From positions 1 to 64,000 of the forward strand of contig JAAYVD010000114.1 in the NCBI GenBank assembly GCA_012517355.1: 64,000 nucleotides of DNA. The letters run 5' to 3'. The notes under the pieces are model-generated. The model was not told where the DNA came from. It was given only the letters and a program-made list of their open reading frames with translations, and made no database searches. Source of the DNA: Candidatus Rifleibacteriota bacterium. Its GTDB lineage: Bacteria; Muiribacteriota; Ozemobacteria; Ozemobacterales; Ozemobacteraceae. Below are positions 1-64,000 of the stretch, one piece after another (the first letter of the stretch is position 1; the number at the start of each line of letters is the position of its first letter). Position numbers and translations under genes: made by a program.

Positions 1-2355
1 AGAGGCCGTTTCGGAGGCTGGTTGGACGGTCAGCAGGCAGAGGCAGGTTCCCGAGGCGGTCACCGGCGAGGTCGCCGTGACCTGGCAGGCCGGCAGCAGG
101 ATGGCGGGCGCCGAGGCCGAGGTCACCATCCGGGTCAGGGGCAGGAAATGGAACCGGCGGAAGGTGGGCACGGTGACCGTGCCCGAGGCCGGGAAGAACT
201 GGTCGGTCCAGGCCCCCGGGTGGTGATCGGTGGAAACCCAGGCGGCATGGTTCTGCTCGCGGTCCTGGAAGTAGCGGAGCATCGAAAACACCGGCCGCTC
301 CAGGGACGGCCCGCCCGTCGCCACGGCGGCCGCCCAGACCAGGCCGGCCGCCACCAGCCCCCAGCGCCGGAGGCGGGGATGGCCCCAGAGACGGAGGGGT
401 TCGAGCAGGGGCAGCAGCAGCGTGGCCAGGGCCACGCCCACGACCATGAGCACCGGCAGGCCCACCACGGTCAGGGCGAGATGGAGGGGCCAGACGATCG
501 CCACGCCCACCAACACCGTGGGAACGGCGCCGAGGGCCAGGAAAAACCAGGCCCAGCCAGAAACGGTAGGGGCAGGGGGGTGGCCGGAAACGGCGAGGGG
601 ACCGGCCCCGTCGGGGACGGGGTGCGCCAAGGCGGGATCGGCGACGGCAACGGGAAGCTCCTCCGCCCCCCCGCGCCCGGTCAGGGTCATGGCCTCGGCC
701 TTGGCCACGGCCGGTCGCAACGCCGGTCGGCCCGCCAACCCCGCCAGCCAGGCGCTTCCCAGCACCCCCAGCATCGGCCAATGAAGAGACCACGCCGCGC
801 CGGGCCAACGCCAGGTCAGGAAGACGAGCGGCGGCAGCAGCCAGGCGACCGACCCAACGACCCAGGCCCCAATGGGAAGACCGCCCTGATGGAAGGCTTC
901 GGAAATGGGGTCGGTCAAGAATCCCCGGCCGCCTACCCTGACCGGAGTGGCACCGGTGGCCGGGTCCCCCGGCGGAGGTCCTGGGGACGCGGGGGGCTCG
1001 GAACCATCGGCCGACGACGGGACGTCGGGGGAAAGGACCCCATCGTCGGGGCGGATCGCCTGAGGGCCAGTGCCGGCCTGCCGGCACCCGTGCAGGAGGA
1101 TCGCCGCCCCCGCCAGGAAGCCGGCCAGGGCATACCAGTGGCTCTGGTAGAGAGCGAACTTGCCGCGCGCGAGCAAGGCCGACCCGGTGATCGCCACCCC
1201 CGCCAGACCGCTCTGGACGAGGATCTTCCCGATCGCGTGGACGGCGGTGCCGAGCTCGGCCGGCCGGAAGGCGCGGCGGCGGAGCCCGGCGAGGACGAAA
1301 CCAGCCCCCAGAAGCAGCACCAGGGCCGTCAGCAGCAGGTTCCCCCCCTTCGGGTATTGCACCGACCACCCGCCGAACGGCTGGAACCAGACCACGTCGG
1401 GAGCGCGGCCGGCCGTGGTCAGGTCGAGGTTGGCGAAGTGGCGCGCCAGCCCGAGGGCATACTCGCCGTGGTGCTGGAGGCTGGCCGGGTCGAGGTGGGC
1501 GACGTCGTCGCGGGCGGTGTGGTAGGCGGGAAAACCGCCGACGAAGGCGATGTTGAAGCCCTGCACCCGTTCCCTCACGATGTCGAAATCGGTGCGGAAC
1601 GGCAGGGCCCGGTAGACCTCGCCCATCATCGAGGAGCCGCGCACCGGGAGGCCGGCCCGCACCAGTTCGGCGATCAGCCAGCCGTTGTCGGGGCTGGTGT
1701 CGAACAGGAACGAGGGCCCGTAGACCCCGCGAGCCTCGAGGTTGGCCATGACCGCCACCTCGCTGGCCACCGGCCAGTCGGCGAACGACTTGCCGCCCAG
1801 CAGGCCGATCTCTTCGCCGTCGGGGAAGGCCAGGATCACGTCGTGGGCCAGGGGCGGCCCCGCCCGCAGCGCCCGCGCCGTCTCCAGGATGGCCGCCACC
1901 CCGGCCAGGTTGTCGGCGGCCCCGGGGCCGGTGCAAACCGAGTCGCGGTGGGCCATCAGCAGGAAGGCGGGGCTGGCCGTCCGGCCAGGAACCCGCGCCA
2001 GGACGTCCTCGCCGTGGTGCAGCCGGTCGTCGAGGACCCGCGGCCGGTCGAACACGATCGGCTCCAGGCCCATGGCTCGCAGCTCACCGACCAGGTAGTC
2101 GCGCACCCGCCGGTTGGCGGGCGACCCCTGCGGATGCGGCACCCCCGCCATGGCCGCCACGTACCGCATCGCCCGTTCCGCCGAAAACTCCGTCGCCGCC
2201 GCCGTGGCAGGTCGGGGTGCGGGCGGCTGTAACCCCCACCACGCCACCCCCACCCACCCGACCACCCAGGTCAGCAGAAAGATCGCCAGCCACCCCCGCC
2301 GGGCCGGGGACGGGGGCCCGGCGCCGGGGCCGGGAACACCGCTCGCCGGCATCAT
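1..2355 (-). CDS. M28-family zinc aminopeptidase with C-terminal membrane domain (3' end cut by window edge)
   Basis: The minus-strand reading frame stays open from the ATG at 2355 to the left edge, so the C-terminus is missing. A short basic N-terminus is followed by one hydrophobic segment (about residues 21-37), then an M28 peptidase domain. All expected metal and catalytic residues are visible: MAHRDS (His, Asp), DNLAG (Asp), DGEEIG (Glu pair), NLEARG (acidic ligand) and AYHTARDD (His). After about residue 330 the protein becomes strongly hydrophobic with several membrane spans, as in the ERMP1/Pff1 type of membrane-bound M28 peptidase. It should hydrolyse N-terminal residues of peptides on the non-cytoplasmic face. 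A GGAG lies 9 nt before the start. The substrate is unknown. The opposite strand carries a long arginine/glycine-rich frame, which is a shadow. Confidence 0.85.
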   Translation of the reverse strand, partial: MMPASGVPGPGAGPPSPARRGWLAIFLLTWVVGWVGVAWWGLQPPAPRPATAAATEFSAERAMRYVAAMAGVPHPQGSPANRRVRDYLVGELRAMGLEPIVFDRPRVLDDRLHHGEDVLARVPGRTASPAFLLMAHRDSVCTGPGAADNLAGVAAILETARALRAGPPLAHDVILAFPDGEEIGLLGGKSFADWPVASEVAVMANLEARGVYGPSFLFDTSPDNGWLIAELVRAGLPVRGSSMMGEVYRALPFRTDFDIVRERVQGFNIAFVGGFPAYHTARDDVAHLDPASLQHHGEYALGLARHFANLDLTTAGRAPDVVWFQPFGGWSVQYPKGGNLLLTALVLLLGAGFVLAGLRRRAFRPAELGTAVHAIGKILVQSGLAGVAITGSALLARGKFALYQSHWYALAGFLAGAAILLHGCRQAGTGPQAIRPDDGVLSPDVPSSADGSEPPASPGPPPGDPATGATPVRVGGRGFLTDPISEAFHQGGLPIGAWVVGSVAWLLPPLVFLTWRWPGAAWSLHWPMLGVLGSAWLAGLAGRPALRPAVAKAEAMTLTGRGGAEELPVAVADPALAHPVPDGAGPLAVSGHPPAPTVSGWAWFFLALGAVPTVLVGVAIVWPLHLALTVVGLPVLMVVGVALATLLLPLLEPLRLWGHPRLRRWGLVAAGLVWAAAVATGGPSLERPVFSMLRYFQDREQNHAAWVSTDHHPGAWTDQFFPASGTVTVPTFRRFHFLPLTRMVTSASAPAILLPACQVTATSPVTASGTCLCLLTVQPASETAS

Positions 2356-2476
2356 CGGGCGGTGCTCCGGGAAGGCATCCCCTCTGCCCTCCCGCTCCGA
2401 GCGAAACCCACGTGAGGCGCTACCCTTCCTGTCGGCAAAGGGGTGCTACCGGCCACCGGTCGGCCGGGTTGCGGAA

Positions 2477-3088
2477 TCACCGTCGCTTCCTCCCGCGCTT
2501 CGCACCCTCACCAGAAACGGCTCGGGGAGAACCCGCCAACTGGTCCCAGCGGGCCAGGATGTGCGGAGCTTCCTTCAGTTCGGCCAGGGGGGCAAGCCGG
2601 GTCCGCACCGCCGTCCGGTCGAGGCCGGCCCCCTGTCGCAGCAGGATCCCTTCGATGTCGGCCCAATCCTGGGTCCGGTCGGCGAAGGCCTTCAACACGG
2701 CAAGATCTTCGGCGGAACAGGTTCGCAGGCCGATCCCGGGGAGGTATTCCCCCTCGGAGGACCGGCCGATGACCTCCTCCTCGAAGGGAAAACCCGCCAA
2801 CGCGATATCGATGCCGATTCCCCCCGCCGTCCGCAGCAGCAGGACCCGCGACTCCCGGGCGAACAGGGCTGCTTCCGCGATCCGGGCCGGAAAGCGGGCT
2901 GCCAGGATATCGACAAATTCCCCCTCGTGACCGAACCCGGTGAACAGGGAGAGATCGATGTCACGGGTCAACCGGGGGATCCCCCACCGTTGCAGGGCCA
3001 GCCCACCAATGAAACAGAACTTCCAGGATCGGGCCAGCAGAAACTCCTGCACCTCGCGGGCGGCAAGGATCAGGTCTTGCATCGCCAT
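2477..3088 (-). CDS. AbiEii-like nucleotidyltransferase
   Basis: A 203-residue protein with the N-terminal nucleotidyltransferase signature: a GGLALQRWG stretch followed by RLTRDIDL, giving the GG/DxD metal and nucleotide site, and a later IDIALAG that may supply the third acidic residue. Proteins of this minimal family transfer NMP to RNA or protein and often act as the toxin of a two-gene module. The ATG at 3088 overlaps the end of the upstream small gene by 19 nt, so the two are probably translated together. A second in-frame ATG sits two codons later. The target and toxicity are not visible in sequence. The family call is good, the toxin role is inference. Confidence 0.75.
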   Translation of the reverse strand: MAMQDLILAAREVQEFLLARSWKFCFIGGLALQRWGIPRLTRDIDLSLFTGFGHEGEFVDILAARFPARIAEAALFARESRVLLLRTAGGIGIDIALAGFPFEEEVIGRSSEGEYLPGIGLRTCSAEDLAVLKAFADRTQDWADIEGILLRQGAGLDRTAVRTRLAPLAELKEAPHILARWDQLAGSPRAVSGEGAKRGRKRR

Positions 3089-3300
3089 CCCGCCAGCCAC
3101 CGTTGCTGCTCGACCAGCCCGGAGGTGGCCGCGGGGGGGCAGGCCTTCAGGGCGGCACGGAAGGCCTGGGTCAGTTCCATGATGGTGGCAGCAAGGTCGA
3201 CCTGACCGGCTTCCCGCCGTTTCACCTCGTCCAGAAGCGGGCCGGCGGCCCGCCAAGCGGTCACCCAACCCCGCAACCCGCTCATGTTCGCCTTTTCCAT
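3070..3300 (-). CDS. Small helical partner of the nucleotidyltransferase
   Basis: A 76-residue, mostly helical cytoplasmic protein with no recognised family. It overlaps the downstream nucleotidyltransferase by 19 nt, which suggests that the two form one functional pair, for example an antitoxin or adaptor with its enzyme. The start is uncertain. The ATG at 3300 follows GGAG at a short spacing and sits almost on the predicted transcription start, while an in-frame ATG at 3285 follows AAGG at normal spacing. No metal-binding or DNA-binding motif is evident. The call as a gene rests on the overlap, the promoter directly upstream and plausible composition. Confidence 0.6.
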   Translation of the reverse strand: MEKANMSGLRGWVTAWRAAGPLLDEVKRREAGQVDLAATIMELTQAFRAALKACPPAATSGLVEQQRWLAGWRCKT

Positions 3301-3308
3301 GGTTCTCC

Positions 3309-3314
3309 AGTATA
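3309..3314 (-). promoter_or_regulatory. Minus-10 element of the small-protein/nucleotidyltransferase pair
   Basis: TATACT preceded by TGC (an extended minus-10) on the minus strand. No good minus-35 hexamer is present. The predicted transcription start falls within a few bases of the ATG at 3300, so the transcript would be leaderless or would use the ATG at 3285. Confidence 0.5.
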
Positions 3315-3516
3315 GCACACCCACGTCTCCGAACGCCGGAGCCCTGGGGACCGCCGGGGCAACTCCCTTTCAGAAACCGGCAATACCGAGGGATTCCACG
3401 CATCAGGGATCCCCAAACCGGACCGCCCGGCAACCGGCAGGGCAAGCCCGCCGGGGTCAAGGTTCGCCCTGGGCGGCCCTCCTGCCAAGGGAGAAAGAAC
3501 CCGACCTCAGACAGGA

Positions 3517-3540
3517 ATCCCCCGGCCGGGGCCGGGGGAT
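3517..3540 (-). terminator. GC-rich hairpin after the lysine-rich protein gene
   Basis: A perfect 24-base palindrome made of 11-base arms (ATCCCCCGGCC and its complement) around a 2-base centre. It lies 26 nt past the stop of the gene ending at 3567. There is no T-run, so it may be an intrinsic terminator of the GC-rich type or an mRNA-stabilising end. Confidence 0.5.
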
Positions 3541-3566
3541 GTCGGTAATCGGTGCTTGGGTGAAGG

Positions 3567-3995
3567 TTACTGGGGGAAGGCCGGGTCGGCGGGCATCGAG
3601 GGGTCGGCCGGGGCGGGAGCCGGGGCAGAACCGCCACCGCCGGCGGAGGACTTCTTGTGCTTGCGGGTCTTGCGCATGTGGCCGTTGGTCATCGACTTCT
3701 GGCCCTTCTTGTAGTGACCGCAGACGTGAGTCTTCTTCTTCTTGCCGGTGATGGCCTTCTTGGCGGCCACGCCGGCGTCGGCGATCTTGTCCTCGACCTT
3801 GGCGGCGGTCTTGCAGACGCTGCGCCTGGTCTTCTTGGCGATGTGCTTGACCTTGCGCTTGATCTTGCGGCTCATCTTGGTGAAGAAGCCGACCTTCTTC
3901 TTGCTCCTGGCTTCCGCCTTGGCAACGAAGGAAGCGCCGAACAGGCCGATCGCCACCAGAACCACCAGGGCCAGCTGACTGACTTTTCGGATCAT
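3567..3995 (-). CDS. Exported lysine/arginine-rich small protein
   Basis: A 142-residue protein with a clear signal peptide (IRK, then a hydrophobic run to about residue 25, with a likely AKA or AEA cleavage site). The mature part is extremely basic, with many Lys/Arg clusters (for example SRKIKRKVKHIAKK and GKKKKTHVCGHYKKG) and two cysteines, and ends in a Gly/Ala/Pro-rich tail. The composition resembles histone-H1-like or polyanion-binding proteins, but the signal peptide argues for an extracytoplasmic role such as binding LPS, nucleic acid or acidic polysaccharide. The ATG at 3995 is preferred over the one at 4022, because GGGG lies 8-9 nt upstream and the signal peptide then begins at once. 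No family recognised. Confidence 0.7.
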   Translation of the reverse strand: MIRKVSQLALVVLVAIGLFGASFVAKAEARSKKKVGFFTKMSRKIKRKVKHIAKKTRRSVCKTAAKVEDKIADAGVAAKKAITGKKKKTHVCGHYKKGQKSMTNGHMRKTRKHKKSSAGGGGSAPAPAPADPSMPADPAFPQ

Positions 3996-4140
3996 GATGT
4001 CTACCCCTTTCGCGGCACGCATGATGTCAACTCATGAATTCTTGATATTTCGATTCTACACGACGGAAAGGGGGGAGCGGAACCTCCCCAGGAAAAAAGG
4101 TGTACCCCTTCCGCCGGCGAGGGTCGGGAAGGAGACTCCG

Positions 4141-4166
4141 GGCAGGGAGTCGACCGACTCCCTGCC
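4141..4166 (-). terminator. Perfect inverted repeat downstream of the GT9-GmhB gene
   Basis: Twelve-base perfect arms (GGCAGGGAGTCG and complement) around 2 bases, between the stop of the gene ending at 4341 and the start of the lysine-rich protein gene. It is a strong hairpin without a U-run and probably ends transcription from the heptosyltransferase gene. Confidence 0.45.
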
Positions 4167-4340
4167 TGAGTTTCCCCCCGGACAGCGACGATCGGGACTC
4201 GTGGCGCAGAGCAGGACGACCGGGAGTGGCCCGCCGCCCCGATTCCCGTTCCGGGAAACGTTCCCCGGCAGACACGGGGGCGGGGAAGGGGACGAAGGAT
4301 GGGAGATGCCCTTCACGGGTCGCACGACCTGTCGCCTGGT

Positions 4341-5987
4341 TCACGGCTGGGAAAGGATCCAGTCGACCGCCCCCCCGAACGAGGTGGCGACGGCCACCCC
4401 CGGCAGGTCGGGAAAGACCACCCCGGGCTGCGCCACCAGCACCGGGCGCACCCCGGCGTTGATGCCCATCTGGGCATCCTTCACGCGGTCGCCCACGACG
4501 AACGACCCGGCCAGGTCGATGCCCATCTCCTCGGCCGCCCGCAGCACGAGGCCGGGCGCCGGCTTCCGGCAGAGGCACAAGTTGGGCCGGCCGGTCCGCG
4601 GATACCCCGGGTGGTGGGGACAGACATAGATGGCATCGGGGGCAGCCCCGTCCTCCCCCAGCGAGGCGGTCATCCTGGCATGGATGGCCGCCAGGGTCTC
4701 GGGGGTGAACTTCCCGCGGGCCACCCCGGACTGGTTGGTGACCACGACGAGCAGGAAACCCTTTTCCCTCAGCCTGCGGAGCTCCTTCCCCACCCCGGGG
4801 AACAGCGCGAAATCCTCCGGACGGGAAATGTATCCCGGGTCGGGGTTGAGGGTTCCGTCCCGGTCGAGAAACACCGCGCGACGCCGCACACCGCCCGTCG
4901 GGGGAGCTTCGGTCGGACCTCGAGGCCCCCTGCCGACGGCCGTGCCACGCTCGCCAGGCTGGGGAACGAGCCTCCCGGCCGCTTCCGTCCAGGATTCGAC
5001 GGTGGCCCCGAACTTGGCCCAGATCTGGTCCCAGACCTGGTCGGGCGTCAGTTCCCGCATGCAGGCGCCGTCCGGGCAGACCTCCTTGTGGCATTCGAGG
5101 CAGGCCAGGTCGGGATGGTGCAAAACCAGATGCTGGTCGCCGCGCGGGGCGACGGCCCGGCGGGTGGTGGGGCCGAACAGCGCGACGGTCGGCACCCCCA
5201 GGGCCCAGGCGATGTTCATCGGGCCGGTGTCGGCGGTGACGAACAGGTCGGTTCGGGCCAGCAGGGCGACGAATTCCGGAATTGTCAGGGCCGGGTGGGT
5301 GCAGGCCCGGGCAGGGCCCAGATCGGCGACCAGGGCCCGGGCGGTCGCCTCTTCCCCCGGCCCCCAGAAGACGAGCACGCGGCTGCCGGTGGCGGCGTGC
5401 CAGCGGTCGGCCAGGGCGCGGTAGTGCCCGAGGGGCCAGGCCTTCGAGGGATAGGTGGTGTGGGGGTTGATGCCCAGCAGGGGCCGATCGAGCCCGCGCA
5501 CCAGGCTCACCGCCCGCGCCTCGTCGGCCGCCGCCCACGACAACCGGGGGTGGCCAAGGGGGCCTCCGCAACCGAAATGCTCGAGGAACTGGCCGAACAG
5601 GTGGGTCAGGTGCCGGTTCGGGTCGGGCGGCGCGAACGTGGCGTGGTAGGCCAGACGCCTGACCCGGTAATCGAAGCCCGCCCGGAACGGGATTCCCGAC
5701 AGCAGGCTGATCAGGGCGGTGCGCGGGTTTCCGAACAGGTCGAACAGGCGGTCATACCGCTGGCGACGCAGGCGGCGCACGAGGGAAAGGGTCTCGGCGA
5801 ACGAGGCGTGGGGCGGCAACTGGAAGAGGGTGACCCCGAGATCGGGCGGGACGATGGCACCGAACGGTTTCTGGCAGAGGAACCCGAGCGGCTCGTCGGG
5901 CCGGGTCTCGCGCAACATGCGCATGGCGGGCAGCAGGTGGACGATGTCGCCCAACCCCTTCAGCCTGATCAACAGCGTTCCAGACAT
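4341..5987 (-). CDS. Fusion of GT9 heptosyltransferase and GmhB-type HAD phosphatase
   Basis: A 548-residue fusion. Residues 1-335 are an ADP-heptose:LPS heptosyltransferase-like GT9 domain: it begins LLIRLKGLGDIV, has GINPHTTYPSKAW in the second half and ends near TADTGPMNIAWALGVP. After a proline/glycine linker, residues about 365-548 are a HAD-IIIA phosphatase of the D,D-heptose 1,7-bisphosphate type, with the VFLDRDGTLNPD nucleophile motif, VTNQSG, a CPHH...CLCRKP zinc loop and VGDRVKDAQMG. One polypeptide thus combines a late step of heptose-precursor synthesis with heptose transfer to lipid A-core, which implies LPS or a heptose glycan. The ATG at 5987 gives the canonical GT9 N-terminus. 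It lies 29 nt after the cyclase stop, so co-transcription is likely. Confidence 0.85.
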   Translation of the reverse strand: MSGTLLIRLKGLGDIVHLLPAMRMLRETRPDEPLGFLCQKPFGAIVPPDLGVTLFQLPPHASFAETLSLVRRLRRQRYDRLFDLFGNPRTALISLLSGIPFRAGFDYRVRRLAYHATFAPPDPNRHLTHLFGQFLEHFGCGGPLGHPRLSWAAADEARAVSLVRGLDRPLLGINPHTTYPSKAWPLGHYRALADRWHAATGSRVLVFWGPGEEATARALVADLGPARACTHPALTIPEFVALLARTDLFVTADTGPMNIAWALGVPTVALFGPTTRRAVAPRGDQHLVLHHPDLACLECHKEVCPDGACMRELTPDQVWDQIWAKFGATVESWTEAAGRLVPQPGERGTAVGRGPRGPTEAPPTGGVRRRAVFLDRDGTLNPDPGYISRPEDFALFPGVGKELRRLREKGFLLVVVTNQSGVARGKFTPETLAAIHARMTASLGEDGAAPDAIYVCPHHPGYPRTGRPNLCLCRKPAPGLVLRAAEEMGIDLAGSFVVGDRVKDAQMGINAGVRPVLVAQPGVVFPDLPGVAVATSFGGAVDWILSQP

Positions 5988-6016
5988 GGTCGGGTGATCG
6001 GCCGGGGAAGCGCCCC

Positions 6017-7642
6017 TCAGAGGGTGAGCCGGTAACAGGCCAGCGGCCTGGACCCCGCCTTGCCTTCCACGGAGTGCGGCCCGGAGAAGGTCCAGAGGCC
6101 TGGTTGGGCAGCCTCGGCGTGCTCCTTGACCACGGGGGTCACCAGGATCTCGTCGCGACGGGCGGCATCCTGCAGGCGCAGGGTGTCGACCATGCCCATG
6201 CCGATGGCGGTGAGGGCGCGCGTGGGTCCCATCAGGCCGACGTGCACCTGGCAATGGTTCAGGCCGATCGCCACGCCCATGGTCTTGATCAGGTCCTGGG
6301 CCTGCAGGTCACGAAACTCCGGGCGACGGTAGAACTCGCGCGAGAAGCTGCGGATGGCCAGGGCGGCGCGCATCATGCGGGCGACCGTCTCGGCGACGGG
6401 CGTGTCGTAGAAGGGCGGCCCGAACAGGGCCACCAATGAATCGCCGACCATCTTGTCGAGCGACCCGCCCTCGCGGAAGATGATGTCCAGGACTCCGGCC
6501 GACCACCCGTCGATGAAGGAGGAAAGACGGTCGGGGGTGGGCATCAGCACCTCGCTGACCTTGGAGAAACCGCAGATGTCGACGACGAGCAGGCCGATCT
6601 CGGCGGTGCGCGAGGCCAGGAAGCGGGAGCGGTAGTCACGGAACTCGAGGAGGCGCGTGGTGACTTCGGGCGAGAAATTGCCGCGCAGCAGGGTCCTCTC
6701 GCGGTTGAAATCGACCAGCCGCTGCCGGAGCGATTCGGCGAAGACCTGCAGCAGTTCGCGGTTGAAGATCGAGAAGGCGGCCCCCTCGGCGGGGTTGATC
6801 ACCAGCCGTCCGATGCGGGCGGGCTCGGATGACCCGGCGAGCGAGAGGGTTTCGACCGTGGATCCCAGGGGGAACACCGGGGCCAGCACGTCGTTCTCGG
6901 GAAAGACCCCCGGCACCATGGCCCCCAGGATGCGGTCGAGCGGGGCCAGGGGGGCGGTCTCGGCGTCGAACAGCTTCTGCCCGTCGCGGAACACGAGGTA
7001 GAGAGGCCGGGGGCGACCCGCCAGGTCCTCGTCGAAGTAGAGCAGGAGCAGGTCCTGGATCGGGACGGTGCGCAGCAGGATGCCGATCGAGGTGGTGATG
7101 GCCAGCGACAGGTTCCGCGAGGCCAGCGACCGTTGCACCTCGAGGATGAACTCGTGCTTCCGGCGGTTGTCCTGGATGCCGTAGAAATAGCTGTCGAGCT
7201 CCTCGGCAGCGACGTTCATCAGCTCGAACATCTGCTGGTCGGTGACGGTCAACGACCCGGCCGCGAAGCCCAGGCCCATGCACCCGACGGTCTCGCCCGC
7301 CATGTCGAGGGGGATGGCGAACCAGACCATGCCCGGGGCGGTCTTGCGGGTCGGGGAGGCGACCTGGAACAGGTCGTTCTGGTTTTTGGCCAGCACCTCG
7401 AGAACCACCCCCCAGGTGTAGGTGGTCATGACCAGTTCCTCGTTGAAGGTGCGCAGGAACATCACCTCGGGGGCAAGGTGACGGGCCAGGCAGTTGAAGA
7501 CCACCCCCACCGCCGATGCCAGGTCCTTGCGTTCCTTGAAGCATTGTTCGAGGACCGCATCCATGTCCTCGCCGAGCTGGAACTTCCGCTCGTAGAAGGC
7601 GATGCGGGCGGCCGGAGAATCGGTGGGCACAGGCGTCGTCAT
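6017..7642 (-). CDS. GAF-domain class III nucleotide cyclase-like signalling protein
   Basis: A 541-residue soluble protein. The N-terminal 330 residues look like GAF-type sensor modules, ending in a helical stretch (LLQVFAESLRQRLVDFNRE). The C-terminal 190 residues are a class III adenylate/guanylate cyclase homology domain. Both metal aspartates (VVDICGFS and VGDSLVALFG) and the purine-specifying lysine (LDKMVGD) are present. The later motif reads AIGMGMVDTLRLQ, where an active enzyme normally has Asn two to four residues before Thr/Ala-Arg-Leu; the transition-state Asn is missing while the Arg stays. It may be a weak cyclase, a cyclase of altered substrate or a regulatory pseudo-cyclase. 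The start is at ATG 7642; an upstream in-frame GTG at 7663 is less likely. Confidence 0.8.
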   Translation of the reverse strand: MTTPVPTDSPAARIAFYERKFQLGEDMDAVLEQCFKERKDLASAVGVVFNCLARHLAPEVMFLRTFNEELVMTTYTWGVVLEVLAKNQNDLFQVASPTRKTAPGMVWFAIPLDMAGETVGCMGLGFAAGSLTVTDQQMFELMNVAAEELDSYFYGIQDNRRKHEFILEVQRSLASRNLSLAITTSIGILLRTVPIQDLLLLYFDEDLAGRPRPLYLVFRDGQKLFDAETAPLAPLDRILGAMVPGVFPENDVLAPVFPLGSTVETLSLAGSSEPARIGRLVINPAEGAAFSIFNRELLQVFAESLRQRLVDFNRERTLLRGNFSPEVTTRLLEFRDYRSRFLASRTAEIGLLVVDICGFSKVSEVLMPTPDRLSSFIDGWSAGVLDIIFREGGSLDKMVGDSLVALFGPPFYDTPVAETVARMMRAALAIRSFSREFYRRPEFRDLQAQDLIKTMGVAIGLNHCQVHVGLMGPTRALTAIGMGMVDTLRLQDAARRDEILVTPVVKEHAEAAQPGLWTFSGPHSVEGKAGSRPLACYRLTL

Positions 7643-8097
7643 ATCCCGGGCCCACCATACCACAACCCCGGGTGCCCCACAATCGGCACCCTGGGCCCAG
7701 GCTCCGCCATGGGTCGGAGCACACTGCCAGCGACAACCCGACAGGCGCGAACCTGGGGGTCGGGCCCTGCGGGAACGGCCGACCGCTGGAAGGCCTCCCT
7801 CGATGAACGGAAGGCAGAAGAGGAGCGGATGGAAGCCCCGCGGGAGTGGCCAGAGCGCGGGAAGTCATCCCGAGGCGCAGGCCACGGGCCACATGGGAGA
7901 TCCTGCTCCTGGTCCCACCACCAGCGATGATTCCGGGAAACCCGCTGTGCCCCATACTGGTGGGAGCAGCCATCGGGGTCGGCCCCTGCCGGTTGGGCAG
8001 GGTTGCCGGAGACGGTCCCGAAGAACCCGCCGGCCAGCTTTACCGGGGACCCTGGCTGGGGGCGGGGAAACCGCCGCTGCCGGCCGTCGCCGCGCAC
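7643..8097. other. Divergent intergenic region without a recognised gene
   Basis: No frame here has the codon pattern or homology features of a gene. The right part (about 7955-8030) is similar to a stretch at about 33850-33915 and may be a decayed dispersed repeat. The promoter for the Trm112 gene follows at its right end. Confidence 0.5.
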
Positions 8098-8126
8098 TTG
8101 AAAATCCCCGCGCCGAGGGCTATACT
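8098..8126 (+). promoter_or_regulatory. Sigma-70-type promoter of the Trm112/TIM-barrel operon
   Basis: TTGAAA at 8098-8103 and TATACT at 8121-8126 with exactly 17 bases between them. The expected transcription start is near 8133, giving a leader of about 32 nt that contains a GGAGG at 8151-8155, 9 nt before the ATG. This is one of the best promoter matches in the window. Confidence 0.8.
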
Positions 8127-8164
8127 GTTGCGACTTCCACGAGGTGCGACTGGAGGATCCGGAC

Positions 8165-8356
8165 ATGCCCATCAAGAAGGAACTGCTCGACATCCTGGCC
8201 TGCCCCGCCTGCCACGGAGAGATCGTCTACCACGAAGGCCGCGACTCCCTCGATTGCACCAGGTGCCATCGCCGCTACCCCATCCGGGACGACATCCCGG
8301 TCATGCTGATCGACGAGGCCGCCATCATCGACGAAGGGAAAAAGCCGACCCCGTGA
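8165..8356 (+). CDS. Trm112/YcaR-family zinc-ribbon protein
   Basis: A 63-residue protein of the Trm112 family. It has the LLDILACPACHGE N-terminus and the second CTRC pair that together bind one zinc, then the characteristic YPIRDDIPVMLIDEA ending. In other organisms Trm112 proteins activate methyltransferases, and bacterial YcaR-type members occur beside lipid or sugar enzymes. It starts at the ATG after a GGAGG site and overlaps the next gene by 4 nt (GTGA), so the two are translationally coupled. Its partner in this organism is not evident. Confidence 0.9.
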   Translation: MPIKKELLDILACPACHGEIVYHEGRDSLDCTRCHRRYPIRDDIPVMLIDEAAIIDEGKKPTP

Positions 8357-9144
8357 AGCCCGAAATCTTCGTCAACATCTCCCATTCCCACATGACCGCG
8401 GAGGACCTCGACTTCCTCCAGGTCCAAGGTCTCCATCCCGAACTGTATTTTTCCGCCAACCACATCGACGCGCTCACCCCGCCCCAGTTGCAGCAACTGG
8501 CCGAGGGCATGCGCACACGGAACTTCCGCCCCATCTTCCACGGCCCCTTCTACGACCTGAACCCGGGCGCCCATGATTCCCGGCTGCGGGCCGTCGCCCG
8601 CGAGCGGTTCACCTGGGCCCTCGAAACCGCCAAGGCCTTCGGCGCCCCGCAGGTGGTCCTCCACCCCGGCCACGGGCCGTGGGTCCTGGCCCGGGCCTTC
8701 CCATCCTGGCTGGAACGGGCCCGTGAGACCCTTGGGGCCGTGATCGGCAAGGCCGGCGAACTCGGCCTCCGCGTGGCCTTCGAGAACATCTACGATCCCG
8801 ATCCCAACGACCTGGCCGAGATCGCCCGGGCCTTCCCCGCCGACCACGTCGGGTTCTGCTTCGACGTCGGCCATTTCAACCTGTTCTCGCAGGTATCGAT
8901 GAAGACCTGGCTCGACACCCTCGGCGGCCGCCTGTTCGAGTGCCACCTGCACGACAACTTCGGCAGCGAGGACGACCACATCGCGGTCGGCGACGGCAGC
9001 ATCAAGTACGGCCCGCTCATCGCCTGGCTGAAAGCCCAGGAGAAGATGCCCCTGCTCACCCTCGAGATGGAGCAGAAGACCCACGTCATCAAGTCGGTGC
9101 TGCGGGTCAAGGACTGGTTCGCCCCCACCCCCGCCGAGGTCTGA
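8353..9144 (+). CDS. Sugar phosphate isomerase/epimerase-like TIM barrel (AP endonuclease 2 fold)
   Basis: A 263-residue xylose-isomerase-like TIM barrel. Expected metal-site residues appear at strand ends: HPGHG (His), AFENIYDP (Glu), CFDVGHFN (Asp, His), CHLHDNFG (His, Asp) and LTLEME (Glu). The family includes IolE/IolI, tagatose epimerases and endonuclease IV relatives; the short length and motif spacing fit the isomerase/epimerase branch better than a DNA repair enzyme. The start is a GTG that overlaps the Trm112 stop (GTGA). An upstream extension in the same frame runs through the Trm112 gene and is rejected. The substrate cannot be told. Confidence 0.85.
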   Translation: MKPEIFVNISHSHMTAEDLDFLQVQGLHPELYFSANHIDALTPPQLQQLAEGMRTRNFRPIFHGPFYDLNPGAHDSRLRAVARERFTWALETAKAFGAPQVVLHPGHGPWVLARAFPSWLERARETLGAVIGKAGELGLRVAFENIYDPDPNDLAEIARAFPADHVGFCFDVGHFNLFSQVSMKTWLDTLGGRLFECHLHDNFGSEDDHIAVGDGSIKYGPLIAWLKAQEKMPLLTLEMEQKTHVIKSVLRVKDWFAPTPAEV

Positions 9145-9341
9145 GAAGACCCTTCCTCCCCAGGCACCCCTGCCCAGGGGCCATCTACCAGCGTTTCCTC
9201 GGGTGTTTCCCTCCCCAGGCTGATCCCCCCGGCGCCCGGGTCGCGGTCGGAAGACCGCTCCCACCCCCGTGGGCAGGGCATACCGGAAGATTCGGGAACA
9301 CTTGACCTTTTCCTGCCCGGGGGAATTTGGTCATGGGGGAA

Positions 9342-9401
9342 GTTTCGGGGACACAAGACTTAATTCCTTGCCGACGGAATGAAGTCTTGTGTCCCTGAAA
9401 C
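9342..9401. repeat. Long hairpin of a dispersed REP-like family, copy 1
   Basis: Twenty-base arms, GTTTCGGGGACACAAGACTT and its complement with a single A/G difference, enclose a 20-base loop that itself holds a 5-base stem. A second member with the same core (TTTCGGGGACACA) lies at 26666-26730. A 12-base piece just left of this copy (9324-9335, AATTTGGTCATG) is the exact reverse complement of 26679-26690 in the other copy. The form resembles repeats mobilised by REP-associated Y1 transposases, but no transposase gene is in the window. Confidence 0.75.
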
Positions 9402-9491
9402 ACCCTGACGAGCCGTTCCAGCCTGACCACCCGCGAAGCAGCGCTTCCGCGAGGGGAACGCATCCGCGTTGACCTCGCCAGCAGAAAGGGT

Positions 9492-9534
9492 CCAGGGCCA
9501 GCGGCCCTGGTGGGGTGAAGGGGCAAAGCCCCTT
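9492..9534 (-). terminator. Double hairpin after the RND transporter gene
   Basis: Two perfect stems in tandem, 8 and 7 base pairs, 85 nt beyond the stop of the RND gene. On the minus strand they are followed by only a short T-run (CCCTTTC), so termination is plausible but unproven. Confidence 0.4.
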
Positions 9535-9618
9535 CGGCAAGCCTTCCTGCGGATCCCTGTCGTCCCATGGGTTCCAGAGGTCCACGGAGGAATATGCCCC
9601 GTGTCCTCGAGTGGCGAC

Positions 9619-12849
<3,231 letters not shown>

Positions 12850-12864
12850 GGCGGGGTTCCTCCG

Positions 12865-14016
12865 CTACCGGCCGGCGCCGGCGGGGGCGAACCGGTCGCC
12901 AGGCCGCAACCCGGACAGGATTTCGACCTGGTCGCCATGCGTCCGGCCCGTCTTGACCAGCCGGTAGACCGTCCGGCCATCGACCTGGACCCGGACCCCG
13001 TCCAGCTGCCCGCGCGACTCGATGGCCGCGCGCGGCACCAGCAGGACCTGCTCTTCGCCCTTCGCCACCAGGCCGCGGGCATACATGCCGGAGCGCAGGC
13101 GCGGATCGGCGGGAAGGGCGATCTTGAAGAGGAAGGTGTGCGACAAGGGATCGGCCCCCGGCACGATCTCGGTGACGACCCCGGGGAAATCGGTTCCGGC
13201 CACGGCATCGACCCGCACCGCCACGCTCGCCCCTTCCGGCAGGAAGGACAGCAGCCGCTCGGGCACGATCGCCTCGAACCGGATCATGCCGACGTCCTCG
13301 ACGATCAACAGCGGCACCCCGGGGGCAGCGAGCATTCCTGGCTCGATGCGGCGGCCGGTGATCCGGCCGTCAAAGGGGGCCTTCACCTCGGCGAGGGCCT
13401 TGATCGTGGAAACCTTGCTGATCCCGGCCTGGGCCTGGGCGGCCTTGGCCGTCACCTGGGCCCGCTTCGCCTGCAGGACCTGGATCTGGGAGTCGGCCTG
13501 GGCGACCCGGCTGCGGGCCTGGGTCAGGGCGGTCTCGGCCTGGTCGAACTCCTGTTTCGTGACGGATTTCTTGTCGAACAGCTCCTTGATGCGGTTGAAG
13601 GTCGCCTCGGCCAGGGACGCCTGGGCGGCCGCCTCTTCGCGGGCCAGGCGGGCGGTGGCCAGGTGGCCCTCGACCTCGGCCCCGGCCGCTCCCGCCTCGC
13701 TGAGGACCGCCCGCGCCCCGGCCAGGTCGTTTCCGAGGTCCTGGGCATCGATCCGCACCAGGGTCTCGCCGGCGGTGACCGGGTCGCCCTCCCGCTTGAG
13801 CACCTCGAGCACGTTGCCCATCACCTTGCTGGAGAGGGTGGTCACCATGCGGGGCTGCAGGTTCCCCACGACCTCCTCGGTCAGGGGGACGGGCTGCAGG
13901 CGCGCCTCGACGAAAGAGTCCTGGGCCAGGACGGCCGGAAGCGGCCCGCCGGTGATCGCCAACAGGGCGACGGCGGACAGGAGAGCGACGAAGCGGGGGT
14001 TGTTTCGGGCGGTCAT
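12865..14016 (-). CDS. RND efflux periplasmic adaptor (membrane fusion protein)
   Basis: A 383-residue adaptor: signal peptide (hydrophobic core to about residue 30, AVLAQ), then a lipoyl/barrel half (SKVMGNVLEVLKREGDPVTAGETLVRID is split around a long hairpin), an Ala/Gln-rich coiled coil at about residues 95-185, and the returning lipoyl strand (VKAPFDGRITGRRIEPG). The C-terminal part holds the beta-barrel and membrane-proximal domains. It lacks the lipobox cysteine, so it is probably a soluble or peripherally anchored MFP. It links the RND transporter to an outer membrane channel. GAGGAGG lies 5 nt before the ATG at 14016, and a minus-10 element lies upstream. Confidence 0.92.
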   Translation of the reverse strand: MTARNNPRFVALLSAVALLAITGGPLPAVLAQDSFVEARLQPVPLTEEVVGNLQPRMVTTLSSKVMGNVLEVLKREGDPVTAGETLVRIDAQDLGNDLAGARAVLSEAGAAGAEVEGHLATARLAREEAAAQASLAEATFNRIKELFDKKSVTKQEFDQAETALTQARSRVAQADSQIQVLQAKRAQVTAKAAQAQAGISKVSTIKALAEVKAPFDGRITGRRIEPGMLAAPGVPLLIVEDVGMIRFEAIVPERLLSFLPEGASVAVRVDAVAGTDFPGVVTEIVPGADPLSHTFLFKIALPADPRLRSGMYARGLVAKGEEQVLLVPRAAIESRGQLDGVRVQVDGRTVYRLVKTGRTHGDQVEILSGLRPGDRFAPAGAGR

Positions 14017-14049
14017 GTGATCCTCCTCAGGTCCGGAATGAACTCCCCG

Positions 14050-14055
14050 ATGATA
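14050..14055 (-). promoter_or_regulatory. Minus-10 element of the RND operon
   Basis: TATCAT preceded by TGC on the minus strand, about 34 nt before the adaptor ATG. No convincing minus-35 box is present, which is common when the extended TGn is there. Confidence 0.45.
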
Positions 14056-14694
14056 GCAGATTTCATGCCAGGGGTTGAGCCTGTTGCATGGGTCAGGTTC
14101 TCGTTGGGATGGTGCACAGCGGCCTCGATCCAGACAGCGTTTGCGGGTGGGCAGGATTGCAAAACGGGCCGTTTGGACGTTGGTGCAACGACTCGGTTAT
14201 CCGTGCAGAAATTTCCGTTGGCCGCGCGACCGAATTCCGCCGGTGGGCAACAGAAGGGGTTTTTCCGGGGGTCAGGAAGGAGGGGATATCGCCCTCCATC
14301 GATACCGTGAAAGCCGTTTTGGCGATCTTTCCTTCCAAACAGGTCGGGGGGAACCGGAGGGGGAAGGCCAGGTGGTTTTTTGCTGTTGGTGCCTTGATTG
14401 CTGTCGTTTCGACCCCAGTCATGACACGGGTGACGGAAGGGAAAATCATGCATTTTTTTCGCAGGCACGCGCTTCCTCAATCCCAGACCCGAGATGGGCT
14501 TCTTGTATGACCATCAGGACGGACAAGGGAACCCGCCCCGACAAACGCCGTCGGGTGCGAGAAACCGGCTGTCACAATGCCGGAAGAGGCCCTCTGCCGC
14601 CCCGGATGGCGGGTCGAAGCGCGAGTTTTGCCCACCCTCCAGGTGGGCCACCCACGGTTTGGCTGGACAGGGGGAAATGCGGTATCATGGGGAC
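14056..14694. other. Long divergent intergenic region, nothing recognised
   Basis: About 640 bases with lower GC than the neighbouring genes. Short frames exist on both strands, but none shows a domain, a signal peptide with a ribosome site, or the codon bias of nearby genes. At the right end, TTGGCT (14660-14665), 18 bases and TATCAT (14684-14689) may form a promoter whose transcript begins almost at the ATG at 14695. Confidence 0.45.
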
Positions 14695-17106
14695 ATGTAC
14701 CCCAGGAGAGGAATGATCCTCGGGGTGGTGATCCTGATCTCGCTGGTGCTGGGCGTCTTCATCTTCTCGTATAACTCGATGGTCCGCCAGCAGAACATCC
14801 GGGCCCACCACGAACTGATCGGAGAGACGGCGGGCATGCTGGCCATGACCGGAGTCCAACTGTTCGCCGACAAGATCACCACCAGCCTCAACGCGATCAT
14901 CATGGCGGCAGCCCCCGTTCTGCTGAGCAGCGTGCCCACCAGTCCGACCATCTCGGTCGGCACCGGCCACCCGATCTGCACGCAGATGCAGGCCGATTTC
15001 GACCTGCTCCTGGGCCAGTTGCCCCACCTGGTGGACCAGTCGGTGATCCCGCCCCGCAGCCCGCGGTGCCTGTCGATGGACATCAGCTTCGAGGGCATCC
15101 AGCAGATCTCCCCGAACACCGACTCGGTCCAGTTCCAGGCCGGCCGCGACCCGGTCGAGAAGCTGGGCGAGATCGTGATCTCCTGCGTGGTCGAGCACCG
15201 GGGCCTGCGGCGCAAGGCCCAGATGCGCCGGCAGTTCCGGGTGGTATCAATGGTGCCCGGTCCGTTCGCCCGGTTCTCGCTGTTCGTCCCGTACACCCCC
15301 TGGCCGTATTCCTACGATGCGCTCGGGGTCAAATACAGCGGCCAGATCGATACGGGGTATATCCACCCCTTCCCGGCGCCCCGCACCTACACCAACCCGC
15401 TGAAGATCTTCAACGGCACCGATTCCTACTCGGGAACCGCCCCGGACGACCGGGCGGACCTGCGCAACCGGGGCTGGATCTTCCTCGGTCCCAGTTTCGA
15501 CACCAGCACGGGCGGGGCCACCGGCACCGTCCTGCTGCGGCTTCCCTCGGGATTCGACAGCAACACCGGCGGGCATTTCCTGTTCTGCCTGCCCCCGAAC
15601 GTGCTGTCGGGCAAGGAGGTGGTCCGCCCCGAGCGGATCGACGACCCGGCCCATTTCAACCTGCCGCCGGTGGCGGTCGCCACGTTCCAGATCGGGGGGC
15701 TGTTCCAGGGGTATTACACCAACGATCCGGGCCTGGGGGCCAACCAGGCGATGGGGGCGGCGGGGGCGAACCTCTGGAGCGGGCTGGTGGCCAATGCCGG
15801 CACCGGCTGGACGCCCAGCGACCGCTGGTATTGCGCCAGTTCCTGGCTCTACCCGTACGGCGACCGCAACGACCCCTCGCGCACCCTGATGGTCGGCCCG
15901 GTTCTGGCCGCCTTCCTGAAAATGTATTTCGTCAAGAGCACCACCGCCACCTGGAAATTCCTGATTCCCGGCCTTGCGGAAACCGACTACCACCCGGCTT
16001 CCGATGTTCCCAACCTCAACATGAAGTTCCAGGAATTGTACAAGATGCCGGTGAGTGCCCCCCCCAAGCCCGGCTACACCAGCTATTCCCGGGTGATGCC
16101 CCTGAACGCGGACGTCAACCCCTCGGTCTACCCGCCGACCTCCGGGTATGCCTTCAACACCTTCTTCGATTTCATGAAGTATCCGCCCGTCGGTACCCCC
16201 TTTCCCAACCTCGACGAGGGCAGCACCATCCTCGGGGCGATCCCCAAGCCCTATTTCGTCCCCTGTGCCGAGGCGATGCGGCTCCCCCCCTCGGGGATCA
16301 AGGGGCTGCATCCCTTCGAAGATTTCCGCGTGCTGTTCACCGAGTCGGGCGGCAGCGACCCCACCGCCGACCCAGACAACTGCTACTTTTCCGGGAACCT
16401 GATGGCGTTCCGGTTCACGGCAGGGAACCTGCTGGGGCGGGTGACCCATTACCTCGACCTCAGTGACTGCGCCAGCCAGGGTGAGGAAGACGACCGCCTG
16501 AAGGACCTGCTGTTCCGGCCCGCCGTCGCGGCCGACGGGGCTCCGGGCACCACCAACTGGTGGGTTCCCAAGCGGGCCGGCATCTTCTACGCCAAGCGCC
16601 GCACGACCGTCAGCACGGGTGGTGACCGGCTTTCCCTGCCCGGACGGGTCTGGCTGACCAAACCCTTCATCCTGATCGTGGAAAAGGGCGACCTGACGAT
16701 CCCGCAAAAGATCGAAAGCCCGGTCTCCGGAGGCGCCCCCGAAACCTTGTGTTCCCTCGTGGTCCTGGAAGGCAACCTTCTGGTCGGGACCACCGACGAG
16801 ATCCACGCCTACCTGGTGGCTCTCAACCCCGGTCCGGGCGGGCACGGCGGGGGGGGCCGGGTGCTGTCGGCCGATCCGCCCCCCACAGGTTCGGTCCGCC
16901 GCCTGAACGTCTTCGGCGGGGTGGCCGCCTGGGAAATGGGCCTGTACCGCTCCGATCCAGTCCGGACAACGATGGGGGACTTCACCGACGGCGGGTCGAT
17001 CCGCTACAACCCGCGGTTCAACCCGAGTTCCGAGGTCTATCCCGCCTCCCGGATGTTCCTGATGGAAGAGAAGGCGAGCCAGATCCTGATCACGGGGGCC
17101 GATTGA
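14695..17106 (+). CDS. Large prepilin-like surface protein (PilX/GspK-type N-terminus)
   Basis: An 803-residue protein. It starts MYPRRGMILGVVILI: a short basic leader ending in Gly, then about 20 hydrophobic residues, as in type III signal peptides cut by prepilin peptidase. The glutamate at position +5 is absent, as in GspK/PilX-like minor pilins. The rest is long and Pro/Gly/Tyr/Trp-rich with no recognised enzyme motif; the last 200 residues contain short beta-strand repeats like those of polymer-forming or right-handed helix folds (ILIVEKGDLTIP, SLVVLEGNLLVG). The stop overlaps the next gene's start (TGATG). An in-frame ATG at 14713 would remove the leader, so 14695 is chosen. It is probably the tip or scaffold protein of a pseudopilus. 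Confidence 0.75.
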   Translation: MYPRRGMILGVVILISLVLGVFIFSYNSMVRQQNIRAHHELIGETAGMLAMTGVQLFADKITTSLNAIIMAAAPVLLSSVPTSPTISVGTGHPICTQMQADFDLLLGQLPHLVDQSVIPPRSPRCLSMDISFEGIQQISPNTDSVQFQAGRDPVEKLGEIVISCVVEHRGLRRKAQMRRQFRVVSMVPGPFARFSLFVPYTPWPYSYDALGVKYSGQIDTGYIHPFPAPRTYTNPLKIFNGTDSYSGTAPDDRADLRNRGWIFLGPSFDTSTGGATGTVLLRLPSGFDSNTGGHFLFCLPPNVLSGKEVVRPERIDDPAHFNLPPVAVATFQIGGLFQGYYTNDPGLGANQAMGAAGANLWSGLVANAGTGWTPSDRWYCASSWLYPYGDRNDPSRTLMVGPVLAAFLKMYFVKSTTATWKFLIPGLAETDYHPASDVPNLNMKFQELYKMPVSAPPKPGYTSYSRVMPLNADVNPSVYPPTSGYAFNTFFDFMKYPPVGTPFPNLDEGSTILGAIPKPYFVPCAEAMRLPPSGIKGLHPFEDFRVLFTESGGSDPTADPDNCYFSGNLMAFRFTAGNLLGRVTHYLDLSDCASQGEEDDRLKDLLFRPAVAADGAPGTTNWWVPKRAGIFYAKRRTTVSTGGDRLSLPGRVWLTKPFILIVEKGDLTIPQKIESPVSGGAPETLCSLVVLEGNLLVGTTDEIHAYLVALNPGPGGHGGGGRVLSADPPPTGSVRRLNVFGGVAAWEMGLYRSDPVRTTMGDFTDGGSIRYNPRFNPSSEVYPASRMFLMEEKASQILITGAD

Positions 17107-17642
17107 TGCGACGGGGTCTTTCGCTGGTGGAGATCCTGGTGGCGGTGGCCGTCTGCTCGCTCGCGTTGGGGCCGATGGTCAACCTGCTGAGTTCCTCCAA
17201 CCGGGCCAGCACCGCCTCGATCTACGAGGTCATGGCGGTTCATTACGCCGCGGAACTCGCCGAACAGATGACCCGGTTCTCCGGCCGGCTGGACGACATC
17301 CTGGCCGATGCCCGGATCCGCTCGGGCAATCCCTCGCTGACGCTCGAAGACCTGCTGACCGACCCGGGGTTCACCGACGAGTTGCGCCTCCACCTGGCTG
17401 AAACGCGGGCGGTTCCCTTCCAGGCCAACGGGGTCCCGCTGAAGGTCTCCCTCTTCGTTTCCCCGCTCCACGACCGGTTCACCGACCGGCGGTTCGAGGT
17501 CCGGCCGCTCAGCACCACCGGGGCGACCCTCCTGGGTGGCGGCGTCTTCTGGGACGTGAAGATCGTCCTGTCCTGGCAACTCTCCCCGTCCGATCCACCG
17601 GACAAGCACAAGGCCGAGTTTTCGGTCATCCTGCGGGAATGA
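17106..17642 (+). CDS. Prepilin-like protein with class III signal peptide
   Basis: A 178-residue protein starting MRRGLSLVEILVAVAV: the leader ends in Gly, and the Glu at +5 of the mature protein is present, so prepilin peptidase processing and N-methylation are expected. The single hydrophobic helix is followed by a globular domain with no further recognised motif. It resembles GspI/PilV-like minor pilins in size. The start overlaps the previous stop by 1 nt and its stop overlaps the next start (ATGA), so the three pilin-like genes are translated as a unit. Confidence 0.85.
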   Translation: MRRGLSLVEILVAVAVCSLALGPMVNLLSSSNRASTASIYEVMAVHYAAELAEQMTRFSGRLDDILADARIRSGNPSLTLEDLLTDPGFTDELRLHLAETRAVPFQANGVPLKVSLFVSPLHDRFTDRRFEVRPLSTTGATLLGGGVFWDVKIVLSWQLSPSDPPDKHKAEFSVILRE

Positions 17643-18343
17643 GGGTGAGCAGGCACATGGAGAAGTTTCAACCAAGAAATGACGTGGTGGAAGGTGGGGA
17701 ATTCCTGCCTCGGCCAGCATACCGACCGCGGTTCCCCGCAAGAGCTGCCCGACCCCGGGGGTTCACCTTCGTCGAGGTGACGATCGTGGCGGCCCTTTCC
17801 CTGATGCTGCTCGTCTTCATCCAGTCGTTCTTCTCCTCGGGCATCCGCAGCACGCTGAAAGGCACCGACACCCTCGAATCGATCCGGGCGGCGAGCCTGC
17901 TGTTCGCGCAGATCCGCAAGGACCTCATGGCCTGCCAGTCAATCCAGACCGGGGCGGCCTCGGTGACCATGGGGGTGAACGCCCTGAACCTGCCGGCCGC
18001 CTTCCCCGTTTCCGACCTGTTGACCTTCTGCGCCCGCAATGCCACCACCACGTATTCCCTGCTGACCTCGCCCCGCGGCAAGTACATCCTGCGCACCTTC
18101 ACCCCGACGGTGGGGCCGACCGAGACGAAAACCTTCGGCATCCCGCGGGTGAAGGCATTCGAGGTGGTGCAGGTCAAGAAGAACCATCGCATCCTGTCGA
18201 CCATCCTGTCGCCCAGCCAGCTGCTGGTCAACGTGGTCATCGATTCCGACGACCCCCGCATGCCGACCAAGGAGATCCGGTTGTCGTCGGTGTTCATCTC
18301 GCAGCAGATGTACAACACCAACTGGAACTACTTTTTCCCCTGA
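17639..18343 (+). CDS. Prepilin-like protein (PilW/GspJ-like)
   Basis: A 234-residue protein with an unusually long leader (about 41 residues from the ATG at 17639) before the prepilin site PRGFTFVEVTIVAALSL, which has Gly at -1, Phe at +1 and Glu at +5. An internal ATG at 17657 would shorten the leader by six residues. The mature part is a mixed alpha/beta domain of minor pilin size. It is the last gene of the overlapping three-gene pilin cassette. A new promoter follows it before the dockerin gene. Confidence 0.82.
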   Translation: MRVSRHMEKFQPRNDVVEGGEFLPRPAYRPRFPARAARPRGFTFVEVTIVAALSLMLLVFIQSFFSSGIRSTLKGTDTLESIRAASLLFAQIRKDLMACQSIQTGAASVTMGVNALNLPAAFPVSDLLTFCARNATTTYSLLTSPRGKYILRTFTPTVGPTETKTFGIPRVKAFEVVQVKKNHRILSTILSPSQLLVNVVIDSDDPRMPTKEIRLSSVFISQQMYNTNWNYFFP

Positions 18344-18359
18344 CCCCCGGTCAAATTGA

Positions 18360-18389
18360 TTGAAACCTTGATTTCTGGCATAGCATAAT
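18360..18389 (+). promoter_or_regulatory. Promoter before the dockerin/FecR operon
   Basis: TTGAAA at 18360-18365 and CATAAT at 18384-18389 with 18 bases between them. The leader of roughly 117 nt runs to the ATG at 18513 and has AAGGAG six bases before it. A TTGATT overlaps the minus-35 box at 18356-18361. I saw no clear riboswitch in the leader. Confidence 0.6.
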
Positions 18390-18512
18390 AGTAGAGAGGC
18401 CCCCGAGGCCGGAAGGAGGATGAGGAGAAGTCCGCCCCCCACAGGGTAGTTCCGGATCCTTCCACGGAACCGGTAGACCGTTTTTCCCACATCAAACGAC
18501 AAGGAGAGTTCC

Positions 18513-20165
18513 ATGGCCATTCGATCGTCACGGTTCGTTCTGGTTTTGTCCGCCGCCCTTTTGCTGGCTTTTTGTACCAGCGCCTCCGCCCTGTTCTTCG
18601 ATCCGGTCATCCAGGCGAAGGTCTGGGCCGACCGCATCGACGGGCTGATCAAGGAGAACAAAAACGCCCAGGTCGAGGCCGAGACCCAGAAGTTCATCTC
18701 CTGGCTCAAGAAGTACGACCAGAACTATCCCCGCCTCGAAAGCTTCATCGGCACCGCCTACAACCAGAAGGCGACCGCCGAGGCCAAGCAGGGCAAGTAC
18801 AACGAGGCCGCCAACACCATCCGCGAGTCGCATGCCTGGAAGCCCAATCCCGGCAATATCGACAAGGTCATGAAGTATGAGCAGAACGATGCGGCCCAGC
18901 GCGAGTACTACGCCAAGGCCCTGGAATTCCAGAACAAGCGGATCGAGCTCAAGCGCCAGATCCTCAACCTCGTCCAGCAGAAAGAGAAGCTGGTCAACGA
19001 GCTGCTCAAGGCCAAAGACGTGACCAAGGAGCAGCTGGAGAAGCTGCAGGCCAGCCTGAAGGAACTGTCCGCCAAGGTCGCGGCGGCGCGCAAGGAGATG
19101 TCCGACATCCACGCCGCCTACGTGAAGGACACCGAAAAGTTCCGCAAGGACGAGATCGTCTTCAACGCCCGCCAGGCCGCCGTCATCAACGCCAAGGCCC
19201 AGACTGCCGCCAAGCTGGTCACCGCCATCGGGCAGGTCGAGACCCGCGTGGCCAAGGGCCTGCTGACCATCACCGAGAAGTACAAGTGGTCCTGGTCCGG
19301 TCTGGAAGAGCTGCTCGGCAAGATGAAGGACCTGCAGGTCAAGATCATGGACCTGCAGAAGCAGATGCTCGGCATCATGGACAAGAAGCCCCTGACCGAT
19401 GCCGACAAGAAGAAGCTGCTCGAACTGAAGGAACAGCTCGACAAGCTCCTGGAAGAGCAGAACAAGCTGATGGCCGACCTCGAGAAGGCCTTCATGGACA
19501 CCAAGACCTTCAACAAGCTGACCCCTGACCAGCAGGCGAAGTACCTCGAGATGTTCAAGACCATCCGCGAGGCCGACAACGTCATCGACAAGACCACCGC
19601 CAAGATCGAAGCCTTCCTGAAGCAGATGGTCGTGAAGTACGGCGACCTGAACAAGGATGGCAAGATCGACGCCCTCGACCTGGCCCAGATGGCCCGCCTC
19701 CTGATCGGCATCCGCCCCATGATCTGGCCCTGGAACCCGATTCCGGCCGCCGACCTCGACGGCGACGGGCACCTCACCTGGGCCGACTACAACCTGCTGA
19801 AGGAAGCCGTGTCGGGCGACCGCAAGACCTTCCCCGTCGATCCCGCGAACAAGCCGGGTGACATGGACGGCAACGGCGTCATCGATCACGAGGACGTCTA
19901 CATGGTGGCCAAGTACATCACCGATCCCAAGAGCTTCGCCAAGATCTATGGCAAGATCGCGGACGTCAACGGTGACGGCAAGGTCAACATGGAAGACCTC
20001 TCCGCCCTGATCAAGAACATCACCACCCCCGTCGTCCCCGTGGCGAAGGATGGGACCGTGGCCTCCGAGACCATGGTGGCCTCCGGGACCGGTGACGCCA
20101 CCGGCGCCACCACCGGCGACACCGGCACCGGCGACGCGGCCGACACCCTCGACAGCGGCTACTGA
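18513..20165 (+). CDS. Exported coiled-coil protein with four dockerin-type calcium loops
   Basis: A 550-residue protein: signal peptide (to about residue 26, ASA), a TPR-like segment (about 50-125), a long Lys/Glu/Gln coiled coil (about 130-365), then four EF-hand-like dockerin loops at about 376, 412, 448 and 484 (GDLNKDGKID, ADLDGDGHLT, GDMDGNGVID, ADVNGDGKVN). Two dockerin modules in tandem should bind calcium and could attach to a cohesin partner, none of which is encoded in this window. The tail is Gly/Thr/Asp-rich and ends ADTLDSGY, a motif shared with two other proteins of this block. It likely forms an extracytoplasmic fibre or scaffold next to the pilin cassette. Confidence 0.82.
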   Translation: MAIRSSRFVLVLSAALLLAFCTSASALFFDPVIQAKVWADRIDGLIKENKNAQVEAETQKFISWLKKYDQNYPRLESFIGTAYNQKATAEAKQGKYNEAANTIRESHAWKPNPGNIDKVMKYEQNDAAQREYYAKALEFQNKRIELKRQILNLVQQKEKLVNELLKAKDVTKEQLEKLQASLKELSAKVAAARKEMSDIHAAYVKDTEKFRKDEIVFNARQAAVINAKAQTAAKLVTAIGQVETRVAKGLLTITEKYKWSWSGLEELLGKMKDLQVKIMDLQKQMLGIMDKKPLTDADKKKLLELKEQLDKLLEEQNKLMADLEKAFMDTKTFNKLTPDQQAKYLEMFKTIREADNVIDKTTAKIEAFLKQMVVKYGDLNKDGKIDALDLAQMARLLIGIRPMIWPWNPIPAADLDGDGHLTWADYNLLKEAVSGDRKTFPVDPANKPGDMDGNGVIDHEDVYMVAKYITDPKSFAKIYGKIADVNGDGKVNMEDLSALIKNITTPVVPVAKDGTVASETMVASGTGDATGATTGDTGTGDAADTLDSGY

Positions 20166-20327
20166 CCTCGCTCTTCCCCGCCGTGGCGGGGCCGGACCGC
20201 GGCCCCGCCACCGGGGTTCCCCCCGGGCTGCGCCCCTCGGCGACCCCCGGGGCGGGAATCCGTGGAAGGCTGCCCGGGCCGCGATCTGGCCCGGTTCTGG
20301 CCTTTTCGACCACATCCGGGCCCCTGG

Positions 20328-20350
20328 CCTCTCGCGAGGATCAGGGGCCC
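20328..20350 (+). other. Strong hairpin just upstream of the FecR-protein gene
   Basis: Nine-base perfect arms (GGGCCCCTG and complement) with an inner CCTC/GAGG overlap, 27 nt before the ATG at 20377. It could slow transcription after the dockerin gene, protect the mRNA end or control access to the GGGAGG site that follows. Confidence 0.4.
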
Positions 20351-20376
20351 GACCTGAACCCTCCGGGAGGTGACCC

Positions 20377-21921
20377 ATGCGACACTTCTTCCTGATCGTC
20401 CTGGCGGCGGGGCTGCTGCTGGCTCCGGCGCTGGCGGGGGAGGCAACCCCCCTGGGCACCTTCATCAAGGGTTCGACCGAGGGGTGTTTCCTCGGCGGCC
20501 CCAACGGCTGGAACCCCCTGACCGAACCCAAGGTGCCCTTCTTCGTGGGCACCCGCCTGAAAACCGAGGGAACCGGCTGGGGCACCCTCGCCTTTCCCTT
20601 CGGCTCCATCGTCCTGCGTGGCGACTCGGAGGTGCGGATCGAGCCGGCCGGGCTGTTCCTGCAGCGTGGCACCTACCAGGCCTTCGTCCGGCGCACCCCG
20701 CAGGGCTTCAAGTTCCGCATCCCCTCGGCGACCCTGTCGGTGCGCGGCACCGTCTTCACCGTCGCCGGCGAGGGCGGTCTGCAGGTCGATGCCGGCACCG
20801 TCGAGGTCACGGCCGGCGGGGAGGCGGGCACCCCGGTCACCGCCGGCAACGGCTGGGGAACGCCGGTCGCCGCCGATGCCACCCTTCCCACCAGCCTGCA
20901 GGCCTTCGAAGCGGCGCTGCGGGCCGAACACGACGGCAAGCCGGCGGAGGCGATCTCCGGGTTCCTCGACCTGCTGGACGCCCCCTCGCTGTCGGGTCTG
21001 CCGGTCTTCCAGGAACACCTGGTGGAAAAAGCGCTGGTCGTCTTCGGCGAGGCCGGCCTCCCGGCCGATCATCCCCTGACGGCCCGGCTGCGGGCCGCCG
21101 TCGGCCGCCTGCCCGAAGCCTGGTACGGGGCCCTGGAGAACGCCCTGGCCGCCGACCAGGCCGCCGCCGCCCAGCGCCTGCTGGGCTTCGCCGCCGCCGC
21201 CCGGGGGGGAGGACCGCCCGACCAGCGTGAACTGGTCGCCCGCGCCCTGCTCGCCGAGATGACCCTGAATGACCAGGTCTTCGAGAAGCTCGTGGACAAG
21301 CTCGGGGCCACCCCGACCCCGGCCGCCACGCCGCAACCGAAGCCCTCCGAATTCTGGTCCAGCTCCCGCACCTTTCTGCAGGCCCTCCACGATCCGCGGG
21401 TGGTCGCCCCCGAGCGGCTGACCCAGATGATCGCCCCGGCGGCGCTGGCCCGGCTCACCCCGCGCGCCGCGGCCTCCCGGGTGGCCCTGGCCTCCCGGCT
21501 GCCTGCCGAAACCCTCGAAGCCCAGGGGCTGTATTACCTGGTCAAAGCCCTGCGGGCCGACGGCAAGAACCAGCAGGCCGACCAGGCGATGGCCTGGTTC
21601 CGGGCCCATCATGCCGGGTCACCGTGGCTCGAACGGGCGGAAAAGCTGCTGGCCAGGGTGCGGTCGACGACCAGGGCCCAGGTGAAGAAGGTGGTCGGGA
21701 AGGCGACGACCGCGACCGTCCGGAACCTGCCGAAGCCCACCCCGACGGCCTCCGCCACCAAAGAGAGCCTCGCCGCCGCCACGGCTGACACCTTCGGCGC
21801 CTCTCCGGAGGCCGGCGGGGAAGACCGGTCGGGCCCCCAGGCCACCGGCACCACCACCTTGTCCAGCCAGGGACAGGAGGCCCCGGCCTGGGCCGCCGAG
21901 TCTCTTGGCGATTCATTCTGA
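20377..21921 (+). CDS. Exported FecR-domain protein
   Basis: A 514-residue protein with a signal peptide (residues 1-20, ALAGE). Residues about 25-160 form a FecR-like beta domain (VPFFVGTRLKTEGTGWG, IVLRGDSEVRIE, PSATLSVRGTVFTV, LQVDAGTVEVTAGGE), the type found in anti-sigma regulators and in exported proteins of unknown ligand. The middle is helical and Ala-rich; the C-terminal 100 residues are Thr/Ala/Pro-rich and end AAESLGDSF. GGGAGG lies 8 nt before the ATG. Given the ECF/anti-sigma pair downstream, it may sense or present a signal to the sigma system, but that is an inference. Confidence 0.8.
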   Translation: MRHFFLIVLAAGLLLAPALAGEATPLGTFIKGSTEGCFLGGPNGWNPLTEPKVPFFVGTRLKTEGTGWGTLAFPFGSIVLRGDSEVRIEPAGLFLQRGTYQAFVRRTPQGFKFRIPSATLSVRGTVFTVAGEGGLQVDAGTVEVTAGGEAGTPVTAGNGWGTPVAADATLPTSLQAFEAALRAEHDGKPAEAISGFLDLLDAPSLSGLPVFQEHLVEKALVVFGEAGLPADHPLTARLRAAVGRLPEAWYGALENALAADQAAAAQRLLGFAAAARGGGPPDQRELVARALLAEMTLNDQVFEKLVDKLGATPTPAATPQPKPSEFWSSSRTFLQALHDPRVVAPERLTQMIAPAALARLTPRAAASRVALASRLPAETLEAQGLYYLVKALRADGKNQQADQAMAWFRAHHAGSPWLERAEKLLARVRSTTRAQVKKVVGKATTATVRNLPKPTPTASATKESLAAATADTFGASPEAGGEDRSGPQATGTTTLSSQGQEAPAWAAESLGDSF

Positions 21922-21937
21922 GCGAAGGAGGGCGAAG

Positions 21938-22753
21938 ATGAAGGCCCGTCGCACCCCCCGGTTCCCGTGTGCCGTTCCCGGCCGCGCCCTTCCGGCCCTT
22001 TGCGCGGTGGTCCTGGTTTCCCTGCTCCTGCCCGGCGGGTTGTCGGCCGGCGACAAGGATCCCGTCGCCTCCGAACCCATCGGGGTGGAGAAAGGCATGT
22101 CCACCATGTCGACCAAGAGCAGCGCGACGATCATGTCCCCCAAGTCCTCCGCCGCGGATTCCGCCCAGCCGCCGATGTACTCGACCGACGAGAACACCGA
22201 CCTGCTGGAACGGGCCATCGAACGGTTCAACCGCGAGCACTGCCCGCCGATGACCCCCATCCGCGAGATCACCCGCTCCACCCTCGGAACCCTGGCGAAA
22301 TACGAATACATCCCCCAGGACACGAGCAAGTATGAAAAGATGGTGATCCGCAACGGCAAGGTGTACAAACCGGTCGACCAGAAGACCGACCCCGGCCAGA
22401 CGACCCCCAGCTTCCCCACCGGCAAGGTTCCCGATTCCCTGATGGGTGTCCTCGAGGTCGTCTCCGAAGGCCTGACCGAAAACTCCCCGACCGGCAAGGG
22501 CACGCCCGCCCCGCCCAAGACGGTTCGCGTCGACGAGCGACGCGGGACCTTCCGCAACGCCAACGGGGAGCTGGTCGAGTTCAAATACTTCGTCCCGTAT
22601 GTTCCGCCCAACCAGACCCCCACTTTCAAGGGCAAGACCGTCAAGGGCGTCCTCGACATGGTGAAGAAGAACGCCCTGCCCGCCAAGTATCAGGGCATCA
22701 GCACCACCACCGGGTCCTCGCGGGTCGCCTCGGGAACGGTGACGGGGAATTGA
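21938..22753 (+). CDS. Exported protein of unknown function
   Basis: A 271-residue protein with an Arg-rich n-region and a long hydrophobic signal peptide (core about residues 18-35, GGLSAGDKDP). The mature protein is Ser/Thr/Pro-rich and unordered at both ends. The middle (about 75-230) has KYEYIPQD, VIRNGKVYKP and ELVEFKYFVPYVPP segments that suggest a small beta domain. No family recognised. AAGGAGG lies upstream of the ATG at 21938, 16 nt after the FecR gene. Its stop overlaps the TTG of the sigma factor gene (TTGA), so its translation may drive sigma factor synthesis. Confidence 0.75.
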   Translation: MKARRTPRFPCAVPGRALPALCAVVLVSLLLPGGLSAGDKDPVASEPIGVEKGMSTMSTKSSATIMSPKSSAADSAQPPMYSTDENTDLLERAIERFNREHCPPMTPIREITRSTLGTLAKYEYIPQDTSKYEKMVIRNGKVYKPVDQKTDPGQTTPSFPTGKVPDSLMGVLEVVSEGLTENSPTGKGTPAPPKTVRVDERRGTFRNANGELVEFKYFVPYVPPNQTPTFKGKTVKGVLDMVKKNALPAKYQGISTTTGSSRVASGTVTGN

Positions 22754-23337
22754 GCCGGAACGGCGCGCCTCCTGACGCCCGGGAACAGGAGGCCGAGCTG
22801 ATCCGGCAGGTCCGGGCGGGCCGGCGGGAGTCCTTCCGGCCGCTGGTCGAGCGGCACTGGCCGCGCATCAAGGGCCTGGCCCGCCGGATCCTGCGGGGCC
22901 CCGACCTGGTCGAGGACATCTGCCAGGAGACCTTCCTGCGGGCGTTCGAGAAACTGGCCTCGTTCGACAACACCCGGGAGTTCGCGCCGTGGCTCGCCAA
23001 GATCGCGGTCAACCTGATCGGGGAGCATTTCCGGAAAGGGGGACAACGGCTCCAGCTGGTGCCGCTCGACGAACGGGTCTTTCCGCGGGCGGTGCCCGAA
23101 CCGGGCGAGGAGGTCATCGGGCGGATGCTGCTCGACGACTGCCTCGAGCGGCTGCCCGTGGCCTACCGCATCATTTTCGTCCTCCGCCACGGCCTGATGT
23201 TCAGCTACGAGGAGATCGCCCAGGTCCTGGACGAGCCCCTCGGCACGGTGAAGGTCAGCCTGTTCCGGGCCCGGGAGATCCTGAAGGTCTTCTGGGCCGC
23301 GGTGCCGACAGAGCTGGCCAGGGAAGGGGTGAAATGA
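22750..23337 (+). CDS. ECF-type sigma factor
   Basis: A 195-residue RNA polymerase sigma factor of the extracytoplasmic-function class. Sigma region 2 includes DLVEDICQETFLRAFEKL (core binding and minus-10 recognition); region 4 includes SYEEIAQVLDEPLGTVKVSL followed by FRAREIL, a helix-turn-helix for the minus-35 element. Region 3 is absent, as expected. The start is TTG, overlapping the previous stop (TTGA); no better in-frame start precedes region 2. The anti-sigma gene follows 1 nt after the stop. It probably directs the envelope regulon that includes the neighbouring genes, but the recognised promoter is not defined here. Confidence 0.92.
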   Translation: MSRNGAPPDAREQEAELIRQVRAGRRESFRPLVERHWPRIKGLARRILRGPDLVEDICQETFLRAFEKLASFDNTREFAPWLAKIAVNLIGEHFRKGGQRLQLVPLDERVFPRAVPEPGEEVIGRMLLDDCLERLPVAYRIIFVLRHGLMFSYEEIAQVLDEPLGTVKVSLFRAREILKVFWAAVPTELAREGVK

Positions 23338-23338
23338 C

Positions 23339-24328
23339 ATGAAGGAACGAACCTGCCACGAGCGTCTGGACTTCCAGGCCTACGTCGACCAGCAGCTTTC
23401 CGGGCCGGAACAGACCGCGGTGGAGAGGCATGTTCGCGAATGCCCGGCCTGCGCCCGGGAACTCGAGCGCACCCGGCTTTTCTTCACCGATCTGCAGGTG
23501 GCCTGCGCGGTCGGCCGCGGGGACCTGCCGACCCCCGCCGAGATCGACGGGGTGATGGCGCGCCTCGCCCGGTCGCACCCGGTTCCCGACTCAGCCGCCA
23601 CCGCCACGGCCCCCTGGGCCGCCTGGATGACCGGCTGGGGGTTCGAAGGCTGGCGCGCCGCCACCGTCGGAGCCGCTCTCGGCCTGCTTCTTCTCATGGT
23701 GTGGGCGGTCCGTTCCCCCGGCCCCCTCCCCCGCCCCGCCACTCCGCCGGCCGTTTCGACGCCGGCCCCGGCCGACCTGTTCGCCTTCACCCTGTCGGCC
23801 CCGCCCAGCCAGGCGCTCGGCGTGGTCGGCAAGCCGGGGGCGAAGATGGCCACCAGGGGGCATCTCCAGTCCGGGACGGTCTACCAACTGCCCTCGGTCG
23901 GCAAGCTGTACGTGACCTTCAAGGGCGAGAACCGCCTGGAACTCTCCAAGCAGGCGCGGTTCGAGGTCGCGGGCACCCGGGTCAGGCTGCACACGGGCGA
24001 CGTCTGGTGCCGCCTGCAACGGACCGGCCGCGACATCGTGGTGGAGACCCCCACCGGCACGGTCACCCCGCTGGGCACCCGGTTCTACGTCGAGGCCACG
24101 CCCCGAGCCACCCGCGTGACGCTCGAGGAGGGCCAGGTGATCCTGCGCACCCGCACGACCACCGTTTCCCTCAAGCGGCCGGGAACCTTGTTCATGCTGA
24201 CCGACGGGACGATCACCACCGAATTCGAAACCCGGGACGTGGCCGTGCAGATCCCCAACTCGCACCTGCCCGACCCCCGAACCCTGGAACGCCCGCCCCA
24301 GGCCGATTCCCTGCAGGACGGCTACTGA
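23339..24328 (+). CDS. Zinc-finger anti-sigma factor fused to a FecR domain
   Basis: A 329-residue membrane protein. The N-terminal cytoplasmic part is a zinc-binding anti-sigma domain with His31, Cys35 and Cys38 (HVRECPAC) and CH at 6-7. One membrane helix follows (about 107-124), then a Pro-rich spacer and an extracytoplasmic FecR domain (about 185-290; VTFKGENRLELSK, VETPTGTVTPLGTRFYVE, VTLEEGQVILRT). This joins in one chain the sigma-holding and signal-sensing halves that FecR-type systems use. It should sequester the adjacent ECF sigma factor until an external signal arrives. It ends ADSLQDGY, close to the tails of the dockerin and FecR proteins. The ATG is 1 nt past the sigma stop. Confidence 0.88.
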   Translation: MKERTCHERLDFQAYVDQQLSGPEQTAVERHVRECPACARELERTRLFFTDLQVACAVGRGDLPTPAEIDGVMARLARSHPVPDSAATATAPWAAWMTGWGFEGWRAATVGAALGLLLLMVWAVRSPGPLPRPATPPAVSTPAPADLFAFTLSAPPSQALGVVGKPGAKMATRGHLQSGTVYQLPSVGKLYVTFKGENRLELSKQARFEVAGTRVRLHTGDVWCRLQRTGRDIVVETPTGTVTPLGTRFYVEATPRATRVTLEEGQVILRTRTTTVSLKRPGTLFMLTDGTITTEFETRDVAVQIPNSHLPDPRTLERPPQADSLQDGY

Positions 24329-24359
24329 CCACCCTTCCGATATCCCAAAAGGCCCCTCC

Positions 24360-24560
24360 ATGCCGGACTATCCTATCGGAACCGTCCGGGTCTGCGACGT
24401 CACCCTGATGATCACCTTCGTCGGTGGCCAAACCTCCATCGAGCCGTCACGAAGGCGGAACCTGGGGGTCGTGCAGGAGTTTCTGCGCCGGGAAGGAAAA
24501 CCGCACGGCGGGTTGGAGACATTCACCGCCTCGCTGGAGCGGTCGGGGAAGAAGGACTGA
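24360..24560 (+). CDS. Small hypothetical protein
   Basis: A possible 66-residue protein, basic, with no signal peptide or recognised domain (DVTLMITFVGGQ, then RRRNLGVVQEFLRRE). AAAAGG lies about 8 nt before the ATG, 31 nt past the anti-sigma stop, so it could be the last gene of that operon. It is convergent with the prenyltransferase gene, 24 nt away. The evidence is position and ribosome site only; it may be spurious. Confidence 0.4.
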   Translation: MPDYPIGTVRVCDVTLMITFVGGQTSIEPSRRRNLGVVQEFLRREGKPHGGLETFTASLERSGKKD

Positions 24561-24584
24561 CGAGGACGCCTGGCGGCGCGAGGG

Positions 24585-25508
24585 TCAGGGCAGCGAGGAA
24601 TACCAGCCGGCGAACACGGCGACGTGGTAGGCGAGCAGGTAGAAGGTGACGGTGCCGCGGTAGACGCGGGCGCCGGCCCGGTCGGGGCGGGCGATGTACC
24701 AGCCGCCGGCCACGACGGTCAGGGCCGCCACCACCCCGGGGTAGAGCAGCAGGCTCGTCGCCCCGCCCGGGAAGCGCAGACCCGCGGCATGCCAGAGCAG
24801 GGCGTAGGCCACGGCCACGTTCACCGCCAGCAGCGCCACGGCACCGGCCGGGGTCAGGCGTCCCGAATAGGAATCGACGCCTTCCCGCTCCTCCTCGCGG
24901 CCGAAGGTCTTGCGGCCGAACTCGAAGACGTTGAAGACGAACCAGTTCCCGAGGCCGAACAGCAGGAACGCGTCGTCGGCCTGGGCGGGCTGACGACCGG
25001 TCGCCACGGCGTGGATCAGCATGCCGAGCATGCTGGCCGAGAAGGTGTGGGTGATCGCGTAGAGTTCGAGCTGGGGGCGCAGCCAGTCGCCGACGAAGAA
25101 CTCCATGCGCATCAGCAGGGTGAAGCAGAGCAGAAAGACGTAGGAGACGAAGACCGGCCAGCCCAGGTTGGCGGCGAGCACCCCTTCGAGCAGAAGACAG
25201 AGCAGGGTTCCCGTGCCGAACTCGCCGAGGCCGATCAGGCCGCGGGCCAGCGGCCGTTCGGGGTTGTGCTCGCGGTCGACCGCGTAGTCCTTCACCTCGT
25301 CGAACATCCGCATGTGCAGGAAGCACAGCCAGATCAGGGCGTAGCCGGCCAGCAGCCGCGGCCAGTCGACGGGGTCGGCCCCGGCGGCCGCCGGCCGGGC
25401 CAGGGCCACGTTGGCCGCGAAGAAGGCCGCCACCATCAGCGAGATGCCGAACGGCTCGTGGCGTTCCCGCAGGAACTGCCACCAACGGGCGATCAATCCA
25501 GGATTCAT
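24585..25508 (-). CDS. UbiA-family membrane prenyltransferase
   Basis: A 307-residue protein with about eight hydrophobic helices. The first Asp-rich prenyl-diphosphate site is clear: FDEVKDYAVDREHNPERPLA, the UbiA D-x3-D-x3-D pattern with the following RP. The second site is less typical, with an acidic stretch FEFGRKTFGREEEREG in its place. Family members attach a polyprenyl chain to an aromatic or polar acceptor in the membrane (quinones, haem O, decaprenyl-phosphoribose, archaeal-type lipids). The ATG at 25508 gives the first helix at once; a longer frame to 25733 adds an unlikely Pro/Arg-rich lead. It lies in the same direction as, and downstream of, the formyltransferase and ligase-ACP-HMGR genes, so it may use a product of that set. 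Confidence 0.82.
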   Translation of the reverse strand: MNPGLIARWWQFLRERHEPFGISLMVAAFFAANVALARPAAAGADPVDWPRLLAGYALIWLCFLHMRMFDEVKDYAVDREHNPERPLARGLIGLGEFGTGTLLCLLLEGVLAANLGWPVFVSYVFLLCFTLLMRMEFFVGDWLRPQLELYAITHTFSASMLGMLIHAVATGRQPAQADDAFLLFGLGNWFVFNVFEFGRKTFGREEEREGVDSYSGRLTPAGAVALLAVNVAVAYALLWHAAGLRFPGGATSLLLYPGVVAALTVVAGGWYIARPDRAGARVYRGTVTFYLLAYHVAVFAGWYSSLP

Positions 25509-25881
25509 GCGGTCACCGGCCCTTCTCCTGTGTCGGGGGGAATGACGGACCTTCCTACCCCACCAACCTACCACGAACCGGGCGGCAGGCGCAGCATCGA
25601 AAGAAGAGGCGAAGGGGGGTGGCCCCAGGAGAGGCGAAAGGTGATGACCCCATGGCGAGGCGGGCGACGGTGGTTCGCCCCGACCTCCGAGGCCGCGGGG
25701 GGGGGGAGGGCCAACCTCCTGCGGGCCAAGCATTCGAGCGTGGTTGGAAAGACCTTGGGAACCGCAGGGGAAGGGGGGAAGCGGGAGAACGGGCGAAGGG
25801 GGACCGTTCTTCGAGGTGGGCCCTGGGAGAACGGCGGAGGCGAAAAAGCACGGTCAGGGAAAGGATGGCCAAGGGGCCGCC
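25509..25881. other. Intergenic region with purine-rich stretch
   Basis: No gene recognised. From about 25750 to 25870 the plus strand is almost all G and A in GGGGAAGG/GGGAGAACGG-like runs, similar in style to stretches at 35160-35600, 36880-36930 and 46510-46570. Confidence 0.45.
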
Positions 25882-26643
25882 CTACAGGCGCAGCCCTTTC
25901 CGGCGCATGGCCTGGATCTGGGCGAAGGTCGGGTTGCGGGTGTGGGGCGTGCCGGTCGACCGGTTGGGCTCGCCGATCAGCGAGCCGTTCGCCTGGACCT
26001 GCCGGAGGACATCGAGGAGGGTTTCCGCCTCGACCCGGCTCGATTCCATCGGGATGTCGACATACGAGGTGAACCGTTTCGCGTCGATCTCGCGCCGGGC
26101 CACCAGGCGGCCGTCGTCGATCTTCTCGTTCATCCAGTGGATGGTGAAGCCGACCGGGCGGCCCTCCGACCAGGCCCACAGGTCGCACATGGTGCCGCGG
26201 TGGTCGGGCAGCAGCCCGTGGTGGATGTTCAGGCAGCCGATCTTCGGCAGGCCAAGGATTTCGGCCTTGTAGATGTTGCGAGTGCGCAGGTTGACGATCA
26301 GGTCGGGGGCCCCGCCCGCGCGCAGGTGGGCCAGGGTGGCGGGCTCGTTCATGCTGCCGCACCGGAAGATCGGCAGGCCGCGCTCTTCCAGCAGGCGCAC
26401 GCGCGGGTCGCCGCACCGGGCCTGCACGAAGTTGCGCAGCAGCGCCAGGCCCACGCGCGGGGCGCCCAGCACCGGCAGCCCGATCGCGTTGCGCAGCACC
26501 AGCCAGGCCGGGATGCGCAGCAGGACGACCTCCTGCACTGTGACCCCGGGCGGCAGCCGCGCCGGGTCGGTGACCTGCGTCAGCAGGTGCAGGTAGTTGT
26601 CGCGAACGTAAGTGACGTCAGAAGTGACGTAGACGACCCGCAT
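25882..26643 (-). CDS. Formyltransferase-fold enzyme (Fmt/PurN-like)
   Basis: A 253-residue protein of the 10-formyltetrahydrofolate-dependent formyltransferase fold. The N-terminal strand is MRVVYVTSDV. The catalytic Asn-His-Asp triad is present: LNIHHGLLPDHRG supplies Asn and His, and EKIDDGRLVARREI supplies the Asp. There is no second OB-fold domain, so it is shorter than Fmt and closer to PurN or to sugar-amine N-formyltransferases. The N-terminal half has an inserted segment with VTVQEVVLLRIPAWLVL. The ATG at 26643 has GAGGAGG at 5 nt. It lies downstream of the ligase-ACP-HMGR gene, with a REP-like hairpin between them. The acceptor is unknown. Confidence 0.82.
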   Translation of the reverse strand: MRVVYVTSDVTYVRDNYLHLLTQVTDPARLPPGVTVQEVVLLRIPAWLVLRNAIGLPVLGAPRVGLALLRNFVQARCGDPRVRLLEERGLPIFRCGSMNEPATLAHLRAGGAPDLIVNLRTRNIYKAEILGLPKIGCLNIHHGLLPDHRGTMCDLWAWSEGRPVGFTIHWMNEKIDDGRLVARREIDAKRFTSYVDIPMESSRVEAETLLDVLRQVQANGSLIGEPNRSTGTPHTRNPTFAQIQAMRRKGLRL

Positions 26644-26665
26644 AGTGCCTCCTCGAAATCTCGGA

Positions 26666-26730
26666 AATTTCGGGGACACATGACCAAATTGCCGAAAAAC
26701 TCACCAAAAAAGTCATGTGTCCCCGAAATT
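26666..26730. repeat. Long hairpin of a dispersed REP-like family, copy 2
   Basis: Nineteen-base perfect arms (AATTTCGGGGACACATGAC and complement) around a 27-base A-rich loop, with extra CCCCGAAATT direct duplicates on the right side. It fills the gap between the formyltransferase and the ligase-ACP-HMGR stop. It shares its core with 9342-9401. As an RNA it is a very stable stem that could attenuate the downstream genes. Confidence 0.78.
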
Positions 26731-26743
26731 CCCCGAAATTCTG

Positions 26744-29700
26744 TCATTTGCCGCCGGGGCGGCCGTAGCGGGCGTGGGCGTCGGCAAACTGGTCGGCGGC
26801 CATGGCGGCGATCAGCGAGATCTCGCCGGCCACGACGGCGCCGGCGGTGATCTCGGCGAGCTTGCGGGCCTTGCGCGGGCCGTCGCACTCGATGATCTGG
26901 AGGCACAGCTGCTGGGTGGGCAGGCGGGTGCCGCCGCCGATCGTGCCGACCATGATGCCGGGCATGGTGACCGAGACGACCAGGGTGCCGTCGCGCGCCT
27001 CGAGCTGGGTGACGCCTGTGGCCGACTCGGCGACGCAGGCGGGGTCCTGGCCGCAGGCGATGAAGAGGGCGGCCAGGACGTTGGCGTAGTGGGCTTGCGA
27101 GCCGAACGAGTGCGAGTGCAGGGCGCTCATCTGGGCCACCTGGGACAGCCGCACCATCCGTTCGGTGGTGGTGTGGAGGAGGCGCACGACGAGGTCGTCG
27201 GGGATGGCCACCTCGGCCACCACGCGCTTGCCGCGATTGCGGGTGAAGTTGACGCCGTTGATCTTCTTGTCGCCCGACAGGTTGGTCTCGAGGAACCAGT
27301 CGGCAATGCGGCCCTGGTAGTTGGCCAGGATGTGCTGGATCGCCTTGTGCGTGGCGATGGTGGTCATGTTCTGCCCCGAGGCGTCCCCGGTCGAATAGAC
27401 GAAGCGCAGGCAGAGGCTGGATCCCATGGGGAAGGGTTCGATCTGTTCGAGTTTCCCGAACCGGGTGGTCGTTTCCGCGACCTCCTTCAAGACGGGGAAG
27501 TTCATCTCGACCCAGTCGGAGAAAGCGGCCATGTCGGGAATGCTGTGGAACATGAACATGGGGGCGCGCACCAGGCTGTCGGCCAGGACCTTGGCCCGGA
27601 CGCCGCCCGCCATGGTGATCACCTGCACCCCGCGCGAGATCGAGGAGACGAGGGCCCCCTCGGTGGTGGCGAGGGGAATGTAGAAATCGCCCTGCGCGTG
27701 GTCGCCCAGCACCCGCAGCGGCCCGACCAGGCCGAGGGGCAGCTGGCTGAACCCGAAGAACCCTTCGATGTTGCCGGCGAACAGCAGGGGGTCGTCGGGG
27801 CGTGGGATGCTCTTGATGTTCCCAGCCAGGCGTTTCTGCAGGAAGAGCTGTCGCTGCTTGACGGCCTCGGGGCTGTAATCGAGCAGGGGGGGAAGGGCGG
27901 TCTCGCTGGCCGGCCGCTCGGTGGCGCGCAGCTTGTCGAGCTGGCCGTCGCGTTTCATGAAGGCGAAGATGCCGCCGAAATCGCGGATGTCCTGGCCGAC
28001 CAGTTCCTTCAGCGACAGCCCGAACACCTCTTCCAGGTGGGCGATCATCGCGATGGTGCCCAGCGAGTCGAGCTGGACGAACTCGTTCAGGCGGGTGGTC
28101 GGGGCGATGCGGTCGGAGGGGACGTTGAGGAAGTGCGCCAGCACCCCACGGAACCGGTCGAAAAGTTCACGGTCGTAGGCATCGAGCGGGCCGGACGGGG
28201 CGGCCACGGTCGGGGTGGCCGGGCCCGGCCGTCCGCCGGCGCCGCGGGGCGGGGCCAGGGAGGGGGCCAGGGCAGGCGCCGGCGCGAGCCGCTCGGCCAG
28301 CACGTTACGCTGCACCTTGAAGCTGGCCGACCGCGGCAGGGGCGTCTCGAGCAGCACGAGGCGGCGGAACCGCTCCCACTCGGGCCAGTCACGGGTCAGC
28401 GCCTCGATCTCCGCCCGCACGTTCTCGGCGTCGATGGCCAGGTGGCGCTCGGCGAAGAACTCCTTGCGGGCCTTCATCACCAGCACGGGAAACTCGTGGC
28501 CGCCCTCCTGCAGGCCGAGCACGCTGAACTCCTCGGCGAAGGGCAGCACGCCGAGCCGGGCCTCGAGCTCGTCGGGGTAGACGTTCATGCCGCCCGCCGG
28601 GATGATGACGTCCTTGGCCCGGCCCCGGATGTAGACGAACCCGTCGGCGTCGATCGAGGCCAGGTCGCCGGTGCGCAGGTACCCGCCGGCGAAAACCTCC
28701 TTCGTCTGTTCGGGGCTGCCCCAGATGCCGGTCAGCAGGGTCGGCGAGGCGACCAGCAGTTCCCCCACCCCGTCGGCGTTGGGCCGGTCGATCTTCAGTT
28801 CGACGGCGGGAAGCGGCTTGCCGACCGACTCCGGGGGGCCCTCCTCGCACATCACCACGCCGCCGGCCGTCTCGGTCATGCCGAATCCCTGCATCGTCCG
28901 GATCCCGCGTTTGCGGAACGCGTCGATCAGGCCGGCGCTGCAGGCGGCCCCCCCGATGATGACGGTCAGGTTGGGGATGGCGTTCTGCACCGCCCGCAGA
29001 GCCAGGGCGAACACCTCGGCCAGGCGCGGCACCAGCAGGGCGAAGGTGACGCGGTACTTGGCGACGGCGCCCAGGATCTCGGCCGGGTTGAACGAGGTCG
29101 ACAGCACCACCCGGCCCCCGACCGCGAGCGGGGTGAGGCCGGCATCGACCAGGCCGAAGACGTGGGTGAAGGGCAGCAACGCGAGCATCACGTCGTGCGG
29201 GGCGAAGTCGCCGATCTCGAGACCGAGCTTGACGGCCGCCGCGATGGCCCCGTGGCTGAGCACCACGCCCTTGGGCTTGCCGGTGGTGCCGGAGGTGTAG
29301 ATGATGGCCGCCGCGTCCTTGGCCTTGGGGGCGGCGGGCGGCTTGGCCGGGGCCGGCGGGTCGCCGCGCGACTTCAGGATCTCGAACTGGAAGTTGACGA
29401 CCGGGCAGGCGTGGGTCAGCTTGGGGTAGAGGCCGTCCCACCGCTCCTGGAAGCGGCGGGTGACCACGATGGCCGAGGGCGTGCAATCGTCGACGATGTT
29501 CAGCACCCGCTGGTCGGCGCAGGTCCCGTCGACGGGGACGGCGATCGCCCCGTAGCCGGTGACGCCGACGAAGAACGGCAGCCACTTGTAGTGGTTCTCC
29601 CCGACGATCAGGATCCGGTCTCCCTTGTGGACCCCGAGCGTGGCCAGCAGCCGACCGACCTCCTCGACGATCTCCCTGAACTCACCGTAGGTCATGTCGA

Positions 29701-29788
29701 CCCACCGGCCTTCGCCGAGGTCGCACGACATCGCCACCTTGGTGGGCTCGCAGGGGAGGGAGGTCAGGCGCAGGGTTTTCTCGAACAT
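26744..29788 (-). CDS. Trifunctional fusion: acyl-adenylate ligase, acyl carrier protein, HMG-CoA reductase
   Basis: A 1,014-residue protein. Residues 1-500 are an AMP-dependent acyl ligase (TSGTTGKPKG at 165-174, GFGMTETAGG, GYLRTGD at 369-375, RSASFKVQRN with the end lysine). After a Pro/Ala linker, residues about 535-620 are an acyl carrier domain with the phosphopantetheine Ser575 in LDSLG. Residues about 640-1014 are a class I-type HMG-CoA reductase: IEGFFGFSQLPLGLVGPL, TTEGALVSS with Glu710, GDASGQN, GDKKING with Lys841, GQDPA with Asp915 and His1005 near the end, so the full catalytic set is there. Chemically it could activate an acid, load it on its own carrier and reduce the thioester to an alcohol. 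AAGGAG is 6 nt before the ATG and a near-consensus promoter lies upstream. Confidence 0.88.
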   Translation of the reverse strand: MFEKTLRLTSLPCEPTKVAMSCDLGEGRWVDMTYGEFREIVEEVGRLLATLGVHKGDRILIVGENHYKWLPFFVGVTGYGAIAVPVDGTCADQRVLNIVDDCTPSAIVVTRRFQERWDGLYPKLTHACPVVNFQFEILKSRGDPPAPAKPPAAPKAKDAAAIIYTSGTTGKPKGVVLSHGAIAAAVKLGLEIGDFAPHDVMLALLPFTHVFGLVDAGLTPLAVGGRVVLSTSFNPAEILGAVAKYRVTFALLVPRLAEVFALALRAVQNAIPNLTVIIGGAACSAGLIDAFRKRGIRTMQGFGMTETAGGVVMCEEGPPESVGKPLPAVELKIDRPNADGVGELLVASPTLLTGIWGSPEQTKEVFAGGYLRTGDLASIDADGFVYIRGRAKDVIIPAGGMNVYPDELEARLGVLPFAEEFSVLGLQEGGHEFPVLVMKARKEFFAERHLAIDAENVRAEIEALTRDWPEWERFRRLVLLETPLPRSASFKVQRNVLAERLAPAPALAPSLAPPRGAGGRPGPATPTVAAPSGPLDAYDRELFDRFRGVLAHFLNVPSDRIAPTTRLNEFVQLDSLGTIAMIAHLEEVFGLSLKELVGQDIRDFGGIFAFMKRDGQLDKLRATERPASETALPPLLDYSPEAVKQRQLFLQKRLAGNIKSIPRPDDPLLFAGNIEGFFGFSQLPLGLVGPLRVLGDHAQGDFYIPLATTEGALVSSISRGVQVITMAGGVRAKVLADSLVRAPMFMFHSIPDMAAFSDWVEMNFPVLKEVAETTTRFGKLEQIEPFPMGSSLCLRFVYSTGDASGQNMTTIATHKAIQHILANYQGRIADWFLETNLSGDKKINGVNFTRNRGKRVVAEVAIPDDLVVRLLHTTTERMVRLSQVAQMSALHSHSFGSQAHYANVLAALFIACGQDPACVAESATGVTQLEARDGTLVVSVTMPGIMVGTIGGGTRLPTQQLCLQIIECDGPRKARKLAEITAGAVVAGEISLIAAMAADQFADAHARYGRPGGK

Positions 29789-29847
29789 GCGGTTCTCCTT
29801 GTCGGGGCCGGTCCTCTCAGGCCGATCCGGCCGTCAGCCGTGGACCC

Positions 29848-29876
29848 AGGATAGACAAATCCCCCCCGGGTGTAAA
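29848..29876 (-). promoter_or_regulatory. Promoter of the ligase-ACP-HMGR gene
   Basis: On the minus strand, TTTACA (29871-29876), 17 bases, TATCCT (29848-29853). The expected start is near 29841, leaving a leader of about 53 nt with AAGGAG at 29795-29800. It would also serve the formyltransferase and prenyltransferase genes if transcription passes the hairpin at 26666-26730. Confidence 0.68.
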
Positions 29877-30010
29877 GGACGGGGGAGGGTAAAATGGTGC
29901 CACCCCATCCTTCCCTGGGGGCCTCCGAGGGGACGTCCTCATCCTCCCACGGTGTGCTCTCAACAGGCTTCCGGTTCCGATGACCGCGGATGCCTTACCC
30001 CCGGCAGGGG

Positions 30011-30577
30011 TCAATAGGGGTAGGCTTTCCTGGCGTCGTGAACCCGAAGGGTTTCCTCTTCCGTCAGGGCCGTTTCGGCGACCTCTTCGACGAGCTTCTT
30101 TTTCAGATCCACCCGGAAAATCCGGGGTATGCCGGTCCGGCCTCCGGTCAGGTTCGGGTCGTCCGGTGCCGCCCCTCCCTCGGGAGGGGAGAAGGTGATG
30201 GTCACCGAATACAGGGCCTTGGCCAGGATGGGGTCGAGGTAATCCTTCCGGTAGTCGGGCGCGGGAACAGCTTCCCGCCTTTCTTTGGCAAGGGAATTCC
30301 ACCATTCCTGGGAGGTTTGTACCAGCACTTCCGGGGTCCGGGCAAAGGTCCGCTCCAGGTCCTGTTGCCCGACGATGCCAACGCCCCCTTTGCAGACGCA
30401 GGTTTCGGTCCATTTCCCGACGAGGAGCACCGAATCGTCGGTCACCCGCACCCCCTCCTCGAAGAGGATCAGGACATCCTGGGCGAAGATCACCCCCTGG
30501 CAGACGGCAGGCGCCCACAGGGACAGGCACAGAAATCCCAGCACTCCAAGAAACAGACCGGACGTCGAAGACCGCAT
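30011..30577 (-). CDS. Exported protein of unknown function
   Basis: A 188-residue protein with a signal peptide (RSSTSGLFLGVLGFLCLSLW, cleavage near residue 25 after VCQ or at IFAQ). The mature part has VLILFEEGVRVTDDSVLLVGKW, a CVCKGG stretch and a C-terminal segment that reads like a short beta domain ending in charged helices (RVDLKKKLVEEVAETALTEE). No family recognised. The ATG at 30577 has GGGGAGG at 6 nt; a longer frame upstream has no signal peptide and is rejected. It is convergent with nothing nearby and has its own minus-10 box. Confidence 0.72.
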   Translation of the reverse strand: MRSSTSGLFLGVLGFLCLSLWAPAVCQGVIFAQDVLILFEEGVRVTDDSVLLVGKWTETCVCKGGVGIVGQQDLERTFARTPEVLVQTSQEWWNSLAKERREAVPAPDYRKDYLDPILAKALYSVTITFSPPEGGAAPDDPNLTGGRTGIPRIFRVDLKKKLVEEVAETALTEEETLRVHDARKAYPY

Positions 30578-30646
30578 GGCTGACCTCCCCACGTTTCGTT
30601 GGCTTCGTTCAATCCCCAGATGGCCCGAACGGGTCTCTCCTCTGGA

Positions 30647-30652
30647 ATGATA
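30647..30652 (-). promoter_or_regulatory. Extended minus-10 element of the exported-protein gene
   Basis: TATCAT preceded by TGG on the minus strand, about 70 nt before the ATG at 30577. No good minus-35 box. Confidence 0.4.
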
Positions 30653-30840
30653 CCATGGCAGCAACTCCATTCCTTGGATCTCGCCATCCGGGAATTTCCA
30701 AAGGGGTATGGAGGAGCTGATTCCACATTCTCCGAACCCGGGAGGCGGCCATGCGAACGCGGGGCCGGAATCCCGGACCAAAGCAGGCTTGTTGACCTGG
30801 CCTTCCGGGGCGGGTAAGGTGGTTGGGGGGGGGGTGCCCG

Positions 30841-31383
30841 ATGACTGACCTGTTCATCGCCCTGGGATTGGTGTTTCTGGCGACCCTGGCCGATGTCGTC
30901 TTCGACATCGGGCCGTTCCGGTTGCCGGTCCAGAGCAAGATCAAGCGCTGCGCGGCCGTCGCCCACTTCTGCCTCGGCCTGCTCGCCGCCCTCGGGAGCG
31001 TCATGTTCGTCCTGCCGTCCATCAAGGAGAAGGTCTTCGTGAGCCTTCCCAAGACAGACCCGGCGCGGGCGCAGGCCATCGTGGCGGACCCCCTGTTCCG
31101 CTACCTGGAGGTCTGGTTGGCGGTCAGCGACTTCATCATCTCCTGGTGGTTCGTGGTCTTCCCGGCGGTCGCCATCCTGCTGACCGTGGCGCACAAGATC
31201 ATCACCCGGGTCTTCCCGCCCGATGAGGCATCTCTCGCGGCCGGAGGCCGTTTGTCGGGAATCAGCCCCTTCTACCTGCTGCCCGCGTTCGAGAACGCGC
31301 TGTTCGGCCTTTGTGGGGTGTTCCTGGTGTCGAGCCTCGTGCTGCTGGCCAGTTCGACCTGGCTGATCGTGAGCCACCTGTGA
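30841..31383 (+). CDS. Small integral membrane protein
   Basis: A 180-residue protein with four likely membrane helices (near residues 3-20, 40-60, 95-120 and 150-175), with a KIKR loop between the first two. No recognised family. A G-rich tract with GGTG lies 5 nt before the ATG at 30841; an in-frame GTG at 30823 is within the G-run and unlikely. Its stop overlaps the GTG start of the next membrane protein (GTGA), so the two are coupled and may form a complex. Confidence 0.72.
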   Translation: MTDLFIALGLVFLATLADVVFDIGPFRLPVQSKIKRCAAVAHFCLGLLAALGSVMFVLPSIKEKVFVSLPKTDPARAQAIVADPLFRYLEVWLAVSDFIISWWFVVFPAVAILLTVAHKIITRVFPPDEASLAAGGRLSGISPFYLLPAFENALFGLCGVFLVSSLVLLASSTWLIVSHL

Positions 31384-31901
31384 ACCCGACGAACGGGCCT
31401 TCGGCCCCCGCAACCGGCACGCCATCCGCAACCACGCCGGCCGCCGGCGCCGGCACGCCACCGGGCCCCGTGCCGCCCGCCACCCCGGCCGACCGGCCGA
31501 CCGCCGCCGCACCCTTTCCCCTGGCGACGGCCGTGAACGTCCTGGTCTTTGCGGTCGTGCTGCTGTTCTGCACACTCGTCCTGACCGAACGGGTGGCGGA
31601 AAAGCACGAAAGATACGTGGCCTCGATCCTGGCCCAGCACCCCGGGGCCGGCCCCTCCCTGGAGGTCCAGCCCATGTTCCGGGCTTTCCAGGCGGTGCGC
31701 CGGCTGGTTGGCCGGCTGCGCGGGTTCGGACACCTTCCCCTGTTCGCCGTGCTGGGCATCTGCCTGCTCCTGGTGCGGCTTCCCCAACGCCGCCCCGGTC
31801 GCCGCACCGAGATCTTCTGCTTCCTGATCTCGCTGGGGGCCCTCGGAACGGCCTGGCTGCTGCTGACCTTCCACGCCATCCTGGCAACGATGATCATGTG
31901 A
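31380..31901 (+). CDS. Small membrane protein with Pro/Ala-rich N-terminus
   Basis: A 173-residue protein. The first 45 residues are a Pro/Ala/Thr/Gly-rich cytoplasmic or periplasmic tail, then come three hydrophobic segments (about 50-68, 118-135 and 145-170). Between them lies a helical stretch with MFRAFQAVRRLVGRLRG. The start is a GTG that overlaps the upstream stop (GTGA). No family recognised. The pair architecture suggests a two-component membrane complex of unknown role. Confidence 0.7.
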   Translation: MNPTNGPSAPATGTPSATTPAAGAGTPPGPVPPATPADRPTAAAPFPLATAVNVLVFAVVLLFCTLVLTERVAEKHERYVASILAQHPGAGPSLEVQPMFRAFQAVRRLVGRLRGFGHLPLFAVLGICLLLVRLPQRRPGRRTEIFCFLISLGALGTAWLLLTFHAILATMIM

Positions 31902-32145
31902 GGCCAACCGGGCCGGTGCTCCGTTTTTCAAAAGTTGGCACGGCAGACGGGTCCCGGCCGGGGCCTGCCCGAAGTTTTCACAAAGAGTTCTGAAGCGTTT
32001 TCCGGGCTGCTTTGGCCTGACTCACCGATGGGGTCAAGGCCGGTGGGAGCCGCTGTTCATCAGAAAAGCCTGGGAGCGCTGAGTGCGAATTCCTGGGCCT
32101 GACAAGGGGCTTGCGCCGGGGGCGCGGCCATGGGAACCTGACGGC

Positions 32146-33492
32146 GTGGAGATCCTGCTGATCGCCCCGCGCATGGGGCTGCGACCCATGGATTCGGAGT
32201 TCAAACGGCGGATGTCCCCCTCCCTCGCTTTGCCCATCCTGGCCGCCCTGACGCCGCCGGCCCACCGGGTCACCATCCGGGACGAAAACGTCGGGGACCT
32301 CACCTTCGCCGAAACCCCCGACCTGGTGGGCCTTTCCGTCGATGTGACCACCGCCCCGCGGGCCTATGCGATCGCGGCGGCCTGGCGGCAGCGCGGCATC
32401 CCGGTGATCCTGGGCGGGACCCATCCCAGCGCCTGCCCTGACGAGGCGGGCCGTCATGCCGATGCCGTCTGCGTCGGCGAGGCGGAGGAAGTCTGGCCCG
32501 CGATCCTTGCCGATGCCCAGGGCGGCCGCCTGCGGGCCAGGTACCAGGGGCCGGGCGCCGCCGACCCGGCCCTGATCCCCGCCCCCGCCCTGCACCTGCT
32601 CGACCGCCAGCAGTATCTGTATGTCAACCACCTGATGGCGACCCGGGGGTGCCCGCATTCCTGCGATTTCTGCTACAACAGCGGCCCGCACGTCACCCGC
32701 GGGTTCCGGCCCCGGCCCCTCGACCGCATCCTGGCCGAGATCGAGCGGCTCGACACCCGGCAGGTGCTGTTCGTCGACGACAACCTGGCGGGCGACCCCG
32801 ATTGGACGCGGCAGCTGGCGCAGGCCCTGTACCCGCGCGGACTGACCTGGCACGCCGCGGTCTCGGCCGACATCGTCGATCGCCCGGGCCTCCTCGATGC
32901 CATGGCCGCGTCCGGGTGCCGCAGCCTGTTCATCGGCCTCGAGTCGCTCAACCCCGCCTCCCTGGCCGCCGTCGACAAGCGGCAGAACCGGCGGGACACC
33001 TATGCCCGCCTCGTCCGCCTGCTGCACGAGCGGGACATCATGCTGAATGCCAGCCTGGTGCTGGGCCTCGACCACGACGGCCCGGACGTCTTCCGGACGA
33101 CCGCGGACTGGCTGATCGCCCATCGCGTCGAAACGATGACGGCGCACATCCTGACCCCCTACCCGGGAACCCGGTTGTTCCACAAGATGGAAGCGGAGGG
33201 CCGGATTCTCGAGCGGGACTGGGCGCGTTACGACACCAGCCACGTGGTTTTCCGGCCGCGGCACCTGTCGCCCGAGGAGCTGCGGCGTGGCTATCTCGGG
33301 CTCTACGAGGAGTTCTACAGCCTGACCAGCATCCTGCGCCGGCTGCCGCGGGTGGGGCCCCGCCGCCTCCCGTTCCTGGTCTTCAACCTCGCCTATCGCA
33401 AATGGGGATCCTGGCTGGCCCCGCTGGCCAGTCGGGGCCGGATGGCCCTGGCCGGCCGCCTGTGGCGGCGCCTGTCCTACCACATCGAGTAG
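32146..33492 (+). CDS. B12-binding-domain radical SAM protein
   Basis: A 448-residue protein. Residues 1-150 are a cobalamin-binding-like Rossmann domain (VEILLIAPRMGL, TIRDENVGDL, PDLVGLSVDVT, VILGGTHPSA). Residues about 165-380 are a radical SAM barrel with the cluster motif TRGCPHSCDFCYN (Cys-x3-Cys-x2-Cys) and VLFVDDNLAGDP, SLFIGLESLNP and TPYPGTRLF of the elp3/MiaB-like type. Such proteins methylate or rearrange unactivated carbons in lipids, pigments or natural products. The GTG at 32146 gives the usual EILLI start; a GTG at 32083 would add 21 unlikely residues. It stands alone except for a possible small membrane protein after it. Confidence 0.87.
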   Translation: MEILLIAPRMGLRPMDSEFKRRMSPSLALPILAALTPPAHRVTIRDENVGDLTFAETPDLVGLSVDVTTAPRAYAIAAAWRQRGIPVILGGTHPSACPDEAGRHADAVCVGEAEEVWPAILADAQGGRLRARYQGPGAADPALIPAPALHLLDRQQYLYVNHLMATRGCPHSCDFCYNSGPHVTRGFRPRPLDRILAEIERLDTRQVLFVDDNLAGDPDWTRQLAQALYPRGLTWHAAVSADIVDRPGLLDAMAASGCRSLFIGLESLNPASLAAVDKRQNRRDTYARLVRLLHERDIMLNASLVLGLDHDGPDVFRTTADWLIAHRVETMTAHILTPYPGTRLFHKMEAEGRILERDWARYDTSHVVFRPRHLSPEELRRGYLGLYEEFYSLTSILRRLPRVGPRRLPFLVFNLAYRKWGSWLAPLASRGRMALAGRLWRRLSYHIE

Positions 33493-33734
33493 GGGTACCG
33501 ATCCGCCTTCTTGTCGCCGGGGTCGTCCTTTGCCTTTTCGTCGGGATCTCCGCCGCGACCGGGGTCTCTTCCTATTCCCGCAACCGGGCTAACCGCCGGG
33601 CGCTCCGGGAGAAGCAGGCGGCGCACCCCGCTTTCCTGGACCGGGGAACCGACGACGGGAACCGGCACATCACCGCCGGCCCGCAGCACAGCGTCGATCT
33701 CAGCCACCTCGGCCTGTCCAGGCGGGCGGAGTGA
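33462..33734 (+). CDS. Possible small single-span membrane protein
   Basis: A frame of 90 residues from a GTG at 33462, overlapping the radical SAM gene by 31 nt. After the overlap it reads IRLLVAGVVLCLFVGISAATG, a good membrane helix, followed by a charged tail (NRANRRALREKQ). There is no ATG and no clear ribosome site, so the start is uncertain. It could be a real coupled gene or chance. Confidence 0.38.
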   Translation: MAAPVLPHRVGVPIRLLVAGVVLCLFVGISAATGVSSYSRNRANRRALREKQAAHPAFLDRGTDDGNRHITAGPQHSVDLSHLGLSRRAE

Positions 33735-33998
33735 ACCCAAGGTCCCGTCCCCTCATGAACGAATCGCGGACGGTCCTGGCCGCCGCCCGGCATCTCCAAA
33801 GATCCGGGATGGTGCTGGAAAAGCCCATCAGCCAAACCCCGCCATGGCGGGCACATGGGTCCGCCCCTCCCGCCGGCGAAGGTTGCCGGAAACCGTCCCG
33901 AAACCCAGCGGACGGACCTCATCGCGGGTCCCGGGCAACCCGGGCAGGTGGCCAGACGCCGTCAGGAGCGGGGGAGCGTCGGGGTTTCCCTCCGTCAT

Positions 33999-35123
33999 TC
34001 AGCCCGGGGAGCCGAACAGGAACTGGAGGGGGAGGTGCAGGCGGTCGCTCCAGGCCCGCTCCGAATGCGTGGCGCCGGGGACGAAGACGGCCTCGAAATC
34101 ACGGCCGGGGCGGAGGCCCACCTCGCGCAGCAACCGCTCCATCAGATGGAAACTGCGCACGATCGGCGGCTCGAGCTCGCCGGTGTCGAAGTAGACGCGA
34201 AGGTGACGGCCGGTGTCCGGAGCATGCCGAACCTGCCTGGCCAGCGGGGTCCAGGCCTTGTAGAAGGCGCTCGACAGGCAGCCCGCCTTCCCGAACACCC
34301 CGGGAAAAGTCCAGGCGAGCTGGAAGGAGACCAACCCGCCCATGGACGACCCCATGACCGCTGTATCCTCCGGTTCGGGAAGCGTGCGATAGGTGCGATC
34401 GACGAACGGCTTGACCACCTCGATCAGGAACCTGGCATAGGCCCGGCCGGGGCGGCGGGCGAGGTTGTATTCCTGCATGCGGTCGGCGGTGTTGCCGATG
34501 CCCACCACGATGATCTCGGGGAGCCGCCTTTCGCCGATCAGGCGCGAGACCACCTCGTCGACCTTCCAGTCGGCGCCGCAGAACGAGGCGGCCGGCTCGA
34601 ACAGGTTCTGGCCGTCGTGCATGTAGAGCACCGGGTAGCGTCGCCGGCCGCGGGCGTACGAAGGTGGCAGCCAGACCTGCACGGGGCGCGGCTCGCGCAG
34701 GCCCTCGCCGGCCATCGGCTCGTGGGTGCGCAGGTCGCCCACGACCGGGTCGACCTCGACGGCGACGCGGTCGAGCCAGTCGATGACGGTGAGGTCGATG
34801 CGCGTGTCGCGTTCAGGCTTCAGGACACGGTTGTCGGGGGGAAAGCGGCCGGCCGGGTCGAGATAGATGGCCTGGGTCTTCCAGGAGCCGCGGGTGATCT
34901 TGAACTCGACGGGGTGACCGGCGGGGGCGGGGAAGGCGAGGCCGTAGACCCGCTTCCCCAGAGGGCGCAGGGGAACGGCACCGGGTTTCCAGTCGCCGAG
35001 GGCGGGCAGGTTCCCGGCCACGAAGGGGCCTTCCCCGGCCTCGACCCCTGGGGCGAGGGTGACGCGCAGGTCGATCATGACCGGCGAAGGCGAAGGCGAA
35101 TGTTTGCTGGCAGCCCGCGGCAC
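33999..35123 (-). CDS. Esterase D/enterochelin-esterase-like hydrolase with N-terminal CBM20-like domain
   Basis: A 374-residue protein. Residues about 15-115 resemble a CBM20-type starch-binding domain (FVAGNLPALGDWKPGAVPL, VEFKITRGSW). The rest is an alpha/beta hydrolase of the carbohydrate esterase 1/enterochelin esterase group: VLYMHDGQNLF, the nucleophile elbow GSSMGGL, FDTGELE and GATHSERAW with the catalytic His. It may deacylate a polysaccharide-bound or siderophore-like ester. No signal peptide is seen from the chosen start. The GTG at 35123 is preferred because AGGAGG lies 7 nt upstream; a longer frame reaching 35510 runs through the purine-rich repeat and is rejected. An ATG at 35078 is the alternative. 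Confidence 0.78.
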   Translation of the reverse strand: MPRAASKHSPSPSPVMIDLRVTLAPGVEAGEGPFVAGNLPALGDWKPGAVPLRPLGKRVYGLAFPAPAGHPVEFKITRGSWKTQAIYLDPAGRFPPDNRVLKPERDTRIDLTVIDWLDRVAVEVDPVVGDLRTHEPMAGEGLREPRPVQVWLPPSYARGRRRYPVLYMHDGQNLFEPAASFCGADWKVDEVVSRLIGERRLPEIIVVGIGNTADRMQEYNLARRPGRAYARFLIEVVKPFVDRTYRTLPEPEDTAVMGSSMGGLVSFQLAWTFPGVFGKAGCLSSAFYKAWTPLARQVRHAPDTGRHLRVYFDTGELEPPIVRSFHLMERLLREVGLRPGRDFEAVFVPGATHSERAWSDRLHLPLQFLFGSPG

Positions 35124-35149
35124 GGGTTTCCTCCTGGTTGGAATGGCAC

Positions 35150-35155
35150 ATGATA
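35150..35155 (-). promoter_or_regulatory. Extended minus-10 element of the esterase gene
   Basis: TATCAT preceded by TGC on the minus strand. The expected start is about 20 nt before the GTG at 35123, leaving room for the AGGAGG site. The minus-35 region (TTTCCG, 17-base spacing) is weak. Confidence 0.5.
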
Positions 35156-35159
35156 GCAG

Positions 35160-35600
35160 GAGGAGGGAAATCCGGAAACAGGGAGATGGCAGCGAGGAAT
35201 GAGAAAGAGGAAGGAGGGAACGGAAAAAAGGAAAAGGAGAAGGGGAGAAATGCGGGAATGGGCGAGTGGCCGTCAGGAACCGAACAACATTCCCGCGACA
35301 GGCAAAAGCCAAGGGAAAAATGCAGAGGAGGGGAGAAAATTCCCCGGAACGGGAAGGGGAGAAACGGTGGCAAGAGGTGAACGGGGGGTCAGGGAGCGAA
35401 CAGGAATCAGGTTGCAGGCAAAAGCGATGGAGGAAATGGCAAAGAAGGAGAGGAAGAGAACCAGGAACGGGGACGGGAAGGGGAGAAACGGGAGAAGGGG
35501 CGAACGGCAATCAGAAGACGAACAGGATTCGCGAGGCTGGCAAAAACAGCGAAGGAGGACGGGGAGCGGGAGATGAAGGAGAAGGGAAAACTGCCGGGAA
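35160..35600. repeat. Purine-rich region with about 120-bp degenerate tandem repeats
   Basis: The plus strand is mostly G and A. Three diverged copies of one unit start near 35282, 35398 and 35520, recognised by GAACA..., then a shared CAGGCAAAAG or TGGCAAAAA. A second mark, CGGGAAGGGGAGAAACGG, occurs at 35350 and 35474. The spacing of 116-124 bases shows an old tandem duplication. No gene is credible in it; frames on either strand have repetitive composition only. Confidence 0.6.
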
Positions 35601-35608
35601 GTGGCGGG

Positions 35609-36868
35609 TCAGAACTCGTAGCCGGCGCGGACCCCCACGTCTTTCTGCAGTTCTGAATACCCGCCGCCGCTGATGACCGCGAATTTCAGCTCGTAGTATC
35701 CCCACTCGACCCTCCGGTGCAGGCGGCTCTCGAGGTTCTGGAGGGAGTCGTCGTCGCCGCCGAACCGGGTGCTGGCCACCTCGAGGCTGATGCGGGTGCG
35801 CTTGGTGACGTTGCGCTGGGCGCTGGCCGACAGGGTGTGGGCGGTCGAGGCGGGGCTGGTCTCGAGCAGGTAGCCCACGCTGAGCGTGTCCTTTCCCTGC
35901 TTCGGAGCGCCCCAGGTCAGGGTTCCCTCGTAGAAGGTGCTGCGCGGCAGCTGGTCGTCGCCGAAGAAGAACCGGCCGCCGACGCCGGTTTCGAGGTAGA
36001 AGGTGCCGAGCTCGACCCCGATGAGGTTGCGGGCCACCCCCGAATCGGTGACACCGTTGTGGAACAACCGGTAATCGCCCGTCAGGTCGACCTTGTGCTG
36101 GTCGTAGTATTGCAGGCCCAGCCGCCAGGTGTCGGTCGCCCCGCTCGAGGCGTATTCCCCCTGCAGCTTGAGGGTCTCGATCTGCCAGCCGACCAGGGCC
36201 GACGAGAACCGGGTCTTGTAGTCCTGGCCACCCTGCACGGCAAGATACGCTTCGTCGTTGAACGCGTAGTGCAGCCGGCCCTCGAACCAGTCGGGCGACT
36301 CGGCCCGGGTCTTCGAGTCGACCTTGGCCGTCTTGCCGATGTCGAGCGTGGTCGATAGCCGGCGCCCCCAGGGATACCACCAGGAAACCCCGTCGACCGG
36401 GCGGAAGGAATGGTTGCCGGTCCAGATGCGGCCGGCTTTGAATTCGAGCGGGGTCGACAGGTTCCGGCCAAAGAAGGAGGCCTGCCACAGCTGGTTCAGC
36501 CGGGGCGCCACCCCCTTGAAGTCCTTGAAGATGACGTGACGGAAATCGAACTCGCTGACCAGCCAGGGGGTCTGGTGGTTGTAGGTCAGACGCTGCGAGG
36601 ATTTTTCGCGGAAGGGGCCGAACGGAGAGAAGGTGCTGGTCTCGGTGCGCTGGAGCCGGCTGGGTTCGCGCACCTGGGCGGGGGCGGGGACCGACAGCAA
36701 TACCCCCATGACCGTGGCCAGCAGAAGCGCCACGGGCAGGCGACCGCGGTTCGTCGTTTGCCTCGTCTTCGTCTCTTCGTTCGCCGGAACCGCAGACCGG
36801 ATCCGGGTTTCTTCCGATTTCCGCCCAACCAGGGCCAGCCTCCCGGGGGGAGGCCACTCTCCTACCAT
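35609..36868 (-). CDS. Outer-membrane beta-barrel-like protein
   Basis: About 419 residues. After a signal peptide (hydrophobic LPVALLLATVMGVLLSVP, cleavage near PAPAQ), the mature chain is rich in alternating aromatic/hydrophobic strands (DFRHVIFKDF, LHYAFNDEAYLAVQGGQ, WRLGLQYYDQHKVDLTGDY) and ends in a C-terminal phenylalanine (RAGYEF), as do many porin-type barrels. No channel family is recognised. The start is uncertain: the ATG at 36868 gives a long 45-residue lead and no ribosome site, whereas a CTG after GGGAGG inside this lead would shorten it. It is flanked by non-coding DNA on both sides. Confidence 0.7.
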   Translation of the reverse strand: MVGEWPPPGRLALVGRKSEETRIRSAVPANEETKTRQTTNRGRLPVALLLATVMGVLLSVPAPAQVREPSRLQRTETSTFSPFGPFREKSSQRLTYNHQTPWLVSEFDFRHVIFKDFKGVAPRLNQLWQASFFGRNLSTPLEFKAGRIWTGNHSFRPVDGVSWWYPWGRRLSTTLDIGKTAKVDSKTRAESPDWFEGRLHYAFNDEAYLAVQGGQDYKTRFSSALVGWQIETLKLQGEYASSGATDTWRLGLQYYDQHKVDLTGDYRLFHNGVTDSGVARNLIGVELGTFYLETGVGGRFFFGDDQLPRSTFYEGTLTWGAPKQGKDTLSVGYLLETSPASTAHTLSASAQRNVTKRTRISLEVASTRFGGDDDSLQNLESRLHRRVEWGYYELKFAVISGGGYSELQKDVGVRAGYEF

Positions 36869-37336
36869 CGGCAGGGAAGAGAAAACGGAGAAGGGGGCAG
36901 AGAAGGGCGCTCCGTCGGAAGTATCAGGCAGTATCTCAGGGGAGGCGCCAGTATCTCCCTGCAGAAATGATGAGCATTAAGGCCTGTTTCAAACGGTGCC
37001 AGAGCATCCGAATTGGGTGTCATCAACCCCTTGCCGAACCGGGGCCTCTCAGATCAGGTCGGGATCGGCGAAAAATGTCGAGGATGCACGCAGGTGGATA
37101 CCAGCCCGGCGGTGCCTGGTCGGCATGCCCCAGGGTCCGGAATGGAGGAACGGTCCGCAGGGAACGGGGATGCGGAAAGAACCGCCCACCCGAGGCGAGG
37201 CAGGAGCGCCGGAACCGGAAAACGGTGGCTGTGGCCCGGAAGCAGTTTTCAGGTCCGAGTCGACCAAGGGCGGCCGGCAAGGCGCGGCCGGCAAGGCGCG
37301 GCCGGCTGAACGGGTCCTGAGGGGGGGGCGGTCCTG
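36869..37336. other. Intergenic region, no gene recognised
   Basis: Short frames on both strands have skewed Arg/Gly/Pro composition and no domain. It holds a purine-rich stretch (about 36880-36920), a duplicated CAGTATCTC near 36932-36956 and a 14-bp tandem repeat at its right end. Confidence 0.5.
37270..37306. repeat. 14-bp tandem repeat, 2.6 copies
   Basis: GCGGCCGGCAAGGC twice and a partial third copy, 30 nt past the stop of the small gene ending at 37337. Confidence 0.8.
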
Positions 37337-37534
37337 CTAGGCGCGCACGTCGATGCGGCGGCCGAGGCCCGACGGGCTGGTCACGGCGGGCTTGGGGGCC
37401 GGCTGGCGACGCACGTTCTGCTGGTTCTGGGAAGCCAGCTTCTCGGCCTGGGAAGGCCGGTTCTTGACCATGACCGGCTTCGTCGTGGACGGGGCCGGGG
37501 TCGGATCGCGACCGGTGGCGGATGTCGTCGGCAT
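37337..37534 (-). CDS. Small basic Pro/Ser-rich protein
   Basis: A 65-residue protein, low complexity at the N-terminus (Thr/Pro/Ala/Ser), basic in the middle (KNRPSQAEKLASQ, QQNVRRQPAPK) and ending SGLGRRIDVRA. No domain recognised. The gene call rests on a good promoter (37556-37584) and AAGGGG upstream of the ATG at 37534. Longer frames in the same phase begin upstream of the promoter and are rejected. Confidence 0.6.
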   Translation of the reverse strand: MPTTSATGRDPTPAPSTTKPVMVKNRPSQAEKLASQNQQNVRRQPAPKPAVTSPSGLGRRIDVRA

Positions 37535-37555
37535 ATGTTCTTCCCCTTCCCTCCA

Positions 37556-37584
37556 AACATACCCCAAAAGAGGGTTGACCGCAA
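37556..37584 (-). promoter_or_regulatory. Promoter of the small basic protein gene
   Basis: On the minus strand, TTGCGG (37579-37584), 17 bases, TATGTT (37556-37561). The transcript would start about 15 nt before the ATG at 37534. Confidence 0.55.
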
Positions 37585-37792
37585 GGATGTCGGCCTCGAC
37601 GGTCGCCCGGACCGGGAAAAACGGGTCTTGGGGATGAAGATCCCTGCTGCGGCCTTCCCACCGGGCACCGAGGCCGTCATGGCGGAGGCCCCTCATGAAC
37701 TCCGGTGGGTGGAAGGGGGGCGCCCTTTCCCGGAAATCGTTCTGGATCCACAATCCCCGGGCGCTTCCGCAACCCGCCCAGGGCAGGTGCGC

Positions 37793-39196
37793 TCAGGTCA
37801 CCTCCACCCCGTCGTCAGACGCGGCCACGACCCGGTGATGCGCAATGGCGTTGGCCTCCAACCGGGCACCACCAGGGCACCGGCAGGGGACGTATTCCCG
37901 GCTGAACCCCTGCCACCAGCCGCCGTCGCAGGTTTCCCACAGCACCTCGACCTCGCGCCCGACCAGCGACCCGTGGAAGGCTGCCGCCGACTCCTTCCAG
38001 ACCCGTTCGACCTCCTTCGAGCGGGCCTGCTTCTCGGCGTTGGCCACCCTCCCCGCGAACCCCGCCGCCGGGGTGCCGGGCCGGGCCGAATACCGGAAGA
38101 TGTGGATCCGCGAGAACCGCTGGCGTTCGACGAACGCCAGGCTTTCCCGAAACAGGCCGTCGGTCTCGCCGGGGAATCCCACGATCAGGTCGGTGGTCAG
38201 GCCGATCCCCGGCAGGCGCGCGCGCACCCGCCCCACCACCTCGGCGAAGGCGGCCGTCGTGTAGGGCCTGTTCATCGCCCGCAGGATCGCGTCGCTTCCG
38301 GCCTGCAACGGCAGGTGCAAATGCGGACAGGCGGCCGGCGAGGTGGCGAGCCAGTCGATCAGGTCGGCCGGCACTTCCAAAGGTTCGATCGAACTGAGGC
38401 GGATCCGGCGCAGGCCTTCGATCCGCTCCAGTTCGCGCAGCACCGGCACCAGGCCGGGTTCGTAGCGGCCCAGGTGGATGCCGGTCAGCACGATCTCGCG
38501 AAACCCCTTTCCCGCCAGGATCGCCCCTTCCGCCGCCACCTCGTCCAGGGACCGTGACCGCTCCCGCCCCCGCAGGTGCGGCACGATGCAATAGGAACAG
38601 AACTGGTTGCACCCGTCCTGGATCTTGAGGAAGGCCCGCGTTCGCGACCCTCCGGAAAGACGGTCCCCGACGTCATGGCCCGTCCCGGACGGCGCCCCCC
38701 CCGGGACTTCCCCGGCTGGGGCCTGCCCGGCTGGGGCCTGCCCGGCTGGGGCCTGCCCGGCTGGGGCCTGCCCGGCTGGGGCCTGCCCGGCTGGGGCCTG
38801 CCCGGCTGGGGCCGGTCCAAACGGAACAGAACCCCAGGTCTGGTCGAGCAGCCCCAACTGGCCCAACAGGGCCTCGACGATTTCGGCGGTCGGGTTCACC
38901 GGCAGCAGGCCGTCAGCTTCGGCCGGAGTCTCCCCGGTCCTGGCCAGGAGGGCAGTCTCGCACCCGGCCAGCACGATGCGGGCGGCGGGCCATTGTTTGC
39001 GGGCCACCCGCAACGCCTGCCGGCCCTTCTGGGAGGCGCGCCCGGTCACCGAGCAACTGTTGAGCACGAACAGGTCGGGGGCGGCGGTGTCGCCGGCCGG
39101 CACCAGGCCCAGGCGGGTCAGCATCTCGCCCAGGCGCTCGGCGTCATACTGGCTGACCTTGCACCCCAACGACCGGATGGCGAACCGGCGGTTCAC
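37793..39196 (-). CDS. mtaB: tRNA N6-threonylcarbamoyladenosine methylthiotransferase MtaB-like
   Basis: A 467-residue radical SAM methylthiotransferase. The N-terminal UPF0004 domain has its three cluster cysteines (SLGCKVSQYD Cys12, LNSCSVTG Cys48, LAGCETA Cys79). The radical SAM motif GCNQFCSYCIVPHLRGRERS is followed by TGIHLGRY, LHLPLQAGS and DLIVGFPGET, and a short TRAM-like C-terminus ends the chain. Such enzymes add a methylthio group to t6A37 of tRNA. Between the two iron-sulfur domains sits an inserted run of the pentapeptide APAGQ encoded by seven 15-bp repeats. The start is a GTG overlapping the rsmE stop (GTGA), with GGAGGGGAAGG upstream. Confidence 0.88.
   Translation of the reverse strand: MNRRFAIRSLGCKVSQYDAERLGEMLTRLGLVPAGDTAAPDLFVLNSCSVTGRASQKGRQALRVARKQWPAARIVLAGCETALLARTGETPAEADGLLPVNPTAEIVEALLGQLGLLDQTWGSVPFGPAPAGQAPAGQAPAGQAPAGQAPAGQAPAGQAPAGEVPGGAPSGTGHDVGDRLSGGSRTRAFLKIQDGCNQFCSYCIVPHLRGRERSRSLDEVAAEGAILAGKGFREIVLTGIHLGRYEPGLVPVLRELERIEGLRRIRLSSIEPLEVPADLIDWLATSPAACPHLHLPLQAGSDAILRAMNRPYTTAAFAEVVGRVRARLPGIGLTTDLIVGFPGETDGLFRESLAFVERQRFSRIHIFRYSARPGTPAAGFAGRVANAEKQARSKEVERVWKESAAAFHGSLVGREVEVLWETCDGGWWQGFSREYVPCRCPGGARLEANAIAHHRVVAASDDGVEVT
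38711..38815. repeat. 15-bp tandem repeat inside mtaB, 7 copies
   Basis: CCCGGCTGGGGCCTG repeated seven times without interruption; only the last copy differs at two bases. It is in frame with mtaB (read on the minus strand) and codes for APAGQ repeats in the inter-domain linker. Copy number change keeps the frame. Confidence 0.95.
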
Positions 39197-39903
39197 CCCT
39201 TCCCCTCCCACCCAAGAAGCCATGCCAGGAGGACCAGGGGTGCCGTGTCCGCCCGCAGCCGGCGCGGGCCGAGCCAGATATGGCGCCATCCGGCCGCGGT
39301 CAGACCGCTCACTTCTTCCCCGGTGAACCCACCCTCGGGACCGGAGACCACCCAGGCCTCGGCCGGCCGTCCCTCCGGCAATGGCGCGGGCACCTCGGCA
39401 GGCTCCTCGTGCAGCAGAAGGGGAACCACCTCACCGACCGGCGAAGGAAGGTCGGCCAACCGCACCGGGCCACGGATCTCCGGCAACCGGCAACCGCCGC
39501 ACTGGAGCATGGCCCCCACGGCGATCTTCCTCCACCGGTCGAGCTTGCCGGCGGCGGGGGAACCGGCAACGCAGCGCGCGGTCAGCACTGGGACCACCGC
39601 CGCCACTCCCAGTTCCACTGCCTTCTCGAGCAACCCTTCGAATCGATCCCCCTTGGTGACGGCCGCGAACAAGGTGACCCGCATCGACGGTTCACGGGCA
39701 GGCTCGACCCAGGAATCGACGGAGAACCTCCCATTCGCCCCCAACCGGGCGGTCGACTCCCGGCCGGCCCCGTCGGTGACCGTGAAGACGTCGCCGAGCC
39801 GCAGGCGCAGCACCGTTTCCAGGTAATGCCGCTGCTCGCGATCCAGGGCGTCGACACCGGCCGGCACCCAGACGCGGCCATGCGCCACGCTCGACCCGTT
39901 CAT
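39193..39903 (-). CDS. rsmE: 16S rRNA (uracil1498-N3)-methyltransferase RsmE
   Basis: A 236-residue SPOUT methyltransferase of the usual RsmE length. The N-terminal PUA-like domain begins RVWVPAGVDALDREQRHYL. The knot is marked by LLEKAVELGV, ARCVAGSPAAGKLDRWRKIA, SGPEGGFTGEEV and LGPRRLRADTAPL. It methylates U1498 of 16S rRNA in the assembled small subunit, using S-adenosylmethionine. The ATG at 39903 gives the standard N-terminus; a longer frame to 40005 lacks support. The stop overlaps the mtaB start. Confidence 0.92.
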   Translation of the reverse strand: MNGSSVAHGRVWVPAGVDALDREQRHYLETVLRLRLGDVFTVTDGAGRESTARLGANGRFSVDSWVEPAREPSMRVTLFAAVTKGDRFEGLLEKAVELGVAAVVPVLTARCVAGSPAAGKLDRWRKIAVGAMLQCGGCRLPEIRGPVRLADLPSPVGEVVPLLLHEEPAEVPAPLPEGRPAEAWVVSGPEGGFTGEEVSGLTAAGWRHIWLGPRRLRADTAPLVLLAWLLGWEGKG

Positions 39904-40050
39904 CGCCACGAGGGGAGACGGCCCGCCAGGATCCGCCGTCTCCTCATCGTTCCCCGCAAACCCTGGCCACCAGACAGGACAGCCCGGTTCCCATGGGTCG
40001 ACCACTCCGCGGAGGGAAAGACGGAAGCACCGCCGCCACGGGAATTCCGC

Positions 40051-40707
40051 TCAGGGCTCGACCCGCGGGGCGTCGCTCCACAGGTCTTCCAGGCCGTAGT
40101 ATTTCCGGGCCTCGGGTTGGAACAGGTGGAGAACGAACTCGCCTCCGTCTACCAAAACCCAGGTCGACAGCGCATCGCGTTCGACGGGGATGCCCCGGGT
40201 TCCCTTGATCTTCAGGCCGGCGGCCACCGCATCGGCCATCGCTTCGACGTGGGGCTGGCTGTGCCCGGTCCCGATCAGGAAGTAGTCAGCGTAGCCGACC
40301 AGGTCGCCCACCGCCAGCACGACCAGGTCTTCGACCTGCTTCTGGTCGAGAATGGTCAGCACCTGCCGCATCCGCTCGGTCAGCGGGGGAGGAGCCGCCC
40401 GGCCACTCGGCACGTCGTTGGCGGGCCGGGCGGAGGAAGTCGCGGCCCGGGTCTTCCCGGTCGTGGCGGTGCCGCGTGCCGGCATCCCGGCGCCGGTGGC
40501 GCGGGAAGCGCGGGGGGCGCCGGTGGCGCGCGACGGTTTCCCGGTGCCAGTGCCGGTGCCGGTGGTGCGCGCCGGCTTCCTGGCGCCAGTGCCGGTGCCA
40601 GTGCCGGTGCCGGTGGCGCGGGGTGCGCGGGCGGCCGTCGTGGCCGGGCGGGCCGGCGCGGCCTTCTTCTTGGGGGCGGGGGAAGCGGGTTTCGTGGTCT
40701 TGCCCAA
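40051..40707 (-). CDS. rsfS: Ribosome silencing factor RsfS with a long low-complexity N-tail
   Basis: A 218-residue protein. The last 110 residues are a normal RsfS/Iojap domain (LDQKQVEDLVVLAVGDL, YADYFLIGTGHSQPHVEAMA, VLVDGGEFVLHLFQPEARKYYGLEDLW), which binds uL14 and blocks subunit joining. The first 100 residues are an Ala/Lys/Arg/Thr/Gly tail with TGTGTGTG repeats, like histone-H1-type tails, and are not part of the family. The start is TTG at 40707 because AAGGAGG lies 7 nt before it; another TTG at 40746 is 5' to this site. A 147-nt gap separates it from rsmE. Confidence 0.88.
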   Translation of the reverse strand: MGKTTKPASPAPKKKAAPARPATTAARAPRATGTGTGTGTGARKPARTTGTGTGTGKPSRATGAPRASRATGAGMPARGTATTGKTRAATSSARPANDVPSGRAAPPPLTERMRQVLTILDQKQVEDLVVLAVGDLVGYADYFLIGTGHSQPHVEAMADAVAAGLKIKGTRGIPVERDALSTWVLVDGGEFVLHLFQPEARKYYGLEDLWSDAPRVEP

Positions 40708-40748
40708 ACGGGGGCCTCCTTGCGGTGGGGGTGCGGACGAAAACAAGA

Positions 40749-40779
40749 CCTGGAAAGACCTGCGTCAGGCCTTTCCAGG
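40749..40779 (-). terminator. Intrinsic terminator of the VOR operon
   Basis: A stem of nine perfect base pairs (CCTGGAAAG and complement) with an inner CCTG/CAGG stem. On the minus strand it is followed by the T-rich TCTTGTTTTCG. It sits 46 nt past the stop of the gamma subunit gene and overlaps the upstream TTG of rsfS, which supports the choice of the TTG at 40707. Confidence 0.72.
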
Positions 40780-40824
40780 GGTCTGCCTATCGGGAACCGT
40801 GCGGCGCCGCCTTCGGGAACGGGC

Positions 40825-41421
40825 TCAGAGGCCCTTGAATACCGAGTAGACGTAGCGGCCGAACATGTATTTCTTCTCTTTGACGAACTGGTAGCCCCGC
40901 TCGAAGGCGGCGAGGTTGACCTCGGCCAGTTCCTTTTTGCCCGCGGGAAGCAGGTTCGGCAGGGCCTTGACCATCTCGTCGTAGGTGACCAGCTTGCTGA
41001 ACTTGGCGTAGGCCCCGGCCATCACCAGGTTGGCGACGCGGGCGTTGCCGAGCTCGTCGGCGATCTCGCTGGCGGGGATCTCGACCAGGCGGATGTCGTC
41101 ACGGAATTCCTGCCGCTCGATCAGCGACGAGTTGTACATCAGCATGCCGCCGGCCTTGATGCGGACGTTGAACTTGGCCACGGACGGCCGGTTCATGGCG
41201 ATGACGGTGTCGGGAACGGTGACCAGCGGGGAGGCGATGGGGTGCTCGGAGATGATGACCGTGCAGTTGGCGGTGCCGCCGCGCATCTCCGGGCCGTAGG
41301 ACGGGATCCAGGAGACGTGCTTGCCGCACCGCATGCCGACCTCGGCCAGGACCTTGCCGAGGAACAGGATACCCTGCCCGCCGAAACCGGCCAGGATGAT
41401 TCGTTCGACTTCCGCTGACAT
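40825..41421 (-). CDS. 2-oxoacid:ferredoxin oxidoreductase gamma subunit, paralog 2
   Basis: A 198-residue gamma subunit of the KOR/VOR type: ILAGFGGQGILFLGKVLAE, SWIPSYGPEMRGGTANCTVI, VIAMNRPSVAKF and ANLVMAGAY. It binds the CoA/TPP-side of the alpha-beta core. It is highly similar to the gamma subunit encoded at 43661-44206 in the same operon, but 17 residues longer, with a C-terminal KEKKYMFGRYVYSVF extension. AAGGAGG lies upstream of the ATG at 41421, and a promoter lies in the gap behind the beta gene, so it can be made on its own. Confidence 0.9.
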   Translation of the reverse strand: MSAEVERIILAGFGGQGILFLGKVLAEVGMRCGKHVSWIPSYGPEMRGGTANCTVIISEHPIASPLVTVPDTVIAMNRPSVAKFNVRIKAGGMLMYNSSLIERQEFRDDIRLVEIPASEIADELGNARVANLVMAGAYAKFSKLVTYDEMVKALPNLLPAGKKELAEVNLAAFERGYQFVKEKKYMFGRYVYSVFKGL

Positions 41422-41488
41422 CGTGCCTTTCCTCCTTGGAGCTCACCCCGTGCGCGGCCGGGCGCCCGCCCGGACCGGCTGCGGGACC

Positions 41489-41517
41489 ATATTACATGCA
41501 ACCGGCCCGGGGCGCAA
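41489..41517 (-). promoter_or_regulatory. Internal promoter for the second gamma subunit gene
   Basis: On the minus strand, TTGCGC (41512-41517), 17 bases, TAATAT (41489-41494), directly after the beta subunit stop at 41523 and 68 nt before the gamma ATG. A start near 41482 would give a separate gamma transcript. Confidence 0.52.
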
Positions 41518-41522
41518 CCGCG

Positions 41523-42275
<753 letters not shown>

Positions 42276-42290
42276 TCGTCAGCTCTCCTA

Positions 42291-43376
42291 TCAGTCGGGC
42301 CGCACGAGCTTGTCGACTTCGTTGAGGATCTCGAAGTCGGAAGGCACCGTGCCACCCGTCCGGCCGAAGAAGTAGACGGGCTTCTTGCCGTCCACCGCGA
42401 GCTTCACGTCCTCCACCATCTGGCCGCAGGACATCTCGACCACCAGGAACTGTTTCGTCTTGGCGGCGAGGTCGGCGAGCACCTGCGAGGGGAAGGGCCA
42501 CAGGCACTTGGGCCGCACCAGGCCGGCCTTGATGCCCCGCTTGCGGCACTTCTCGACGACCGTCTTGAGGATCCGCGAGATGATCCCGTAGCCGACCAGC
42601 ACGATCTCGGCGTCCTCGACCTCGTGGGTCTCGACGGCCATGTGCTTGAGGGAACCCTTGGCAAACTCGTCGGTGATCACCTGGTATTTCTGGTAGAGGT
42701 GCCAGTTGTGCTCCTCGAGCAGCTCGACGTCGAGGAAGATGGTCGAGCAGAGGTTGCGGCCGCCCTTGCGGGGGGCGGTCGTGCCGAGGGCCCAGGGCTT
42801 CTGGTTGATGTCGTAGGTGGCCGGCTCGGGCAGCAGCACCGGTTCCATCATCTGGCCCAGGATGCCGTCACTCAGCACCAGCACCGGGTTGCGGAACCGG
42901 TCGGCCAGCTCGAAGGCGTGGCGGGTCATGTCGGCCATCTCCTGCACCGAGTTGGGGGCGAGCACCAGGGTGCGGTAGTCGCCGTGGCCGCCGCCGCGGG
43001 TGGCCTGCCAGTAGTCGGACTGCGCCGGCGAGATGTTCCCCAGGCCCGGGCCCCCGCGCACGACGTTGACGATCACGCAGGGCATCTCGGCGCCGGCGAT
43101 GTAGCTGATGCCTTCCTGCTTCAGGCTGACGCCCGGGCTGCTGCTGCTGGTCATCACCCGCGCGCCCGCGCTGGCCGCACCGTAGACCATGTTGATGGCG
43201 GCGATCTCGCTCTCCGCCTGCAAAAACACCCCCTCCACCTCGGGCAGCCGCCGCGCCAGGTAGGCCGGCAGCTCGCTCTGCGGGGTGATGGGGTAGCCGA
43301 AATAGTAGCGGCAACCGGCCAGCACCGCGGCCTCGCCGATCGCCTCGTTTCCCTTCATCAGAACCTTGTCGGCCAT
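42291..43376 (-). CDS. vorB: 2-oxoacid:ferredoxin oxidoreductase alpha subunit (VorB-type)
   Basis: A 361-residue alpha subunit: MKGNEAIGEAAVLAGCRYYF and GYPITPQSELPAYLA at the pyrimidine-binding start, QAESEIAAINMVYGAASAGA with the catalytic-region Glu, TSSSSPGVSLKQEGISY, then the transketolase C-terminal domain from about 240. The length and motifs fit the 3-methyl-2-oxobutanoate type (VorB) rather than the longer fused KorA, but the substrate range cannot be fixed from sequence. The ATG at 43376 lies 2 nt after the ferredoxin stop, with AAGGAG inside the end of that gene. Confidence 0.9.
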   Translation of the reverse strand: MADKVLMKGNEAIGEAAVLAGCRYYFGYPITPQSELPAYLARRLPEVEGVFLQAESEIAAINMVYGAASAGARVMTSSSSPGVSLKQEGISYIAGAEMPCVIVNVVRGGPGLGNISPAQSDYWQATRGGGHGDYRTLVLAPNSVQEMADMTRHAFELADRFRNPVLVLSDGILGQMMEPVLLPEPATYDINQKPWALGTTAPRKGGRNLCSTIFLDVELLEEHNWHLYQKYQVITDEFAKGSLKHMAVETHEVEDAEIVLVGYGIISRILKTVVEKCRKRGIKAGLVRPKCLWPFPSQVLADLAAKTKQFLVVEMSCGQMVEDVKLAVDGKKPVYFFGRTGGTVPSDFEILNEVDKLVRPD

Positions 43377-43378
43377 CG

Positions 43379-43597
43379 TCACTTCTCCTTGCTCACGCGA
43401 AAGACCTCGATCGCGATGTCCGGGCAGCTCCGCGCACAGACGGCGCAGCTGGTGCACTTCTCCTCGTTCAGCATCTTCGCGGGATGATACCCCTTCGGGG
43501 TCAGGTGCTCGGCGACGCCCAGGACCTTGACCGGGCAGCGTCCGATGCAGATGCCGCATCCCTTGCACAACTCTTCATTGATGACCCACTTGGCCAT
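43379..43597 (-). CDS. Two-cluster 4Fe-4S ferredoxin subunit (delta)
   Basis: A 72-residue ferredoxin subunit with two Cys-x2-Cys-x2-Cys-x3-CysPro motifs (CKGCGICIGRCPVKVL and CTSCAVCARSCPDIAI) that bind two 4Fe-4S clusters and carry electrons from the TPP site to free ferredoxin. It precedes the alpha subunit in the operon with a 2-nt gap. The start is the ATG at 43597 (MAKWVINEELC). Confidence 0.93.
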   Translation of the reverse strand: MAKWVINEELCKGCGICIGRCPVKVLGVAEHLTPKGYHPAKMLNEEKCTSCAVCARSCPDIAIEVFRVSKEK

Positions 43598-43660
43598 GCC
43601 TTTCCTCCAGAATGTCTGACGATCGATCGCCCTCCAGGATACCGGAGAGCCACCCGCGGT

Positions 43661-44206
43661 TCAACCCTGGAACTCGTAGCCCCGGACGAAGGCCTGCCGG
43701 TTGATCTCGGCCATCTCGGCCTTCTTGGCGGGGATCACCTTCGGCAGCCAGCCCAGCACCTTCTGATAGTCGAGGAAGGGGCAGTGCCTGACGTAGGCCC
43801 CCGCCATGACCAGGTTGGCCACCTTGCCGTTGCCCAGCTCGTCGGCGATCGCGCTGGCCGGCACGGCATGGACCTGCAGGTCGCCGCGCCAGGTCTCGCC
43901 CGCGATCAGCGTCGAGTTGTAGATCAACGTGCCGCCCTTCTTCACGGTCGGCTGGAACCGGGCCACCGAGGGCCGGTTCATCGCCACCAGCGTGTCGGGC
44001 TCCTGCACGATCGGCGAGGCGATCGGCTGCGTCGAGATCACGACCGAGCAGTTCGCTGTGCCGCCCCGCATCTCCGGGCCGTAGGAAGGGATCCACGAGA
44101 CGTTCCGCCCCGCGGCCATCCCCACTTCGGCCAGGACCTTGCCGAGGAACAGGATGCCCTGCCCCCCGAACCCTGCCATGATGATTTCTTCCACGTCCTT
44201 TCCCAT
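43661..44206 (-). CDS. 2-oxoacid:ferredoxin oxidoreductase gamma subunit, paralog 1
   Basis: A 181-residue gamma subunit, first of the oxidoreductase genes in the operon: EIIMAGFGGQGILFLGKVLA, SWIPSYGPEMRGGTANCSVV, LVAMNRPSVARF and IADELGNGKVANLVMAGAY. The core is largely identical to the second gamma at 40825-41421. The ATG at 44206 has AAAGGA at 6 nt; a longer Arg-rich lead is rejected. It lies 64 nt after the P-loop protein gene and 63 nt before the ferredoxin. Confidence 0.9.
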   Translation of the reverse strand: MGKDVEEIIMAGFGGQGILFLGKVLAEVGMAAGRNVSWIPSYGPEMRGGTANCSVVISTQPIASPIVQEPDTLVAMNRPSVARFQPTVKKGGTLIYNSTLIAGETWRGDLQVHAVPASAIADELGNGKVANLVMAGAYVRHCPFLDYQKVLGWLPKVIPAKKAEMAEINRQAFVRGYEFQG

Positions 44207-44270
44207 GTGTTCCTTTCTCCCGTGGGGAGCGGGCCGACCGGGCAGACGGGCCCGGAAAGGCCTGCTCCGC

Positions 44271-45068
44271 TCAGGCGCCGGCCGGAACGGTCGACGTCGC
44301 CTCCGTCGAATCTTTGGGCAGTCCGAGGTGCCAGGGCTGGTCCCAGAACCGTCGGATGACAAAAACCGTGTCGGAATCGAGGGTCGCGAACTCCCCCGCC
44401 AGGGCCGCCGCCGCGCCGTCGGCCAGCCGGAGGCCCGCCCCGAAGGCGGGGGCGAGGCGGTCAGCCAGCATGGCGAAGGCGAGGGGAAGCCCGGTGCGGT
44501 CGGCCACCTCGCGCACCCGGGCGAGGCCCGAGCGGAACAGGTCGGGCGTCGTCTCGTCGGTCAGGTGCGGGTTGGCCACCAGGTGGGTGATGGTGAGGGC
44601 CGACAGGTCGCTGTAGCGCTGCATCGCGGCCAGGGTCTGGTCGGTCGTGAGAAAGCCGGGCCGGAAGGGGTTGACCACGCACAGCACCTGCACGGGGCGC
44701 TTCCCGGCCAGGCCGGTCAGCCGCGCCAGGGGCCGCAGTCCGAGCTCCCCGCCCCCCACGTCGCAGACGATGGGGAACCCGGGTTGCTCGAAGGTGGCCC
44801 AGACGCGGGCCGGCAGGGCGGGCAGGTCGCCGTTGAGGACGCGATCGTCGGGCATGACCAGCACCACCCCCGCCCGGTCGAGGTCTTCCTTCACCTTGCG
44901 GACGCGGAAGAAGGGGTTGACGATGTCGAGGTCGAGGAGGTGGGCTTTCCCCGGCCCCAGGCGGCGGGCGTGCCACAGGGAGAGGTTGAGGGCCAGTTCG
45001 GTCTTCCCCGCTCCCAGGCCGCCGATGAGGAACGTGATCTGGTCCGGCTCGGTGCGCGGCTGGGACAT
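44271..45068 (-). CDS. P-loop ATPase associated with 2-oxoacid oxidoreductase genes
   Basis: A 265-residue cytoplasmic protein with a Walker A motif GGLGAGKTEL (residues 16-25), LLDLDIVNPFFRVR as the switch-like Asp region and VCDVGGGELGLRP as a Walker B-like strand, in the SIMIBI/MinD style. Similar ATP-binding proteins occur next to KOR/VOR genes in clostridia and may help cofactor loading or complex assembly; the role is not established. The ATG at 45068 follows the hydrolase stop by 7 nt. Confidence 0.75.
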   Translation of the reverse strand: MSQPRTEPDQITFLIGGLGAGKTELALNLSLWHARRLGPGKAHLLDLDIVNPFFRVRKVKEDLDRAGVVLVMPDDRVLNGDLPALPARVWATFEQPGFPIVCDVGGGELGLRPLARLTGLAGKRPVQVLCVVNPFRPGFLTTDQTLAAMQRYSDLSALTITHLVANPHLTDETTPDLFRSGLARVREVADRTGLPLAFAMLADRLAPAFGAGLRLADGAAAALAGEFATLDSDTVFVIRRFWDQPWHLGLPKDSTEATSTVPAGA

Positions 45069-45075
45069 GGCGGCG

Positions 45076-45642
45076 TTATTTGCCGATGGTGTTGATCAGT
45101 TCCTGGAACTTCTCGAAATGGGGGACGTCGACCCGCTCGACCATCTCGTGCATCACCACGTCCATGGTGGTGATGATGGCGCCGGCGCGGCGCATCTTCT
45201 CGAGGGACACGCGCCAGTCGACCTTGTGCCGGGAACTGGTGGCGTCGAGCACGACATGGACGCGGAAGCCGCGGGTGAGGGCGTCGAGCACGGTCTGGCA
45301 GACCGACACGTGGGTCTCCATGCCGACGACGACCAGGGTGTTGGTGTTCATCGCCTCGAGGCGGAGGGTCAGATCCTCGTTGCCGAAGCAGCTGTAGCGG
45401 TTGCGCTTGATGGGCTCGAGGCGCGGCACCAGCCCCTTGATCTCCTCGATCGACCCGCCGAAGATCTGGGGGGCCAGCTCCGTGATCAGGATGGGAAGCC
45501 CGACCAGCCCGGCGAAGGAGACCAGGGTCTTGATGTTGTTGATCATGGGTTCCTTGCGGTAGATGGGCTTGATGCAGCGCTTCTGCACGTCGCAGATCAG
45601 CAGGACGGAGCCTTCACGGGTCAGGATGTCGGGATGTCGCAT
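45076..45642 (-). CDS. Isochorismatase/nicotinamidase-family cysteine hydrolase
   Basis: A 188-residue cysteine hydrolase. The catalytic Asp lies in LLICDVQKRC, the Cys in GMETHVSVCQTVLDAL, with the cis-peptide region at GMETH. The middle lysine is not in the usual TEQxPxxLG context (here ITELAPQIFGG). The eukaryotic ISOC1/2 and YcaC-like group has this layout. The true substrate (amide, isochorismate or N-carbamoyl) is unknown. The ATG at 45642 has GGAG at 9 nt. The downstream P-loop gene begins 7 nt later, so it leads or joins the oxidoreductase operon. Confidence 0.83.
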   Translation of the reverse strand: MRHPDILTREGSVLLICDVQKRCIKPIYRKEPMINNIKTLVSFAGLVGLPILITELAPQIFGGSIEEIKGLVPRLEPIKRNRYSCFGNEDLTLRLEAMNTNTLVVVGMETHVSVCQTVLDALTRGFRVHVVLDATSSRHKVDWRVSLEKMRRAGAIITTMDVVMHEMVERVDVPHFEKFQELINTIGK

Positions 45643-45662
45643 GGGGTGTGTCTCCTCGCGGG

Positions 45663-46394
45663 TTAGATGGTCAAGGTGTAATCGCGGCCGAAATTGTTGT
45701 CCCAATGGGTTTCGGTGGTCTGGCCGTCGAGCCGCACCAGCTGGAAGCAGTAGTGGATCTCGCTGCCCTTGGGGGCCCAGATCAGCCCGCGGAACCGGCG
45801 CGGCACCGGCAGGCGCTTCATGACGAGGCTGCGGCCCTTCTGGTAGAGCGGGTCGTTGGCCCGGTAGAGGGCGTGGTTGACCGAGAATTCGCTGCCCCAC
45901 TCGATGCCGTCGACCTCGAGTTCGGTGTCCTGGGGGTAGGTCCAGGGGCCGACGCTCCAGTGCAGGCGGACGTGGATGATGTCGCCCGCGTGGTCGATGA
46001 ACTCGAACTGCCGCGGCACCACCATCTGGCTGAAGGTGGGCGAGATGCGCTCGTTGCCGCCGCCGAAGGAGGCCTGGAAGAAGTAGTGGAACAGATACTG
46101 GTCATGCCCCTCGAAGTGGGTGGGCAGGCGGACGATCCAGGTGCGCCGCAGCGGGACCGTTCCCCATTCGGGCATCATGACGAACGACTGGGTGCGGGCC
46201 CAGTCGGCTGCCAGATTGACCGGCCCCAGCGCCATGTTGAAGGTGACCTTCTCGACGCCGTCCTCGTGGTCGACCCATTCTTTCTTCAGATAGGTGAACC
46301 CCTCGAAGGGACGGGTGACCGGCACCTCGACGGCGCTGCCTTCGGGTGGGGAAACGGGCTCGGAAACCGGTTGGGAAGTGGGGGTGTCAGCCAT
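45663..46394 (-). CDS. CBM21-like carbohydrate-binding protein
   Basis: A 243-residue protein without a signal peptide. The C-terminal part looks like the starch/glycogen-binding module CBM21: FQLVRLDGQTTETHWDNNFG ends with the WDNN-x-G-x-(N/D)Y hallmark. An earlier segment (VTFNMALGPVNLAADWARTQ, YLFHYFFQASFGG) may be a second, diverged module. It may bind glycogen or another glucan in the cytoplasm. The Pro/Ser-rich first 30 residues are a flexible lead. The ATG at 46394 is chosen because the promoter's minus-10 box lies upstream of it and after the alternative GTG at 46433. Confidence 0.58.
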   Translation of the reverse strand: MADTPTSQPVSEPVSPPEGSAVEVPVTRPFEGFTYLKKEWVDHEDGVEKVTFNMALGPVNLAADWARTQSFVMMPEWGTVPLRRTWIVRLPTHFEGHDQYLFHYFFQASFGGGNERISPTFSQMVVPRQFEFIDHAGDIIHVRLHWSVGPWTYPQDTELEVDGIEWGSEFSVNHALYRANDPLYQKGRSLVMKRLPVPRRFRGLIWAPKGSEIHYCFQLVRLDGQTTETHWDNNFGRDYTLTI

Positions 46395-46423
46395 GATCGA
46401 AAGGCGCTGTCGGCGCCAGGGGA

Positions 46424-46452
46424 AGTATACCACAATCGCCGGGACCGACCAA
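46424..46452 (-). promoter_or_regulatory. Promoter of the CBM21-like/hydrolase/VOR operon
   Basis: On the minus strand, TTGGTC (46447-46452), 17 bases, TATACT (46424-46429) with an upstream TGG. The predicted start is near 46417, about 22 nt before the ATG at 46394. Genes from 46394 to 40825 all follow in the same direction with short gaps. Confidence 0.68.
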
Positions 46453-46653
46453 CAAAATCGCAGGGTCCGTGGTGGAATCCGTTCTTCGCGACTCCAGCCG
46501 TTCGACCGAAACCGTCGAGGACGGCACGGGAAAGGGAGAACGGAGAACGGGGGGGGGAAAGGGCAAAGAGAGTCGCCAGCACGATCGGCATGGTCAGAAT
46601 CGATGGGTTGATGCAGAAAGAGGATTGGATGCGCCAGTCGAGATGCTGGAGGG

Positions 46654-47985
46654 TCAGTTCTTCAGGGACTTCTTGGCGGCGACGATGTCGCGGATCATGA
46701 CCTCGGAATCCTTCGCCAGCTTGCCGCCGGGCTCGAGGGCGATCACCTTGTTGAAGGCCTCCATGGCCCGGTCGAAGGAGTCGACGCTGCCGGCCAGGCC
46801 CTTGTCGGTGAGGGCGAGGCCCATGTGGTAGAAGTATTTCGGGTCCTTGTCGTTCTGGGCGATGGCGGCCTGGAACTTCTCGATGGCGGGGTCGAGCAGG
46901 CCCTTCTTGTACAACTCGTAGCCCTCGTTGTGCAGCACGTCGGACGGGTTGAGCGGGCCGGTGCCGCTGGCGCTGGTGCTGCTGAGGTTGGCGGCGATCG
47001 AGGCCGCCTCGCGGCGGGCCTGCTCGGCCTGCCGCGCCGCTTCGAGCGCCTCCTTCTCCTTCTGGATGGCGGCCAGCCGGGCCTCCTCTTCCGCCTTCTT
47101 CTTGTCGAGCTCGGCCAGCACGGGGCGCAGCCGGTCCTGGAAGGGATTCTCCCCGGTTCGCAGCGGTTCCAGGGTCTGGCGGGCGTCGTCGAGAAGGCCG
47201 TTGAGGAACAGGATCACGCCCAGGTAGTAGCGGGCCTCGAGGTCCTTGGGGTTGCGGGTGACGGCGGGTTGGAAGGTGTCCATGCCCTTGCGCAGCAGCC
47301 CCTTGTCGTCGAGGGCCACCAGGCTGCGATCCTTCACGGCCAGGTCGAAGTACTTGTCGAGGGCGGGGTTCAGCCCCTCCTCGGCGAGGATGTCGAACAC
47401 CTCGCCCAACGGGCCCTGATCGGCGAGGATCGCGGTCAGGGCAGTCGATGAGGAGGCGTCCCCTGTTCCCAGTTCGGGGCTGTCGAGCAGCGACAGGTCG
47501 ATCTCGGTGTCGCTGGCCGCCCCGGGCTTGGGTTTACCGACCTTGCCCTCGGGCACCACCAGGCCGTAGGGTCGCTGGCGGGTGCCCGAGCCCAGCAGGG
47601 TCAGGGCCTCGTAGACGACCAGGTCGGACTCGGTGGCGATCGCGTGCAGCCCCTCGTCGGTGCCGATCAGCTTGGCCAAGGCGGCCACCCGGGCGTGGCC
47701 GGGGGCCATCCGCTGCAGCTCGGCCAGCAGCTTGCGCGCCTTGTCGACCTGCTTCTTGTCGACGTAGATCTGGGCCAGCCAGACCTTGGCGTCGAAGTTC
47801 CGCTCGTCGAGCATCAGCACGTTCTCGAACTCGACCGCCGCCCCCGCGAGGTCACCCTTCTCGTAGGCCTTCTTCCCGGCCGCCATGAACTCGAGGAGGT
47901 CGCTGTCCTCCTGTGCCGCCAGCGGCCCGGCCAGGGTCATCATCGCCAGGATCAGCGCCAGCCCCCACCCCAACCGCCACCCCAT
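46654..47985 (-). CDS. Exported TPR-repeat protein
   Basis: A 443-residue protein with a signal peptide (WRLGWGLALILAMMTLAGPL, AAQ cleavage). TPR motifs lie at about 33-100 (AGKKAYEKGDLAGAAVEFEN, AKVWLAQIYVDKKQVDKARK), 225-285 and 350-430 (YELYKKGLLDPAIEKFQAAI), with a Lys/Glu/Ala coiled coil at about 290-330. It probably acts as a periplasmic scaffold. The ATG at 47985 is the one that gives a signal peptide; a continuous frame extends to 48996 but that part is the antisense-phase reading of the FG-GAP gene. It lies 86 nt after the FG-GAP stop. Confidence 0.8.
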   Translation of the reverse strand: MGWRLGWGLALILAMMTLAGPLAAQEDSDLLEFMAAGKKAYEKGDLAGAAVEFENVLMLDERNFDAKVWLAQIYVDKKQVDKARKLLAELQRMAPGHARVAALAKLIGTDEGLHAIATESDLVVYEALTLLGSGTRQRPYGLVVPEGKVGKPKPGAASDTEIDLSLLDSPELGTGDASSSTALTAILADQGPLGEVFDILAEEGLNPALDKYFDLAVKDRSLVALDDKGLLRKGMDTFQPAVTRNPKDLEARYYLGVILFLNGLLDDARQTLEPLRTGENPFQDRLRPVLAELDKKKAEEEARLAAIQKEKEALEAARQAEQARREAASIAANLSSTSASGTGPLNPSDVLHNEGYELYKKGLLDPAIEKFQAAIAQNDKDPKYFYHMGLALTDKGLAGSVDSFDRAMEAFNKVIALEPGGKLAKDSEVMIRDIVAAKKSLKN

Positions 47986-48071
47986 CCGGGCAGGAGCGGC
48001 ATTCCTGCCGCGACGGGCGGTATGCCCGCCGCGGCCGGGGATGGGGGAAACGCCCTGGTGAAGGTCGGTGT

Positions 48072-49391
48072 TCAGAAGGTGACCTCCGCGCCCAGGACGG
48101 CGATCTTCAAAGCCACCCGGGCCTGGGTCGGGAAGACGTGCAGCTGGTCGGCGGTGTAGTTGATGCCGCCCGCCGCGATCATCTCGAGATACCCGTCGCC
48201 GTCGAGATCGGCGAAGGTGAGCGGGGCGATGGCCTTGCCGATGAACTTCGGATACCCGGGCAGCACCGCGCCATCCATCGTGAGGGCCTGGATGTATCCC
48301 GCCTCCTTGCCCTGCCCTTCGGGGTTCCAGGCGGTGTAGACCACCTCGAGCTTGCCGTCGCCGTTCAGGTCGATGATCTGCGGCGTATGGTAGATCGAGT
48401 GCTTCGTCTTGAACGGCCAGCCGGGAAGGGGCTTCCCCTTCTCGTCGCAGACCATGACCGTGCCGTCGGCCTGCCCGATGATGAACTCGTCCTTGCCGTC
48501 GCCGTTCAGGTCGGCCACCCGCGGGGCCGAATGCGACCCGTCGGTCAGCTTGAACTCGCTGCGCAGCTCCCCGGTGTTGGTCCACAGCATGAACTTCTTC
48601 TCGGGCGTGGTGGTGAAGATCTCCTTCACCCCGTCGCCGTTCATGTCGGCGGCTCCCACGTCGAACGGCCAGGTCAGGTTGGGAGCGGTGGGAATCGGCC
48701 AGCCGCGCGCGTTCTGCCCCGACAACTGCATGACGTAGACCTTGCCGCTGTCGTCCTTCGACAGGATCTCCTTGGTGCCGTCCCCGTCGAGGTCGGCCGT
48801 GACGATCTTGCCCGAGACCGAGGTGGTGACCGAGACCTCCCAGATCAGGCGGCCGTCCTTGTCGATCCGGTTGACCATGCCCGACTGGGCGCCCACCAGC
48901 CCGGTGCCCACGAAGATGTTGTAATTGCCGCCCCCGTCGACGTCGGCCACCTCGGGCGACGACAGCCGGACCTTGCCGCGCAGCGGCAGCGACCACTTCT
49001 CCCGGCCGTTGCGCGCCACGCAGTAGAGCTTGCCGTTCATCGCCGAGACCAGCACTTCGGACTCGCCGTCGTTGTCGAGGTCGACCACGTTGACCTCCGA
49101 CAGCACGGGCGAGTTCACCTTCTTGGGCCAGTTGGGCGGCCGCAGGATCTCGTTGCCCTTGGCCGAGAAGATGTGGATCTGCCCGTCGGTGGCCCCGAAG
49201 ATCAGGTCACGCTTGCCGTCGCCGTCGATGTCGTCGAACACCCGCGGCTGGCCGTAGATGTCGCCGGTGACCTTGGCCGACCACCCCTTGAACTGCGGAC
49301 CGTTGTCCAGCCCCTGCGCGCCGGCCGGCGTCCCGGGGCCCGCCAGGCACGACACCGCCACCAGAACCACCAGGGTCGTTGGCCACTTCAT
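48072..49391 (-). CDS. Exported FG-GAP/VCBS-repeat beta-propeller protein
   Basis: A 439-residue protein with a signal peptide (MKWPTTLVVLVAVSCLAGPG, AGA cleavage). At least six FG-GAP/VCBS repeats with Ca-binding DxDGDG loops: DDIDGDGKRDLIFG, VDLDNDGESEVLVS, ADLDGDGTKEIL, ADMNGDGVKEIF, ADLNGDGKDEFIIG, IDLNGDGKLEVVYT and ADLDGDGYLEMIA. This predicts an integrin-like seven-bladed propeller on the cell surface or in the periplasm. GGGAGG is 7 nt before the ATG. It lies between the prepilin cassette and the TPR protein and may be a tip or adhesion component of the same apparatus. Confidence 0.87.
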   Translation of the reverse strand: MKWPTTLVVLVAVSCLAGPGTPAGAQGLDNGPQFKGWSAKVTGDIYGQPRVFDDIDGDGKRDLIFGATDGQIHIFSAKGNEILRPPNWPKKVNSPVLSEVNVVDLDNDGESEVLVSAMNGKLYCVARNGREKWSLPLRGKVRLSSPEVADVDGGGNYNIFVGTGLVGAQSGMVNRIDKDGRLIWEVSVTTSVSGKIVTADLDGDGTKEILSKDDSGKVYVMQLSGQNARGWPIPTAPNLTWPFDVGAADMNGDGVKEIFTTTPEKKFMLWTNTGELRSEFKLTDGSHSAPRVADLNGDGKDEFIIGQADGTVMVCDEKGKPLPGWPFKTKHSIYHTPQIIDLNGDGKLEVVYTAWNPEGQGKEAGYIQALTMDGAVLPGYPKFIGKAIAPLTFADLDGDGYLEMIAAGGINYTADQLHVFPTQARVALKIAVLGAEVTF

Positions 49392-49617
49392 CTGCAACCT
49401 CCCTCCCAGCCGGCTGGCTGGGTCCCGTGGGCGGCACGCCTCGGCACCGCCCGGTCCGTCACCTCCAGGCCAAGGCCCGCCGTACCCGCCGGGCCGGCTG
49501 GCCACCCGATCCGGGGCCCGTCGCCCCGGCTGCCCGGCTGCCACCCGCTCCCGGCCGCCGTCCGCGGGGGCCAGGAACCGCGGGGGGGGCCGGTCCGGCC
49601 GGGGGCCACCGGTCAGA

Positions 49618-50154
49618 TCAGTACTGCACGAAATTCCGGATCACCTTGACCAGGGTCTCGACCCGGGCCGTGATATTGGTCGCGGGCACCTCGCCCACCA
49701 CCACCACCTGCCAGACATCGTAGAACCCGATCAGCACCTGGTTCTTGTAGTAGGGAACGCCGAACATCTCCTTGAACGTGCCCGGCATCGAGTAGGGTTT
49801 GACCAGCTCCACCCGGTACCGGCCGTCGGCGAATTCGACGTTGTACTCCTTGTCGATGCGCTCGAGGGTGTATTTCGAGGGGTAGTCGAGCCGGGCGTTG
49901 CCCAGCCGGTACTGGTTCAGGATGTTGATGAGGACCTTTTCGACCCCGGCCTGGGCGAAGTTGCGGGCCCGGATGCGGGTGGCCTCCTTGTAGATCATGT
50001 CGGTGGTGAGCCGCGAGACGATCCAGTAGCTGATCCCGAAGATGCCCAGGATCAACAGCATGATGAACGCATAGAAGGCGATGAACCCGGCCCGGCCAGC
50101 GGGGCGGCCGCGGCAGGGCAGGAACGGCTGGCGGGAAGGGTGCGGCATGGTCAT
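49618..50154 (-). CDS. Prepilin-like protein without Glu+5 (PilX/GspK-type)
   Basis: A 178-residue protein with a 23-residue leader rich in Arg/Pro/Gly ending RAG, then FIAFYAFIMLLILGIFGISY. The cleavage-site Gly is present but the +5 Glu is missing (Tyr). The globular part has VEKVLINILNQY and VELVKPYSMPGTFKEMFG. It is the last of three pilin-like genes and its start overlaps the previous stop by 4 nt. Confidence 0.78.
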   Translation of the reverse strand: MTMPHPSRQPFLPCRGRPAGRAGFIAFYAFIMLLILGIFGISYWIVSRLTTDMIYKEATRIRARNFAQAGVEKVLINILNQYRLGNARLDYPSKYTLERIDKEYNVEFADGRYRVELVKPYSMPGTFKEMFGVPYYKNQVLIGFYDVWQVVVVGEVPATNITARVETLVKVIRNFVQY

Positions 50155-50765
50155 GTGGACGGGACCAGCTTCACGCAGATGAGGTCGGTGTCAAGATGCA
50201 CGGCGAAGTTCAGGTCCTCGCGGATCTTGGGGTCTTTGTCGTCGAGGATGGTCATCTGCACCCCGACCTCGTAGATGTCGGCGGGGTTGGTGGTGAAATG
50301 CAGGTTCTCGACGCGATTGGAGACCACCAGCCGCTTCTTGGTGCCGTTGGGGTCGGTGGTCTCCCGCATCAGAGCCCCCTCCTCGAGGAACAGCCGGACG
50401 TGGGTCTTCTGTTCGAGCTTGTTGAACACCGTGTGGTAGAAGACGATCTCCTCACCGCCGTTCTCGAGGTCTTTATCGGTGTCGAGGAGGCGGACGAGGT
50501 TGGGGAACAGGTCGCCGATCTTCTCGCCCTGGAACCAGAGGTTGCCGCGGGCGTCCTCCTGGACGATGGGGTTGACCCGCTTGATGTCGGTGAAGACCTG
50601 CTTCATCGCGAGCTGCACCTTCTGGTTGAACTCCATGTGCTTCTGGCCCCAACGCCAGGAGGTCAGATTGCTGCGGTAGACCAGGACCACCATCAGGCCG
50701 ATCAGGGCGGCGATGACGGCCGAAACGGCCAGCTCGACCAGCGTGAACCCGGTACGAAACTTCAT
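50151..50765 (-). CDS. Prepilin-like protein (PilW/GspJ-type)
   Basis: A 204-residue minor pilin with a perfect class III signal peptide: MKFRTG then FTLVELAVSAVIAALIG, with Gly -1, Phe +1 and Glu +5. The mature domain is mostly beta with LLDTDKDLENGGEEIVFYH and a C-terminal IREDLNFAVHLDTDLICVKL. The stop overlaps the next gene (ATGA), and the gap to the upstream gene is 13 nt. Confidence 0.87.
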   Translation of the reverse strand: MKFRTGFTLVELAVSAVIAALIGLMVVLVYRSNLTSWRWGQKHMEFNQKVQLAMKQVFTDIKRVNPIVQEDARGNLWFQGEKIGDLFPNLVRLLDTDKDLENGGEEIVFYHTVFNKLEQKTHVRLFLEEGALMRETTDPNGTKKRLVVSNRVENLHFTTNPADIYEVGVQMTILDDKDPKIREDLNFAVHLDTDLICVKLVPST

Positions 50766-50778
50766 CGTGCGCTTCCCC

Positions 50779-51315
50779 TCAGAATTTGGCCGAGGTCTTC
50801 AGGTTGAAGGAGTTGGTGTTGGCCCGGTAGGTCACCAGGCGCGTGGAGCGGGGGAACCCGTTCTCGATCCAGCCGAGCAGGACGGTGAGCTGGACGAGGT
50901 TGGTCTCCTTGTCGCCGGTGCCCAGGACGGTGTGGTCGGGGGCCAGCTCGATGATGACGGTTCCCGACGCCTTGTACTTCTCGCGGAAGAATTTGGGCAG
51001 GGCGAACTGGGGATACTTGTCGCTGGGAAGGTCGATCGTGTCGGGGATGTGGTCCCACAGGAAGGAGTCGCTCTTGGCCCGGTCGATGATGTTCTGGGCG
51101 GCGATGGTCGCCGACAGGATCAGCCCCCCCTTTTCGACCGTGCGCGAGCCGGTCAGGAACAAGGCCAGCACGGGCACCACGCCGGCCCCCACGATCAGCA
51201 GGGCCAGCATGACCTCGATGATGGTGAAACCGCGGGGCGGCCTCCCGCGGGGGGGGCGGTCGCCGGCAGGTTCAGAACCCGCGCCGCTTGCGGTCTTCCA
51301 CGTCGGGTGACACAT
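50779..51315 (-). CDS. Prepilin-like protein (GspI/PilV-type)
   Basis: A 178-residue protein. A leader of about 28 residues ends RPPRG, then FTIIEVMLALLIVGAGVVPV with Glu +5. The remainder has VIIELAPDHTVLGTGDKETN and a C-terminal TYRANTNSFNLKTS strand. The ATG at 51315 lies inside the upstream TPR lipoprotein gene (44-nt overlap) and has GAGAGGA before it. It probably assembles with the two following gene products into a pseudopilus tip. Confidence 0.83.
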   Translation of the reverse strand: MCHPTWKTASGAGSEPAGDRPPRGRPPRGFTIIEVMLALLIVGAGVVPVLALFLTGSRTVEKGGLILSATIAAQNIIDRAKSDSFLWDHIPDTIDLPSDKYPQFALPKFFREKYKASGTVIIELAPDHTVLGTGDKETNLVQLTVLLGWIENGFPRSTRLVTYRANTNSFNLKTSAKF

Positions 51316-51889
51316 AGTTCCTCTCGTGCTCCTCGAAGGTCTTGAGGTATTCGATGCCTTCCCGGGCATTCTGGGCGGCCGGGGAGGTGGGGTATTTCTC
51401 GACGATGCGCTGGTAGGCCTCGAGGGCCATCTGGTTCGACTTGTTGCGGAAATGGATCTCCGCGATGCAGTATTCGGCGACGCTGGCCTCTTCGGAATTG
51501 GCATACTGGCGCATGATGTCCTCGAAGGTCTTCATCGCCTCGGCGTATTCGCCGCGCTCCATCGCCTCGACGCCGCTGGTGTATTTCCGTTCGAAGTCGG
51601 CCCCCAACTGCCGCGGCTGCGGGACAGCCACCCCCTTCCCTACCGTGCGGCCGAACCCCTGGTCGGGGGAGGTGATGTAGGCCGATTCCATGATCGACAG
51701 GCCCCGCGACGGGGCCGGTCCGCCCGCACCGGAGGTTCCCCGGTCGGGCCCGGCGACGGAGCCGCCGGCCGCCGGGACGGGGGCCATCGACCGATCGGTG
51801 GCCTGGCGGCCGCAACCGCAGCCCGGCGCGAGGGCCACCGCGGCCAACAGGGCGGTCAGGGCCAGGAGCGAACGCAAAGTCCGGTGCAT
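51272..51889 (-). CDS. TPR protein, possible lipoprotein
   Basis: A 205-residue protein. The N-terminus (RTLRSLLALTALLAAVALAP followed by GCGCG) is a signal peptide with a lipobox-like end, although Pro at -2 makes lipidation uncertain. After a Ser/Gly/Pro spacer, two TPRs (EAMERGEYAEAMKTFEDIMR, YCIAEIHFRNKSNQMALEAY) of the YbgF/BamD type follow. It lies 40 nt after glmM and overlaps the first prepilin gene, so it belongs to this surface-apparatus operon. Confidence 0.78.
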   Translation of the reverse strand: MHRTLRSLLALTALLAAVALAPGCGCGRQATDRSMAPVPAAGGSVAGPDRGTSGAGGPAPSRGLSIMESAYITSPDQGFGRTVGKGVAVPQPRQLGADFERKYTSGVEAMERGEYAEAMKTFEDIMRQYANSEEASVAEYCIAEIHFRNKSNQMALEAYQRIVEKYPTSPAAQNAREGIEYLKTFEEHERNYVSPDVEDRKRRGF

Positions 51890-51929
51890 GGCGGCAGGCG
51901 GTGGGCCTTCCTTTCCTCGGGTGTTCTGC

Positions 51930-53279
51930 CTAGCAGAGGTGGGCCGAGATGACCTTGGCGATCCCCTCGACCAGGTGCTTGATCTCCTTCTCGTCGGGGC
52001 CTTCGGCCATGACGCGTACCAGGTTCTCGGTGCCGGAGGGCCGCACCAGCAGCCGGCCACGGCCGGACAGCCGGCGCTCGGTGCTGCGGATCTCGTCGAT
52101 CACCTGCGGCACCGCCTCGAAGTTCTTGTTCTTGACCCGGATGTTGACCAGCACCTGCGGCAGCTTGGCCATCACCTCGCTGAGTTCTTTCAGGCTGGTG
52201 CCGGTGGCGCGCATCACCTTCAGCAGGAAGCAGGCCGTCAGCAACCCGTCGCCGGTGGTGGCGTAGTCGGACAGGATGATGTGGCCCGACTGCTCGCCGC
52301 CGACCACGGTCTGGGTCTTGCGCATCTCCTCGAGGACGAACCGGTCGCCCACCTTGGTCTTGAAGATCCGGATGTCGAGGGACTTCATGGCCATGTCGAG
52401 CCCGAGGTTGCTCATCACCGTGGTGACCAGGGCGTTGCCGGGTAGTTTTTCCTGCTGCTTGAGGTAGCGCGCCAGGATGGCGAGGATGTAGTCGCCGTCG
52501 ATGATGTCGCCCTGGGTGGTCATGGCGATCACCCGGTCGGCATCGCCGTCGAACGAGAACCCCACGTCGAAATGCTCGCGGGTCATCACCTGGGCGAGGG
52601 CCTGGATGTGGGTCGAGCCGACCTTGTCGTTGATGTTGGTGCCGTTGGGCGTGATGCCGATCGCATCGACGCTGAACCCCAGGTCGGAAAAGAACTTCGG
52701 GGCCCAGGGGGCCAGGGAGCCGTTGGCGCAATCGATCGCCACCTTCAGCCGCCGGGTGGAGGGCGTCTCGCCCAGCACCTTGGCCAGGCTGCTCAGCCAG
52801 AAGGCGGCCGAGGCGGAATCGCCGATGACCCGCCCGACATCGCGGCCGCCGGCCGTCTCGATCTTCGCGCCGGCCGCCAGGTCGGTCTCGATCCCCTCCT
52901 CGATGGCGTCGGGAATCTTGTACCCGTCGGGGCTGAAGATCTTGATGCCGTTGTCCTGGAAGGGGTTGTGGGAGGCGCTGATCATGATGCCCCCCATCCC
53001 CTGCAGTTCGCGGGTGAGGAAGGCCACGGCCGGGGTGGGAACCACGCCCAGCAGCCGCGCTTCCGCGCCCACCGAGGCGACGCCAGCCGCCACGGCGTGC
53101 TCGAGGAAATCGCCGGACAGGCGGGTGTCCTTGCCGATGAACATCGGCCGGTTGTGCTTCTTGTGATTATGCAACAGGTGGCGGGTGGCCAGCTGGGCGA
53201 TGCGGAAGGCGGTCTCCCCGGTCAAGGGTGGCTGGTTGGCCACGCCGCGGACACCATCTGTTCCGAACAACTTTCCCAT
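51930..53279 (-). CDS. glmM: Phosphoglucosamine mutase GlmM
   Basis: A 449-residue alpha-D-phosphohexomutase of the normal GlmM length. MGKLFGTDGVRGVAN is the family start, SASHNP at 101-106 holds the phosphoserine Ser103, FDGDADR binds magnesium, GEQSGH fits the sugar and RPSGTEN at the end binds phosphate. It converts glucosamine-6-phosphate to glucosamine-1-phosphate for peptidoglycan and LPS. AAAGGAG is 8 nt before the ATG at 53279, and a TATACT box lies upstream. It leads the run of pilin/TPR/FG-GAP genes. Confidence 0.95.
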   Translation of the reverse strand: MGKLFGTDGVRGVANQPPLTGETAFRIAQLATRHLLHNHKKHNRPMFIGKDTRLSGDFLEHAVAAGVASVGAEARLLGVVPTPAVAFLTRELQGMGGIMISASHNPFQDNGIKIFSPDGYKIPDAIEEGIETDLAAGAKIETAGGRDVGRVIGDSASAAFWLSSLAKVLGETPSTRRLKVAIDCANGSLAPWAPKFFSDLGFSVDAIGITPNGTNINDKVGSTHIQALAQVMTREHFDVGFSFDGDADRVIAMTTQGDIIDGDYILAILARYLKQQEKLPGNALVTTVMSNLGLDMAMKSLDIRIFKTKVGDRFVLEEMRKTQTVVGGEQSGHIILSDYATTGDGLLTACFLLKVMRATGTSLKELSEVMAKLPQVLVNIRVKNKNFEAVPQVIDEIRSTERRLSGRGRLLVRPSGTENLVRVMAEGPDEKEIKHLVEGIAKVISAHLC

Positions 53280-53319
53280 CGAGACGCTCCTTTGGGTGGG
53301 CAAATGCGACAACGGACCA

Positions 53320-53325
53320 AGTATA
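53320..53325 (-). promoter_or_regulatory. Minus-10 element of the glmM operon
   Basis: TATACT preceded by TGG (extended minus-10) on the minus strand; the transcript would start about 34 nt before the glmM ATG. The minus-35 region is weak. Confidence 0.52.
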
Positions 53326-53517
53326 CCACATCGCGCCCCCCTGGCAGGAAACCCGGGCGAGGGCGGGACCGGGACTGACCGGCACGACGTCGGAAGGGCC
53401 ACCTTGCCGCCACCGAGGGGGCGCGAAACGCCCGTGTCGACGGTTCCCTTAGGGAGACCGACCGCCCCCGCCCCCCCATTGGGAGGTGTCCTCAGCGACG
53501 GGTCCCACCGGTATCCC

Positions 53518-53546
53518 TTGAGGGACACGAGGGGATGCAGTATACT
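53518..53546 (+). promoter_or_regulatory. Promoter of the 970-residue protein gene
   Basis: TTGAGG (53518-53523), 17 bases, TATACT (53541-53546). The expected start is near 53553, so the ATG at 53535 cannot be used and the ATG at 53655 is the first good one, with a leader of about 100 nt. The 375 bases between this gene and glmM hold only these two divergent promoters. Confidence 0.68.
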
Positions 53547-53654
53547 GCCTCCGACAACCGAGGACAGCCGCCTCATCCCTGGGCCCTCCCAGTGGCCGGG
53601 GAAAGGGGTTGTGTTGTTTCTCGGGTTTTTTCATTCCACACCCGGGACACGGAC

Positions 53655-56567
53655 ATGATCAAATGGGTCTGGCTCCTGCTGCGGGGGGCCGTGCTTTCCG
53701 TCTTCAACAGCCTCGTCCACTGGCTCAGTTTCAACGCCGAGATCGAGGCGATGGCGGACGCCCTCAACCACAAGCTGGAAGAACCGGTCCAGCAGATCGG
53801 GGCACGCATCTTCTCCCACCCCGGCGGGTTCATCAAGGACCTCGGCAAGCGGCGCCTGAATATCGCCCAGGCCTACATCAAGATCGCCCGCGACCAGCTG
53901 CCCCGCGACGCCGAGGAACGGCTCAACGCCCTGAAGATGCTGCTCGAGCAGTCGCTGCACGCCAAGACCATCAACATGCCCCTCAACACCGCCCGGGTGC
54001 AGATCAACCTGATGAAGGAGGCGGTCAAGGCCCAGGGCGACAAGCGGCGACAGATGGAAGCCCTGGCCGATTTCGGCCAGGCCTCGTTCGGGCAGGAGGC
54101 GGTCATCCGCCGCTTCCTCGAGGATTTCCACATGATCGAGGTCCCGGAAGAGGACCTGCCGCTGCGCGACCTCGACCTGGGCTGGGACGACCACGTCCAC
54201 GACTTCCTGTCGGAGGGGCGCAAGACCCCGACCCAGGTCCTGCTCGATGCCTTCGTCAAGGGCATGTCCAGCCTGACCCTGGTCTACTCGAACATCGACG
54301 AGCCGATGGTCATCCATGAGGCCCTCACCGCCGGCCAGCTGCTGGGCATCCGCGTCCAGATCGGCATCGAGTTCAGCGTCGGCCGCAGCGGGTCGCGCCG
54401 GCACTACATGTATGTCCCCCCCGACATGGAGGACAGCCGCGCCTTCTTCGCCTTCTTCGCCGACCGCCACGAGGTGTTCGCCCCGTTCCTCCAGGGTCTC
54501 AAGCGCAACGGCGACAACCGCCGCAAATCGATGGCGGCCGCCATCGAGCGGTTCAACAACCTGCAACGCCCCAAGTTGAACGCGGGTTACCCCCCCCAGA
54601 GCCCCTGCTGGGTCTCCCCCGTCACCCTGGAAGACCTCGACCGGGTCGTCGTCTGCGGCCAGGCCAACCGCGTCCACCTCGGCGAGGTGTTGTACGCGAA
54701 GCTGAAAGAGGTGTTCCTCAACCGGGTCCTGGAGCTGAAGGCCCAGGTCAGCGCGGCCCGCGACCGGTTCCGGCGCGGTGTCTACAGCGAATGGGAGATG
54801 AAGAACCTGTTGGCGCAATACCAGGCGGTCCGCGACCAGTATGTGACGATGAACCCCTGGGGCCTGTTCTCCCAGTTCATCGAGATCGGGGAGGCCGGTG
54901 ACTACGACAGCGACTTCACCGACGAGCAGCCCCTGCTCGACACCCTGATCGCCCAGGGCGGCGAGGTGGTCTGGATCCACCCCCTCGAGATCGGCCTGAA
55001 AGAGTCGATGGTCAACCTGCTGCGGCATGCCGGGCGCATCTCCCACGTCGAGACCCTCAACCTGCGCGACAGCACCCATCGCAACCCCAACGACCTGATC
55101 GTCTTCAACAAGCTCGTCTACCTGCTGAACAACGGCACCGCCTCGGATCTCGGCCACTTCTTCGAACAGAACGGCATCCCCGAAGCCACCCCCGACCTCT
55201 GCCGCCAGGCCCTCGCCGCCATCCAGACCCGGGGCATCGTCCCCATCTGTGGCAGCGATTCCACCGGGCGCGACCCCGCCATTCCCGGCATGGGGTTCGT
55301 CAAAACCTCCAGCATCCCGCCCGCCATCCGGCAGTCCTTCCTGGAATCGCACTACAAGCTGGCCCGCCCCATCGCCCAGCTCGTGGTGACCGAAGGGAAG
55401 AAGGTTCCCCAGGACGCCTACGACGAGGAAAGCTTCGACGTCATCTGCATGGGGAAGATCGGCAAGCCCATCCGCAACACGGTGGGGGACGAAACCGAGA
55501 CCGAGCAGGTCACCCTCTCCCAGTTCTGGCACTACCTCAATCCCGCGCTCAAGAACCTCCTGCGCGTCACCGCCGGGTTCGCCGTCGCCTTCTCCTTCAT
55601 GAACTACCAGTATGCCCTGGCCCTGGGCCTGACTTTCGCCGCCATCTGGTTCGGCATCACCGGCACCCGCAACGTCCTGGTCGATCTGATCGCCACCCTC
55701 GGCTCCGACTTCAAGAACTGGTCGCTGCGCAACGTCAACTGGGAGAACCTCTCCCAATCATTGTTCTGGACCGGCTTCAGCGTCCCCATCCTGGGACTGG
55801 TGAAGCTCCAATACGACGCGCTGTGGCCGTTCCCCGAGGGAATGGCGGCCGGCCCCACCCTCTTCGGCCTCAGCCTGGTCAAGGGCGGCATGATCTTCGA
55901 GGCGGTCAAATTCCTCTTCCTGTGCCTCGCCAACGGCCTCTACATCACCACCCACAACCGCCTGCGCAACTTCGACCGCCGCGTCATCCGCGCCAACTTC
56001 TTCCGCACCGTCCTCGCCTGGCCCTTCGCCACCGCCTTCTCCCCCGTCGGCAACTTCCTCGCCATCCCCAGCATCGTCCAGGCCAAGCTCTGGTCCGACG
56101 TGGTGGGCGGCTTCATCGAGGGGTCGGGCAAGTTCAACCAGCGGTTCGTCCTGCGGCAGCGCGACCTGAGTGAACTGCTGCCCCGCCTCGGCTCCCTCGA
56201 CCGCGACACCCGCCTGACCGCCATGGTCGACATCCTCTTCATCTGGTCCCGCCAGCCCCGCGGCAAGACCTGCCTTCGCTACCTCCTGTTGCAGATCCCC
56301 TCCTTCAAGGAATGGTGGCGCGGCAGCAAACTCTCCCCCGACGAGCGGGCGGCCCGCCGGGCCACCTATGAGGGGTACTTCCTGAAGCTCAAGAGCCTGT
56401 TCGACGACCCGGGATGCCTCGTCAACATCTCGGAGTTCATCCTGAAGAACTTCCGTGGCCGCGAGGCCGTCCTGTTGACCGACATGGTCGGCGCCGAGAT
56501 CGAACCCTTCCGGGCCTGGCTCAACGATCTGAAAAGGGCGTTCCCCCCTCCGCCGGCCCAGGCCTGA
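53655..56567 (+). CDS. Large membrane protein of unknown family (970 residues)
   Basis: Begins MIKWVWLLLRGAVLSVFNSL, a membrane anchor. A mostly helical part to about 190 follows, then a segment with LTLVYSNIDEPMVIHEALTA and LLGIRVQIGIEFSVGRSG, which reads somewhat like a PHP-type metal-dependent phosphoesterase core (its His are not all in place), a middle region with VVWIHPLEIGLKESMVNLL and ICGSDSTGRDP, and four to five membrane helices at about 635-815. The C-terminus is helical and charged. No family is recognised with confidence. It has its own promoter and no operon partner: glmM diverges and the ATPase operon is convergent. Confidence 0.72.
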   Translation: MIKWVWLLLRGAVLSVFNSLVHWLSFNAEIEAMADALNHKLEEPVQQIGARIFSHPGGFIKDLGKRRLNIAQAYIKIARDQLPRDAEERLNALKMLLEQSLHAKTINMPLNTARVQINLMKEAVKAQGDKRRQMEALADFGQASFGQEAVIRRFLEDFHMIEVPEEDLPLRDLDLGWDDHVHDFLSEGRKTPTQVLLDAFVKGMSSLTLVYSNIDEPMVIHEALTAGQLLGIRVQIGIEFSVGRSGSRRHYMYVPPDMEDSRAFFAFFADRHEVFAPFLQGLKRNGDNRRKSMAAAIERFNNLQRPKLNAGYPPQSPCWVSPVTLEDLDRVVVCGQANRVHLGEVLYAKLKEVFLNRVLELKAQVSAARDRFRRGVYSEWEMKNLLAQYQAVRDQYVTMNPWGLFSQFIEIGEAGDYDSDFTDEQPLLDTLIAQGGEVVWIHPLEIGLKESMVNLLRHAGRISHVETLNLRDSTHRNPNDLIVFNKLVYLLNNGTASDLGHFFEQNGIPEATPDLCRQALAAIQTRGIVPICGSDSTGRDPAIPGMGFVKTSSIPPAIRQSFLESHYKLARPIAQLVVTEGKKVPQDAYDEESFDVICMGKIGKPIRNTVGDETETEQVTLSQFWHYLNPALKNLLRVTAGFAVAFSFMNYQYALALGLTFAAIWFGITGTRNVLVDLIATLGSDFKNWSLRNVNWENLSQSLFWTGFSVPILGLVKLQYDALWPFPEGMAAGPTLFGLSLVKGGMIFEAVKFLFLCLANGLYITTHNRLRNFDRRVIRANFFRTVLAWPFATAFSPVGNFLAIPSIVQAKLWSDVVGGFIEGSGKFNQRFVLRQRDLSELLPRLGSLDRDTRLTAMVDILFIWSRQPRGKTCLRYLLLQIPSFKEWWRGSKLSPDERAARRATYEGYFLKLKSLFDDPGCLVNISEFILKNFRGREAVLLTDMVGAEIEPFRAWLNDLKRAFPPPPAQA

Positions 56568-56770
56568 TCCCGTTTTCCCATCCGGCCCGCCCGCGACGGC
56601 CCATATTGTCAGGGGAATGGGGCACCGCCCGTTTCCCCGAGTCACTCAGAATGGCTCGAAACCAGCTTCAATAGAAAGTTTCCAGCCAAAATGCGGCATA
56701 CCGCCAGCATGGGTGTGCAAGAAAGCCTGCCTGGCCCTGCCCAGTCGAGCCGGATGCCTTCCCCAAAAGC

Positions 56771-56811
56771 GAGAACCGGGGCCGGCCTGCATCGCCGGAC
56801 ACCCGGTTCTC
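56771..56811 (-). terminator. Terminator of the V-ATPase operon
   Basis: Ten-base perfect arms (GAGAACCGGG and complement) with an inner CCGGC/GCCGG stem. On the minus strand a short U-run (GCTTTTGG) follows. A smaller GGGGGC-TTC-GCCCCC hairpin lies at 56819-56833, nearer the stop of the K subunit gene. Confidence 0.6.
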
Positions 56812-56846
56812 CCCCCGGGGGGGCTTCGCCCCCGTCGCTCGGAAAC

Positions 56847-57335
56847 CTACTTGCCGACGGCCGCCCCGGCCACGGCGGCGACATCGGCCGCCTTTCCCAG
56901 GATCGACAGGCCGAAGACCATGGCGAAGATCCCCACCGTCTCGATGATGCCCAGGGCGATGATCAGCAGGCCGAAACCCTTGCCGCCGTTCTCGTTCAGG
57001 CACCGCACGCCGGCCGCGCCGATCTGGCCCTGATACCAGGCCGAGAACAGCTCGCCGATCCCACATCCCAGGGCCACGCCAAGGAGCAGCAGGGAGTTTT
57101 CCGGAGTGGCCGCCTTGGTCAGCATGCCGTTCATCAGGATCATGGAATAGAGGGTCTGGCTGATGGGCGCGGCCACCATGATGATGTATTGGAAGGACAG
57201 GTTCTTGCCGGCCTTCCCTTCCGCCGCCCAGGCCCCGGCGGCCGCCGTCCCGGCGGCGAGAATCCCCAGGGCGCTGCCCAGGGCACCCAGACCGAGAACC
57301 AGACCGGCCGACAGTTTTCCGATGACTTCCAACAT
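56847..57335 (-). CDS. ntpK: V-type ATPase subunit K (membrane rotor ring)
   Basis: A 162-residue proteolipid with four helices, the double-hairpin K form. Helix 2 has Ser59-Gln60-Thr-Leu-Tyr63, helix 3 Gln102 (WYQGQIG) and helix 4 the ion-carrying Glu132 (GIIETVGIF). These match the positions that hold sodium in the Enterococcus ring (Thr/Ser, Gln, Tyr, Gln, Glu), so a sodium-coupled rotor is likely. There is only one carboxylate per four helices. AAGGAG lies before the ATG at 57335. It is the last gene of the operon. Confidence 0.92.
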   Translation of the reverse strand: MLEVIGKLSAGLVLGLGALGSALGILAAGTAAAGAWAAEGKAGKNLSFQYIIMVAAPISQTLYSMILMNGMLTKAATPENSLLLLGVALGCGIGELFSAWYQGQIGAAGVRCLNENGGKGFGLLIIALGIIETVGIFAMVFGLSILGKAADVAAVAGAAVGK

Positions 57336-57365
57336 GGTTTCTGCTCCTTGTGCAATGAATTGCGC

Positions 57366-59123
57366 TTATGTTCTTTTCCGGAAGGGATCGAACTCCCGCC
57401 CCGACCATTCCATGCCGAGGTGGTTCGAGAACTCGAGAAGATTCAGCCGCACGCCGTGGGCGAAGATGGCCACCAGACCCAGCGCGAAGTTCATGAAGTG
57501 GGCGGCGACCAGCACCAGGACCATGAACACCAGCGGCAGCGGCCGCGCCAGCTCGTTGAAGCTGTGGGCCAGGATGCCGCCGGCCAGGCCGACCGCCCAT
57601 AGGCGGATGTAGGAGATGATGTCCGACAGGAAGGAGGCCGCGTTCAACGCGACCGCCCCCAGCCCCTGGCCGACCGCGGCGAAGAGGTTCCACGAGGGGG
57701 CGGTGAACAGCAGGATCAAAGCCAGCGACAGGCCGAACCCGGGAAGCATCCAGACGGGCCGGGGGTCGCCGTTGACCAGCATCATCACCAGGGCGTACAT
57801 GGGCCAGATGAACAGCAGCCACCCGACCTCCCCCAGCACCGCCAGGCCGGCGGGCTGCCGGGCGACCTTCCACAGGTGCGCGGCAGTCAGGTGCAGGGCC
57901 CCGATCAGGAAGCAGAGGCCCTTGAGGAACTTTGTGGCCTCCTCGGGCTTGTCGGGCAGAACACTCAACCGTTTGAGGAATTCGGGGTTCTCGCCGAACC
58001 AGGTGTTGGTGAGGACGCCGTAGATGAACACCCCGGCGAACAGGGAGATGAACAGCTCGAGGGCGGGGCGGGGGGTGCCCCGGTCGACGAGCGGCTTGAA
58101 GGCCACGGCCAGGGCCAACGCGGCGATCAGGCCATACCCGGCATCGCCGATCAGGAAAGAGGTGAACACGATCAGGGCCGGGAAGAAGGTGGGGCTGATG
58201 TCGGCCTCGCGATAGCCGGGAATGACCCCCAGCAACGAGAACAGGACCTCGATGGGCCGGCACCACCAGGCATTCTCGAACTTGGTGGGAGGCGTCTCGT
58301 CGTCGGCCGGGTCGGCCGTCTGCAGGGCCACCGCCGCCTTGGACTGGTCGAGGGCCCGGCGCAGGCATTCCTCGTGGGCGACCGGCACCCATCCTTTCAG
58401 GACGAAGACGGGCCCCTCCGCGGCCAACCCCGACTCGACCTCGGCGAACCGCTTGCGTTCGAGCAGTTCCTGGTGGTAGGCCCGGATCTCGGGCAGCCGG
58501 CGGGCCATCTCGCGCATGTTCCCGCGGATGCGCTTCTCCTCCTCGAGCACGATGGCCAGAGCCCCCTTCAGCTCGGTCACGTCCTTCTCGGGCGGTGGAA
58601 TCCGCCGGGCCGGCGGTTCCTCGGCGATGGGGGTCTTCGAGACCGCCAGGATGAACTCCTCGCCCGGCCGGCTGGCGACCACCTGCCGCAGGTCGGCCTT
58701 GATGGCGTCGGCGTACCCGGTGGGGCTGAGGAAGAACTCGATGTGCAGCCCACGGGCCCGCAGGGCGGCGAGGTCGTCGCGGCTGATGCGGCCCCAGGGG
58801 GCCACCCGGTCGATCTCGGCCTGGAGGGTGACCTTGTCGGTCTCGACGCGGGCCAGCAGCACCAGGTCGGCCTGCAGTTCGTCGACGAGACGCGACGGGG
58901 TGCCCGGGGGCGGGATCTGCCCCTCGCCGGGCTGCACCTTCTCGAGGGCATCGACGGCGCGAACGGCCGCCTCGATGTCCTTCAACAACTGGTGGGGAAC
59001 CTGCACGGTGGCCGGGTCGACGGCTTCGACATGGATGACCCCCGCCTCCTGCAGGATGGCCAGGACGGCGCCGCGGTCGGCCTGGCGGCCGGCCAGCAAC
59101 AGGCTCTTCATCGGAGTGATCAT
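57366..59123 (-). CDS. ntpI: V-type ATPase subunit I (membrane stator)
   Basis: A 585-residue V-ATPase a/I subunit. The first 300 residues form the cytoplasmic arm with coiled coils (LKGALAIVLEEEKRIRGNMR), and the rest holds about seven membrane helices (FPALIVFTSFLIGDAGYGLI, ISYIRLWAVGLAGGILA with the essential Arg). It conducts the ion and joins stator to rotor. The ATG at 59123 overlaps the D subunit stop (ATGA). A longer frame above it is the D gene in another phase. It is somewhat shorter than the 650-residue average. Confidence 0.92.
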   Translation of the reverse strand: MITPMKSLLLAGRQADRGAVLAILQEAGVIHVEAVDPATVQVPHQLLKDIEAAVRAVDALEKVQPGEGQIPPPGTPSRLVDELQADLVLLARVETDKVTLQAEIDRVAPWGRISRDDLAALRARGLHIEFFLSPTGYADAIKADLRQVVASRPGEEFILAVSKTPIAEEPPARRIPPPEKDVTELKGALAIVLEEEKRIRGNMREMARRLPEIRAYHQELLERKRFAEVESGLAAEGPVFVLKGWVPVAHEECLRRALDQSKAAVALQTADPADDETPPTKFENAWWCRPIEVLFSLLGVIPGYREADISPTFFPALIVFTSFLIGDAGYGLIAALALAVAFKPLVDRGTPRPALELFISLFAGVFIYGVLTNTWFGENPEFLKRLSVLPDKPEEATKFLKGLCFLIGALHLTAAHLWKVARQPAGLAVLGEVGWLLFIWPMYALVMMLVNGDPRPVWMLPGFGLSLALILLFTAPSWNLFAAVGQGLGAVALNAASFLSDIISYIRLWAVGLAGGILAHSFNELARPLPLVFMVLVLVAAHFMNFALGLVAIFAHGVRLNLLEFSNHLGMEWSGREFDPFRKRT

Positions 59124-59737
59124 GTCGCGCCTCCTTCGGCCGCCTGGGTCTTGCCCTTGGCGATCTTGGCGCGGCCGACGCCGGCCACCTGCTCCTCGCC
59201 GAGGGCGATGCGGATCACCCGGATGTTCTCGATCGCGCGCGGGATCATGATCTTCTCGAACAGGTTGACCCGCTGGGTGACCTTGCGCAGTTCCTGTTGC
59301 AACACCCGTTCCTGTTCCATCAGGACCTTGATGCGCTCGCGCAGTTCGAGCAGATCCTTGATGAACTGCACGCCGCGGTCGGTCCAGGGCGGGGTGGCGA
59401 ACAGGCTGTAGGGCTGCACCTCGTAGGCCACGCGCGCGAGGGTGGGCAGCTCGATGCCGGCCACGTTCTTGACCCCGCGCTGGATCTCCTTGACCCGCAC
59501 CAGGCGGGTGATCGGACCGGGAATCGACTCGCTGAAGAGGGTCACCCACCGGTCGATCTGGACGATGCGATGGTCGATTTCGGCCCGCACCTTGGCCCGT
59601 TCCGCGCGCACCTTCTGGATCTCCATCTGGATCTGCTGCTTCTTCAGCAGCAGGGTGGGCAGGAACCGCTTGAACATGGCCAGGGACCGGCGCTGCTTCA
59701 GCAGTTCCGGTCGGGTCTTCTTGATCTTTTCGGCCAT
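59120..59737 (-). CDS. ntpD: V-type ATPase subunit D (central stalk)
   Basis: A 205-residue D subunit: KKTRPELLKQRRSLAMFKRF and LLLKKQQIQMEIQKV are the N-terminal coiled-coil of the rotor shaft; RVNLFEKIMIPRAIENIRVI is the conserved C-terminal coil. It turns inside the A3B3 head and couples it to the membrane ring. Its stop overlaps the I subunit start. It follows the B gene by 26 nt. Confidence 0.94.
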   Translation of the reverse strand: MAEKIKKTRPELLKQRRSLAMFKRFLPTLLLKKQQIQMEIQKVRAERAKVRAEIDHRIVQIDRWVTLFSESIPGPITRLVRVKEIQRGVKNVAGIELPTLARVAYEVQPYSLFATPPWTDRGVQFIKDLLELRERIKVLMEQERVLQQELRKVTQRVNLFEKIMIPRAIENIRVIRIALGEEQVAGVGRAKIAKGKTQAAEGGAT

Positions 59738-59763
59738 CGCCTTCTCGCTCCGTCAGCCGCCGG

Positions 59764-61062
59764 TCAGGCTTTCTTCGGCCAGTATTTCTCGGCGAGGTTG
59801 GTCCGGATGCCCGTCTCGCGCGGTTCGAAGCAGTCCGCCAGGATGCTCCAGCACATCGACAGCGCGTCGAACAGGGGGATGTTCAGCGACAGATCCATGA
59901 TCTTCGACTCGAACAGGTCGCCGTATTTGAGAAGCTTGTGGTCCCAGCCCGACATCTCGAAGCCCATCGCCCGCTTCTCGCGCGCCTCGCGGCATTTCGC
60001 GTAGAGCTGGATGCAGCCGTCCATGATAGCCCGGTGGTCGTCGCGGGTCTTGCCGTTGACCAGCTGCTTCAGGCGCGACAGCGAACCGAACGGCTCGATG
60101 ACCCCGCCCTTCACGTAGAACTGGCCCTCGGTGATGTAGCCGGTGTTGTCGGGAACCGGGTGGGTGACGTCGTCGCCGGGCATCGTGGTGACGGCCATGA
60201 TGGTGACCGACCCGGCGTCCTCGAAGACGACGGCCTTCTCGTAGCGCGAAGCCAGCTGGGAGTAGAGGTCGCCCGGGAAGCCGCGGTTGGAGGGGATCTG
60301 CTCCATGGTGATGGCGATCTCCTTCAGCGCGTTGGCGAAGCTCGTCATGTCGGTGAGCAGGCACAGGACGCGCTTTCCCTGCTCGGCGAACTTCTCGGCC
60401 ACGGTCAGGGCGATGTCGGGGGTCTGCAGGCACTCGACCACCGGGTCGGACGCGGTGTGGATGAACAGGATCGAGCGCGACATGGCGCCGCCTTCCTCGA
60501 GCCGGTTCTTGAAATACAGGTATTCGTCGTATTTGAGGCCCATGCCGCCCAGGATGATGACGTCGGCCTCGGCCTGCAGCGCGATGCGGGCCAGCAGCTC
60601 GTTGTAGGGCTCGCCGGGGATCGAGAAGATCGGCAGCTTCTGGCCCTCGACCAGCGTGTTGAACACGTCGATCATCGGGATGTTGGTCGGGATCATGCGG
60701 TGCGGCATCAGGCGCACGGCGGGGTTGACGGCGGGTCCACCCACCATGACCAGGTTGTCGGACAAGGCGGTGCGGCCGTCGCGTGGCGCGCCGCCGCCGG
60801 TGAAGACGCGGCCGAACAGGTTGTCGGAGAAGCTGAACCGCATGGCCGACCCGAGGAAGGAGACCTTGTCGCCGGTCGAGACGCCGCGGGTTCCCGAGAA
60901 GATCTGCAGCGAGACATCCTCGCCGTTGACCCGGATGACCTGGGCGAACGAACGGCCGCCCCTCCCCTCGACCTCGGCGAGTTCCTCGTAGCCGACGTTG
61001 CCGGCCTTCAGGGTGGCGACGTTGCCGGCGATCTTGTCGATGCGGTTGTAGTATTTACGCAT
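59764..61062 (-). CDS. ntpB: V-type ATPase subunit B (non-catalytic head)
   Basis: A 432-residue regulatory subunit of the head: [60 protein letters not shown] and [20 protein letters not shown]. The P-loop of the catalytic subunit is replaced ([10 protein letters not shown]), as normal for B. It is shorter than most B subunits (about 460). The ATG at 61062 overlaps the A subunit stop by 8 nt. Confidence 0.95.
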
Positions 61063-62803
61063 GGCTGGCTTCCTTCGTCTGGGCGGCGCCGGCGGTCAGG
61101 CACTCGCGGATCTTGGCCTCGGCATCCTTCAGGGCGGGGGTGTCCCACGCGGTGTAGTTCCAGTTGCGGAACCGCTCGGTGAGGGTGAAGAACAGGTCGC
61201 GGGCCTGCTCCTTGTCGGTGAAGGAGAACGGATGGGCGAGGACCTCGGTGACCATCTCGAACAGCTTCTTCTGGCGCGGAGGCGGGCAGGCGGCGTCGAT
61301 GTCGTCGAACGAGTTCTGCTGCAGGTAGACGGTGTCGAGCAGCTCGGACTTCAGGTAGACCACGAAGTCCTCCATGGCGGTGCCTTCCTCGCCGACGACC
61401 TGCATCATCTCGTAGATGCTCTTGCCCTTCTTCAGGAATGCGTGGGCCCCGGCCACCTTCTTCCCGTCGATCAGGCCGGTGTATTTCGACCAGGAGTCGA
61501 GCGGGTCGATGGCCGGGAACCGGCGGGCGTAGGATCGCGCGTAGGACAGGCCGAGGAAGGCGCCCACGACCTTCAGAGTGCCCTGGGTGACCGGTTCCTC
61601 GAAGTTGCCGCCGGCGGGGCTGACCGCGCCGCCGATGGTCAGCGAGGCCACCCGGCCGTCGGGCAGCTTGACCACGCCGCCACGCTCGTAGAAGCGGGCG
61701 ATCGAACTCTCGAGGTAGGCGGGGAAGGCCTCCTCGCCCGGGATCTCCTCGAGGCGGCCGCTCATCTCGCGGAGGGCCTGCGCCCAGCGGGAGGTCGAAT
61801 CGGCCAGCAGCAGGACGTTGAGGCCGAGCTGCCGATAGTATTCGCCCATGGTGACGGCGGTGTAGACCGACGATTCGCGGGCCGCCACCGGCATCGAGCT
61901 GGTGTTGCAGATGATGATGGTCCGCTCCATCAGCGTCTTGCCGGTGCGCGGGTCGGTCAGGTGCGGGAACTCGCGCAGGGTCTCGACGACCTCGCCGGCC
62001 CGTTCGCCGCAGGCCGCCACGATGACGATGTCGACCTCGGCGTGGCGGCTGGTGATCTGTTGCAGAACCGTCTTGCCCGCGCCGAACGGCCCGGGAATGC
62101 AGTAGGTGCCGCCGAGCATGATGGGGAAGAAGGTGTCGATGATGCGCTGCTTGGTGACCAGCGGGGTGGTGGGCAGCAAGCGGGTTTCGTAGAACCCGAG
62201 GGGGATGCGGACCTGCCAGCGCTGGATCATGGTGACGGACCGGGTCTGGCCGCCCTGTTCGAGCACCGCGACCTCGGCATCGACCGGGTAGTCGCCGGCG
62301 GGCTTCACCGACTGCACGGTCCATTCCCCGGCCAGGTCGAAGGGGGCCATGACGAAATGGTCGAAAATACCCTCGGGCACCCTGCCCAGGTTGGTGGCCG
62401 CGCGCACCCTGTCCCCGGGCTTGGCCACGGGGGTGAAGGCCCATTTCTTCGCCCGGTCGAGGGCCGGCAGGTAGTGGCCGGGTTCGAGGAACCGGCCGAC
62501 CTTCCGGGCCAGCAGGGGAAGCGGGTTCTGCAGGCCGTCGTAGATCTGGCCCAGCAGGCCGGGGCCCAGTTCCAGCGACAGCAGCTCGTCGGTGATCTCC
62601 ACCTCGTCGCCGGCCTTCAGACCGCGGGTGAGCTCGAAAACCTGCATGTCGGCCCGGTTGCCGCGGATGCGGATGATCTCCGACATGAGCCTGACGCCGT
62701 CGGACCGGCGGCAGTAGGCGACAGCGTTCTGCCGGATGGCACCGTCGACTTCGGCGGTCACCATGTTCCCGTAAATCGTGAGGATCTTGCCGGTGAGGCT
62801 CAT
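61055..62803 (-). CDS. ntpA: V-type ATPase catalytic subunit A
   Basis: A 582-residue catalytic subunit of usual V/A-type length: [20 protein letters not shown] at the start, Walker [32 protein letters not shown] with the catalytic Glu, [20 protein letters not shown] and [20 protein letters not shown]. It includes the bulge domain of V/A-type enzymes. It hydrolyses or makes ATP in the cytoplasm. The ATG at 62803 overlaps the upstream DUF2764 stop (ATGA). Confidence 0.96.
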
Positions 62804-63561
62804 ACCGAGGTCACCTCCTGGAGGATCTTGATGCCCTCAGCACGGTTCAGGCGCGCGTGGCGCAGCAGAAGGCGCAGCTTGAGGATGTAGGCGATCAGTT
62901 CTTCGATGCGGAAGGAGTAGCGGACAGCCTGCTCCTCGAGGAAACGGGCCCGCCCCTCGTCGAGGACGAGTTCGGCCGCCAGCGGATCCTGGGCCATGCA
63001 GGCCTCCTGGATCAGGGCGGTATGATCGATGGCCGGGTCGAGCCCCTGGTCGGGTGGCGGAGCGACCGGCCCCTGGCAGAAGGAGCCGCCGGGCTGCCCC
63101 CCGCCGGACGGCACGGGCGCCTCTTCCGCCAGGTTCCGGGCGCGGGTGGCGGCCATCTGCCAGCGGAGGGCGCGCTCCCAGCCGGCCCACAGCGTGAGCA
63201 GGGGGGAACCCAGGGAGCGGCCGCGTTCGGCCACATGCCGGTAGAACCGGTCCATCACCTCGGTCAGCCAGACCTCCTCGGTCTGGTCGGCGGCGGCCTC
63301 GCCGAACATCGCGGCCAGGGTGGGAGGCAGGGAACCGGGGTCGGGCGCGGGCTGGCCGGCGACGCCGGGCAGGTGCAGGCGTGACCCGACCAGGTCCCGC
63401 AGGGTGTCCTCGAGCTGGATGAGCTCGAACAGGGCGCGGATCTCGCGGCCGGGAATCTCGCCGGCCAGGCGCCCGACCTCCTCGAGAGTGATCGGCGGCG
63501 CTTCGCCCAGTCCCGGGAGGGGTGGGAGAAACGTCAGGAGATAATGGAGGCCCGCAGCCAC
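62800..63561 (-). CDS. DUF2764-type V-ATPase operon protein
   Basis: A 253-residue helical protein between subunits E and A. It begins AAGLHYLLTFLPPLPGLGEA, has two helical halves (about 25-120 and 185-253, EEQAVRYSFRIEELIAYILK) and a Pro/Gly linker. In Chlamydia and Treponema a protein of the DUF2764 family sits at exactly this place in the ATPase operon; the sequence features and position match it. It may stand in for the C subunit or a stator piece. The start is the GTG at 63561, 3 nt after the E stop, with GGGGAAG upstream. Confidence 0.75.
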   Translation of the reverse strand: MAAGLHYLLTFLPPLPGLGEAPPITLEEVGRLAGEIPGREIRALFELIQLEDTLRDLVGSRLHLPGVAGQPAPDPGSLPPTLAAMFGEAAADQTEEVWLTEVMDRFYRHVAERGRSLGSPLLTLWAGWERALRWQMAATRARNLAEEAPVPSGGGQPGGSFCQGPVAPPPDQGLDPAIDHTALIQEACMAQDPLAAELVLDEGRARFLEEQAVRYSFRIEELIAYILKLRLLLRHARLNRAEGIKILQEVTSV

Positions 63562-63564
63562 GGG

Positions 63565-64000
63565 TTACTTCCCCGACTCCAGGCGGGCGTCGAGGATCTT
63601 GCCGAGTTCGGGGGACAGCAGGCGGCGGAAGGCTTCGACGACCGACTCGTCGGTGACCTCGAGAACCTCGGCCCCGTCCTTCTGGCGGAGCTCGAACCCG
63701 GCCTTCTTCAGCCCCTCGGTGAGCTGGACCCGGGCCCCGGCTTTCTTGAACAGGTCTTCGACGGTGGCCTTGGCCAGGGACTGGCCGGTGACCAGTTCCC
63801 AGTCGTGGTTGCCGGGATGCTGCTTGAGGAGTTCGACCAGGGAGGATTTCACCACGTCCTCCGCCGACAGGGCGGCGGCCACCTTTTCCGAAAGGAGGGC
63901 GGCAGCCACGTCCTCGATCTTCTTCTTGACCATCAGGATGAGATCGCGCGCCACCAGCTTCATCTCGGCCTCGGAGCGCTGGGTCTTCTGGGCGATCTCC
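63565..64000 (-). CDS. ntpE: V-type ATPase subunit E (5' end cut by window edge)
   Basis: The C-terminal 145 residues of a V-ATPase E subunit; the frame is open to the right edge, so the N-terminal coiled coil is partly missing. It reads EIAQKTQRSEAEMKLVARD, then LILMVKKKIEDVAAALLSEK, with ESVVEAFRRLLSPELGKILD at the end. The ATG at 63963 is internal. E with its partner forms the peripheral stalk. The position first in E-DUF2764-A-B-D-I-K fits the Chlamydia/Spirochaete order. Confidence 0.82.
   Translation of the reverse strand, partial: EIAQKTQRSEAEMKLVARDLILMVKKKIEDVAAALLSEKVAAALSAEDVVKSSLVELLKQHPGNHDWELVTGQSLAKATVEDLFKKAGARVQLTEGLKKAGFELRQKDGAEVLEVTDESVVEAFRRLLSPELGKILDARLESGK

Follow-up and report, generated by a model that had tools for sequence, protein, structure and literature searches.

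The window analysed here comprises the first 64,000 nucleotides of contig JAAYVD010000114.1, from a metagenome-assembled Riflebacteria genome of the Candidatus Ozemobacter group. On its minus strand, positions 26744-29788 form one open reading frame of 1014 amino acids with an ATG start and no internal stops, and the GC fractions at its three codon positions (0.68/0.46/0.95) are typical of the real genes in the window. Pfam assigned three domains in total to the encoded protein, in the order AMP-binding (aa 15-356, E = 2.6e-70), PP-binding (aa 545-594, E = 6.7e-5) and HMG-CoA_red (PF00368; aa 642-1010, E = 7.8e-105, profile positions 1-368 of 368). The original prediction had placed an acyl ligase, a carrier protein and an HMG-CoA reductase (HMGR) on one chain, and the domain order and the intact reading frame bear this out. 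These data confirm one intact ligase-carrier-reductase gene. A long overlapping open reading frame on the plus strand (26717-29854) was rejected as an antisense by-product of high GC that has no support from relatives. The structure model of the whole fusion was of moderate confidence (mean pLDDT 75.8, pTM 0.48).

Table 1 Features of the fusion gene and its neighbours (window coordinates).
Feature	Coordinates	Strand	Basis
Ligase-ACP-FcrA fusion gene (FcrA type as assigned from sequence)	26744..29788	-	ORF, Pfam, homologues in the phylum
AMP-forming acyl ligase (ANL) domain with C-terminal subdomain, about aa 15-500	28289..29746	-	Pfam, NCBIfam, Foldseek
Acyl carrier (PP-binding) domain, about aa 537-613	27950..28180	-	Pfam; helical segment in model
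Ser575 codon, phosphopantetheine site of the DSLG motif	28064..28066	-	Invariant in 22/22
Predicted FcrA-type (HMGR-fold) reductase domain, about aa 636-1010	26759..27883	-	Pfam, signature residues, tree
Catalytic Glu710 (human Glu559)	27659..27661	-	Alignment
Catalytic Lys841 (human Lys691)	27266..27268	-	Alignment
Catalytic Asp915 (human Asp767)	27044..27046	-	Alignment
Catalytic His1005 (human His866)	26774..26776	-	Alignment
Formyltransferase-like gene, directly downstream of the fusion	25882..26679	-	Pfam Formyl_trans_N
UbiA-like membrane prenyl/alkyl transferase gene, start set by homology	24585..25508	-	Homology, DExxxDxxxD-type motif
Outer-membrane beta-barrel gene, 5.8 kb upstream of the fusion	35609..36868	-	Homology, model, Foldseek

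The N-terminal part was assigned to the ANL fold by Foldseek. NCBIfam models of long-chain-fatty-acid-CoA ligases matched the fusion up to aa 502, and the best ligase-model match was of that type. The core motif is retained (S166, T168, T169, G170 and K173), as is the C-terminal catalytic lysine region, in which K491 is kept in at least 90% of the aligned homologues, in line with the complete ligase that had been predicted. The carrier motif D574-S575-L576-G577 was invariant in all 22 fusion homologues, in agreement with the anticipated phosphopantetheine serine. The linker ahead of the carrier helices (aa 503-533) received very low model confidence, suggesting that it is probably disordered, as expected for a swinging carrier.

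We then considered how widely the fusion is distributed. A whole-genome search of the phylum, which covered 40 Riflebacteria genomes, recovered the full-length fusion in 21, drawn from families f1 and f8, and four full-length relatives appeared in a scan of genome_contigs, three of them from Candidatus Ozemobacter or Ozemobacteraceae. A 22nd genome, G012, carries a fusion with a decayed ligase (L127:8329-11097), which has lost its C-terminal subdomain and has KSVTTG at its core motif. Neither the DSLG of the carrier nor the catalytic residues have been lost from this copy. Judged from its sequence, it fits a carrier and reductase retained as a unit, and loading of the carrier would have to take place in trans. 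Because the fusion recurs in 20 other Riflebacteria genomes and, with the decayed ligase, in G012, at 43-80% identity, a frameshift or an assembly chimera was ruled out and the gene can be taken as intact. Outside the phylum, the sampling, which is not proof, covered 794 genomes (398 and 396, from the phyla of a Burkholderiaceae and a Streptomyces genome), and no ligase fusion was seen among their 33 reductase-domain matches (E < 1e-40). These were FcrA or HMGR, with a longest open frame of 805 aa and with long N-terminal extensions judged by eye. Plasmids gave no match covering 80% of the fusion query, and six peptide patterns did not find the fusion in genome_contigs beyond Riflebacteria.

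The reductase domain retains the catalytic machinery of HMGR. The predicted residues E710, K841, D915 and H1005 align with the human catalytic residues (Table 1) and were invariant across the 22 fusion homologues. The substrate-binding positions match instead those of FcrA, an HMGR-fold fatty acyl-CoA reductase family described by Grossi et al. in 2025, whose signature is replacement of human Ser684 (Glu in N. pharaonis), loss of the HMG-binding Lys and a bulky residue at 862 (PMC11948995). That lysine, Lys735, is printed as Lys795 in the report (PMC11948995); since human residue 795 is Cys, Lys735 is most likely meant. In the fusions, the Ser684 position is occupied by Glu834 in 21 of 22 sequences (Asp in G012), the Lys735 position falls in an alignment gap with no Lys in any of the 22, and the Leu862 position is Phe1001 in 21, with Leu in the decayed G012 copy. 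Ser, Lys and Leu at these positions were kept by all eight sequences of the HMGR group, namely human, Arabidopsis-type plant 8ECG, archaeal 6HR7, one from a Streptomyces mevalonate cluster and four other bacterial enzymes. The CoA-phosphate residues (571 and 722) did not discriminate, as they vary in true HMGR too. The change of Ser684 to Glu together with the loss of Lys735 removes the HMG carboxylate anchors.

A maximum-likelihood tree resolved the fusion reductase domains as a single clade (100/99), sister to a Vibrio/Photobacterium/Roseinatronobacter type (98/94) and apart from the HMGR group, which splits off at 99/97. On these residues and this tree, from which the assayed FcrA sequences were absent, we assign the fusion reductase to the FcrA type and not to class I HMGR with extra domains. 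The earlier description as class I-like holds for the fold and the catalytic residues and fails for the HMG anchors and the position in the tree.

HMGR-like proteins without the HMG-binding lysine were also seen in Vibrio, Photobacterium and relatives (L129, L130, L135 and L153-L164), with mostly Asp or Glu, and some Ala or Ser, at the Ser684 position. By these residues they are likely FcrA-type reductases; the V. fluvialis protein is annotated as hydroxymethylglutaryl-CoA reductase. A Sinorhizobium plasmid (L132:3046-12718) carries another HMGR-like gene without the HMG lysine, lying between subunits of a biotin-dependent carboxylase and near an indolepyruvate oxidoreductase gene, and its product probably acts on another substrate again.

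Next, we compared the gene neighbourhoods of the fusions. The formyltransferase-like gene, homologues of which recur at 16 of the 21 other loci, has an N/H/D active-site pattern (N151, H153 and D188) invariant in 13 aligned sequences. The UbiA-like gene scored below the Pfam cut-off (30 vs 34.2 bits), and homologues were present in eight of the other 21 loci compared. The outer-membrane barrel, with about 20 strands in its model and porin matches in Foldseek, has homologues in 10 other fusion loci and adjoins or lies near the fusion in several relatives. Three fusion loci add a PPDK_N/PEP-utiliser protein; at L119 an MMPL transporter gene follows the PPDK-like gene, and the other two PPDK loci have homologous ORFs. 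Directly upstream of the fusion in family f8 lies a gene for a DAGK-type lipid kinase (L121:6125-7162, L122:11132-12163 and L124:11405-12460), and a second AMP-binding ligase gene follows the formyltransferase. Elsewhere on the plus strand of the window, a gene for a sigma-70-like factor and, after it, one for an anti-sigma-like zinc-finger/FecR protein (22750-24328) converge on the UbiA gene, and positions 18513-20165 encode a protein with dockerin type I/EF-hand repeats.

A stand-alone FcrA-like gene occurs in a related setting in another phylum, on a plasmid of Roseinatronobacter sp. S2, where it spans the origin of the record (L133:1-8507 and L137:1-850). The gene order there is FcrA-like, UbiA, PPDK/PEP-utiliser-like, DUF3419, two unknown genes and AMP-binding, with glycosyltransferases beside, and the PPDK-like protein is 34% identical to its Riflebacteria counterpart over nearly the whole length. 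That FcrA, UbiA and PPDK genes recur as a set suggests that a lipid pathway is shared, in which we infer that the alcohol is possibly phosphorylated and transferred. Wax esters, the best-studied use of FcrA, do not apply in Riflebacteria and were ruled out as the route, because no WS_DGAT_cat match for a wax ester synthase was obtained in the 40 genomes, although the same search found matches in actinobacterial genomes. A fuller scheme, which is speculative and in our judgement quite improbable, is a phylum-specific route in which a free fatty acid would be reduced to the alcohol entirely on the enzyme's own carrier, phosphorylated by the PPDK-like enzyme (the DAGK-type enzyme in f8) and used for alkyl transfer by UbiA, with a formylated product exported through MMPL and the barrel to give an undescribed class of envelope lipid.

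We consider it likely, from domain and residue content, that the fusion is a fatty acyl reductase of the FcrA type equipped with a ligase and a carrier of its own. We infer carrier loading, on-carrier reduction, the identity of the acid and the end product. The ligase domain would adenylate a long-chain carboxylic acid with ATP and most likely loads it, as an acyl group, on the phosphopantetheine of Ser575. Flexible linkers would let the carrier bring the thioester to the HMGR-fold domain, where Lys841, Glu710, Asp915 and His1005 would most likely reduce it in two NADPH steps to a primary alcohol, the aldehyde not being released. The products of the neighbouring genes would then build the alcohol into a specialised lipid of the cell envelope. 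The suggestion that the HMGR fold reduces a non-HMG acyl thioester by four electrons to an alcohol is strengthened by the lost anchors, the lack of a mevalonate pathway and the FcrA precedent; the chemistry itself had already been published (PMC11948995).

The main competing explanation is that the reductase acts on acyl-CoA made by the ligase and that the carrier only parks or channels acyl chains, since the assayed FcrA uses acyl-CoA. Purified FcrA of Ca. Promineifilum breve uses NADPH to convert acyl-CoA of C14 and longer to the alcohol; HMG-CoA is not reduced, and simvastatin does not inhibit the enzyme (PMC11948995). ACP domains are fused to several bacterial FcrA proteins, and the authors suggest for them an alkyl-carrier role like that of the lipid-carrying Lad domain (PMC11948995). 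The resemblance of the fusion ligase to CoA ligases in NCBIfam and Foldseek points the same way, but the invariance of the carrier serine motif, which extends to the decayed-ligase member, argues against a mere store, and we judge this explanation unlikely. Equally doubtful is an amino or polyketide-type acid, whose alcohol would carry an amine formylated by the neighbouring formyltransferase. The intact active-site pattern and wide recurrence of that enzyme, whose relatives formylate amino sugars or Met-tRNA, speak for such a substrate; however, the best ligase model is of the long-chain-fatty-acid-CoA type, the reductase shows the long-chain signature of FcrA, and an amine could equally sit on the acceptor.

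A true HMG-CoA (or HMG-carrier) reductase that yields mevalonate, with the ligase activating free HMG, would account for all four catalytic residues and for a PF00368 match that spans the full profile. The loss of the HMG carboxylate anchors counts against it, as does pathway content: IspG, found in 37 of the 40 Riflebacteria genomes, indicates that isoprenoids come from the MEP pathway, and neither HMG-CoA synthase nor mevalonate kinase scored over the cut-off in any of the 40. HMG-CoA is therefore an unlikely substrate, and we rejected the true HMGR on its HMG-binding residues and pathway content as extremely improbable. None of the 22 genomes with a fusion has a further HMGR-fold protein. 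A 23rd HMGR match among the 40, in G031, was rejected as a fusion; the protein lies at a contig edge, is only partial and has class II-like motifs.

The original prediction also held that no enzyme of this layout is known to have been characterised. We found no papers on a ligase-ACP-FcrA fusion, and the main text of the FcrA report has neither a ligase fused to FcrA nor Riflebacteria, although it already mentions ACP-fused FcrA (PMC11948995). The chemistry and the family have been known since 2025 (PMC11948995). What appears to be new, in the literature searched, is the ligase-ACP-FcrA chain, together with its conservation within a single phylum and the gene set around it. If our preferred reading of a self-loading FcrA-type reductase is correct, a single protein would convert free fatty acid to fatty alcohol by way of an HMGR fold. 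It would allow a direct test of FcrA on carrier-bound substrates, a carrier role for the fused ACP having so far only been suggested (PMC11948995). The fusion also draws attention to a cluster of lipid genes that is unstudied, in a phylum that has itself received little study, and 'HMG-CoA reductase' annotations in mevalonate-free bacteria need re-reading.

Among known systems, class I HMG-CoA reductase (human 1DQ8, archaeal 6HR7) shares the fold and the four catalytic residues with the fusion, which differs in its replaced HMG carboxylate anchors and Leu862 and in its mevalonate-free genomes. Carboxylic acid reductase (CAR) likewise joins adenylation and carrier domains in one chain and proceeds by activation, an own-carrier thioester and NADPH reduction. 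Its reductase domains are of the short-chain-dehydrogenase (SDR) type and the aldehyde is released, whereas the C-terminal reductase of the fusion has the HMGR fold (PF00368) and is expected to reach the alcohol. FcrA shares with the fusion the fold, the four catalytic residues, the change of Ser684 to Glu, the loss of Lys735, the bulky residue at 862 and genomes without a mevalonate pathway. The Riflebacteria protein differs from it by the AMP-forming ligase fused in front, where the FcrA paper has ACP- and Lad-fused forms (PMC11948995), and by the lack of a detectable wax ester synthase in the 40 genomes. ElbD of myxobacteria, composed of FadD, ACP, FarA and PlsC-like domains and involved in ether lipids (PMC11948995), also joins a ligase and ACP to a fatty acyl reductase and provides alcohol for an unusual lipid; the FcrA authors draw a comparison with it (PMC11948995). 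Its reductase is FarA and not of the HMGR fold, and by Pfam the fusion has neither FarA nor PlsC-like domains; the fusion would be a counterpart of CAR and ElbD made with a different reductase.
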